Part shown: piece by piece, positions 1 through 36,371 of the stretch | How positions within the stretch are numbered: position 1 is the stretch's first letter | Layout of the letters: each line of letters begins with the position of its first letter | Source of the DNA: a virus | IMG/VR virus record: IMGVR_UViG_3300045947_000082 | Span: 1-36,371 of that record | Strand: one strand, 5' to 3' | Length of the DNA: 36,371 nt | The notes under the pieces: generated by a model | Database searches by the model: none | Told to the model about the DNA's origin: nothing | Seen by the model: the letters and a program-made list of their open reading frames with translations, nothing else | Made by a program: the position numbers and the translations under genes

Positions 1-177
1 GGTGGAGCCCGGCATCTGCACTCCTCTCTCTTCCAGGACAATGCAATCGTCGCCGGCACAAACCCGGTGCTCTACCTCGAGGACGACTGCCACGAGATCA
101 CTCTGGACGACTCAGGCCAGGTCAACGTCGGAACCAACTGCTCGCAGATCACGGTCGACGGGGTGGTGATTGCGTGA
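1..177 (+). CDS. Tailspike protein, C-terminal part (5' end at the other window edge)
   Basis: The frame is open from base 1 and ends at TGA 175-177. It encodes the last 58 residues of the beta-helix tailspike that is complete at 35133-36335, and differs from that copy by one silent base (position 114 A, 36272 G; TCA versus TCG, both Ser). It is therefore the same gene seen across the linearisation point, not a second gene. The stop overlaps the GTG start of the methyltransferase gene. Confidence 0.93.
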   Translation, partial: GGARHLHSSLFQDNAIVAGTNPVLYLEDDCHEITLDDSGQVNVGTNCSQITVDGVVIA

Positions 178-213
178 GGCCGGGCAGAGCGTACTACAAC
201 GAGTGCGATCCCG
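1..213. repeat. Terminal direct repeat, left copy
   Basis: Bases 1-213 match 36159-36371 except at 114 (A here, G at 36272). This is the sign of a circular or terminally redundant molecule. The single silent difference suggests population variation or an error rather than an exact assembler overlap. The repeat covers the tailspike C-terminus and the first 13 codons of the methyltransferase gene. Confidence 0.95.
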
Positions 214-1247
214 GGAAGGCCGCATGGCTGAGAGAACTCATCAAGCGCGATGTCATCGCGCCTGGAGAGGTAGATGAACGATCAATTGCCGATGTTCGGC
301 CCGATGACGTGCGAGGATTCAGGCAGTGTCACTGGTTCGCCGGAATCGGAATCTGGAGTTACGCTTTACGGCTCGCCGGATGGCCCGATGACCGGGAAGT
401 CTGGACCGGATCATGCCCCTGCCAGCCCTTCAGCGCCGCCGGCAAAAGAGAAGCGTTCAACGACGAAAGGCATCTTTGGCCAGTCTGGTTTCTTCTCATC
501 CGCGAACGACGACCTCTCGTATGCCTTGGCGAGCAGGTTGCGTCGATTGACGGACTCGCTTGGTTCGACGCTGTTCACGCTGACCTGGATAACGCGGGTT
601 ACGCCGGCGGGGCTGTCGATTTCTGCGCTGCGGGCGTCGGATCGCCCCAACGGAGACAGCGTTTGTATTGGATGGCCTACGCCCAACACGCCGTCGGGCG
701 GGCCGAATACGGAGAGCACGCTGAAGCATACGGGGGGAATGGATCTGGACGGGGCGGTAATGCTCGCGGGATGGGCGACGGCAACGGCCCGCGATCACAA
801 GGATCATGCGGAGACGGACGCGGTGCCGATCAATGCGTTCCTCGGGTGCCAGGTGTGGCTGGCGGGATGGCCGAGTCCGGTAGTGGGCGATGGATGGAAC
901 CCGGATACGCCGGAATCGATACAGCACGAAATCGATCACCACAATTTGCGGGGGATGGTTCACTTGGCGAGTTGGCTGACGCCGAAGGTAAAGACGGGCG
1001 CATATCAGTATGCGAACGGGAATCACGAGACGCCGGTATTGAACCTCGAGGGAATGGCGGAATTGGCGGGATGGCCGACGCCGATGGCGGGCACGCCGGC
1101 GACGGGCGATTACAACGAGGCGGGCAATTCGGATTACTCGCGCCGGGTGGTGGAACTGGTCCGGTTAACGGATTCTGGAGCAGGGCCGATTGGGTTCTTA
1201 CTCGGCCCGAACGGGTGGGGAGATCCGCCCGGCTTGCGGCCAGTTGA
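174..1247 (+). CDS. dcm-like: DNA cytosine-5 methyltransferase, motifs I-VIII; C-terminus displaced by a frameshift
   Basis: A Dcm-type C5 methyltransferase would methylate cytosine in phage DNA, often to evade host restriction. Seen: SAM-binding motif I with FAGIG at about residues 55-59, motif IV PCQPFS at 82-87 with catalytic Cys83, motif VI as EQV at 120-122 in place of ENV, and motif VIII QRRQR at 159-163. A Gly-rich specificity region follows, with ADAEG and ADADGG motifs typical of phage Dcm proteins. The GTG start overlaps the tailspike stop. The frame ends shortly after DWVLTRPERVG, before motif X. The expected C-terminus (FPLVNGDTARLGRLRGYGDA) lies one frame over, to 1383. A single extra base near 1217-1221 explains this. 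An intact product would be about 402 aa. The activity of the present form is doubtful. Confidence 0.85.
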   Translation: MRPGRAYYNECDPGKAAWLRELIKRDVIAPGEVDERSIADVRPDDVRGFRQCHWFAGIGIWSYALRLAGWPDDREVWTGSCPCQPFSAAGKREAFNDERHLWPVWFLLIRERRPLVCLGEQVASIDGLAWFDAVHADLDNAGYAGGAVDFCAAGVGSPQRRQRLYWMAYAQHAVGRAEYGEHAEAYGGNGSGRGGNARGMGDGNGPRSQGSCGDGRGADQCVPRVPGVAGGMAESGSGRWMEPGYAGIDTARNRSPQFAGDGSLGELADAEGKDGRISVCERESRDAGIEPRGNGGIGGMADADGGHAGDGRLQRGGQFGLLAPGGGTGPVNGFWSRADWVLTRPERVGRSARLAAS

Positions 1248-1383
1248 GAGCGGGACATTCCCGTTGGTTAATGGGGATACCGCCCGTTTGGGACGATTGC
1301 GCGGTTACGGCGATGCAATCGTTGCGCCGCAAGCGGCAACGTTCATCGAAGCGGTGATGGAGACGATTGATGGGTGCTGCTAA
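274..1383 (+). CDS. Overprinted protein of the GWPTP-repeat family; 3' part carries Dcm motif X
   Basis: This ATG frame of 369 codons runs in +1 relative to the methyltransferase across almost its whole length. It begins MNDQLPMFGPMTCEDSGS and carries repeated GWPTP, LAGW and ARDHKD motifs (for example at 646-690 and 1054-1110). From memory this matches a conserved hypothetical family found beside phage C5 methyltransferases. Its last 60 or so residues (RPVESGTFPLVNG, GRLRGYGDAIVAP) are instead the normal C-terminus of Dcm. The upstream part thus looks like a true dual-coding gene, while the downstream part looks like methyltransferase sequence that slipped into this frame. The function of the family is unknown. 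Confidence 0.7.
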   Translation: MNDQLPMFGPMTCEDSGSVTGSPESESGVTLYGSPDGPMTGKSGPDHAPASPSAPPAKEKRSTTKGIFGQSGFFSSANDDLSYALASRLRRLTDSLGSTLFTLTWITRVTPAGLSISALRASDRPNGDSVCIGWPTPNTPSGGPNTESTLKHTGGMDLDGAVMLAGWATATARDHKDHAETDAVPINAFLGCQVWLAGWPSPVVGDGWNPDTPESIQHEIDHHNLRGMVHLASWLTPKVKTGAYQYANGNHETPVLNLEGMAELAGWPTPMAGTPATGDYNEAGNSDYSRRVVELVRLTDSGAGPIGFLLGPNGWGDPPGLRPVESGTFPLVNGDTARLGRLRGYGDAIVAPQAATFIEAVMETIDGCC

Positions 1384-1714
1384 CGTCTGCTGCCGATGCG
1401 GTGGCGCAGTGCCGGCGGCCAGGCTATGCACGGCATGTCGACGCCGATATAAGCGGGGGCTCCGCGGAGAGACCGGCGACGACCTGACATTTCGGGAGTG
1501 GCAAGTCGTCGCAGGCATTGCGAACGGGAAGCTCAATAAAGAGATCGCCCATATGCTCAATCTGACCGAGGGCACGGTTCGGGTATACGTGGCCAGAATC
1601 TTCCGGAAAGTGGGAGTCAACAACCGGACGCTGTTAGCGCGGCGATTCTGGGTGGGGCCGCCGGTGGTCACCAACTCGGACGTCGAACATTACGTACACG
1701 CCGCTGCGGACTGA
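1370..1714 (+). CDS. LuxR/GerE-type HTH regulator with N-terminal zinc-binding cysteines
   Basis: The product has 114 aa. The N-terminus has paired cysteines (CCRCGG at about 7-12 and CTAC at about 21-24), a likely zinc knuckle. Residues 40-95 form a LuxR-type HTH: LTFREWQVVAGIANGKLNKE, then IAHMLNLTEGTVRVY and FRKVGVNNRTLLAR. There is no receiver or autoinducer domain, so it is a stand-alone DNA-binding protein. ATG 1370 is preferred over TTG 1367 because TGGAGA at 1358-1363 sits at good distance. The start overlaps the end of the preceding reading frame, suggesting co-translation. It may regulate phage genes; the target is unknown. Confidence 0.8.
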   Translation: MGAANVCCRCGGAVPAARLCTACRRRYKRGLRGETGDDLTFREWQVVAGIANGKLNKEIAHMLNLTEGTVRVYVARIFRKVGVNNRTLLARRFWVGPPVVTNSDVEHYVHAAAD

Positions 1715-1726
1715 CAGGGGAAGAAT

Positions 1727-2332
1727 ATGAATAAGGGACCTAAGCCCGTTCTCGTCGCGCTGTATGCGAGGGTGAGCACGGACGACCAGCGTTGCGATCT
1801 ACAGCTAAACGAGCTGCGCGAATTCTGCGCTCGGCGCGGCTGGCAGATCTATGGAGAGTACGTCGACACCGGGTGGAGCGGCGCGAAGAAGGACCGCCCG
1901 CAGCTCGAGAAGATGATGACCGCGGCCCGGCTCCACAGGTTCGACGTGGTCATGTGCTGGAAGCTGGACCGCTTTGGGCGCTCTGTCGCCAACTTCATCG
2001 AGGCGTTGCAGCAGCTCGAGCACTGGGGCGTGCGGTTCATGTGTACCAGTCAGAGTATCGACACGGACCAGCAGAACCCGGGCTCGCGCCTGCTGATGCA
2101 GATTCTGGCGGCCGTCGCCGAATTCGAGCGCTCGATGATCCGCGAGCGCGTCAAGGCGGGCCTGGCGGCCGCAGTGCGCCGAGGTGTGAAGCTCGGCCGG
2201 CACAAACGTATTTGGGACCGGGACAAGGCGATCCAACTTTACCAGCGTGGTAAGACGTTCCGGCAGATCGCGGAGGAGTGCGGAGTCTCGGTCGGAGCGG
2301 TTCACGCTACAGTCATGCCCAAAGTGGCCTGA
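1727..2332 (+). CDS. Small serine recombinase (resolvase/invertase family)
   Basis: This 201-aa protein has the length and layout of Pin/TnpR-type recombinases. The N-terminal catalytic domain starts LYARVSTDDQ with nucleophile Ser17. KLDRFGRSVANF and EFERSMIRERVKAG, the conserved Arg and E-helix segments, are present. The C-terminal HTH is at about 170-195 (GKTFRQIAEECGVSVGAVHA). GGGGAAGA lies just upstream of the ATG. No transposase partner or inverted-repeat pair was found, so it may resolve genome multimers, invert a segment or be cargo. The genome also has a tyrosine integrase, so this is probably not the prophage integrase. Confidence 0.92.
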   Translation: MNKGPKPVLVALYARVSTDDQRCDLQLNELREFCARRGWQIYGEYVDTGWSGAKKDRPQLEKMMTAARLHRFDVVMCWKLDRFGRSVANFIEALQQLEHWGVRFMCTSQSIDTDQQNPGSRLLMQILAAVAEFERSMIRERVKAGLAAAVRRGVKLGRHKRIWDRDKAIQLYQRGKTFRQIAEECGVSVGAVHATVMPKVA

Positions 2333-2490
2333 TTGGCGTCAAATCACGCGGCCTTCCCACCACCCACGGTTGAGGTGTGCCTACTCGGCCGTTCAATAAA
2401 CCCCTCCTCTCCAGACCCCTAAGTTATTGATCCTACGTCCAGTGTTTTCTGTGGTTTAGGCGTTCAAAAATTATGTGAAAGGCGAACCAA

Positions 2491-2595
2491 GTGGGCATTC
2501 TCAAGTTTCCGTGGAATATCGACATCCGGAAAACGCCAAAAGAGCGTGAGGAATGCCTTGGCTGCGGCGGGACTTCACGGTCCGTAAAGAACTGA
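2491..2595 (+). CDS. Possible 34-aa protein with a CxxC motif
   Basis: A GTG frame preceded by AAAGGCGAACCA encodes a short basic/acidic peptide containing FPWNIDIRKTPKE and then CLGCGG. The Cys pair and ordered composition make it look translated rather than random. It is short and unrecognised, and sits alone before the opposing terminator. Confidence 0.3.
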   Translation: MGILKFPWNIDIRKTPKEREECLGCGGTSRSVKN

Positions 2596-2596
2596 C

Positions 2597-2636
2597 AGAA
2601 AAGAGAAAACCGCGCCGTTTGCTGCGCCGGCGCGGT
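2597..2636 (-). terminator. Rho-independent terminator of the 3625-2691 leftward genes
   Basis: On the minus strand ACCGCGCC (2636-2629) pairs perfectly with GGCGCGGT (2616-2609) around a 12-nt loop, followed by a U-rich tract TTTTCTCTTTT. It lies about 55 bp beyond the stop of the membrane-protein gene, where a terminator is expected. Confidence 0.82.
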
Positions 2637-2690
2637 CTGAGATGCGGTATAAGGTGCGGGGGAGGAATGGTTTAGCGGGCGCTCCGGGCG

Positions 2691-2987
2691 CTACACGATC
2701 TCCTCATAGTCGCACCACAGCTTCCGCATGCCGCGCCATAGGACGACGAGCGCGAGTATCCACAGCAGCCCCGTGAGGGCGCCGAAGAAGAAACCCAAGC
2801 TACCGCCACCTATGAGTTCGTCCAGGCTCACCTGTGCGAGCGGGCGGCGCAGGGGGGCGCTCAGTCTGGTGCTGAAGTTCCATGCGAGACCACCGAGCCA
2901 GCCCATGAACACCGCCCAGCATGACATCAGGAAACACTGCCACAGGCGCGTGACGCCTTCTATAAACAGGTCTCGGTCTGGCGTCAT
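2691..2987 (-). CDS. Small membrane protein with two predicted transmembrane segments
   Basis: The product has 98 aa. Hydrophobic segments lie at about residues 15-37 (WQCFLMSCWAVFMGWLGGLAW) and 60-85 (GSLGFFFGALTGLLWILALV), joined by a short charged loop, with a charged C-terminus. The start overlaps the stop of the upstream T5orf172 gene as ATGA, so the two are co-translated. The size and topology would allow a holin-like or superinfection-exclusion role, but no family was recognised. The first gene of the unit is not a lysis gene, which argues mildly against a holin. Confidence 0.7.
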   Translation of the reverse strand: MTPDRDLFIEGVTRLWQCFLMSCWAVFMGWLGGLAWNFSTRLSAPLRRPLAQVSLDELIGGGSLGFFFGALTGLLWILALVVLWRGMRKLWCDYEEIV

Positions 2988-3625
2988 TTCTTCTTCCCCC
3001 AGCGGGCCTTCCCGCCGGCAGACCTGATCTGCCGGGCCTGTTCCGGGTCCATCTTCGCCTTCTTCTTCCCGCCCTTTCGCCCCATGAGCGCGGCGGCGTT
3101 AAGGATGTCCGGGTCGCTTGGTTCCGCGCTATGCCGGGAAGGCGGCTCGGGGGATGCGGCTTCCAATGTGTCGGTGATGAGACCGAGACTATCAATGAAC
3201 TCGCGTAGTTCCATTGAAGAGCGGAACCACTCTCCAACGTGACGACTCAGAGCAAATTTGCGATGTATCCAATATTCTGTCTGGGGTGAGGCAGGGAAAA
3301 AGCCGATCAGGCGCGATGGCGCGAGAAGGGCGATCTGCCCCATTCTGCGATGTACATTCACCGAGAATCCGATCTTGATGAACTGGCCATCTTCCGTTTC
3401 GATGAAGTAGACGAAGCCTTTTGTTGCGGAGACCAGCGGGACGGCGTGTCCCACCTTGTCTGCTTGCAATTCGGGCATTGAGCTGGACGGCTGGGTTTGC
3501 GCCGGGTCCATTGGTGTCCGCATCTGCGACATGTCAATGTTTCGCTCATCGTCATCATCATATCCGATCCAGGGGCTAGCAGGGTTTTCAGGAAGCTTAT
3601 CATCTTGACTCATCGTCATCATCAT
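2984..3625 (-). CDS. T5orf172/MUG113-type GIY-YIG-like protein with basic C-terminal tail
   Basis: The 213-aa frame has a GIY-YIG-like core at about 70-150: GFVYFIETEDGQFIKIGFS, then HRRM, EYWIHRKFA and GEWFRSS. This matches the T5orf172/MUG113 branch (PF10544/PF13455). The C-terminus (about 172-213) is Lys/Arg-rich with AALMGRKGGKKKAKM and GGKARWGKKK, likely nucleic-acid binding. The first 60 residues are low-complexity and lack a Shine-Dalgarno site. An overlapping zinc-ribbon frame from 3561 runs into the same core after a -1 shift, so the native N-terminus may be the zinc ribbon. The likely role is nuclease or DNA-binding accessory protein. Confidence 0.75.
   Translation of the reverse strand: MMMTMSQDDKLPENPASPWIGYDDDDERNIDMSQMRTPMDPAQTQPSSSMPELQADKVGHAVPLVSATKGFVYFIETEDGQFIKIGFSVNVHRRMGQIALLAPSRLIGFFPASPQTEYWIHRKFALSRHVGEWFRSSMELREFIDSLGLITDTLEAASPEPPSRHSAEPSDPDILNAAALMGRKGGKKKAKMDPEQARQIRSAGGKARWGKKK
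3358..3561 (-). CDS. Zinc-ribbon frame overlapping the T5orf172 gene
   Basis: In the frame starting at ATG 3561 there is a textbook zinc ribbon: CRRCGHQW at 11-18 and CPNCKQTRWDTP at 29-40. It shows two CxxC pairs with the conserved H, W and P positions seen in a common phage/bacterial ribbon. GGATCGG lies just upstream. The frame continues to 3358 without further conservation. The T5orf172 core begins in the -1 frame at the run of four A (3422-3419). It is either a separate small protein or the true N-terminus of the neighbour, split by an indel or joined by -1 frameshifting. Confidence 0.6.
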   Translation of the reverse strand: MMMTMSETLTCRRCGHQWTRRKPSRPAQCPNCKQTRWDTPSRWSPQQKASSTSSKRKMASSSRSDSR

Positions 3626-3633
3626 AATATATT
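3605..3633 (+). promoter_or_regulatory. Candidate sigma70-type promoter
   Basis: TTGACT (3605-3610), a 17-bp spacer and TATATT (3628-3633) form a near-consensus promoter in an AT-rich pocket between divergent genes. The predicted transcription start is near 3640, at or beside the ATG of the first gene, which would make that mRNA leaderless. It would drive the 3640-4827 small-gene chain. Confidence 0.5.
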
Positions 3634-3639
3634 TTTATT

Positions 3640-3879
3640 ATGTGCACCACGCCTTTTGGTAAACGCCCACTTCGACGCCTAGATCTGATCTGTCTAGGCG
3701 CAAACCCCGAGAAGCTCGCAGCGCAGCAGGAGATTCCTGCCGCCGCTCCTTCTCTGCTCACTGACGAGCAACGGGCTGAACTCTACCGGCTGAACTACAA
3801 GCGGCGGGTCTCAACGCTCTCGCCGGCCGAGGAGATGCTTCGCTACCGGCTCGAGCAGATCTCGCGAGGGCGCAAGTGA
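3640..3879 (+). CDS. Hypothetical protein, first gene of a small-gene chain
   Basis: The product has 79 aa and was not recognised. The C-terminal half (SLLTDEQRAELYRLNYKRRV, then LSPAEEMLRYRLEQI) is amphipathic and looks like a helical pair. The stop TGA 3877-3879 overlaps the GTG start of the next gene, supporting translation of this frame. The only ATG is at 3640, near the predicted transcription start of a good promoter, with no Shine-Dalgarno site. The true N-terminus could lie further in. Confidence 0.6.
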   Translation: MCTTPFGKRPLRRLDLICLGANPEKLAAQQEIPAAAPSLLTDEQRAELYRLNYKRRVSTLSPAEEMLRYRLEQISRGRK

Positions 3880-3956
3880 GACGCCTGATGGATGGACTCG
3901 GTCTGGTGCTGGTGCTGGTGATGTTCGCTCTGTTCTACCTGCTGGAGGCTCGGTGA
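3876..3956 (+). CDS. 26-aa single-span membrane microprotein
   Basis: A GTG start overlaps the previous stop (GTGA) and its own stop overlaps the next GTG start (GTGA), a classic translation-coupled chain. The peptide begins with MRRLMDG and continues with an uninterrupted hydrophobic stretch (LGLVLVLVMFALFYLL), enough for one membrane helix with a positive N-terminus. The double overlap is the best evidence that it is real. The function is unknown. Confidence 0.6.
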   Translation: MRRLMDGLGLVLVLVMFALFYLLEAR

Positions 3957-4330
3957 GTTCTCGTTGGCTCTACTACCAAGTTCACGGGGTGAAGCCGAAG
4001 CGCCGCTCGCCGCGGCGCTCGTCTTCCCGCGGGCCGGCCAGAAGCTGGAAGTTCAAGGCGTGGATCCGGCAGCAGGCCTGCGCCTGCTGCGGCTCCACCT
4101 ACGACGTAGAGGCAGCACACACCGGCTCGGATGGCGGGATGGCGGTGAAGGCCTCAGACTTCTCGTGCATCCCGCTCTGCACGGACTGTCATACACAGGC
4201 TCCTCACTCTCACCACAGAGACCGGGAGGCATGCGAGGCTCGAATCCTCGAGCGTCACAGGCTTACAATCGCTGAGTTGGTGCAGGAACTCAATAGAGAG
4301 TGGAAGGCGGGAAAGGAAGAGGCAGCATGA
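3953..4330 (+). CDS. HNH-like zinc protein (DUF968/Ref-type)
   Basis: The 125-aa product has a basic N-terminus (12-35). A Cys4-type HNH-like core follows: CACC at 43-46, AAHTG with His56, GMAVKASDFSCIPLC, and CTDCH at 76-80. The order CxxC, His, CxxCH fits the DUF968/RecA-dependent nuclease-like and HNH groups. Such proteins act on DNA during recombination or replication. The GTG start overlaps the stop of the membrane microprotein and the stop overlaps the next ATG, so it is in the middle of a coupled chain. Nuclease activity is inferred from the family only. Confidence 0.75.
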   Translation: MSSRWLYYQVHGVKPKRRSPRRSSSRGPARSWKFKAWIRQQACACCGSTYDVEAAHTGSDGGMAVKASDFSCIPLCTDCHTQAPHSHHRDREACEARILERHRLTIAELVQELNREWKAGKEEAA

Positions 4331-4389
4331 GCACCCCACCGAAAGAGCGGATTCTCTGGCACGGCAAGTGGACACGGGTGAATCCATGA
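4327..4389 (+). CDS. 20-aa peptide between overlapping genes
   Basis: ATG 4327 overlaps the HNH stop (ATGA), and its own stop overlaps the ATG of the next gene at 4386. The peptide ends TRVNP, exactly as the following 72-aa protein does, because both ends contain the 15-bp repeat at 4375-4389 and 4590-4604. It could be a real microprotein or simply a coupling leader. Confidence 0.4.
   Translation: MSTPPKERILWHGKWTRVNP
4375..4389 (+). repeat. 15-bp direct repeat copy 1 (second copy 4590-4604)
   Basis: CGGGTGAATCCATGA occurs here and at 4590-4604, each time spanning a stop codon and an overlapping ATG. Copy 2 leads into a 13-codon frame (4601-4642). The repeat may be a duplicated stop/start junction. 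Confidence 0.7.
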
Positions 4390-4604
4390 AATACACGGAA
4401 GACGGAGACCGGATCATTCTCGAGATGAGCCAGGACGACTACCAGCAGCTCCTGATGATGGTGGGGTATGGGTTGGGATCGGTCAGACGTAACGGCAATG
4501 AGGACCTGTACTGGGACTGGCTGAAGTTCATCAACGAGATGAACGCCGGGAACCCGGGATTTAAACCATACAAGATCCCAGCCACTACCCGGGTGAATCC
4601 ATGA
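4386..4604 (+). CDS. Hypothetical acidic 72-aa protein
   Basis: ATG 4386 overlaps the preceding stop, so it is preferred to the in-frame GTG at 4368. The product begins MKYTEDGDRIILEMSQDDYQ and contains MMVGYGLGSVRRNGNED and DWLKFINEMNAGN. The pattern resembles short phage proteins that fold as one small alpha/beta domain, but no named family was recognised. It ends in the same VNP codons as its upstream neighbour. Confidence 0.65.
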   Translation: MKYTEDGDRIILEMSQDDYQQLLMMVGYGLGSVRRNGNEDLYWDWLKFINEMNAGNPGFKPYKIPATTRVNP

Positions 4605-4671
4605 GGAGCAGGTTGCGTGAGGTCACGAACGGCGGCAAGTAGCGTGTATCGATAGACCATCGGAGGAACAT

Positions 4672-4827
4672 ATGCGCGTACAAGTCCAGAAGGAATTCAC
4701 GGGAAAGAACGGGCAAGCCTACCAGAAAGGCCAGTCTGTTGATCTTCCCGATGCAGAGGCGAAAGAACAGATCCAGCAGGGCAACGTGACCGAATCGAAG
4801 CAAGGCGGATCGGGCAGCGAACGGTAG
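4672..4827 (+). CDS. 51-aa hypothetical protein with strong ribosome site
   Basis: GGAGGA (4662-4667) is placed perfectly before ATG 4672. The peptide starts MRVQVQKEFTGKNGQAYQKG and continues SVDLPDAEAKEQIQQGNV. This resembles the common small phage proteins of the form KGDVVELPEAEAKRLIEAG, often encoded near head genes. It is the last rightward gene of this unit. A 41-bp gap separates it from the end of the opposing gene. Confidence 0.75.
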   Translation: MRVQVQKEFTGKNGQAYQKGQSVDLPDAEAKEQIQQGNVTESKQGGSGSER

Positions 4828-4868
4828 CCGGCGATTGGGGGAGGCCCGTCATCTGTCGCGCCCGCGGG

Positions 4869-5186
4869 TCACTCCTTGACTGCGTACTGGTCCCACAAGC
4901 GGAGCACTCCATCCCGCAGTTCTGCCTTTAGAAAGTTGGATTCTAAAAGGTCCTGGGACAGCTCGTAGCCGCTCTCTTCGGCCTCTCCCCCGGTGATCGT
5001 GTGCATTTCAAATTCGCGAAGGTCGATGATTAATTCGCGGAACGCAGACCCTAACGATTTATCCTTGAGAAGATTCGCGACCAGTTCATCCGCGTGAGAG
5101 GCAATCGAGAACGCAAGGGAGATCAGGCGTAACGGGATCAGAAGCGGCTCGCCGGCATCAATACGGTCCTGGTTGTATTTAGCCAA
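4869..5186 (-). CDS. Hypothetical 105-aa protein
   Basis: The frame starts with TTG 5186 immediately after an in-frame stop, with no strong ribosome site. It encodes a helical, acidic protein (LRLISLAFSIASHADELVAN, LGSAFRELIIDLREFEMHT, then ELSQDLLESNFLKAELRDGV). The start overlaps the end of the small leftward frame at 5179-5325, hinting at coupling. It was not recognised. Confidence 0.55.
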   Translation of the reverse strand: MAKYNQDRIDAGEPLLIPLRLISLAFSIASHADELVANLLKDKSLGSAFRELIIDLREFEMHTITGGEAEESGYELSQDLLESNFLKAELRDGVLRLWDQYAVKE

Positions 5187-5325
5187 GATTTATCACCGCG
5201 GCCGGCCGCTTCGGGATTGCTTTAATCCTCCCGCTCGGGCTCGGGTGGCGGCACCGGGACTTCTCCCTCCCGCTGACTGCTGCAAGCGAGCCTCCGGTAA
5301 AAACAGCCGAACCAATGATCGCCAT
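5179..5325 (-). pseudogene. Partial copy of the 6134-7126 gene (C-terminal remnant)
   Basis: One leftward frame ends GRIKAIPKRPAAVINLG, nearly the C-terminus of the AT-hook protein at 6134-7126 (RRIKAIPKRPAAVTAG). A neighbouring frame reads REGEVPVPPPEPERED, matching that protein's internal EGEVPAPPPEPERAK. The remnant is thus an internally deleted, frameshifted copy. It sits on the far side of the frameshifted gene, Cas12-like fragment and CRISPR array, so those elements are flanked by related sequence in direct orientation. A 48-aa ORF (ATG 5325) can still be read. Confidence 0.6.
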
Positions 5326-5346
5326 TCTACAGTAATCTTTTAGGGC

Positions 5347-5575
5347 ATGCGGAAGAACGACCCTGAACTATTCGCCGCGGCTCTTCGCGGTTATGAATTG
5401 AGACGCGAGGAAGTAACCACGGCGATAGCGGACATTCAGAGGCGGCTCGGCAAGCGGGCCGCCATCAACTGTTTTACGACCAGAGAAGAAGCACCATCAC
5501 ATCAGTCCCGAAGGCCGGGCGAGGATCGCGGCGGCGCAGCGGAAGCGCTGGGCTAAAGTCAATCGGCCAGCATGA
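5347..5575 (+). pseudogene. Small basic-tail protein gene with a +1 frameshift
   Basis: The ATG frame reads MRKNDPELFAAALRGYELRR and a helical segment up to LGKRAAINCFTTRE, then loses sense and ends at 5556. In the +1 frame the expected tail appears (ISPEGRARIAAAQRKRWAKV), ending at TGA 5573-5575. That motif is widespread in small bacterial and phage proteins with exactly this N-terminus. One extra base near 5480-5490 (CCAGAGAAGAAGC) explains it. The intact product would be about 75 aa and likely binds nucleic acid. Confidence 0.65.
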
Positions 5576-5602
5576 GTCGCGACACTGTGGATTAATGCGC
5601 CG

Positions 5603-5859
5603 ATGCAGAGACAAAAAGACAATTCGATTGAGAGCAGAGTTTACGTCTACGGGTGCGTCCCGGCGCGGGTGGCGCCGGTCATCAACGAGGACCGGGCGCT
5701 CGCATCAAGCGGGCACGCCAGGCCGCAGCCAGTATGGGCCTCTTCTGGGGCTCCTATAACGACATCGTGCAAAGGGCCGATGCCGGCCGGAAACACGGTG
5801 GGGAACTCCATTTTCGTGGGTTCCGCGGGGAGGGCACCCTCACGGCGCAGATCATGGGA
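5603..5859 (+). pseudogene. Cas12m-like (type V-M/V-U1) effector remnant in two pieces
   Basis: Frame 1 from ATG 5603 contains RVYVYGCVP, which resembles the first strand of compact type V effectors as I remember them. After a frame change, the region 5710-5858 reads MGLFWGSYNDIVQRA, then HFRGFRGEGTLTAQI. This matches the Cas12m (C2c4) pattern recalled as DLYWASFN and HRFDGSGTIAVQL: the aromatic-W-x-S-aromatic-N core and the F-x-G-x-G-T-x-x-x-Q strand. About 100 residues between the pieces and everything after, including RuvC, are missing. The second piece stops where the first CRISPR repeat begins. It cannot cleave or bind as a full effector. The identification rests on short motifs and remembered family sequence. 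Confidence 0.5.
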
Positions 5860-6109
5860 GAAGTGCCCGCGCAGCGGCTTGGTGGCTGCGACGATGAAAT
5901 CAAGGCACACTACTGCCGTTTCTTCGAGTAGAAGTGCCTGCGTAGGGGCTTGGTACCTGCGACCTTCTGGATCAGGTCGAAATTCTCGATCGTGAGATTG
6001 TAGAAGTGCCTGCTCGGGGGCTTGGTTCCTGAGACACCGAGGGCGTTGATGGTGAGGCGCTTTGTGGTTCCATGTGGAAGTGCCTGCTCAGGGGCTTGGT
6101 TCCTGAGAC
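5857..6109 (+). CRISPR. Four-repeat CRISPR array (36-bp repeats, 35/36/38-bp spacers)
   Basis: Repeats lie at 5857-5892, 5928-5963, 6000-6035 and 6074-6109. Consensus parts are GTRGAAGTGCCTG, a 6-bp stem, loop GGCTTGGTT, the stem complement and final AC. The stems are CGCAGC/GCTGCG, CGTAGG/CCTGCG, CTCGGG/CCTGAG and CTCAGG/CCTGAG: each pairs, with wobble or compensatory changes. Repeat length, spacer length and the hairpin near the 3' end fit type V. Repeat 1 is the most diverged and repeat 4 the closest to the solitary copy at 9956-9986, which may mean the leader side is on the right. No cas1/cas2 or intact effector is present, so any use would depend on a host effector. Confidence 0.8.
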
Positions 6110-6133
6110 GTCGGGGCCATGCGTGAAGCATGT

Positions 6134-7126
6134 TCAGCCTGCCGTCACTGCCGCCGGCCTCTTCGGGATCGCCTTGATCCGCCGGCTTCCGCTCCTGGTC
6201 TCGACCGTTAGAGCATCCACCCGCGTTCTGCCAATGAGGTTCTCGAGGGTGCCGAGCGGGACGACGGCCAGGTCCAGCACCTGCTCGAGTCCGATCACCT
6301 CCACCAGCTCCCGCACTGACCGAACCTTCCTCTCCCGTTCGCAGGCCGAGAGGTGCAGCAGGTAGACGTCGCCTTCGACAGTCCCGTCTGCATCCGGCGG
6401 GACGGCTGAGAACCAGTTCTTGATTCCCCGCTTCAACGATTCATACCGGGCCGTGTCCGTGGCCCGGAGCTGCATCCTGCGGTCCAACTCGCCGTACTCA
6501 TCGACCAGAGCCCGCTGCTGCTCGTCTGTGGCAACGGTGATCTCGAGCACCGGGTCCGGGGCCGGCTCCACCTGGCGCTTTGCCCTCTCGGGCTCGGGCG
6601 GCGGCGCCGGGACCTCCCCCTCGGGCACGTAGAGCTTTACGTAGCCCTTCTTCCCCTCAAAGACGTGCCCCTCGAGCGGGGGGGTAGCTGGAGGTGGGGC
6701 AGGCGCTTCCGATGGCTCCTGGGGCGTCTCTGTGGCCACTGGGGCCAATTCTGTGGCCACAGGGGCCAAGGGAAGGGAATCCTGGGGAGATTCGACACTT
6801 ACTTGTCGTTTTTCGACCAGCTTTGAGGCCGGGCGGCCCGGGTTCTTCGGCGGCCGTCCTCGAGGTCTCTTCGGCGGCGGGGGCTCGGTGAGCACCTTCC
6901 TCGGCCGGCCTGGCGGGCGCTTGGGCGGGGGAGGTGGCGGCGCGTTGGCAGCGGCCGCGGCCTTCATTTCCTTGATGGTCTCAGCGAAGGCGCCGCGGTA
7001 CAGCCAGTCCTTCATCCACTCGTCATGGATTGAGGGCTCGAGGCCCAGCTCGGCCGCGGCGGCCTCTACAGATCCGGTCTTCCGGTATGCAGCAATAAAC
7101 GCTCGGCGGCGGGCGAGGAGGCTCAC
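6134..7126 (-). CDS. AT-hook DNA-binding protein, last gene of the early operon
   Basis: The product has 330 aa. The N-terminus (1-50) resembles the helix-turn-helix of phage small terminase-like proteins: RRRAFIAAYRKTGSVEAAAA, then LGLEPSIHDEWMKD. Residues 62-105 hold AT-hooks, KRPPGRPRK and KRPRGRPPK, in Pro-rich linker. A Pro/Ala-rich spacer with an APVATE repeat follows, then a folded C-terminus (about 215-330; YESLKRGIKNWFSAV, LSACERERKVRSV). The GTG start overlaps the preceding stop as TAGTG. It probably binds AT-rich minor grooves, perhaps in early DNA organisation or regulation. A partial copy of its 3' part lies at 5179-5325. Confidence 0.72.
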   Translation of the reverse strand: MSLLARRRAFIAAYRKTGSVEAAAAELGLEPSIHDEWMKDWLYRGAFAETIKEMKAAAAANAPPPPPPKRPPGRPRKVLTEPPPPKRPRGRPPKNPGRPASKLVEKRQVSVESPQDSLPLAPVATELAPVATETPQEPSEAPAPPPATPPLEGHVFEGKKGYVKLYVPEGEVPAPPPEPERAKRQVEPAPDPVLEITVATDEQQRALVDEYGELDRRMQLRATDTARYESLKRGIKNWFSAVPPDADGTVEGDVYLLHLSACERERKVRSVRELVEVIGLEQVLDLAVVPLGTLENLIGRTRVDALTVETRSGSRRIKAIPKRPAAVTAG

Positions 7127-7266
7127 TATCGCAGTATATTGCTGCCGAAGAGGTAGAGGATGCCGGCGAAGAAGACAGTTCCGATGATCAGGATAATGCG
7201 CTCAATCCAGATGCCCGGCCGGTGGTCCCGCGGCGGGCGGTAGTCGTCATGGTGGGGGAGGATCAT
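7126..7266 (-). CDS. 46-aa single-span membrane protein
   Basis: GAGGTAAAGC precedes ATG 7266. The peptide begins MILPHHDDYRPPRDHRPG and then has one hydrophobic helix (ERIILIIGTVFFAGILYLF). Its stop overlaps the GTG of the AT-hook gene. The spacing in the operon and the strong ribosome site support expression. The function is unknown. Confidence 0.7.
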   Translation of the reverse strand: MILPHHDDYRPPRDHRPGIWIERIILIIGTVFFAGILYLFGSNILR

Positions 7267-7269
7267 GCT

Positions 7270-7467
7270 TTACCTCGAGGACGCGGCCATAAACACCCGG
7301 TGGGAATCGCGGCGGGTGTGCTCGGCGATCGCGGCGTAGTACCCGTAGAAGTCTTCTACCGCCGCGGTGAACTTTTGCCGATCGACGCAGGACATATGCC
7401 TCCACTCCTTGCTGCACTTCGCAGCCAGGGTCAGCAGATCAGAGAGACCTATTCCGGCTTCATACAC
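7270..7467 (-). CDS. Hypothetical 65-aa protein
   Basis: GTG 7467 overlaps the end of the upstream gene by 8 nt. The product reads VYEAGIGLSDLLTLAAKCSK, then EWRHMSCVDRQKFTAAVEDF and AIAEHTRRDSHRV, an amphipathic helical pattern. The longer frame further upstream is the shadow of the neighbouring gene. It lies inside the early operon and was not recognised. Confidence 0.6.
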   Translation of the reverse strand: MYEAGIGLSDLLTLAAKCSKEWRHMSCVDRQKFTAAVEDFYGYYAAIAEHTRRDSHRVFMAASSR

Positions 7468-7663
7468 GGGCGGAGAGCAGCGCCTCCGAGGCCTCGTAGG
7501 ACTCGGCCGATTCGAGGAGCCCCTCGAGCAGCCGGCGTTCCCAGTGCCAGTCCATGATGCCGAGCGTGGTGAGGTAGGCCGGCGCGACGGGCTCCTGGGC
7601 CTCCATCGTGGCGATCTCCCGGTCACACCGTGCAATCTCGTGGCGTATTTCGTCCTTGCTCAT
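7460..7663 (-). CDS. Hypothetical 67-aa helical protein
   Basis: ATG 7663 follows GGAGCCGTCAGT. The product begins MSKDEIRHEIARCDREIATM and is predicted helical throughout (HWERRLLEGLLESAESYEAS). It overlaps the end of the 7623-7823 gene by 41 nt and the next gene by 8 nt. It was not recognised; possibly a small coiled-coil partner. Confidence 0.6.
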   Translation of the reverse strand: MSKDEIRHEIARCDREIATMEAQEPVAPAYLTTLGIMDWHWERRLLEGLLESAESYEASEALLSARV

Positions 7664-7823
7664 ACTGACGGCTCCATTCACAGCATCTGCACTGGCAGAT
7701 TTCACCTGTCTGCCGGCCCTCGGCCTGGTGGACCCAGGCAATCAGGAGGGCAGCCCATCTCGACTGCGGCCGGACTTGGTACAGGTGATGGTCTAAAGGA
7801 ATAGGGAAGCAGCGGGGGATCAT
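7623..7823 (-). CDS. Cys-rich 66-aa protein
   Basis: GAGGAGGTTTGA before ATG 7823 is one of the best ribosome sites in the window, formed inside the last codons of the preceding gene. The ATG overlaps that gene's stop (ATGA). The product has a helix (SRWAALLIAWVHQAEGRQT) and a tight cysteine cluster (ICQCRCCEW), probably metal binding. The long 41-nt overlap with the next gene is unusual but fits this compressed operon. Confidence 0.6.
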   Translation of the reverse strand: MIPRCFPIPLDHHLYQVRPQSRWAALLIAWVHQAEGRQTGEICQCRCCEWSRQYEQGRNTPRDCTV

Positions 7824-7966
7824 TCAAACCTCCTCATGAGTTCGATCTGGTATTGCTCCGCGATCTTGCGAAACTCCGCAGCCATCAGAGGCTCCCGGGC
7901 ACGATCGAAGGTCTCGGCGTTTCCCAGGTGGTAGCGGATCATGGCTTCAAGCTGATCGAGACTCAT
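7820..7966 (-). CDS. 48-aa hypothetical protein
   Basis: ATG 7966 begins MSLDQLEAMIRYHLGNAETF and continues EPLMAAEFRKIAEQYQIELM. The frame ends in TGA overlapping the next ATG. It overlaps the end of the 7947-8591 gene by 20 nt. It is a small helical protein of unknown role in the replication operon. Confidence 0.65.
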   Translation of the reverse strand: MSLDQLEAMIRYHLGNAETFDRAREPLMAAEFRKIAEQYQIELMRRFE

Positions 7967-8591
7967 CTTCTCCACCGGAGTTTTGAGCATGGAGCTGCTT
8001 CACGGCGGCTTCGACATCCGCTTGGGTAATTGGCTTGTAGGTGCCGGCGGGCCGGGGCTCGTGTACCGGGTCATCGTTGAGCCGCACCACGTCACTCTGG
8101 GGCCGCCGCGGAACCAGTTTCGGCTTCGGCCGGTCATCGGGAGAAGTCAGTGTTTCCTCGAGGAGCTGGTCGAACTCCTGCGCTCGCTTCCAGTCCACAG
8201 GTTTCGGTTCCGACATGGACGGGGACTCAAGGAGGGCCTGATTCATGGCGGCTTGGAGTTCGACGTCGACCGTACCCGGCGGCAATTTGAGGGACGGGGC
8301 CTCGGCCTTGAGCGGCGGGAACCCGTCCGGGTACTGCTCGCAGAAGGATGCGCGGATATCGATACCGTCCGCGGGCTTCCACCGCTGGCAGTAGACCATC
8401 CGGAGCGTCCGCGGACCCGGCCACTCGTCGAACAGGAATAAAAGCCTATCCTTCAGCCAGCGGACCTGCTCCAGGTTGGAACACATGGCTGCAACCAGCT
8501 TCGCGACGGCGGCCCGCCCCTGAACGTCAGCCGGAAAGAACCGCAGGCAACCCCAAGCACCGATCAACTCGACCAGTTTTTCGGGGTTCAT
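7947..8591 (-). CDS. Replication-module protein of unknown family
   Basis: The 214-aa product starts MNPEKLVELIGAWGCLRFFP; its ATG overlaps the stop of the initiator gene (ATGA). The N-terminal 120 residues look folded (EWPGPRTLRMVYCQRWKPAD). The C-terminal half is Pro-rich with DVVRLNDDPVHEP and ends in a helix (ITQADVEAAVKQLHA). The position directly after the initiator is that of phage helicase loaders such as lambda P or DnaC, but no Walker motif is visible. It could be a loader adaptor. Confidence 0.65.
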   Translation of the reverse strand: MNPEKLVELIGAWGCLRFFPADVQGRAAVAKLVAAMCSNLEQVRWLKDRLLFLFDEWPGPRTLRMVYCQRWKPADGIDIRASFCEQYPDGFPPLKAEAPSLKLPPGTVDVELQAAMNQALLESPSMSEPKPVDWKRAQEFDQLLEETLTSPDDRPKPKLVPRRPQSDVVRLNDDPVHEPRPAGTYKPITQADVEAAVKQLHAQNSGGEDESRSA

Positions 8592-9643
8592 AGGACCTCT
8601 CCCCATTTGTTGAACTGCCTCTGAAATTCGCCCATGACTTCCTCCGTAAATCCCTTCTTCCCCGGCTTCCTCTCGTAGAAGGGCGGCGGCGGTTCGTCGT
8701 AAGCGGATTGGAGCCAGTTTGAGGCGAGAGGGATGTACTGGGGGGACTTCTGCCAGCGGGGGCACTGCCGGTAAACTTGCAGCCGTTCGATGCAGTTTCG
8801 TTTTTGTTGCGGGGAGAGGGCCTCAAACAGCGGTTTAGCCTTCGGGCCATCCAGGTGATCGGGCGGGTACGCCTCCTTGAACGTGGCCCAGGAGGCTGGG
8901 TGCTCGGCAGGGCCTGGGGGCTCGTCAGGGGGGCGAAGAACGAGCGCGGCGGGCTCCTCCTCCTCCTCTTTTCCCTCGTAGGGAGGTTCAGGAACTGCGG
9001 AGGATGAGGATGACTCTTCTTCTCTTCTACTCTCTCTCTTCTTATCAATAAGGATGCGCCCTTCGGAAATGGCCTGTACCAGCAACTTTCGGTGGACAGT
9101 ACGGAGTTCGTTGAGGGCCGTTTTCCAGGCTGTACTGAGTTCCTCCAGGCACTCGATGGATAAAGTACTGTCAACCGGGTCAAGGTCCGAGAATCGGACG
9201 GTGCGGTCTGCTATTTGCCACTTTTGGTTGACAGTACTGTCAACTGACTCGAGGTCTTCAAAGGCGGGCGGACAAGGATCAACATACATTATTCCGTCAT
9301 CATCAGTCCATAGTTGGCCGCTCTCGGAGAGGTGTGCAACCACACGGGACATGTGCCCCTTCCAGATCTCGCCAAGGCCTAGCAACTCGAGGATGTCCTT
9401 TTGCCTGGCCGGGACCATCATCGGCTGGTCGTTCATATCCCGCGGGTAGAACCCCTTGGTGGTTTTCCGGAGGACGGCGCCATCCTCGCTCTTCTCTGGC
9501 CCGCACCATGACCAGAGGACGAGTGCCCAGAAAACGCGGGAACTGAAGCACTGGTCGGGCGCCATCCGGCGCAAGACGACCGCTCTGGACACCTTTGCGA
9601 AGTGGGTGACGCTGGCGAGGGACTTCGGCTTCGGGCGGTTCAC
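8588..9643 (-). CDS. Replication initiator-like protein (first gene of the early operon)
   Basis: The 351-aa product has three parts. The N-terminal region (30-130) looks like a DNA-binding domain (DILELLGLGEIWKGHMSRVV). An acidic linker follows (KEEEEEPAALVL). The C-terminal domain (about 255-340; ASWATFKEAYPPD, QYIPLASNWLQSAYDE) is the type seen at the end of many phage replication/primosomal proteins. GTG 9643 follows AAAAGGGCGG. A perfect 18-bp palindrome lies 18-35 bp upstream, and an identical one lies inside the gene, as expected for an initiator with its own binding sites. Confidence 0.65.
   Translation of the reverse strand: MNRPKPKSLASVTHFAKVSRAVVLRRMAPDQCFSSRVFWALVLWSWCGPEKSEDGAVLRKTTKGFYPRDMNDQPMMVPARQKDILELLGLGEIWKGHMSRVVAHLSESGQLWTDDDGIMYVDPCPPAFEDLESVDSTVNQKWQIADRTVRFSDLDPVDSTLSIECLEELSTAWKTALNELRTVHRKLLVQAISEGRILIDKKRESRREEESSSSSAVPEPPYEGKEEEEEPAALVLRPPDEPPGPAEHPASWATFKEAYPPDHLDGPKAKPLFEALSPQQKRNCIERLQVYRQCPRWQKSPQYIPLASNWLQSAYDEPPPPFYERKPGKKGFTEEVMGEFQRQFNKWGEVL
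9227..9244. promoter_or_regulatory. 18-bp palindrome inside the initiator gene (candidate iteron/origin site)
   Basis: GTTGACAGTACTGTCAAC is a perfect palindrome, inside a 26-bp stretch (9221-9246) identical to 9655-9680. Partial versions occur at about 9094-9102 (GGACAGTAC) and 9164-9174 (GTACTGTCAAC). The cluster within the gene resembles lambda ori, which lies inside gene O. Confidence 0.6.
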
Positions 9644-9660
9644 TGGATACCGCCCTTTTG

Positions 9661-9678
9661 GTTGACAGTACTGTCAAC
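9661..9678. promoter_or_regulatory. 18-bp palindromic operator upstream of the initiator gene
   Basis: A second perfect copy of GTTGACAGTACTGTCAAC, 18 bp before the GTG start. Its position suggests autoregulation by the initiator or binding by a phage repressor. Confidence 0.65.
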
Positions 9679-9955
9679 TGCCGGGCTCTTTTCGTTTCGA
9701 AGTGCGGGAAGTACCACGTTCATCCTGACCCCCTGTGAAAGTAAAAACAATTTCGGGATTGGAAGAACGCTGGGAAGGCCTTATGCTGGAAGGGCGGTAC
9801 GCCTTTCCGGCGCGTTCATCCAACTTGTCGCAGGGAGTTAATCTTGGCGGATTTGGCCCTGCGGTGAGTCTTTCCGGCCGTCGGAGGGGGTGCCCGTCCG
9901 AGGCGCGGCATGGCGCTGCTAGAATGTAGTGCTCTCGCGCCCTCGGCGGAAGAGT

Positions 9956-9986
9956 GTCTCAGGAACCAAGCCCCTGAGCAGGCACT
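9956..9986 (-). repeat. Solitary CRISPR-like repeat (inverted relative to the array)
   Basis: On the minus strand 31 consecutive bases, AGTGCCTGCTCAGG to CCTGAGAC, equal the last 31 bases of array repeat 4. The stem CTCAGG/CCTGAG is kept. No second copy lies within 100 bp. It resembles solitary repeat units carried by phages, some of which act as RNA anti-CRISPRs. Confidence 0.8.
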
Positions 9987-10061
9987 GTAGTGTAGCGGTT
10001 CCAGGCGCCTGCCCTGCGGCGTAGTAGCGGGGCTGGGGCGGCATGATAACCTGCCGCTGCT

Positions 10062-11018
10062 ATGGACACGCAACGGCAACTTTTTCACGCACACGAGATT
10101 GAAAAACTTCAGACGATCCGCACCTACCTGAGCCGGGCCGTGCTCTCCCCGAACACGATCAGCAGCTATCGCTACGACTGGTCGATGTTCGAGGAGTTTT
10201 GCAGCGAGATCAGCCGCCCCTCCCTGCCGGCGAGCGCCGACACGCTGGGCCTCTATGTAGCCCGGATCCTCGATCAGGGGAAGACGGTCAAGACGGCCCG
10301 CCGGCGGGTGTGCTCCGTCAAGCACTACCACCAGCAGGCCGGACTCGCATCCCCGTACACCGATGAGGTCCGGATCCTGCTCTGCGGGGCCACCCGTCAA
10401 CGGCTGGAGCGCCCGGCGCAGAAGGAGCCCCTGCACCTCGAGCAGCTCCGGGCGATCGCCGATGTCCTGCTCCGGACGGACACGCCGGCGGCGGCTCGGG
10501 ACCACGCGATCCTGGTGCTCGGCTTCGTCTCGGCCCTGCGACGGTCGAACATTGTCGCCCTCGACCTTGATGACGTCGAATTCACCGGGCAGGGCGTCAT
10601 TCTCACGATCCGCCGGGAGAAGCAGGACCAGGAGGGAGTCGGGCGGTTTGTCGCACTGCCCAGAGGCGCCGATCCCCGTACCTGCACCTCGACCAGCCTC
10701 CTCGGATGGCTCAGACGGCGCCGACCTGGTCCCGGCCGCCTGTTCACGCGCCTGGACCGCGGGAACGCCGGCGGGCCGATGGATGCGGAGGCCGTCGCCA
10801 AGATCGTCAAGCGCAGCGTGGCTTTGATCGGGCTGGACCCGAAGCTGTACGGAGCCCATTCCCTGCGAGCTGGGTTCGTCACCGAGGCAGCGGAACGCGG
10901 GGTCTCCGACACGCTCATTGCCGCACACACCGGGCACAAGTCCACGCAATCCCTGCGGTTCTACTACCGGAAGCGAAGGCTTTGGACGGGTAACGCGGCC
11001 GCGATGCTCGGTCTCTGA
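10062..11018 (+). CDS. int: Tyrosine recombinase (integrase)
   Basis: The 318-aa product has a SAM-like N-terminal core-binding domain (15-105) and a XerC/D-type catalytic domain. The active-site set is complete: Arg in SALRRSN (160/161), Lys187 in RREK, HSLRAG (His266, Arg269), GHKS (His292) and tyrosine in RFYYR (301/302). It would integrate and excise the phage genome. No good ribosome site precedes ATG 10062. The excisionase-like gene is convergent on the right at 11826-11362. The attP site should be in the adjoining intergenic DNA. Confidence 0.93.
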   Translation: MDTQRQLFHAHEIEKLQTIRTYLSRAVLSPNTISSYRYDWSMFEEFCSEISRPSLPASADTLGLYVARILDQGKTVKTARRRVCSVKHYHQQAGLASPYTDEVRILLCGATRQRLERPAQKEPLHLEQLRAIADVLLRTDTPAAARDHAILVLGFVSALRRSNIVALDLDDVEFTGQGVILTIRREKQDQEGVGRFVALPRGADPRTCTSTSLLGWLRRRRPGPGRLFTRLDRGNAGGPMDAEAVAKIVKRSVALIGLDPKLYGAHSLRAGFVTEAAERGVSDTLIAAHTGHKSTQSLRFYYRKRRLWTGNAAAMLGL

Positions 11019-11361
11019 CCGTTTGCAGTGCTTCGCGAGTTGGGAGTGCGGGTTCGTTTTAACTCCCTCGTTTGACAGAAGCTGAATTGGAACGGCGGCC
11101 GGTCAAACCCTGCGTTTTGGGGCGCAGGCAGCCGCCGTGTCCAAATCCAAATTGCCCGGGGATCAGCCGAGCGTACGCATGATAGCACATAACAGGTCCT
11201 GTTCCGGGGAAGGCCCCGAAACAAGTTCGGTTGTAGTGCTGGATCCTCCCGCGGGAACACTCACCAAGAGGGTGGCGCTAACGCTCGGGCCGAGAGATTT
11301 CAGCGATTCCTAGGGTAGTCCCGTTACAGGTTGCAGACAACCTTCGGGTGGGCGTTTTTTC
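11019..11361. other. Intergenic region after integrase; candidate attP zone
   Basis: This stretch of about 340 bp carries no convincing gene. It has several inverted repeats, including the strong hairpin at 11092-11138 and CCGAA/TTCGG near 11209-11224. A T6 run at about 11355-11360 follows a short CC-TTCG-GG hairpin. Location next to int and the two-HTH regulator suits attP and a terminator, but no host tRNA 3' end was recognised. Confidence 0.45.
11092..11138. other. Two-level hairpin downstream of integrase
   Basis: ACGGCGGC (11092-11099) pairs with GCCGCCGT (11131-11138), and inside it CCTGCG (11109-11114) pairs with CGCAGG (11123-11128). No U-run follows in either direction, so it is not a standard terminator. 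It could be a recombinase or regulator binding zone, or a structured transcript end. Confidence 0.5.
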
Positions 11362-11826
11362 TCAACCCGCGGAGATTCCGTCGAGAGCCCGGCGGGACAC
11401 CCGCCACTTCCCCCCGGGGCGCACCCCAACGTCAAGGGCCGGCAAATCGCCTTCCTCGATCATATGGAGGAGGAAGGACTCGGGCAGGCCGGTGTAGTCC
11501 GCGGCTTCCGCTATCGTGAGCCAAGGCCGCATCTTAGCGGGCGCCACCGAGGTCCCGTTGAGGGGGCCGGTGTGCGGCACGGCCGCAATCTGCCGCACCG
11601 GACTGGATATTTGCAGAGCCTGGGCCGGTGGGGGAACGACCCCGGCACGGAGGGCTGCAATATCCCCGGCATGGAACAGGGAAAGCGCCCGGCCGGCGTT
11701 CTTCTCGTCCTGAATGATTTTCTTCCGGATGCGGCCGGTGGCCGCAAGCTCGAGCAGGCGCCGGACGGACTTCCCGGCCCGTTTGGCGGCAAGCTCCTTC
11801 GTGATATATTCGGGTTGCTGTTTCAT
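11362..11826 (-). CDS. Two-domain HTH regulator, excisionase-like
   Basis: The 154-aa product has two DNA-binding units. The first (about 7-60) is MerR/HTH-like: YITKELAAKRAGKSVRRLLE and AGDIAALRAG. The second (about 100-150) is of the HTH_17/excisionase type: WLTIAEAADYTGLPESFLLH and then GGKWRVSRRALDGI. ATG 11826 with GGAGATGAC before it is preferred to the longer frame. It sits beside the integrase and is divergent from the 11908 operon, a natural place for an Xis or lysogeny switch protein. Confidence 0.7.
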   Translation of the reverse strand: MKQQPEYITKELAAKRAGKSVRRLLELAATGRIRKKIIQDEKNAGRALSLFHAGDIAALRAGVVPPPAQALQISSPVRQIAAVPHTGPLNGTSVAPAKMRPWLTIAEAADYTGLPESFLLHMIEEGDLPALDVGVRPGGKWRVSRRALDGISAG

Positions 11827-11907
11827 GTCATCTCCAAGCGAAAGGTCTCTGATCCTGGGGAGGTGAGAGAGGCCTTTCACACACTCGTGCTTGAAGAATA
11901 TAGCACC

Positions 11908-12231
11908 ATGAGTGGCCGTACTTCAGCGAAATTGGCGAAGCCAGAGCCGCAAAACGCCGCGCCGCGGTACTGGCGAGACCATCTTTCAAGCTATGGGGAA
12001 TCGATGGGGCGCTACATCGCCGGCGAGGACATGACCATCATGGACTTGATGATTGTCCAGACCTACCTGCGGCAGTGGGTGCAGTCTCCAGTCTGGGAAG
12101 ATGAGCAGCGGCCGGCCGCGGCCCGGCTGGCGCTCTCGCTACTCCGCATGAAGGCGCGACGGGCGAACACCCGGGAGCAGCTCCGGTCCTGCATGAAGAT
12201 GGCGGCCGAGATGGGGATGGATCCGCTATGA
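11908..12231 (+). CDS. Hypothetical 107-aa protein
   Basis: ATG 11908 begins MSGRTSAKLAKPEPQ. The body is helical (YWRDHLSSYGESMGRYIAGE, LMIVQTYLRQWVQS) and ends in EMGMDPL. The much longer upstream extension of this frame is the shadow of the opposing regulator gene and is discarded. The stop overlaps the ATG of the next gene, so the two form an operon divergent from the HTH regulator. It was not recognised. Confidence 0.65.
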   Translation: MSGRTSAKLAKPEPQNAAPRYWRDHLSSYGESMGRYIAGEDMTIMDLMIVQTYLRQWVQSPVWEDEQRPAAARLALSLLRMKARRANTREQLRSCMKMAAEMGMDPL

Positions 12232-12464
12232 CGATCACGATTCGGGGATTCGGCGACGGGCGCCTGGTGTTCGAGGAGCTGGTCGACGTCAACGGGGTCG
12301 ATCTCAGAGCGCTGGCGGTGATTCACGCTTCGCGGATCATGGGCTATGCCAAGCACATGCTCGAGGTGGAGTTCCCGGAGGCTCCGCTCGAGGAGCGGTT
12401 CCTGCGGTTCGGCACCGATCCTTCGATGATGGTGGAACCAGTAAAAGTAGATCTACAGAACTGA
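12228..12464 (+). CDS. Hypothetical 78-aa protein
   Basis: ATG 12228 overlaps the previous stop (ATGA). The product begins MTITIRGFGDGRLVFEELVD and ends in EERFLRFGTDPSMMVEP, giving beta-rich N-terminal and helical middle parts. It was not recognised. It converges with the small leftward gene at 12470, five bases away. Confidence 0.65.
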   Translation: MTITIRGFGDGRLVFEELVDVNGVDLRALAVIHASRIMGYAKHMLEVEFPEAPLEERFLRFGTDPSMMVEPVKVDLQN

Positions 12465-12469
12465 CCCGG

Positions 12470-12658
12470 TCATCCGTCCTGGCGGCACTCGAGCAGGATG
12501 ACGTCCTCTCCCGTGTCGGGTTCGATCACCTCTGCGGCATATGCGATGTCGAATTCCGCATGGGCCGGCGCTTCTCCGTGCCACTGGCACCGGACGCGCA
12601 CCGGCAGACTCCCCCGCTTCTCGGGCTCGAGCAGCTCCACCAACTCGTTGACAGTCAT
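12470..12658 (-). CDS. Small phage protein (62 aa)
   Basis: The start at ATG 12658 gives MTVNELVELLEPEKRGSLPV, then QWHGEAPAHAEFDIAYAAEV and VILLECRQDG. This matches the layout of the common phage MTVKELIEELKKLDPDAPV type proteins, a small alpha/beta fold of unknown function. It is a single leftward gene between rightward groups. Confidence 0.7.
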   Translation of the reverse strand: MTVNELVELLEPEKRGSLPVRVRCQWHGEAPAHAEFDIAYAAEVIEPDTGEDVILLECRQDG

Positions 12659-12776
12659 GGCACGTCGATTATAATCAGGAAACAGGAATTTCGTTCGCCG
12701 TTGTTGGGATCGGCACACGTCGGTTATCGGATGCGACGGTAAAAATCAAACTCCCAAACCCCCTTCAGTAGTCCCC

Positions 12777-13052
12777 GTGTCTTGCAATACCCTGCCCGTT
12801 CTCAGCCCGGACCATGAACTGCTTTATCACGCCCCGATCGCAAGCGTTCCGCGTCTGCTCGAGTCGGGGCGCGTGCGACCGGTGGGGACAAAGCGCCGGG
12901 TGCGAGCGTTGATCGCAGTATGCGGCGATGCTGCGCTGTACCTGCGGCTCACCCGCCCCCCCACCGGCCGTCCAGAGACTCACAACCACGAGACCGAGGA
13001 CAATCCGCGGGGTGTCTGGACGTTTCGCAAGGTGCCGCAGTTTGCCGCGTAA
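12777..13052 (+). CDS. Hypothetical 91-aa protein upstream of TerS
   Basis: The GTG frame encodes HAPIASVPRLLESGRVRPVG, KRRVRALIAVCGDAALYLRL and ETEDNPRGVWTFRKVPQ. The final motif (NPRGVWTF) recurs, as I recall, in small phage proteins of unknown role. The stop overlaps the TTG start of the small terminase gene by 11 nt. The ribosome site is weak, so the exact start is uncertain. Confidence 0.55.
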   Translation: MSCNTLPVLSPDHELLYHAPIASVPRLLESGRVRPVGTKRRVRALIAVCGDAALYLRLTRPPTGRPETHNHETEDNPRGVWTFRKVPQFAA

Positions 13053-13533
13053 ACGACGCTTCACCACAGAAATTCAGCAGGCGAACTTCCTGGCGGCCTT
13101 CCAGCTCGTGCCGAATGTTCGGCTCGCTGCCAAGGCGGCAAATATCCCGCCGTACGCCCACTACGACTGGATGCAGCGCTACCCGGATTACAAGCAGAAG
13201 TGGCAGGAGCAAGTCGAGGACCTGGCACAGGCGCTCGAGGACGAAGCGATCCGGCGGGCGAAAGACGGTGTGAAGCGGATGCTCTGGTACAAGGGCAAGC
13301 CGATCAAGACCGGCCGCGGGAAGAGTGCCCGGACTGCGTATGAGACGGAGTACTCGGACCAGCTCCTGATCGCCCTGCTGAAACGATTCCGGCCGGCGCT
13401 CTATCGCGAGCACACCTCAGTGGATGTCACGGGCTCGATTGACCTGGTGGAGCGGATGCAGGCCGCCAGGCGACGGGTAGTCGAGATGCAGAAGAATGAC
13501 GCAGGACCAGGACCAGACGCAGCAACAGGTTGA
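13042..13533 (+). CDS. terS: Terminase small subunit
   Basis: The 163-aa product (TTG 13042, AAGGTG eight bases before) begins MPRKRRFTTEIQQANFLAAF. Its N-terminal HTH is of the small-terminase kind: NVRLAAKAANIPPYAHYDWM. Helices with KQKWQEQVEDLAQALEDEAI follow, and the C-terminus has YSDQLLIALLKRFRPALYRE, the usual TerS tail. It would recognise the packaging site and hand DNA to TerL, which follows after four small genes. The longer frame upstream overlaps the previous gene and is not used. Confidence 0.85.
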   Translation: MPRKRRFTTEIQQANFLAAFQLVPNVRLAAKAANIPPYAHYDWMQRYPDYKQKWQEQVEDLAQALEDEAIRRAKDGVKRMLWYKGKPIKTGRGKSARTAYETEYSDQLLIALLKRFRPALYREHTSVDVTGSIDLVERMQAARRRVVEMQKNDAGPGPDAATG

Positions 13534-13702
13534 TCGTGTCGTACACGCAAAGTGCCCGGCGTGCCGGTGCTGCGAACTGACGGCCGATGATCCCGGTGTA
13601 CGAGCGCCGGTACTGCGATCCAGGCGAGACGCCTCGGAACCTCGGGCCGGCGCTCATCGTGGAGTTCAAACGACATGCTGGAATTCGCCGGCGCGACGGT
13701 GA
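13496..13702 (+). CDS. Small CPACRCCEL-motif frame, probably a chimeric duplicate
   Basis: ATG 13496 lies inside the end of terS. The product starts MTQDQDQTQQQVDRVV and contains CPACRCCELTA, encoded by a 36-bp stretch (13552-13587) identical to 14153-14188 in the next Zn-type gene. Right after that stretch the DNA switches to a copy of the gene at 16344-16628, read out of frame. The last 35 residues are therefore probably meaningless. Confidence 0.35.
   Translation: MTQDQDQTQQQVDRVVHAKCPACRCCELTADDPGVRAPVLRSRRDASEPRAGAHRGVQTTCWNSPARR
13552..13587 (+). repeat. 36-bp direct repeat (second copy 14153-14188)
   Basis: The two copies are identical over 36 bases and encode CPACRCCELTA in both. 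The first copy joins directly, at 13587, to sequence homologous to 16416 onward, marking an illegitimate recombination junction. Confidence 0.85.
13587..13674 (+). pseudogene. Out-of-frame 5' fragment duplicated from the 16344 gene
   Basis: MIPVYERRYCDPGETPRNLG and PALI match the 16344-16628 protein (MIPVYERRYSDPDETPRNLG). Ten bases replace nine before the next ATG (TTCAAACGAC versus ATGAACGAC), so the rest of the duplicated protein is shifted and starts again at 13675. Confidence 0.65.
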
Positions 13703-14031
13703 CGGCCGTGCCGGATCGGGCGCAAGCGGTTGTCGAGTACCTGATGTATCACTACGCCGGCGGGCACAAGCCCGAGTGGTACGACATGATAACGTGGCTC
13801 GGCATGAACGATTCACGATACGAGGTTCGCAATGCCGAGGTCGAAGTTCTCTTACGCGACATCGGCAAGATAATCGGCAACCGGTTGCCGGAAGGTTGGG
13901 GGTTCACGCTGCTTCTGTTCAGTTTCGGCGAGGGCGGCGATCTGTTCTACATATCCAACGCGCAACGCGACGACATGATCCGATGCATGCGCGAGTTCAT
14001 CGCGAAGCAGGAAGGCAGTAACGGCGCATGA
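13675..14031 (+). CDS. Paralogue of the 16344 protein fused to a GDLFYIS domain
   Basis: The product has 118 aa. The N-terminal half (MLEFAGATVTAVPDRAQAVV to GHKPEWYD) is about as long as, and very similar to, the C-terminus of the 16344-16628 protein. The C-terminal half (RLPEGWGFTLLLFSFGEGGD, LFYISNAQRDDM) is a domain common in phage proteins of unknown function. GTGGAG lies about nine bases before the ATG, so translation can begin here even though the original 5' part is out of frame. Confidence 0.7.
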   Translation: MLEFAGATVTAVPDRAQAVVEYLMYHYAGGHKPEWYDMITWLGMNDSRYEVRNAEVEVLLRDIGKIIGNRLPEGWGFTLLLFSFGEGGDLFYISNAQRDDMIRCMREFIAKQEGSNGA

Positions 14032-14264
14032 AGCGGCGGTTGAGCGGAAGCGGGCGGGCGGTGCGGTGTGATCGGGCGCCGGCGCAGCTTGCGTTCGGGT
14101 TGGTTGCGTTCGAGTTCGATGATCCGCCGGCGCGGCTGTTCCTGGTGCGGAGGTGCCCGGCGTGCCGGTGCTGCGAACTGACGGCCGAGGGAGAGTGCTC
14201 GGGCGCGTGCGCCGGCAATCGGGATCATATCGCCGGGTCCTGCGCCCCGGGTAAAAGGCCATGA
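14028..14264 (+). CDS. 78-aa Cys-rich protein
   Basis: ATG 14028 overlaps the previous stop. The product is basic at first (MKRRLSGSGRAVRCDRA) and has FEFDDPPARLFLV, then CPACRCCELTAEGECSGACA, likely a zinc-binding cluster. It ends in ATGA overlap with the next gene. It supplies the intact form of the motif repeated at 13552. The function is unknown. Confidence 0.55.
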   Translation: MKRRLSGSGRAVRCDRAPAQLAFGLVAFEFDDPPARLFLVRRCPACRCCELTAEGECSGACAGNRDHIAGSCAPGKRP

Positions 14265-14596
14265 AGTACTACCGAGACCCCAACCAGCAGACCTTATTTG
14301 TTGGGGAGAACCTGCGGGACGAAGGGATCGTGTCGGTTGCACGGAACAACGTCGACTTCATCTTTGAAGTTTGCAGGGTCATCAAAACGCTCAAACCGGG
14401 ACTGTGGACGGTCAACGAGGTGCGCTCGATGGTGACGACCAAGCCCACCCACCCCAACGCATGGGGCGCGGCATTCCGTATCGCTCGCCAGCTCGGCCTG
14501 TGCCGGACGGTAGCGCGGGAGAACTCCAGACGGCCGCCGGCGCACGCCCGATCGATTCCCGTTTGTGTGACCAATGACGATCGCGCAGCCGGCTGA
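14261..14596 (+). CDS. Winged-helix-like small protein upstream of TerL
   Basis: The 111-aa product begins MKYYRDPNQQTLFVGENLRD. The middle (LWTVNEVRSMVTTKPTHPNA, WGAAFRIARQLGLC) matches a small helix-turn-helix type found in many phages, recalled with the HPNAWGAA motif. It overlaps the start of terL by 23 nt. It is possibly a DNA-binding regulator or a recombination accessory protein. Confidence 0.65.
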   Translation: MKYYRDPNQQTLFVGENLRDEGIVSVARNNVDFIFEVCRVIKTLKPGLWTVNEVRSMVTTKPTHPNAWGAAFRIARQLGLCRTVARENSRRPPAHARSIPVCVTNDDRAAG

Positions 14597-16061
14597 CCTC
14601 GAGTTGGCAGAAGAGATCATGCAGTACTACGACGACCCGTTGGGGTTCGTCCGCTACGCATACCCGTGGGGCCAGCCTGGTGAACTCGCGGGCGAGCCCG
14701 GGCCGGACGCCAACCAGGAGCAGTTTTTGCGGGACCTTGGCGCGGAGGTGCGCCGGCGGAAGTTCAACGGGACCACGCCGGTGATGCCGATCCTGATGGC
14801 GGAAAGCTCGGGCCACGGAACCGGGAAGAGTGTAAAGGGCGCCTGGCTGGCAAACTGGATCCTGTCGACCAGGCCGTATTCGATCGGCACGGTCACCGCG
14901 AATACCTACCCGCAGCTCGAGAGCAGGACATGGGCAGCCATCCAGCGGTGGACGAAGCTCTGTATCACGGGCCACTGGTTCCACGTTCGCGCCAAGGGCA
15001 TCTACCACAAGCAGGACCCGGAGAGTTGGAAGGTTGTCGCGCAGACCTGCAAGCCGGAATCGGCGCAGGCCTTCGCCGGCCAGCACGCGAGGACCAGCAC
15101 GAGCTGGTACATGTTCGATGAGGCCTCGCACATCCACGATTCCATCTGGGACGTCGCGCAGGGTGGGCTGACCGATGGGGAGCCGATGATGTTCGCGTGG
15201 GGCCAGCCGGCGCGAAAAAGCGGACGCTTCTATGAAGTCTGCTTTGGGAAGTTTCGCGACCGCTGGAATGTCCGCTGCACCGACTCCCGTCAGTCCCGCT
15301 TCACCAACAAGGAACTGATCGAGCAGTGGATCCAGGATTACGGCGAGGACCACGATTATGTGCGGGTTCGCGTCCGCGGTATCGCGCCTCGAGCCGGCGA
15401 CCTGCAGTTCATCGACCAGGACCGGGTCGACGCGGCAAAGCGCCGCATCGTGCAGCCATTTGCAGACGATCCGCTGATCGCAGGCTTCGACGTCTCGGGA
15501 GGCGGCCAGGCGTGGAACGTGGTCTGGTTCCGCCGCGGCACAGACGCCAGGAGCATCCCTCCGATCTGCATCCCGGGCGAGCACTCGCAGGAGAGGGGCG
15601 CGATCTTGGCAAAGCTCGCCGAGGTGATGGGCGACAAGCGGCCGGGCCGCAAAGTCTCGATGCTCTTCGTGGACTCGGCGTTCGGGGCTCCATACGTGGA
15701 GCGGCTGAAGGTGATGGGATTCGAGAATGTGGTCGAGGTCAACTTCGGCGGCCCGTCGCATGACCGGCACCAGGCGAACCTGCGGGCGTACATGTGGCAG
15801 AAGCTGAAGGACTGGCTCGAGATCGGCGGGATTCCGGATGACGTGGTGCTTGAGACAGACCTCACGGCCCCGGGGTCACACCTCAACCGCCGGGACCAGC
15901 TCGTCCTGGAATCGAAAGAGGACATGCAGAAGCGCGGGGTGGCGAGTCCAGACCGGGCAGACGCCCTTGCGCTCACCTTTGCGGCATACGTACCGCCGAT
16001 TGCCGCAGAGGAGCCCCAGGAGCGTTGGCGCGGGGGCGGCGCGGGCTCATGGATGGCGTGA
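14574..16061 (+). CDS. terL: Terminase large subunit
   Basis: The 495-aa product is the packaging ATPase/nuclease. Walker A is SSGHGTGKS (78-86) and Walker B is WYMFDEA (178-184). The RNase H-like nuclease has acidic residues in GFDVSGGG (Asp306), FVDSAF (Asp367) and PDRADAL (Asp460, Asp463). It pumps DNA into proheads through the portal and cuts the concatemer. The start overlaps the preceding gene by 23 nt. A 100-bp gap with a hairpin follows. The length is normal for the family. Confidence 0.95.
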   Translation: MTIAQPADLELAEEIMQYYDDPLGFVRYAYPWGQPGELAGEPGPDANQEQFLRDLGAEVRRRKFNGTTPVMPILMAESSGHGTGKSVKGAWLANWILSTRPYSIGTVTANTYPQLESRTWAAIQRWTKLCITGHWFHVRAKGIYHKQDPESWKVVAQTCKPESAQAFAGQHARTSTSWYMFDEASHIHDSIWDVAQGGLTDGEPMMFAWGQPARKSGRFYEVCFGKFRDRWNVRCTDSRQSRFTNKELIEQWIQDYGEDHDYVRVRVRGIAPRAGDLQFIDQDRVDAAKRRIVQPFADDPLIAGFDVSGGGQAWNVVWFRRGTDARSIPPICIPGEHSQERGAILAKLAEVMGDKRPGRKVSMLFVDSAFGAPYVERLKVMGFENVVEVNFGGPSHDRHQANLRAYMWQKLKDWLEIGGIPDDVVLETDLTAPGSHLNRRDQLVLESKEDMQKRGVASPDRADALALTFAAYVPPIAAEEPQERWRGGGAGSWMA

Positions 16062-16100
16062 ATGTAAGATAACAGCCCTTATCGATCATTCAGAAATGAA

Positions 16101-16124
16101 GATATTTCGCGAACGCGCAATATC
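16101..16124. promoter_or_regulatory. Near-perfect inverted repeat after terL
   Basis: GATATT and CGCG arms (GATATTTCGCG / CGCGCAATATC, one mismatch, loop AA) form a 24-bp hairpin in an AT-rich 100-bp gap between terL and the next gene. No U-tract follows. It may be an operator or an RNA processing or stability element before the head genes. Confidence 0.45.
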
Positions 16125-16162
16125 GCAATTGATTACCCCACCGAACCGGCAACGAGGGTCAA

Positions 16163-16342
16163 ATGCCTCTAATTAAAGGGAAAAGCCGGAAGGCAATCAG
16201 CGAAAACATCAAGACGGAGATGGCCGCTGGCAAGCCCCAGAAGCAGGCCGTCGCTATCGCGTTGGACACGGCGCGGCGCACGGGGCGCACGGGGCGCACG
16301 AAACCGAAGCGCTCGTTGAAAGACATGATGGAGGGCAAATAG
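16163..16342 (+). CDS. 59-aa DUF6496-like phage protein
   Basis: The product begins [20 protein letters not shown], then [18 protein letters not shown], the pattern of the DUF6496 family of small basic phage proteins. An RTGRTGRTK repeat follows. AGGG lies five bases before the ATG. It was overlooked because of its size. The role is unknown; the family is often encoded among packaging and head genes. Confidence 0.75.
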
Positions 16343-16343
16343 G

Positions 16344-16628
16344 GTGTACCAGCCTCTGCCGACCGACATATCGGGCCGCGACTACCAGGAGGAGATGCGG
16401 ACCATGCTCCACGTCATGATCCCGGTGTACGAGCGGAGATACAGTGACCCAGACGAGACGCCGCGGAACCTGGGACCGGCCCTAATCAAAGAGATGAACG
16501 ACATGCTGGAATTCGCGGGCGCGACGGTGACGGGCGTGGACGACCGGGCGCAGGCGATCATCGACTACCTGCAATACCACTACGCGCACGGCCAGAAGCC
16601 GGAATGGTACGCGAACCTGACCCGATAG
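16344..16628 (+). CDS. Hypothetical head-region protein with a paralogue at 13587-14031
   Basis: The 94-aa GTG frame starts one base after the previous stop. It begins MYQPLPTDISGRDYQEEMRT and contains MIPVYERRYSDPDETPRNLG and MLEFAGATVTGVDDRAQAII, ending WYANLTR. The same sequence, diverged and frameshifted, occurs at 13587-13800, where it is joined to another domain. It was not recognised as a named family. Confidence 0.7.
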   Translation: MYQPLPTDISGRDYQEEMRTMLHVMIPVYERRYSDPDETPRNLGPALIKEMNDMLEFAGATVTGVDDRAQAIIDYLQYHYAHGQKPEWYANLTR

Positions 16629-16632
16629 CTCA

Positions 16633-18792
16633 GTGCCCCAAAAACAAACGGACGATGACATTGTCGCAACGTGCCGCAAGCGGCTGAAGCTCGCGGAGGA
16701 GGCAGAGCGGGAGATCCGTGCAGAGGCCCTGGTCGACCTCCGGTTCGCCGCGGGCCAGCAGTGGGACGCGGACGACGAGCGCCGGCGGAAGGCGACGGGC
16801 GCAGGCGGCAGCAGGCCCTGCCTCACCTTCAACAAATTAACCGGGCCGTTGGCGATGGTGGCGAACGAGGCCCGCATGAACAAGCCCGGGATGCAGGTGC
16901 TCCCGGTCGACTCCACGGGCGACAAGGACACGGCCCTCGTGATCGAGGGCATGATCCGGCACATCGAATATGCGTCGAAGGCAGAGCAGGTTTACGAGAC
17001 GGCGCTCGAGCAGAGCACGAAGGGCGCGATCGGCGCGTTCAAGGTAACGACGCGCTACTGCGGCAACAAGACGTTCGACCAGGAACTCCGGATCGAGCGC
17101 GTAACCAATCAGTTCAGCATCTACACCGACCCGTTTGCGAAGGCCGCGGACAAGTCGGACATGATGTGGGCGGTCGAACTCGAGTGGTTCTCCCGGGAGG
17201 AGTACGAGGCGGAATTCGGCGACGACACGGACCTCACGAAGGCGCGGTACTTCGACGGGGTGACGAACCCGGCGCCGGAATGGGTGGGCCGGGAAGGCGT
17301 GCAAATCGCCCGGTACTGGTATGTCGACATCGAGACCAAAACACTCGCGGCGATCCGGTGGCCGGATGGAAAAATCACCAACGAGTACACCGACAGCCTG
17401 CCGGCGGATCTTCCGCCCGGGTGCCAGTATGCGACAGATGACGCAGGGGACCGCATAGAGCGCGAAGACCAGATCCGCCATATCCGGATGTGCCGGCTGA
17501 ACGGCATCGAGGTGCTCGACAAAACGGAGTGGAAGGGCCAGTGGATCCCGATTCTAATCGTGCCGGGCGAGGAGATGTACATCGAAGACAAGCGGCACGT
17601 CTTCTCGCTCATCCGGTTCGCCCGCGATCCGCAGAAGCTCTACAACTTCTATCGCAGCTCGGAAGCGGAGACGGTCATGCTCGGGACGAAGGCCCCGTGG
17701 ATCGGGGCTAAAGGGGTCTTCAAGGACCCCAGATGGGCTACCGCCAATAGCGTCCCGTGGGCCTACCTCGAGTACGAGCCGCTCGACATCGCCGGCAACC
17801 CGGCGCCGCCGCCCCAGCGCAACCTGGCAGAGCCTCCGATTCAGGCGTTGAGCTTCGGGGCGGCGCAGGCCTCAGACGATATCAAAGCTACCACGAATAT
17901 CTACGACGCCTCGCTGGGCGCGATGTCAAACGAGACCTCGGGCGTGGCGATCCGGCAGCGCCAGTCGCAAGGCGGATTCACCAACTTCCACTTCATCGAC
18001 AACCTGAACCGCGCCATCCTGCACTGCGGGACCATCCTCTGCGACCTGATCCCGAAGATCTACGACACCCCGCGGCAGGTGCGGATCCTCGGCGAGGACA
18101 TGGAGCAGCAGGTCGTCGCGGTCAACCAGGTTTTCACCAACGAGTGGAACCAGGAGCAGTGCCACGACCTCAAGGCCGGGAAGTACGATGTCCGTCTGAA
18201 GATCGGGCCAGCATACAAGACACAGCAGGAGCAGGCCGCGGAGACGCTGACCCAGCTCGCGCAGGCCTACCCGCCGCTGATGCAGATCGCCGGGGACCTG
18301 GTCTTCAAGAACCTGAACTTCAAGGGCTCGGACGAGATCGCGCAGCGCCTGGCGCGTTCCCTGCCTCCGCATCTCCAGGATCAGCCGGGCAAGCCGCAGG
18401 AGATGCTACTGGCCGAGAACCAGCAGATGGCCCAGCAGCTCGAGCAGATGCAGATGGCCCTTCAACAGGCGAACGAGGAGATCCGGACCAAGCGCATCGA
18501 GATGGAATCCCGCGAGCGCATGGAGACGGCCAAGATCGAGAGTTCAGACCGGCAGGCAGCGCTCGACGCCCAGGTAAAGCTGGTGACCACGGAAGCGCAG
18601 CTCAAGTCCCGGGAAGACATATCAGCGTTAAGCCAGGAACTGGCCCTGCTCAAGATGCAAATCGCGAGCATGGCGAGCGGAGCGGCAGCAGAGGGCTCTG
18701 TCGGGCCGTCCTCTTCCGCTCCTGACGTTGAGCCGGCGGCGGATACCCCGATGGATCTGCCGCCGGCCGAGGCTCTACCACCCAATTTATGA
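16633..18792 (+). CDS. Portal protein (P22 gp1-like)
   Basis: The 719-aa product matches the P22-type portal in size and motifs: FAAGQQWDADDERRR, RPCLTFNKL, MVANEARMNKPGMQVLPVDS, GMIRHIEYASKAEQVYETAL and VTNQFSIYTDPFA. The C-terminal region (about 575-680) is a long Gln/Glu-rich coiled coil (ENQQMAQQLEQMQMALQQ), like the P22 portal barrel. It forms the DNA-entry ring at the capsid vertex and binds TerL and the gp4 adaptor. Start GTG 16633; the stop overlaps the scaffold gene. Confidence 0.92.
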   Translation: MPQKQTDDDIVATCRKRLKLAEEAEREIRAEALVDLRFAAGQQWDADDERRRKATGAGGSRPCLTFNKLTGPLAMVANEARMNKPGMQVLPVDSTGDKDTALVIEGMIRHIEYASKAEQVYETALEQSTKGAIGAFKVTTRYCGNKTFDQELRIERVTNQFSIYTDPFAKAADKSDMMWAVELEWFSREEYEAEFGDDTDLTKARYFDGVTNPAPEWVGREGVQIARYWYVDIETKTLAAIRWPDGKITNEYTDSLPADLPPGCQYATDDAGDRIEREDQIRHIRMCRLNGIEVLDKTEWKGQWIPILIVPGEEMYIEDKRHVFSLIRFARDPQKLYNFYRSSEAETVMLGTKAPWIGAKGVFKDPRWATANSVPWAYLEYEPLDIAGNPAPPPQRNLAEPPIQALSFGAAQASDDIKATTNIYDASLGAMSNETSGVAIRQRQSQGGFTNFHFIDNLNRAILHCGTILCDLIPKIYDTPRQVRILGEDMEQQVVAVNQVFTNEWNQEQCHDLKAGKYDVRLKIGPAYKTQQEQAAETLTQLAQAYPPLMQIAGDLVFKNLNFKGSDEIAQRLARSLPPHLQDQPGKPQEMLLAENQQMAQQLEQMQMALQQANEEIRTKRIEMESRERMETAKIESSDRQAALDAQVKLVTTEAQLKSREDISALSQELALLKMQIASMASGAAAEGSVGPSSSAPDVEPAADTPMDLPPAEALPPNL

Positions 18793-19721
18793 CCCCAGAA
18801 GAGACCGCTCCACAGGGCAGCGAGTCGCCGGAACAGAAGCCACCATCCGAGGCCGCGGACTTCCGCGAGTATGTGAAGTGGCGAAAGTCGGGTGACCCTC
18901 CTGTAGCGGCTACACCACAGCCTGAGCCGCCGGCGAGTGAACCGCCGCCTGCGGCAGAACCCGCGCCGGAACCAGGTCCGGAACATCCACCCGCAGAACA
19001 ACCGGAAAAAGAGGAAGACGACGAACCAGGGAAAGGCCGAGGGGGATCGCGGCAGCGGAAGATCGAGAAGCTGGCCCGGGAGAACGAACAGCTCCGGGCG
19101 CAGCTCGCCGCGGCAGCGAGCCAGCCGAAGCCACCGGCCGAACCGCCACCCAATCCGATTCCAGACCCCAGCGAGCCGAAGCTCGAGAACTTCGACAGTC
19201 TCGAGGCGTGGCAGAAGGCCTGGAATCGATGGGACCGCACGAAGATCGACGAGGAGCGGGAAACGGAACGGCAGAAGCTCGAACAGCGCAAAGCAGCAGA
19301 GAAGATCCAAGCCGAGTGGGACTCGAGGCAGCGGGCGGCGCGTAAAGCGCATCCGGACTACGACGACTTGATCAGTTCGGTTCCAGCCCCTGAAGGTCCT
19401 GGGGTGGCAGACGCTCTCCAGGCAATCCAAGAGGACGAGGCCGGCGCGGAGGTTCTCTACTGGCTCGCGCAGCACCCTGACGAGATCGCTCGCATTGCGG
19501 CGTTGCCGCCCCGTGCGGCAGTGCGCGAGGTCGGTCGTCTATCCGCGATTCTTTCCCCTCCATCCGGTGAACCTGCGAACGGCAACAGGATCACAGCAGC
19601 GCCCAAACCGCCCCCCGGCGCCACCCGGCCGGCAAAGCCGATGACGAGATCGATATTCGACCCGAATATCCCTTTTCCGGAGTACGTGCGGTTGCGGAAG
19701 GCGCAGATGAAGGATCGGTAA
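18789..19721 (+). CDS. Scaffolding protein
   Basis: The 310-aa product starts MTPEETAPQGSESPEQKPPS. It is highly charged and Pro-rich in the first 100 residues, then coiled-coil (RQRKIEKLARENEQLRAQLA) and helical (DRTKIDEERETERQKLEQRK). Its position between portal and coat, its composition and its ATGA overlap with the portal gene identify it as the P22 gp8-type scaffold. It guides coat assembly and is absent from mature virions. The C-terminal basic segment (FPEYVRLRKAQMKDR) would bind coat. Confidence 0.82.
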   Translation: MTPEETAPQGSESPEQKPPSEAADFREYVKWRKSGDPPVAATPQPEPPASEPPPAAEPAPEPGPEHPPAEQPEKEEDDEPGKGRGGSRQRKIEKLARENEQLRAQLAAAASQPKPPAEPPPNPIPDPSEPKLENFDSLEAWQKAWNRWDRTKIDEERETERQKLEQRKAAEKIQAEWDSRQRAARKAHPDYDDLISSVPAPEGPGVADALQAIQEDEAGAEVLYWLAQHPDEIARIAALPPRAAVREVGRLSAILSPPSGEPANGNRITAAPKPPPGATRPAKPMTRSIFDPNIPFPEYVRLRKAQMKDR

Positions 19722-19725
19722 GACA

Positions 19726-20937
19726 GTGCCAAACGTGCTGTTGACGGCGCAGGCAATCACGAATGAATTGCTGATGCGCTTCAAGAACAACCTCGGGTTC
19801 TCGGGCGCCATTGCCCATACCTGGGACGACAAATTCGCGGTAGAGGGCGCGAAGATCGGCGACACATTGCGGCTGAGAGATGCGGTGAGATTCACCGTCG
19901 CCAAGGGGCGCGTCATCACGCCGCAGGACGTCAACGAAACCTACAAGACCCTCACGCTGGGGACGCAGGCGAACGTCTCGTTCCAGTTCACGAGCGCCGA
20001 GCTGACCCTCTCGATCGACGCCTTCCGTGACCGGTATCTCGAATCGGCTGCGGTAGCCCTCGCCAACCAGGTCGACGTAGACGGGCTCATCATGGCCTAC
20101 CAGGCGACCGCCAACGCGCTCGGTACGCCCGGTTCGCCGCTCACCATGCTGGATGCCGCATGGCAGGCGGGCGAGATCCTGGACCTCAACTCGACGCCGA
20201 TGGACGGCCGGCGAACGATGGTGATCTCGCCGAAGGTCCAGACGCTCACCTTGAAAGCCGCGCAGGGGCTCTTCCAGTCCTCCACGCAGATCAAGCAGCA
20301 GTACGAGCGCGGGCGCATGGGAACAATGGGCGGTTTTGAATGGGTCATGGATCAGAACACCCCGGTCCATACCGTGGGTCCGCTCGGCGGCTCGCCGCAG
20401 GTTGGCGCGGCATCCCAGACGGGCTCGACGCTCAACGTCACGGGCTTCACCGCGGCCGCGGCGCTCCGGTTGAAGAAGGGCGACCTGTTTACCTTGCCGA
20501 CGGTGTACACCGTCAACCCGGTCTCGGGGGCAGTGGGATCGGACCTGCAAAAGTTCGTCGTCACCGCGGACACCTCAAGCATTGCAGACGGCAGTGCGGC
20601 GATCCCAATCTACCCGCCGATCACCACTTCTGGCGCCACTAGGACGGTCAGCAACTCTCCGGCGGCCGGCGCTCCGCTCACCATCATCGGAACTGCCAAT
20701 CAGTTGACGGCGCAGTCGATCGCGTTTCATGAGAGCGCGTTCGTCATCGGCATGGCGCCGCTTGCGATGCCGAAGGGCGTGCATTTCGGGGCGTCTCAGA
20801 TGGACCCGGACAGCGGCGTTTCGATCCGCCTGGTGTCGGACTACGACATCATGAACGACCTCTTCATTACCCGCGCAGACGTCCTGTACGGGCACGCTGC
20901 ACAGAGGCCAGAGTGGGCCGTGAGACTGGAGAGCTAA
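19726..20937 (+). CDS. Major capsid protein (P22 coat-like)
   Basis: The 403-aa product is typical of P22 gp5-like coat: MPNVLLTAQAITNELLMRFK, then GDTLRLRDAVRFTVAKGR, TLGTQANVSFQFTSAELTLS, NQVDVDGLIMAYQATANALG and an immunoglobulin-like insertion region with VGPLGGSPQVG near the middle. It ends with a coat-like ADVLYGHAAQRPEWAVRL. The HK97 fold is known for the family. GTG start four bases after the scaffold stop. Confidence 0.93.
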   Translation: MPNVLLTAQAITNELLMRFKNNLGFSGAIAHTWDDKFAVEGAKIGDTLRLRDAVRFTVAKGRVITPQDVNETYKTLTLGTQANVSFQFTSAELTLSIDAFRDRYLESAAVALANQVDVDGLIMAYQATANALGTPGSPLTMLDAAWQAGEILDLNSTPMDGRRTMVISPKVQTLTLKAAQGLFQSSTQIKQQYERGRMGTMGGFEWVMDQNTPVHTVGPLGGSPQVGAASQTGSTLNVTGFTAAAALRLKKGDLFTLPTVYTVNPVSGAVGSDLQKFVVTADTSSIADGSAAIPIYPPITTSGATRTVSNSPAAGAPLTIIGTANQLTAQSIAFHESAFVIGMAPLAMPKGVHFGASQMDPDSGVSIRLVSDYDIMNDLFITRADVLYGHAAQRPEWAVRLES

Positions 20938-20939
20938 CC

Positions 20940-21569
20940 ATGAACGACAAAGAGAACGACAAGAAGAAGCGCGAGGAGCAGGACCTCCCCGAAAAAGGCC
21001 TGGAAAAAGGCTACGCCAACAGGCACGCCGAAATCACGGAGCCGGGCCAGGTGAAGAGGCAGGAGATCCCCCCGGAAATCTCAGGCGATCCCGAAGAGGT
21101 CCAGAAGGAAGCCGAGAGACGGCGCACCGAAGGGGTGGAGAAAGGCTTTGCGAATCGTCATGCCGAGGTTGCGGGAGAGGCGATCGGCCCGCTGCCGCCG
21201 CGGGCGCCGTTCTCGAGCCCTCGCACGGTAGCGGAGCCCGAGGGCGGGTGGCAGGAAGGCTTCCCGAAGGTGTACTTCTCGGTCTATGACCGGGTGCCTC
21301 CGATTGTGGTTAAAGAGCCGCATGAGGAGGCCGCGATCGACAAAGCCAACTACATGCAGATTCCGCCGGCGAAGGATGCTCCGGAGAAGGTCGACAAGGA
21401 GCTGACGGACGCGAAGATGCTGGCCGAGTCCGAGAGAGTGGGGAATCGTTCCGCGGTCTATCCGCCCTCCCCGGAAAAGGAGAAGGCCGCAGGGGGCGGG
21501 GTGGCGGTCGACGTGAAAGGCCCGATCAACAAATCGGGACAGTCGAAGCCCGGAGAACACAAAAACTGA
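20940..21569 (+). CDS. Charged protein with a repeated EKG-ANRHAE motif
   Basis: ATG 20940 with CTGGAGAG eight bases before is chosen over the upstream GTG. The 209-aa product is rich in K, E and P. It contains two copies of one motif, GLEKGYANRHAEI and GVEKGFANRHAEV, about 45 residues apart. A central segment (EGGWQEGFPKVYFSVYDRV) looks folded. It follows the coat gene, so decoration or cement is possible, but it was not recognised. Confidence 0.65.
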   Translation: MNDKENDKKKREEQDLPEKGLEKGYANRHAEITEPGQVKRQEIPPEISGDPEEVQKEAERRRTEGVEKGFANRHAEVAGEAIGPLPPRAPFSSPRTVAEPEGGWQEGFPKVYFSVYDRVPPIVVKEPHEEAAIDKANYMQIPPAKDAPEKVDKELTDAKMLAESERVGNRSAVYPPSPEKEKAAGGGVAVDVKGPINKSGQSKPGEHKN

Positions 21570-21745
21570 TGGACTCGGCCGACTACCCCCGGATGATGTT
21601 TCACCGGCAGCATGAGCCGGTGACCGTGCAATCCGAGGAGGAAGAGGCAGCGCTCGGGGCGGAATGGTCTCGCATCTTTCCGCCGCCGAGCGAGCCGGAA
21701 GAGACCGCGGCGCCGCCAAAGGCCCCTGCCAAAAAGCGGCCGTAA
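21569..21745 (+). CDS. 58-aa acidic/proline-rich protein
   Basis: The start overlaps the previous stop (TGATG). The product begins MDSADYPRMMFHRQHEPVTV, then QSEEEEAALGAEWSRIFPPP and ends in a lysine-rich PAKKRP tail. The EEAALG-EWSR pattern with Pro/Lys-rich tail recurs in small phage head-region proteins. The role is unknown. Confidence 0.6.
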   Translation: MDSADYPRMMFHRQHEPVTVQSEEEEAALGAEWSRIFPPPSEPEETAAPPKAPAKKRP

Positions 21746-21760
21746 CCCGATTTACCACCT

Positions 21761-21785
21761 TGCGGCACTTTGCAGCATTGCCGCA
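21761..21785. other. Hairpin between head and tail genes
   Basis: TGCGGCA (21761-21767) pairs perfectly with TGCCGCA (21779-21785) around an 11-nt loop in the 62-bp gap before the gp4-like gene. No U-run follows. It may modulate transcription or mRNA ends. Confidence 0.4.
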
Positions 21786-21807
21786 TACCCGCATTTGAGG
21801 GTATTCG

Positions 21808-22485
21808 ATGCCTACCACCGTAACGCAATTAATCCATTCCTCGTTCCGGCTGATCGGTGCGATCGCCTCGGGCGAGACGCTCGAGACGGCCGAGCTGAAC
21901 GATGCATTCGCTAGCCTGAATCAACTGGTCTCGGGCTGGAATACGGAAGGCGCATCAATTGTGGGGCGGAAGCGCCTGGTGGTTGCGGTCGGGGGCTCAA
22001 ACAGCTATGCCCTCGCCGAGCGGCCAGTAAAGGTGGAGTCCGCGTCGGTGCAATCCGGCGGCATCGACTCCCCGCTCGAGATTGTGGACTCCGTAGGGTG
22101 GGAGGCCACCCCGGAAAAGCAGGCGCAGTCCGTCTATGTGAAGAAGCTGTTTTGCGACTACGCCTACCCGTCTTCGACCGTCTACATTGCTCCGATCCCG
22201 CGGCTCGGGGGCACGCTTGAGATCTGGACCTACGCGGTAATCGCAGCGTTCAGCGATGTGAATCAAACGATCGACCTTCCGCAGGGATACGAACTTGCGC
22301 TCCGGTACGGTCTCGCAATGGCCCTGCTGCCGGAATACCCACGTTCGCAGGTAGATCCGACATTGCCGGCGCAGGCGCAGGCCTACAAGGGGGCAATCAT
22401 GCAGCTCAACGCGAGCAACCACATGCGGAGTCAGGCCAGCTCGCCGGCGCAGGCAATGGCGACGGCGCAACCACCAGCGAGCTAG
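21808..22485 (+). CDS. Head-tail adaptor, P22 gp4-like (copy 1)
   Basis: The 225-aa product has the helical start of gp4-type packaged-DNA stabilisation proteins (LIHSSFRLIGAIASGETLET, AELNDAFASLNQLVSGWNTE). A beta region (RLVVAVGGSNSYALAERPVK) and LPQGYELALRYGLAMALLPE follow. It would form the ring below the portal. A second protein of the same type lies at 24520, so one may be the adaptor and the other a specialised partner. Confidence 0.78.
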   Translation: MPTTVTQLIHSSFRLIGAIASGETLETAELNDAFASLNQLVSGWNTEGASIVGRKRLVVAVGGSNSYALAERPVKVESASVQSGGIDSPLEIVDSVGWEATPEKQAQSVYVKKLFCDYAYPSSTVYIAPIPRLGGTLEIWTYAVIAAFSDVNQTIDLPQGYELALRYGLAMALLPEYPRSQVDPTLPAQAQAYKGAIMQLNASNHMRSQASSPAQAMATAQPPAS

Positions 22486-22489
22486 ACAA

Positions 22490-24523
22490 ATGGCTACACC
22501 GACACCTATTTTTCCTGGCGCAGTAGCGACAGACCAGCAGTTGAAAGTCGCGAACAATCGGATCGAGACGAAGCTTCGCGTGTCGATCGACGCAGTGAAC
22601 ACCGTGCTATTCGTAGATTCGACGGCCGGATTCCGGGCGAATAGTTTGGTGACGATCGATAACGAGATCATCGCCATCGAGGCCGTCACAGGAGCCCCGA
22701 ACCCCGCGTTGCTGGTTGCTACGGGAGGGCGCGGGTTCGACGGGACCTCAGCAGCCACTCATTCCGCCGGCAAAAAAGTCCAAGTACTCATCGACGCCTG
22801 GCACCATAACGCGCTCGCCGCCGAAGTCAAGGCAATCCAGTCGTTCCTGGGGCCGAACGGGCAGAACATCGGGATGGGGGCCATCACCGCCGGGCAGTAC
22901 GACTACGCGCCGATTCAGCCCGGCGGGTCACTTGCGGTTGGGTCGAACAGCATCGTGATCGGGGAGCTGCCGCCGGGGGTGGCGGTCGGCGGTTCGGCAT
23001 ACATCACGGGCGGGACCGGAACACCGGAAGCTGTGCCAATCACAGGCGTAGGGACGAACAGCATTATCGTGACATGCGCGAACACGCACTCGGGGGCCTG
23101 GACGATCGCGAGCGCGACGGGAGGATTGCAGGAGGCCCTGCACGCCGTCAAGGCTGCCGGTGGGTGCTTCCTGATCCGGGTTACCGAGACGATCACGCTG
23201 CACGCTACGGTGGTCTGCACCTCGCAATTCGCGCACATACAGGGGTGCGGGATCTCCTTCTCCGACGCTTATGTGATCCGGGCCGCGGACTTCGCGACCG
23301 GCCCGATGTTCCGGGCAACCGGTCCCAATATGCAACTCCAGGTATCGGACCTCTACATGACGTCGGGCAGCAATACCGCCCCTTATGCGGCGATTCAGGC
23401 CGACACCAACGCCGGCATCATGGTCCGCGACGTCTATGCGTCGAACACGATCTACGGAATCGTGCTCGACGGCGCGGCGAGCATCGACATCGACGGATTC
23501 ACGCACGTAAACAGCGGGTCCGGTACGGCGATCGCCGGAATCCGGGTCGGACCTACGGCGAACGGCAGTGCCCGGATCAGAAACATCTACATCGCCGCTC
23601 CGTTTGCGGACCTCAACAAGGTGACGGACTGCATCTTAATCGAGGCCGTGGACGGGCTCCAGGCCGACCACCTCTGGTTGACCGGGCGCACGGGAATCCG
23701 ATTCGCGCCAACGGGAAGCCAAGTGGTCTTTAATACCTACGTCAGCGACTTTTTGATTGACGCTTTCATGGCCGCCGGTATCTGGTTTTCTTCCGCGCCC
23801 ACTACGCCGATGCTTTCGATCCGTTTCGCCAACGGCCACATCAACGCGCAGCACGCGGCGGGTAGCGCGGCGTCGGGGATTGATGTGGGATACTCAGCCG
23901 CGTCGAATGCCGATGACCTGGAGTTCGAGAACATCAAAATCTACGACTGTCCGCGAGACGGCGTGAGGATCGGCGCCCTGTCCTCCCCGAAGGCCATTGA
24001 CTTCGCGAACATGCAGATCTTCCATAACGGCGTCGAGGCGGGCTACCACGGGGTCCGTATCGCGGCGGGAGCGTCGGGCATCCGAATCCGGAACTCGACC
24101 GTCGGCAACCGGAGCTTCGGCACCGCCGGCGTCCAGACCTATGGGATCGCCGCGGAGGGCAACCTCAGCGATTCGATGATTGCCGGAAACGACCTCTCGC
24201 TGAACGGCGCGGGGCCGTTGATTCTCGCCGGGACCTTCTCGGGTCTGATCGAGAACAACAAAGGCATCGACGACGTGATGACGCAGGGCATCGCCTCCGC
24301 GGCCACGATCACGGTGGGCGTCTATCGGTTCTACAAGGTCACCGGCACCGCCGTGATCGCCACGATCAACGGCGGCATCACCGGCCAGCGAAAAACGTTG
24401 CAGTTTACGGATGCGGCGCCGGGCGGAGTGTCGGCGGCCGGAAACATCTATACCGCGAAGACGGCGGCGCAAAACGCCACGGTCACTCTGCAATTCGACG
24501 GAACCAAGTGGGTGGTCATGTGA
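22490..24523 (+). CDS. Large beta-helix tail fibre/tailspike-like protein
   Basis: The 677-aa product has an N-terminal adaptor-like domain (about 1-120). A repetitive right-handed beta-helix follows (about 230-600), with short strand repeats such as AAIQADTNAGIMVRDVYASN, GIVLDGAASIDIDGFTHVN and GVRIAAGASGIRIRNSTVGN. The C-terminus (KTLQFTDAAPGGVSAAG, TLQFDGTKWVVM) is a small beta domain. It probably binds or depolymerises a cell-surface polysaccharide. Its place between two gp4-like genes is unusual. No catalytic residues could be assigned. Confidence 0.75.
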   Translation: MATPTPIFPGAVATDQQLKVANNRIETKLRVSIDAVNTVLFVDSTAGFRANSLVTIDNEIIAIEAVTGAPNPALLVATGGRGFDGTSAATHSAGKKVQVLIDAWHHNALAAEVKAIQSFLGPNGQNIGMGAITAGQYDYAPIQPGGSLAVGSNSIVIGELPPGVAVGGSAYITGGTGTPEAVPITGVGTNSIIVTCANTHSGAWTIASATGGLQEALHAVKAAGGCFLIRVTETITLHATVVCTSQFAHIQGCGISFSDAYVIRAADFATGPMFRATGPNMQLQVSDLYMTSGSNTAPYAAIQADTNAGIMVRDVYASNTIYGIVLDGAASIDIDGFTHVNSGSGTAIAGIRVGPTANGSARIRNIYIAAPFADLNKVTDCILIEAVDGLQADHLWLTGRTGIRFAPTGSQVVFNTYVSDFLIDAFMAAGIWFSSAPTTPMLSIRFANGHINAQHAAGSAASGIDVGYSAASNADDLEFENIKIYDCPRDGVRIGALSSPKAIDFANMQIFHNGVEAGYHGVRIAAGASGIRIRNSTVGNRSFGTAGVQTYGIAAEGNLSDSMIAGNDLSLNGAGPLILAGTFSGLIENNKGIDDVMTQGIASAATITVGVYRFYKVTGTAVIATINGGITGQRKTLQFTDAAPGGVSAAGNIYTAKTAAQNATVTLQFDGTKWVVM

Positions 24524-25305
24524 GCGCCGTTCCCGATACGCTTTGGAACAATATCCTGTTCGACCAGGCCGCCTTCGGCGGTAGCCTGTCCGGTTTGATC
24601 GGACAGAGCGCGGGGCGCATCATCTACGCCGCGCTGCGGAAGGCCGGCGTCACGCTCGGGCCGCAGAGGACGCCTTCGGCGGCGCAGATGCAGGACGGAA
24701 TCGAAGAGTTGAGCCGCCTGCTCGGCTCCCTGCACACCGACCGCTACTTCATCTACTCGCTGGACATCCTGACGTTCGCACTCGAGGCCGGAAAGAAGGT
24801 CTACACCTGGGGGAGTGGCGGGGACTTCGACGCTCCGCGGCCGCAGGAGATCACGCACGCCAATGTGATCACCGAGAACGGGGCGCTACGGTACCCGCTC
24901 GAGATCTACACGCCCCAGCAGTGGGCGTCGGTCGACATGCAAGATCTGCCGGGCACGATTCCCGAGGGGCTCTTCAACGACCGCGCATCGCCACTGTCAA
25001 ACATCTACATCTACGGGCAGCCGGCGACGGCCATGCAGCTCGAGTGCTACACCTGGCATCTGATCCCGGAACTCGAAAGCGAATCGGACGCGCTCTTCCT
25101 TCCGCCCGGGTACGCCGATGCGTTGACGCTGAACCTGGCGTGCAGGCTGGCGCCGCACTTCCAGCGGCCGGTGGATCCTGACGTGAGACAGCAGGCGCGG
25201 GAATCGCTGATGCGCCTCGAGTCCTTCAACGCTCCTCGTCCGATCGCTTCTCTTGGCGGTCTGGGTTGTGGGTGCGGCGGGTATGACATTCTCTCGGATC
25301 AGTAG
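24520..25305 (+). CDS. Head-tail adaptor, P22 gp4-like (copy 2)
   Basis: The GTG 24520 start overlaps the fibre stop (GTGA). The 261-aa product carries the fuller gp4 signature: IIYAALRKAGVTLGPQRTPS, GIEELSRLLGSLHTD, KVYTWGSGGDFDAPRPQEIT and LPPGYADALTLNLACRLAPH. It is longer and closer to P22 gp4 than the copy at 21808. The two copies are diverged in sequence but share architecture. Confidence 0.8.
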   Translation: MSAVPDTLWNNILFDQAAFGGSLSGLIGQSAGRIIYAALRKAGVTLGPQRTPSAAQMQDGIEELSRLLGSLHTDRYFIYSLDILTFALEAGKKVYTWGSGGDFDAPRPQEITHANVITENGALRYPLEIYTPQQWASVDMQDLPGTIPEGLFNDRASPLSNIYIYGQPATAMQLECYTWHLIPELESESDALFLPPGYADALTLNLACRLAPHFQRPVDPDVRQQARESLMRLESFNAPRPIASLGGLGCGCGGYDILSDQ

Positions 25306-25408
25306 GGCTCCATTGCATGGCGACGGTGTGAAAGATCGACCGCACGAGTTCGTCAAAATCGCGTTCGGGCCTGGTCTCGCTCTCCTCCACCGCTCCGAGT
25401 TTATATGA
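25283..25408 (+). CDS. Possible 41-aa peptide bridging the gp4-like and gp10-like genes
   Basis: ATG 25283 lies in the last codons of the gp4-like gene, and the TGA stop overlaps the ATG of the gp10-like gene (ATGA). The frame fills the otherwise empty 99-bp gap (HEFVKIAFGPGLALLHRSEF). The precise overlap suggests a coupling peptide. No family was recognised. Confidence 0.4.
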   Translation: MTFSRISRAPLHGDGVKDRPHEFVKIAFGPGLALLHRSEFI

Positions 25409-27168
25409 AGATCTCGCTTGCCGGTCCCAGCTACACAAGCCGGTCGGTTGCCGCCGCGGCGCAGCAAACGATGAACCTGTACCCGGAGGCGGTCGAACTC
25501 CCGAACGAGCCGAACCGGCTGGTGCTCTACGGGCGGCCCGGCTTGGAGCTGTTCGTTACGGTCTCGCCGGCGAAGATCCGGGCGATGTGGTCCGGCGGCG
25601 GCCGTCTGTTTGTCGTCCATGCGTCGAACTTCAGCGAGATCACGGAAGCCAGGACCATCACCACATCTCCGAAGACCGTGGCACAGACCGTGCCACCCTC
25701 GGCCAGCCCCGGCGGGGAGCCCGATCCCGCGCAGATTTTCAGCAACGGGCACCAGCTCATGATCATATCGGGCGGCCTGGTCTACTGCGACAACGGAGCA
25801 GGCCCGGATCCGGTCAAGTTTGTCGAATCGGGGCACGGAGACACCGTTGCGGCTACCACGTCGCCACCCGCGGCCGGCCACATGATCCGGATCAATGACG
25901 GCTCGGTGCCGTTCGACAGCTCGTGGAACGGAAAGAACATCTACATCGACGGCCTGATTTACACGATCTCGGGAGTGGTCGATCCGGACCTGATGACGCT
26001 GACCCCGTCTCCGCCTGACGCGGAGAATGTCGTCTGGGACATGCCGAATGTAGGGGACCCGGTGACGGGAATTACCGGCGGGTTCCTCGACGGGTATTTC
26101 ATCGTGCAGCGGCCACCGGCCGCGAGCGGGCTCTTCAACCCCCCGGCAAGACGCCGACAGGGGAGGTCGGGCGCCTTGGAGGATCCCGGCCGCCAGTTCA
26201 ATATCTCGAAAGTGCTCGACGGGACGTACTGGCATTCGCTGGACTTCGGGGTGAAGGAGGGGGCCTCGGATTACCTCCGCTCGATTCTTTGCGACCACGA
26301 GGAGCTGTACCTCTTCGGGACGGAGACGTCGGAGATCTGGTCGAACGTGGGAGACCCGAACTTCCCCTTCCAAAGAAACCCGGGCGCATTCATCCACGAG
26401 GGGGCCGCGGCGACGTTCAGCCAGTGCTCTGTGGGGCTGACGGTGTGCGGCCTGGCGGGCGGCGCGACAGGCGCGGTGATTGCCTTCCAGCTTCAAGGAC
26501 TCCAGCCGAAGCGCATTAGCACACACGCCCAGGAAGAGGAATGGAACCAAGCCGGCTATCGCATTCAGGAGTCGGTCTCGTACGGGTACACGGAGGGGGG
26601 CCATACGTTCTGGGTGGTCAACTTCTGGAGAGCAGGGCAGGGAAGGACGTGGGTCTACGATCTGACGACGCAGCTCTGGCATGAGCGGGCGGCCTGGAGC
26701 GGCTCGGCGTTCACGCGATATCAGCCGTGGTATCACGTCTTCATTCCGGAATGGGGCACCAACGGGGAGCACATCGTGGGGGATCCCGGCACAGGGAAGC
26801 TCTACCGGATGTCGACCACCTATGCGGACGACGATGGCGCGTCAATCCTATACCGGCGGGCCTTCCCGCACCTGATCGCCGAGAACCAATTCGGGTATGC
26901 TCACCGGCTCGAGGTGCTCGCCGAGATGGGAGCGCTCGAGGCGGGCGACCCCGTGCCGCAGATGGTGCTCGACTGGTCGAAGGACTACGGACACACGTTC
27001 ATCAATGCGCGATCGGTCCCAATGGCGGCGGCGGGCCAGTACACCAAACGGGCGGTCTGGCGCAGGCTGGGGAAGGCCCGCGACTCGGTGCCGCGGGTCT
27101 CCATTGACGCCAAAGTGAAAATCGCGTTGATCGACGCATACCTCGAGTCGACCCAAGGATTCGCCTGA
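25405..27168 (+). CDS. Tail hub protein, P22 gp10-like
   Basis: The 587-aa product is the second packaged-DNA stabilisation type: MKISLAGPSYTSRS, QQTMNLYPEAVELPNEPNRL, SEIWSNVGDPNFPFQRNPGA, ESVSYGYTEGGHTFWVVNFW and TWVYDLTTQLWHERAAWSGS. The beta-propeller-like repeats fit gp10, which joins the gp4 ring to the tail needle and carries tailspikes. It follows the gp4-like gene and overlaps the next start (TGATG). Confidence 0.88.
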   Translation: MKISLAGPSYTSRSVAAAAQQTMNLYPEAVELPNEPNRLVLYGRPGLELFVTVSPAKIRAMWSGGGRLFVVHASNFSEITEARTITTSPKTVAQTVPPSASPGGEPDPAQIFSNGHQLMIISGGLVYCDNGAGPDPVKFVESGHGDTVAATTSPPAAGHMIRINDGSVPFDSSWNGKNIYIDGLIYTISGVVDPDLMTLTPSPPDAENVVWDMPNVGDPVTGITGGFLDGYFIVQRPPAASGLFNPPARRRQGRSGALEDPGRQFNISKVLDGTYWHSLDFGVKEGASDYLRSILCDHEELYLFGTETSEIWSNVGDPNFPFQRNPGAFIHEGAAATFSQCSVGLTVCGLAGGATGAVIAFQLQGLQPKRISTHAQEEEWNQAGYRIQESVSYGYTEGGHTFWVVNFWRAGQGRTWVYDLTTQLWHERAAWSGSAFTRYQPWYHVFIPEWGTNGEHIVGDPGTGKLYRMSTTYADDDGASILYRRAFPHLIAENQFGYAHRLEVLAEMGALEAGDPVPQMVLDWSKDYGHTFINARSVPMAAAGQYTKRAVWRRLGKARDSVPRVSIDAKVKIALIDAYLESTQGFA

Positions 27169-28304
27169 TGGACAGGCTACAGACCCCTCCTATCCGGACG
27201 CCGCTGGGAGAAGGCGAGCCACAACCGGCCGGGCGCAATGCGGCGACGTCAAAAACGGCGAAGGAGTGGTATTACTACTGGCGGCAGACCGGCGACCAGA
27301 CCAACTTGAACACCGATGGACTCGCGGCGGCCGTCGCCAAACTCGACGGCCTCGTCACCTTCGGCGATCACGCGGATCGGCCGGCGACCGCTCCGGAAGG
27401 AGCCCTCTATCTTGAGGCAGACCGCGGCAGCGTCCTCTACCAGCTCCAGGACGGCGAGTGGGTATACGTCTCGGGCGTCATGTGGGGGGCGCTCAGTCCG
27501 GACGAGCGGCCGGCGGATCTTGGCTCGCCGAACGATATCGGCTTCGAGTTCTGGGCGGTCGACCAGGCGCCGGTGCGTAAGTATATCTGGAACGGCAGCG
27601 CCTGGATCGAGCAGACGCCGGTCATCTACGGGACGCACGCGGCGCGGCTCGCCTTGACGGTCTCCGACGTTGCGCTCGGCGTGCTGTTTATCGAAACAGA
27701 CCGCAGCAACGTGGTCTACGAGATGCGGAGGCCCGCTTCCAGCAATGTCTGGGTGTACGTGACTGGCACGATGACTGGCACTATGTCTCCCGATCAACGG
27801 CCAGGCGATCTCGGGACAAACGACACGGGCTTCCTCTTCCTCTCGACGGACTCCTCGCAGACTTTCCGCTGGAGCGGGAGCGCATGGGTAGACCTCACGG
27901 CGGTAGCGCCCGCAAACGACTTCCAGAACGGTGTCGGTTCCGGCTCGATGACGTTGACGACCACAGCTACAGCGATTCCAGGACTCAGCCTGACAATCAC
28001 CCGGGCCGGCGTCTATGCCATTACAGCGATCACCGACTTCGCGTTGACCGGGGCGGGGGACGCGGGGTCGATCTTACTCTCGCAAATCGCAGTGGACGGA
28101 GCTGTTATCGGGCGGTTCGGCATCTTCCAGACTGATACAGCCAGCGCTACGTCGAACCGCGCATGTATTCCGATCCTTGCCCGGTATGTTTCCGGCGGCG
28201 GCTCGCACACCCTCACCGTGCTCGCGCACAAAAACGCCGGGACCGGGACGAGCGTGGTATTTCCTGGCAACTCGACGCTATCGTCCATGTGGATCAGCCC
28301 ATGA
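27168..28304 (+). CDS. Repetitive virion protein in the tail-needle (gp26) position
   Basis: The 378-aa product has a charged N-terminal part, then about three repeats of a 50-60-residue unit (GALYLEADRGSVLYQ with WVYVSGVMWGALSPDERPAD; VLFIETDRSNVVYE with WVYVTGTMTG; GFLFLSTDSSQTFRW). The C-terminal domain (PGLSLTITRAGVYAITAITD, GSILLSQIAVDGAVIG) looks like a C1q/TNF-type jelly roll. In P22 order this slot holds the tail needle, and in phage Sf6 the needle ends in a TNF-like knob, so a needle or fibre role is plausible. Confidence 0.6.
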   Translation: MDRLQTPPIRTPLGEGEPQPAGRNAATSKTAKEWYYYWRQTGDQTNLNTDGLAAAVAKLDGLVTFGDHADRPATAPEGALYLEADRGSVLYQLQDGEWVYVSGVMWGALSPDERPADLGSPNDIGFEFWAVDQAPVRKYIWNGSAWIEQTPVIYGTHAARLALTVSDVALGVLFIETDRSNVVYEMRRPASSNVWVYVTGTMTGTMSPDQRPGDLGTNDTGFLFLSTDSSQTFRWSGSAWVDLTAVAPANDFQNGVGSGSMTLTTTATAIPGLSLTITRAGVYAITAITDFALTGAGDAGSILLSQIAVDGAVIGRFGIFQTDTASATSNRACIPILARYVSGGGSHTLTVLAHKNAGTGTSVVFPGNSTLSSMWISP

Positions 28305-28858
28305 TCACGTTCGAGCGCTCCACGGATTACGCTTTGGTGCGGCGCATCCTGACCCACCCTCGCATCTACGACAAAATCTCAGACGACCATTCGCCGGCGC
28401 GGGAGGATTACCGGCCGATCGAGCATCCCTCGGTCTGGTATGTGGTGGCGCGGGATGTCTACCCGGAGGGTCATGACCTGCTCGGCCTCTGGATGCTCCA
28501 CCCGCTCAACGGAATTTGCTGGGAAGTGCATACGGCTTTGATGCCAGTCGCATGGGGCGAGAAGGGACTCGAGGCGGCGCACCTCCTGCCGGATTGGATC
28601 TGGGAGAACACGCCTTGCAGGCGCATTGTGACGAACGTGCCGAGCACCAACCGGCTCGCCCTGCACTTCGCGTTACGGGCGGGGATGACGATCTTTGGCG
28701 TCAACAGGGCGAGCTATTTGAAGGACGGGAAGCTCTGCGACCAGGTGTGCTTGGGAATCAGCCCCCCGGAAGAAGAAGCGAAACGCGAAGCGGAATCGGG
28801 GCTGCGTTTTGAGTTTTTGACGGCGATCAAGGAGGTGCAACCGTGCCGGCGGCCGTAG
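28301..28858 (+). CDS. DUF2824/GNAT-like protein (P22 gp14-like)
   Basis: ATG 28301 overlaps the previous stop. The 185-aa product reads MITFERSTDYALVRRILTHP, RIYDKISDDHSPAREDYRPI and HLLPDWIWENTPCRRIVTNV, matching the P22 gp14 (DUF2824) family with an acetyltransferase-like fold. The gene sits before the ejection proteins, as in P22, where gp14 is needed for normal virion assembly. The function is not known in detail. Confidence 0.82.
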   Translation: MITFERSTDYALVRRILTHPRIYDKISDDHSPAREDYRPIEHPSVWYVVARDVYPEGHDLLGLWMLHPLNGICWEVHTALMPVAWGEKGLEAAHLLPDWIWENTPCRRIVTNVPSTNRLALHFALRAGMTIFGVNRASYLKDGKLCDQVCLGISPPEEEAKREAESGLRFEFLTAIKEVQPCRRP

Positions 28859-30117
28859 CAATTCCCGCGGCGATATCTGCGGGCAGTTCGATCTTTGGCG
28901 GAATCATGGGCGCTCGAGCGGCGAAGAGCGCGGCACAGATCCAGCAGGAGGAGGCGCAGCGCCAGGCCCAAGGATTCCGCGATTTGGTCAACGAATACAA
29001 TCCGCGGATCCAGAGCACCGCCGAGCAGGCCCGGCAGGACGTGCTCACCGCGGCGAACACGGCAGGCACGAACCTAACCGGGGTAGCTCGAGACGCGGCA
29101 GGCAATCTAGTGAACGTGGCCGAGCGCGGCGCCGGGGACATCACGGGCTCGGCCGAGCGGGCCAACGAATACCTCCAACCGTACCTCGGGGTGGGGACGC
29201 AGGCAGCGAAGACGCTCGCCGAATACATGGCGCCCGGCGGGGAGCTGAACCGGGACTTCACGTTCAAGGATATGCAGCGCCTGGACCCCGGCTACCAGTT
29301 CCGGCTCGATCAGGCGCAGAGGGCTCTGATGGCCGGCGGCGCAGCTCGAGGGGGCAACCTCGGGGGAGGCGCTATCCGAGCGGCGAACCAGTTGGCCCAG
29401 AACGTCGCCACGAGCGAGTATGGAGCGGCCTTCGACCGCTTCCGTAACCAGCAGACTGACCGATTTGATCGTTTCAGTAACCTCATGGACATGGGCGTCA
29501 GGACCGGAACGCTGGCTGGCGCGAACCTGATGACAGCCGCAGATCGGGCCGCGGGTTTACGGGCTGATGCCGCTCGCACGGGTGGAGGGTGGAATGTTGA
29601 CGCAGCACGAACGGCGGGCGGGTGGAACACCGGCGCAGCGGAATATGGCGGAAATGCGATGACACGAGCAATGGAGGTGCAGGCGAACAACGCCATCGGC
29701 GCACAACGCTCAATCGCGGACCTCATGACGGGCGGCGCGGCGGCGCAGGCTGCCGGCAAGGTGGGAGCGGCCAATGCGTGGGGCGGAATGCTCGGCGGAC
29801 TTGCGGGTGCGGCCAATCAGGTAGGTGGCTACTACCAGCAGAAGAAGCTGCTCAGTCAGATGGGCTATGGGGCGGCACAAGGTCCAAGTCCGGAGCAGCT
29901 CTGGAATATGCCAGGGCCACAGAACCCGTGGACGACGAACCCCAATTTCTGGTATGGTTCGCCGGCGAATCCAACGGCGCCGGGAGGACCTCCCACTGCG
30001 ATGCCGATGAGCGGCGGCTATTCTGCGGCACCCTGGTCTTCCATGACGCCAAACTATTACGGAGGCGTGCCGTCAAGCCCCGGATACCTCGGCAAGTATG
30101 GCGGTTATCGCTGGTAG
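28843..30117 (+). CDS. Ejection/internal virion protein (P22 gp7-like)
   Basis: AAGGAGGTGCAACC precedes GTG 28843. The 424-aa product has an Ala/Gly-rich N-terminus (AISAGSSIFGGIMGARAAKS), long helices (GFRDLVNEYNPRIQSTAEQA) and the motif LDPGYQFRLDQAQRALMAGG with SEYGAAFDRFRNQQTD, typical of podovirus DNA-transfer proteins. Three repeats of an AARTGGGWN type unit occur at 243-270. The C-terminus is Pro/Gly/Tyr-rich. It would be ejected with DNA to form the transfer conduit. Confidence 0.78.
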   Translation: MPAAVAIPAAISAGSSIFGGIMGARAAKSAAQIQQEEAQRQAQGFRDLVNEYNPRIQSTAEQARQDVLTAANTAGTNLTGVARDAAGNLVNVAERGAGDITGSAERANEYLQPYLGVGTQAAKTLAEYMAPGGELNRDFTFKDMQRLDPGYQFRLDQAQRALMAGGAARGGNLGGGAIRAANQLAQNVATSEYGAAFDRFRNQQTDRFDRFSNLMDMGVRTGTLAGANLMTAADRAAGLRADAARTGGGWNVDAARTAGGWNTGAAEYGGNAMTRAMEVQANNAIGAQRSIADLMTGGAAAQAAGKVGAANAWGGMLGGLAGAANQVGGYYQQKKLLSQMGYGAAQGPSPEQLWNMPGPQNPWTTNPNFWYGSPANPTAPGGPPTAMPMSGGYSAAPWSSMTPNYYGGVPSSPGYLGKYGGYRW

Positions 30118-30126
30118 GGAGAGACC

Positions 30127-30312
30127 ATGCCGATTCTGACTCTGATTCTGGTGCTGGTGATCGTCGGAGTTCTGCTCTGGCTGATCAATACCTACGTGCC
30201 GATGCAACCCCCAATCAAGACGATCTTAAACGTGGTGGTGGTCCTGATTTTGATCGTCTGGCTGCTGACGGCGCTCTTTCCGGGTCTCATGGATATCCGC
30301 ATAGGGAAGTGA
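30127..30312 (+). CDS. Thivi_2564-family small membrane protein
   Basis: The 61-aa product has two hydrophobic helices: ILTLILVLVIVGVLLWLINT and ILNVVVVLILIVWLLTAL, with a short MQPPIK loop. This is the signature of the Thivi_2564 membrane family. Its location among ejection genes and its size make it the best holin candidate here, but no endolysin gene is adjacent. Confidence 0.8.
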   Translation: MPILTLILVLVIVGVLLWLINTYVPMQPPIKTILNVVVVLILIVWLLTALFPGLMDIRIGK

Positions 30313-30315
30313 CAC

Positions 30316-31773
30316 ATGGCGCTCAATCCTGAGATCTCACTTGGCGTCCGCGTCCCGCAGATCAACCTCGACATCCCGTCTCCGATCCAGCAGTTCGGGC
30401 AGATGATGAGCCTCAAGGGATTGATGGAGCAGCAGCAACTGCGGCGGGCGCAGATCGCGCAGGAGGAGATGCAGCTCGACGCCCTGCGCCGGGCGAACGC
30501 GGGCCAGGAGGAGTTCCGGCGCCGGATGACGGCGGGAGAGGATCTGACGCCGGGGCAGACGTTGGGCATCTTGGGTCCGAAGGCCGGCGTCGACTTCTTG
30601 AAGGGCCAGCAGGAGGTAGCCGATAAAGACCTCGAGCGGAGGTCGAAGATCTACACGCGCATGTACCAGCTCTTGGGCTCGGCGACAGACGCGCCCACCT
30701 ACAGCCGGGCGGTGATGCAGGCCGCGGGGGAAGGGCTGATCACACCGGACGAAGGGCGCCGGTATCTCAGCGAGGGCTACGACCGGCGGCGCGTGGGCCA
30801 GATGCTCTCCTGGACGATGAGCGGGAAGGAGCAGGCAGACCTGGCTCTGTCGCAAGCTCGGGCCGAGCGAGAGGCCCAGGAATCGGCAGCCAGACTGGCG
30901 AAGGAGCGGGCAGAAGTGCGGCTCAAGGGGCTCGAGGAGGCCTCGCTGACCGTACCCGATGATCCCGCGGCATGGGCAGCCTGGAGGGCACGGCTGCCAG
31001 CGGAAATACAGCCCCTGATCCCACCGCAGCACTCGCCAGCCGGTTACCAGCTCGTGCGGCAATATGGGGTTAAGCCGAAACTCGCAGAGCCAGGGGTCGA
31101 CGTTCCGCTCTCGCCGCCCGTCTTCGAACAGAAGAAAGAACTAGCGGCGGCGGCATCGGGCGCGGCGGCAGCGGCAGTGCGATCAGGCGATGCCGCCCTC
31201 GTAGAGACCGTCAGGCGGAATCCGTCCCTCTTCGATAATCTCTCGCCCGAAGTGAAATCTCGGCTGGCTCCGCAACTTGAGGCCACGGGATTTAAGGACT
31301 TCGGGACGAAGCTATCCGATACCGAACTGAACAAGATTCAGGAGACGCAGAAGGGAATCGACTCTCTCACCACATTGCGGCAGAAGATCAAAAACAACCC
31401 CGGAGCGGTCGGGCCAGTTAGCGGGTGGTTGACACACTATCCCTGGGCGACCCAACGCAAGAAACTCCAGGCAGACATAGACACGGCCAGACAGATGATC
31501 GGCAAGGCGCTCGAGGGTGGAGTGCTCCGGAAGGAAGACGAAGAGAAGTATGCACGCATTCTGCCCACGATGACGGACGCGCCGGATATCGCAGACTACA
31601 AGCTCGAGCAACTCGATGAAATGATGCGCCGGGACTTGGGGACCTATAAGGCCAGTCTGCGGTCTGCCGGCCGCCGAATCGACACGCAGGAAAATCGCGG
31701 CGGCTCGGGTGTGCCGCAAGTGGGCGACACGTTCAACGGCGGGAAGGTCAAGTCCGTTACGAGGATCGAGTAA
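30316..31773 (+). CDS. Ejection protein, coiled-coil (P22 gp20-like position)
   Basis: The 485-aa product starts MALNPEISLGVRVPQINLDI, followed by long Gln/Arg/Glu helices (LMEQQQLRRAQIAQEEMQLD). A mixed middle and a C-terminal coiled-coil region (NKIQETQKGIDSLTTLRQKI, LQADIDTARQMIG) follow, ending in a small QVGDTFNGGKVKSV tail. The stop and next ATG overlap (TAATG). Position and composition match the podovirus ejection protein gp20. Confidence 0.7.
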   Translation: MALNPEISLGVRVPQINLDIPSPIQQFGQMMSLKGLMEQQQLRRAQIAQEEMQLDALRRANAGQEEFRRRMTAGEDLTPGQTLGILGPKAGVDFLKGQQEVADKDLERRSKIYTRMYQLLGSATDAPTYSRAVMQAAGEGLITPDEGRRYLSEGYDRRRVGQMLSWTMSGKEQADLALSQARAEREAQESAARLAKERAEVRLKGLEEASLTVPDDPAAWAAWRARLPAEIQPLIPPQHSPAGYQLVRQYGVKPKLAEPGVDVPLSPPVFEQKKELAAAASGAAAAAVRSGDAALVETVRRNPSLFDNLSPEVKSRLAPQLEATGFKDFGTKLSDTELNKIQETQKGIDSLTTLRQKIKNNPGAVGPVSGWLTHYPWATQRKKLQADIDTARQMIGKALEGGVLRKEDEEKYARILPTMTDAPDIADYKLEQLDEMMRRDLGTYKASLRSAGRRIDTQENRGGSGVPQVGDTFNGGKVKSVTRIE

Positions 31774-34700
31774 TGGCGAAGTACCGGGTGGACACCGACA
31801 AGGGCTCGTACATCGTTGAGACCGAGGACCCGCCGGTCCAGCAGGCTCCGCAATCCTTCAGCGAGCAACTCTGGCAGGAAGGCGTAGTCAACCCGGCGCG
31901 GCAGGTTGGGGCGGGAATCCTCGGCGCATCGGCGACTGCAAACCGGATGACGGCCAATGTGGCAGACATCCTGAACCAGGCGTCTATGAAGCTCGGCCAG
32001 ATCACCGGCCTCCAGCCTAGTGGAGCCTTCGGCGAGCTGCGCGATTGGGCGCGGCAGCAGCAGCACGGGCAGGAACAGCAAGCGGCAGAACTCGCCGGCG
32101 GCCGCCAGGACTTCCCGAGCCAGCTCTACCGCGGCGCGACACAGGGAGTTGCCGAGCTGCCCACCTATGCCGTAGCGGGAACGGCCCTCGGCCCAGTGGC
32201 CGGCATGGCCGCCGTAGGGGCGATTCGGGAGTCGGACCTGGGGTGGAAGCAGGCCCTCAAGGCCGCCGCAGAGGGCGCTCTGCTCGGGAAGGCTCTCCAC
32301 GTCATGGGACCAGCGTCCAGGCCAATACGGCTCACCGGAGCGGCCGCAATGACGTATGCGCAGGCCCGATTGAACGGTGCGGACAATACGACGGCTTTGG
32401 CTCATGCCACCACCATGGGGGGTCTGGTCGGACACCGCGGCGGCGGGCTGGGGGCGCGGGACATCCTCAACCTCAACATGCCGACGAGACCGCTCATCCC
32501 TTCCCGCCTGAATCGGGTCGAGGCCGCGGCCGTCGCGGACCTGAAGGCCGAGGGTGTGCCGCTGACAGGCGCCACGCAAACAGGGAACCGATTCCTGCGG
32601 GCGGCGGAAGGAGTGGTCGAGGCCACGCCACTCGGAGCGGTTCGCGCCGCCGAATTCCGAGAGAGCACAGAGCAGGCCTTGTACGACCTCGGCGGCCGCT
32701 TGATGGAGAAGGCCCATAAGCAGCCGCAGTCGCGGGAATCGGCCGGCGTGGCAGTGCGATCAGGACTCCAGAAGCCTATCGAGAAGCTCGGCCAGGAGAG
32801 CGATACAGAGTACGCGGAAGCCTGGGTCGGGCGGAACGATCCCCAGTTCACCTACGAGGTTCCGGTGCGGCAGGAGCCGATCCTGGATGACAACGGGCAA
32901 CCAACCGGCCAAATGCGAGAGGTGATGAAGGCCGTCAACATGCCGGTGGACATACGCGACCTCAAAGCGCAGGCCGAGCCCCTACGAGAAGAGATGGAGT
33001 GGGCTCTGAACCGTTCGGATCAGTCGCACAACGCCGCGTTCAATGTCCTTGATAAGGCCCTGAGGAGCGATGACTTTGTCCCAGCATGGCAGGCAGAACG
33101 CGGGCTCTCTGCCCTCAAAAAGATGGCTCGGGTGGAAAACAAGACCGGTGTGCGGGACGTCCAACAAGGCACCGCAGCGAGCTTAATAAGCAACTTGCAG
33201 GAGCAGATCGACGCCGCAGTAGCGCACACGGGAGAGCGAGCGATTCAGGGATTGCAGGAAGGCCGCCGCCTCCATAAGGAAATGATGGATATAGTCGAGA
33301 TCGCAGAGGATCTCCCGGCGGAACCAGTGCAGGCCTTCGGCCGGCTCGTCTGGCCGCATGACAGCGGCATCGACTATGCGCGTAAGGTGGCGAGAGAGAC
33401 TCCAGACGCTATGCCGAAGGTTGGGCGAGCGTTCGTGCAGGATCTCTTCGACAGAGCCACTCGAGAGGGAGGGATCGCCCGCGCCAAGGAGACACTGAAC
33501 CGCTGGCGGGATCTGGGGCCCGAGACCAAGCAACTATTCTTTCCTGACGCGGAGCTGCGATCGAAGATCGACAGTTTTTTTAAAGGTTTGTCGATGGTGG
33601 TGGAGCGGACGAACCCCAGCGGCACGGAGATCACGCGCCAGGCGACGTCGATAAACCCGCTGCGGTGGCTCGCTGGATTCGCCGGCGGCCGGGTGCTCTT
33701 CACGCCGAAGGGAATTTCATTGCTGACGGAGTCTCTGAAGGTTCCGCCATCGTCACGCCATATGGCATTGCTCCAACAGCAGATGGCGCAGGAGCGGCAG
33801 AAAGCAGTCCCTGGAGAGACGGCGCTCGGCAGGTTAGGAACAGTGGCCGGGAAGGCGACGGGGGAATTCTGGCGGTCGGAACTCGGCGAGGAGCCGGTTC
33901 CAGAGTGGCTTAAAAAGACCGGCGAGCGATTGGGGGGGCTACCTGCTGAGGTTGGGAAGATGTCGCCAACAGAAGCAGAGGCGGCCTTCCAGACAGAGAA
34001 AAGCAGGACTGAGCCGCCCCTAGCCACTCCTGAAGCGATCCAATCCAGAGGTCTTTCGGGCGCACTGGATGACGCCGCGGAAGCAGCCCTTCAGCGCTTA
34101 CGGGACCGCGGAACATTCAGCGGAACGAAACTAAGCGCCGGAATACCGGTCGATGACATGGGGGACATGGCGCTCTGGGGCGCGGCGAAGCTCGCAAGGG
34201 GAACCGTAGATTTCGCGAAGTGGTCGAAGGAAATTCTGAAAGAGGCAGGGCCGGCGGCAGCGCAGATACGGCCGCACCTCGAGGACCTCTACAAGAGATC
34301 ACAGAAGAACTACGACCGCTTTCTGTCGACGGTTGGCGGCCAGCTTCCGGACACGCGCAAGGTGCTTGAGATGCATCGGAAGGGGATCGCCGGCAAGGAC
34401 TGGTACGACGCCACCTGGAAAGAGTAGCAGTCCTATTTTGGAGAAGACGCGGAGCGATTCATCGACTTCCTATCGGCGACCTCGCCGAACCAGACTGTCC
34501 CGGGTAACGTGACGGCGGCGCTCAAAGCCTACATGCAGTGGAAGAACGGCCAGCCCTTTCAGGGATTCATGCCGGTCGTAATCGACATGCTGAACAAAGC
34601 GACCCGCGGAGAGCCCTTCGGGGGGCTAAAGGTTTCCAGTTTCAAAAAGAACCTGATGGGAGATCCATTGCCGGTGACGGTCGATCGATGGATAGCCCGG

Positions 34701-34943
34701 GCGTTCGGATTCGGCGATCAACCGACTCCCGTACAGTACAAGTTCATGGACTACCTCATCACGCAGACGGCACAACGGAAGGGGATCGAACCGCGTCAGA
34801 TGCAAGCAGCCATCTGGAAAACGATGCGGGATGCCAAAGCCATGTCAACGACCGGCGAAGCATTTGAAGTGGTTCTACGTAAGCGGATAATGGCGGATCC
34901 AGACTTGGCCGCGACGATCAAACAGCTTTCCGGCTCTCGTTGA
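31773..34943 (+). CDS. Large ejection protein (P22 gp16-like position), interrupted by an in-frame amber codon
   Basis: The frame starts MAKYRVDTDKGSYIVETEDP, runs to TAG 34425-34427 (884 aa) and continues open in the same frame to 34943 (1056 codons in all). The N-terminal region has an Ala/Gly hydrophobic stretch (TYAVAGTALGPVAGMAAVGA) that may cross membranes; helices follow. Around the amber, KDWYDATWKE, stop, QSYFGEDAERFIDFLSATSP and GNVTAALKAYMQWKNGQPFQ read as one continuous domain. Other genes here end normally with TAG, so general recoding is unlikely. It could be a mutation, an error or readthrough. Confidence 0.75.
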
Positions 34944-35085
34944 GCCGGCGTTTGTATGCATCGAATTCTTCCCGAAAATCGTCTTCGGTGAACTCGCACG
35001 GCATGTCTTTCAATGCCTCAAACACCTTCTCGACGGGCAGATCTTCGACTGGAAGTTTCTTCTCTTTTGGCTTGGGCCTTGCCAC
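34918..35085 (-). CDS. 55-aa charged protein, opposite strand
   Basis: GTG 35085 starts MARPKPKEKKLPVEDLPVEK, then FEALKDMPCEFTEDDFREEF and ends in a basic helix. It converges with the end of the gp16-like gene, overlapping it by 26 bp. A perfect 17-bp palindrome lies about 16 bp upstream. Size, charge and adjoining operator suggest a small regulator or antitoxin-like protein, but no family was recognised. Confidence 0.5.
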   Translation of the reverse strand: MARPKPKEKKLPVEDLPVEKVFEALKDMPCEFTEDDFREEFDAYKRRLNESRKAV

Positions 35086-35100
35086 CTTTTTATTTTAACA

Positions 35101-35117
35101 GGCTCACCTGGTGAGCC
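35101..35117. promoter_or_regulatory. 17-bp perfect palindrome between the small gene and the tailspike gene
   Basis: GGCTCACCTGGTGAGCC lies 16 bp before the leftward GTG 35085 and 16 bp before the rightward ATG 35133. It is an operator-like site that could control both genes. A TAAAAT box on the minus strand is close by (about 35091-35098). Confidence 0.55.
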
Positions 35118-35132
35118 ACTGGATCCCCAGCA

Positions 35133-36335
35133 ATGAATGAGCGCACGCTTGAGCTAACGGGCTCGATGGCGGTAGACACCTCGGGCAATTTCACCATGCA
35201 GTTGCAGGGCGCCGGCGCTACCCCGCCGGATCCCGAGCCTCCGGAACCGGAACCGCCGCCAGTAGACGTGATCAAGGTGACCCCCACCGGCGGCGACGAC
35301 ACCCAGCTCTTGCAGTCGAAGTTCAACGAGCTGCCGGCCGGGTACGCGCTCATGTTGAGCGGGATGTTCCGCGTCGAAAACACGCTATGGCTCGACGGGG
35401 CGGACAAGACGGTGATGGGGGATCCAGACACACAGAGCGGGCTGCGGCCGAGCGGCGACAACTTCACCGGGCACTACGGCGCCCTGCTCTGTACGACGCC
35501 CGGCACGATCCGGTGCCGGCTGCTCGATCTGGAGTTCGACGGGCAGAGCCAGCCGCGGGAAATGGTGTTCTTCGACGGTGGATCCGACAATACGATCGAG
35601 TCCTGCTGGCTGCATGACATCATGTTCAACCCGAGCGGGCCGCCGTGCGCGGCGATCCACTCGCAGGCAACCGTCAACCTCCGGGTGCTGCGGAACCGGG
35701 TAGAGCGCACGGGAGGAGCAGACGGGATAGAAGGCGTGCGCGGCATCTGGGTGCCGGGCTCGAGGGGCACCGTAGTCATTGGCAATCACGTCAGTGACAC
35801 CGGACATACCTGCATTGCGGTCGAAGGGCAGAATGCGATCATCACGGACAACATTTGTGAGAACTCGCTGGTGCAGGGCACCGGGATGAAGGTCTGCTAC
35901 AGGGGCAGCGGGGTCTACCGCCGCCGCTCAGTCCCGAAGAATGCGCCGGCCGTCATTCTGTTCGCGAGGAACGAGATCCGCGGGACGGTCGGAGCAGGTC
36001 TCATGCTCGAGAACTGCGCGTCCGTAGCGGTCCTGGTGACGCACTGCGTATTCACGGACTGTGGCCGGCCGGGGACGACGTTCGGGGCCATCTATACGAC
36101 CTCGTACGCCAACGGCATCACGATCCAGGGCAACCGCTTCGAGCATTGCCAGTCGGTCGGTGGAGCCCGGCATCTGCACTCCTCTCTCTTCCAGGACAAT
36201 GCAATCGTCGCCGGCACAAACCCGGTGCTCTACCTCGAGGACGACTGCCACGAGATCACTCTGGACGACTCGGGCCAGGTCAACGTCGGAACCAACTGCT
36301 CGCAGATCACGGTCGACGGGGTGGTGATTGCGTGA
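35133..36335 (+). CDS. Tailspike protein (parallel beta-helix)
   Basis: The 400-aa product has a short N-terminal region, a Pro/Glu linker (PPDPEPPEPEPPPVDV) and then a right-handed beta-helix with pectate-lyase-like turns: FDGGSDNTIESCWLHDIMF, VNLRVLRNRVER, NHVSDTGHTCIAVEGQNAII, ITIQGNRFEHCQ. It likely binds and perhaps cuts host surface polysaccharide, as in P22 gp9. It overlaps the next gene (methyltransferase) by four bases through the genome junction. The N-terminus is not like P22 gp9. Confidence 0.82.
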   Translation: MNERTLELTGSMAVDTSGNFTMQLQGAGATPPDPEPPEPEPPPVDVIKVTPTGGDDTQLLQSKFNELPAGYALMLSGMFRVENTLWLDGADKTVMGDPDTQSGLRPSGDNFTGHYGALLCTTPGTIRCRLLDLEFDGQSQPREMVFFDGGSDNTIESCWLHDIMFNPSGPPCAAIHSQATVNLRVLRNRVERTGGADGIEGVRGIWVPGSRGTVVIGNHVSDTGHTCIAVEGQNAIITDNICENSLVQGTGMKVCYRGSGVYRRRSVPKNAPAVILFARNEIRGTVGAGLMLENCASVAVLVTHCVFTDCGRPGTTFGAIYTTSYANGITIQGNRFEHCQSVGGARHLHSSLFQDNAIVAGTNPVLYLEDDCHEITLDDSGQVNVGTNCSQITVDGVVIA

Positions 36336-36371
36336 GGCCGGGCAGAGCGTACTACAACGAGTGCGATCCCG
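36159..36371. repeat. Terminal direct repeat, right copy
   Basis: Identical to 1-213 except G at 36272 instead of A at 114. It covers the tailspike C-terminus and the first codons of the methyltransferase gene. Confidence 0.95.

Follow-up and report, generated by a model that had tools for sequence, protein, structure and literature searches.

What is a single CRISPR repeat doing in front of an integrase gene, in a phage that keeps a short array of its own elsewhere in its genome? Solitary repeat units are a published class of viral element: 2,103 of them are reported on viral sequences, the functionally tested subtypes named are I-C, I-E, I-F and V-A, and some members are RNA anti-CRISPRs (Racrs), just as the sequence-only reading of this DNA had stated (PMC10651486). 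The unit considered here lies in a viral stretch of 36,371 nt with a 213-nt end repeat, referred to below as the window (features in Table 1). Among annotated phages no close record was convincing, and no match to a tRNA or known RNA family was found.

Table 1. Coordinates of the solitary repeat, its surroundings and the type V-M remnant in the window
Feature	Positions	Strand	Basis and details
cas12m remnant, piece 1	5603..5698	+	tblastn, L007 Cas12m residues 15-45, 69% identity
cas12m remnant, piece 2	5701..5859	+	tblastn, L007 Cas12m residues 157-215, 58%; frame differs from piece 1
Mini-array, four repeats	5857..6109	+	5857-5892, 5928-5963, 6000-6035, 6074-6109; spacers 35, 36, 38 nt
Non-coding leader with predicted hairpins, shared with relatives	9740..9949	+	ends just 5′ of the insertion; alignment with relatives
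~90-nt insertion carrying the solitary unit	9950..10039		alignment with L010, L011 and L012
Solitary type V-M repeat unit	9956..9986	- (probable crRNA-like strand, AGTGCCTGCTCAGGGGCTTGGTTCCTGAGAC)	31/31 identity to array repeat 6079-6109; strand from G-U usage
Degenerate second repeat copy within the insertion	10007..10033	+ (probable crRNA-like strand)	3 mismatches to 27-nt consensus; matching stem-loop layout
Tyrosine integrase (phage integrase family)	10062..11018	+	Pfam PF00589 E=4e-14; PHROG integrase

The solitary repeat and its surroundings

A repeat search of the window returned 6079-6109 and 9956-9986 as an inverted pair of 31 nt, 100% complementary and separated by 3,846 nt, and the identity to array repeat 4 claimed from the letters alone therefore stands in full; against the neighbouring array repeat, the match of the solitary copy is 33 nt at 97%. 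When up to 3 mismatches to a 27-nt repeat consensus are allowed, the window holds six sites (the four array repeats, the solitary unit and a decayed copy), while the reversed control pattern gives none in the same scan, which excludes chance. The unit is a single repeat outside an array and within a mobile element, as solitary units are. The earlier description of it as lying alone is right with respect to the array and fails with respect to the decayed copy, which lies only 23 nt away in the opposite orientation. The site had also been called non-coding and close to the integrase, and it is both: it falls between a leader that relatives also have and the start codon of the integrase, and the sole long open reading frame that spans it, on the minus strand at 9816-10949, is antisense to an integrase that Pfam supports. 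Lack of association with cas genes is a mark of solitary units; from this one to the broken cas12m the distance is 4.1 kb.

Other short elements occur in the same region. About 14 nt before the insertion, positions 9920-9936 read GCTAGAATGTAGTG and are identical in all three relatives discussed below; the L010 version reads TAGAA-7nt-TTCTA, resembling a tyrosine recombinase core site and possibly an attP. Identical 26-nt copies at 9221-9246 and 9655-9680 contain the palindrome TTGACAGTACTGTCAA and are perhaps a repressor operator pair. Further along, duplicated segments (13552-14188 and 13587-13783/16416-16611) lie to the left of and within the structural region, their similarity being 36 nt at 100% and about 200 nt at 80%.

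Type V-M repeats and a broken cas12m

The repeat had been assigned to type V, and this can be sharpened to type V-M. Systems of this kind (formerly V-U1) have cas12m and then an array on one strand, with 36-nt repeats (PMC11013384, PMC10442227); pre-crRNA is cut within the repeats and tracrRNA is not needed (PMC11013384), and an enrichment of these systems in plasmids, with occurrence in some prophages, has been described (PMC11656645). When viral contigs were scanned with the repeat pattern, the window's repeat turned up in long arrays elsewhere, and arrays with matching repeats lie beside intact cas12m genes in L007, L016, G014 (a record of 179 kb) and L017 (a genome bin of Nitrospirae), so that on comparative grounds the solitary repeat is of the type V-M (Cas12m) family. 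The L007 array ends beside a 616-aa protein that matches the PADLOC Cas12u1 model (E=5e-107) and a Cas12m chain in the PDB (E=1e-88). In G002, a 180-kb record, the array paired with cas12m is more divergent, and in 37 fetched viral loci encoding Cas12m relatives the detected arrays usually lie directly downstream, on the cas12m strand. Weaker pattern matches (L019; L025, L028, L030 and L031) were set aside as probably chance-like, most having no stem. Strong V-M effectors were found in one of 593 sampled genomes from two phyla, namely at the known Nitrospirae locus; a positive control was missing from the second search, so this scarcity does not prove absence.

The six stem pairs of the repeat covary, each taking several pair types across 60 distinct repeats. 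Read on the crRNA strand, G-U pairs outnumber the mirror A-C combinations by 40 to 6, a count that comes from mutually related repeats and so gives a strong lean and not a test. The lean is toward a crRNA-like strand that is plus for the window array and minus for the solitary copy, the latter being antisense to the integrase. The solitary copy has a perfect stem, and two of the array repeats have drifted; the minus strand of the copy is predicted to fold into the crRNA handle hairpin, with the stem that array repeat 4 forms.

The mini-array consists of 36-nt repeats, partly degenerate, with a period of 71-74 nt. A protein-coding reading of it was rejected because periods of 71, 72 and 74 nt break frame across the four repeats. 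The array directly abuts the cas12m remnant on the same strand, with cas12m in front as in L007. No intact cas12m was found in the window, which has only the two short out-of-frame pieces (the PADLOC Cas12u1 model independently recovers the second, at 5698-5874, E=9.5e-7). This layout, together with the homology, suggests that the array is the remnant of a phage-borne V-M locus. It resembles type V-M CRISPR-Cas12m in repeat family, in the order of cas12m and array on one strand and in its 36-nt repeats (PMC11013384, PMC10442227); unlike a working V-M system, it has a broken cas12m, a short array and a solitary copy 3.8 kb off and inverted. The sequence-only reading was correct that the phage has a mini-array; the array is, however, not simply borrowed from a host, since the phage's own broken cas12m abuts it. 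It is like viral CRISPR mini-arrays in being a short array within a virus, and unlike them in that three spacers and degenerate repeats stand behind a broken cas12m and were probably not borrowed alone (PMC11656645).

None of the three spacers had a convincing match in the phage records or the fetched loci, and spacer 2, searched with degenerate positions, had no match in viral contigs. On its minus strand spacer 2 (5964-5999) encodes NLTIENFDLIQK, which resembles the RuvC-II motif (ExFDL) of Cas12m, and 16 of 17 nt agree with the cas12m of L016, a weak hint that it was perhaps acquired from a rival's cas12m.

Gains of V-M units among relatives

Three relatives (L010, L011 and L012) were found through the integrase, at 74% identity. 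All three lack 9950-10039 and keep both flanks, the leader from 9746 to 9949 on one side and the integrase on the other, so the unit appears to have come by insertion, and recently; clean loss in all three relatives is less likely. The insertion site is not conserved. The sequence-only reading had named absence from flank-keeping relatives as one half of what would count against a role, and that absence is what the relatives show; yet the L010/L011 lineage has another unit about 0.7 kb away from the window unit's site. L010 and L011 are near-identical and form one lineage, and their V-M repeat lies within the integrase gene, in an insertion of 54 nt that preserves the reading frame (L010:6662-6715) and is missing from L012 and the window. 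Its stem differs from the window stem by paired changes, and it is therefore not the window copy moved. Each of the two records contains one repeat and no cas12m match, the L011 record being a fragment. Alignment of these genomes thus shows V-M units gained twice independently, in one small phage group and in the same module.

Palindromic insertion elements, for example the Rickettsia palindromic elements, are short hairpin elements inserted in frame, and the L010/L011 unit is like them in this respect. It is unlike them in that the element is the CRISPR repeat of a Cas12m system and in that a single insertion inside an open reading frame is shown. Viral solitary repeats are already known; less usual here are that the repeat is of subtype V-M, that the array adjoins a broken cas12m and that a sister lineage has an independent insertion in its integrase gene.

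In other V-M loci, sense-direction repeats lie upstream of cas12m: L064, L065, L067/L079, L071, L074/L075 and the bacterial bin L017: one unit about 90 nt 5′ of the cas12m ATG in L064 (5864), two tandem units in L065 (5399-5470), a small array in L071, repeats at 5732-5905 in L067 and a repeat at 5051 in L017. Further units in G014, some with leader-like sequence, precede other genes. The recurrence in several unrelated V-M loci suggests that cas12m may be controlled by its own repeat, possibly as self-regulation, and makes repeat-based control plausible in the family. G001, a phage with an intact V-M locus, has stray repeats at 4959-4985, 39335-39361 and 49327-49353 (L021, L007 and L022), all inverted relative to its array, and a 321-aa open reading frame takes its final codons, stop included, from one of them. 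An Acidobacteria bin carries two tandem copies 42 nt apart, almost spacerless (L018:3888-3956), and no cas12m was found in that genome; in a Thermomicrobiaceae bin (L020:5590) a repeat-like unit lies between two identical 24-nt direct repeats.

Possible roles of the solitary unit

By analogy with Racrs, the solitary unit may be an anti-CRISPR-like RNA decoy for Cas12m, a reading that we favour only tentatively. Its minus strand, if transcribed, would give an RNA with the crRNA repeat handle and no useful guide. Such an RNA would compete for Cas12m of host, plasmid or rival-phage origin and, having the handle and missing the guide, would occupy it as Racrs occupy their own effectors (PMC10651486). 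The sequence-only reading had conjectured that the phage might both exploit and block a host type V system. Like those units, the window unit is a lone family repeat in a viral genome with its hairpin retained; unlike them, it is of type V-M, antisense to the integrase and without a recognisable promoter, and its phage also holds a broken cas12m and a mini-array. A consensus scan of 9600-10400 on both strands, which covered sigma-70-type promoters, found none, and so none in the 250 bp ahead of the unit on its crRNA strand, where one would be expected for a Racr. This, the antisense position and the unconserved site weigh against a decoy, as do the strong effectors in just one of 593 genomes (with the second search lacking a positive control). 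Counted for it are the matching arrays beside intact cas12m genes, the phage's own cas12m remnant, the insertion that relatives lack, the intact stem amid drifted array repeats and the covariation of the repeat stem. That L010/L011, whose records have no cas12m match, gained a unit independently points the same way. Nearly as likely as a decoy is a neutral relic, a repeat copy that recombination or an error in replication spread from the decaying V-M locus and that is now functionless. The broken cas12m and partly degenerate array would fit this, as would the unconserved site of the solitary copy, the lack of a sigma-70-type promoter in the same scan, the inverted decayed copy adjoining the unit and the inverted stray copies that are likewise spread across the G001 contig; an intact solitary stem set against two drifted array repeats fits it less well, and so does the independent gain of a unit near the same gene by L010/L011.

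The remaining readings give the repeat a more specific task. It is unlikely, with some features in its favour, that the unit controls the integrase, its plus strand forming an anti-repeat hairpin in the leader that pairs with crRNA repeats or alters the fold, so that expression would depend on V-M crRNAs. The unit does lie just 5′ of the integrase ATG and downstream of a conserved structured leader, the L010/L011 unit also has this orientation and is part of the integrase mRNA, and one G001 unit is about 45 nt 5′ of an open reading frame, again in the same sense. However, crRNA-type pairing is found on the minus strand only, the relatives manage without the unit and shuffled sequences fold as well as the 90-nt insertion. 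It is more doubtful still that V-M units are small mobile insertions recurring in or beside phage integrase genes, with integrase and lysogeny choice responding to Cas12m or its crRNAs. The repeats that precede cas12m in a number of V-M loci would also allow a crRNA-like natural guide, in which repeat and adjoining sequence direct Cas12m to a phage promoter; this is very improbable for the window unit, as the adjoining sequence has no guide-like self-target in the phage that beats chance (92 of 100 shuffled versions match as well), an outcome expected of a decoy. Least probable is a tracrRNA anti-repeat, which the inversion relative to the array might bring to mind and which is disfavoured. 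Anti-repeats are usually shorter than a 31/31 match, and the unit lies 3.8 kb from the V-M locus. Type V-M is moreover reported to work without tracrRNA (PMC11013384).

A solitary viral repeat is now tied to the DNA-binding, non-cutting Cas12m systems, and a V-M unit is seen arriving as an insertion in a phage whose own V-M locus is dying. The wider set of loci also suggests that V-M repeats in phages are often found singly ahead of cas12m, which would be a testable sign of self-control. If active, the solitary unit in front of the integrase would be an RNA by which Cas12m is inhibited in nature.
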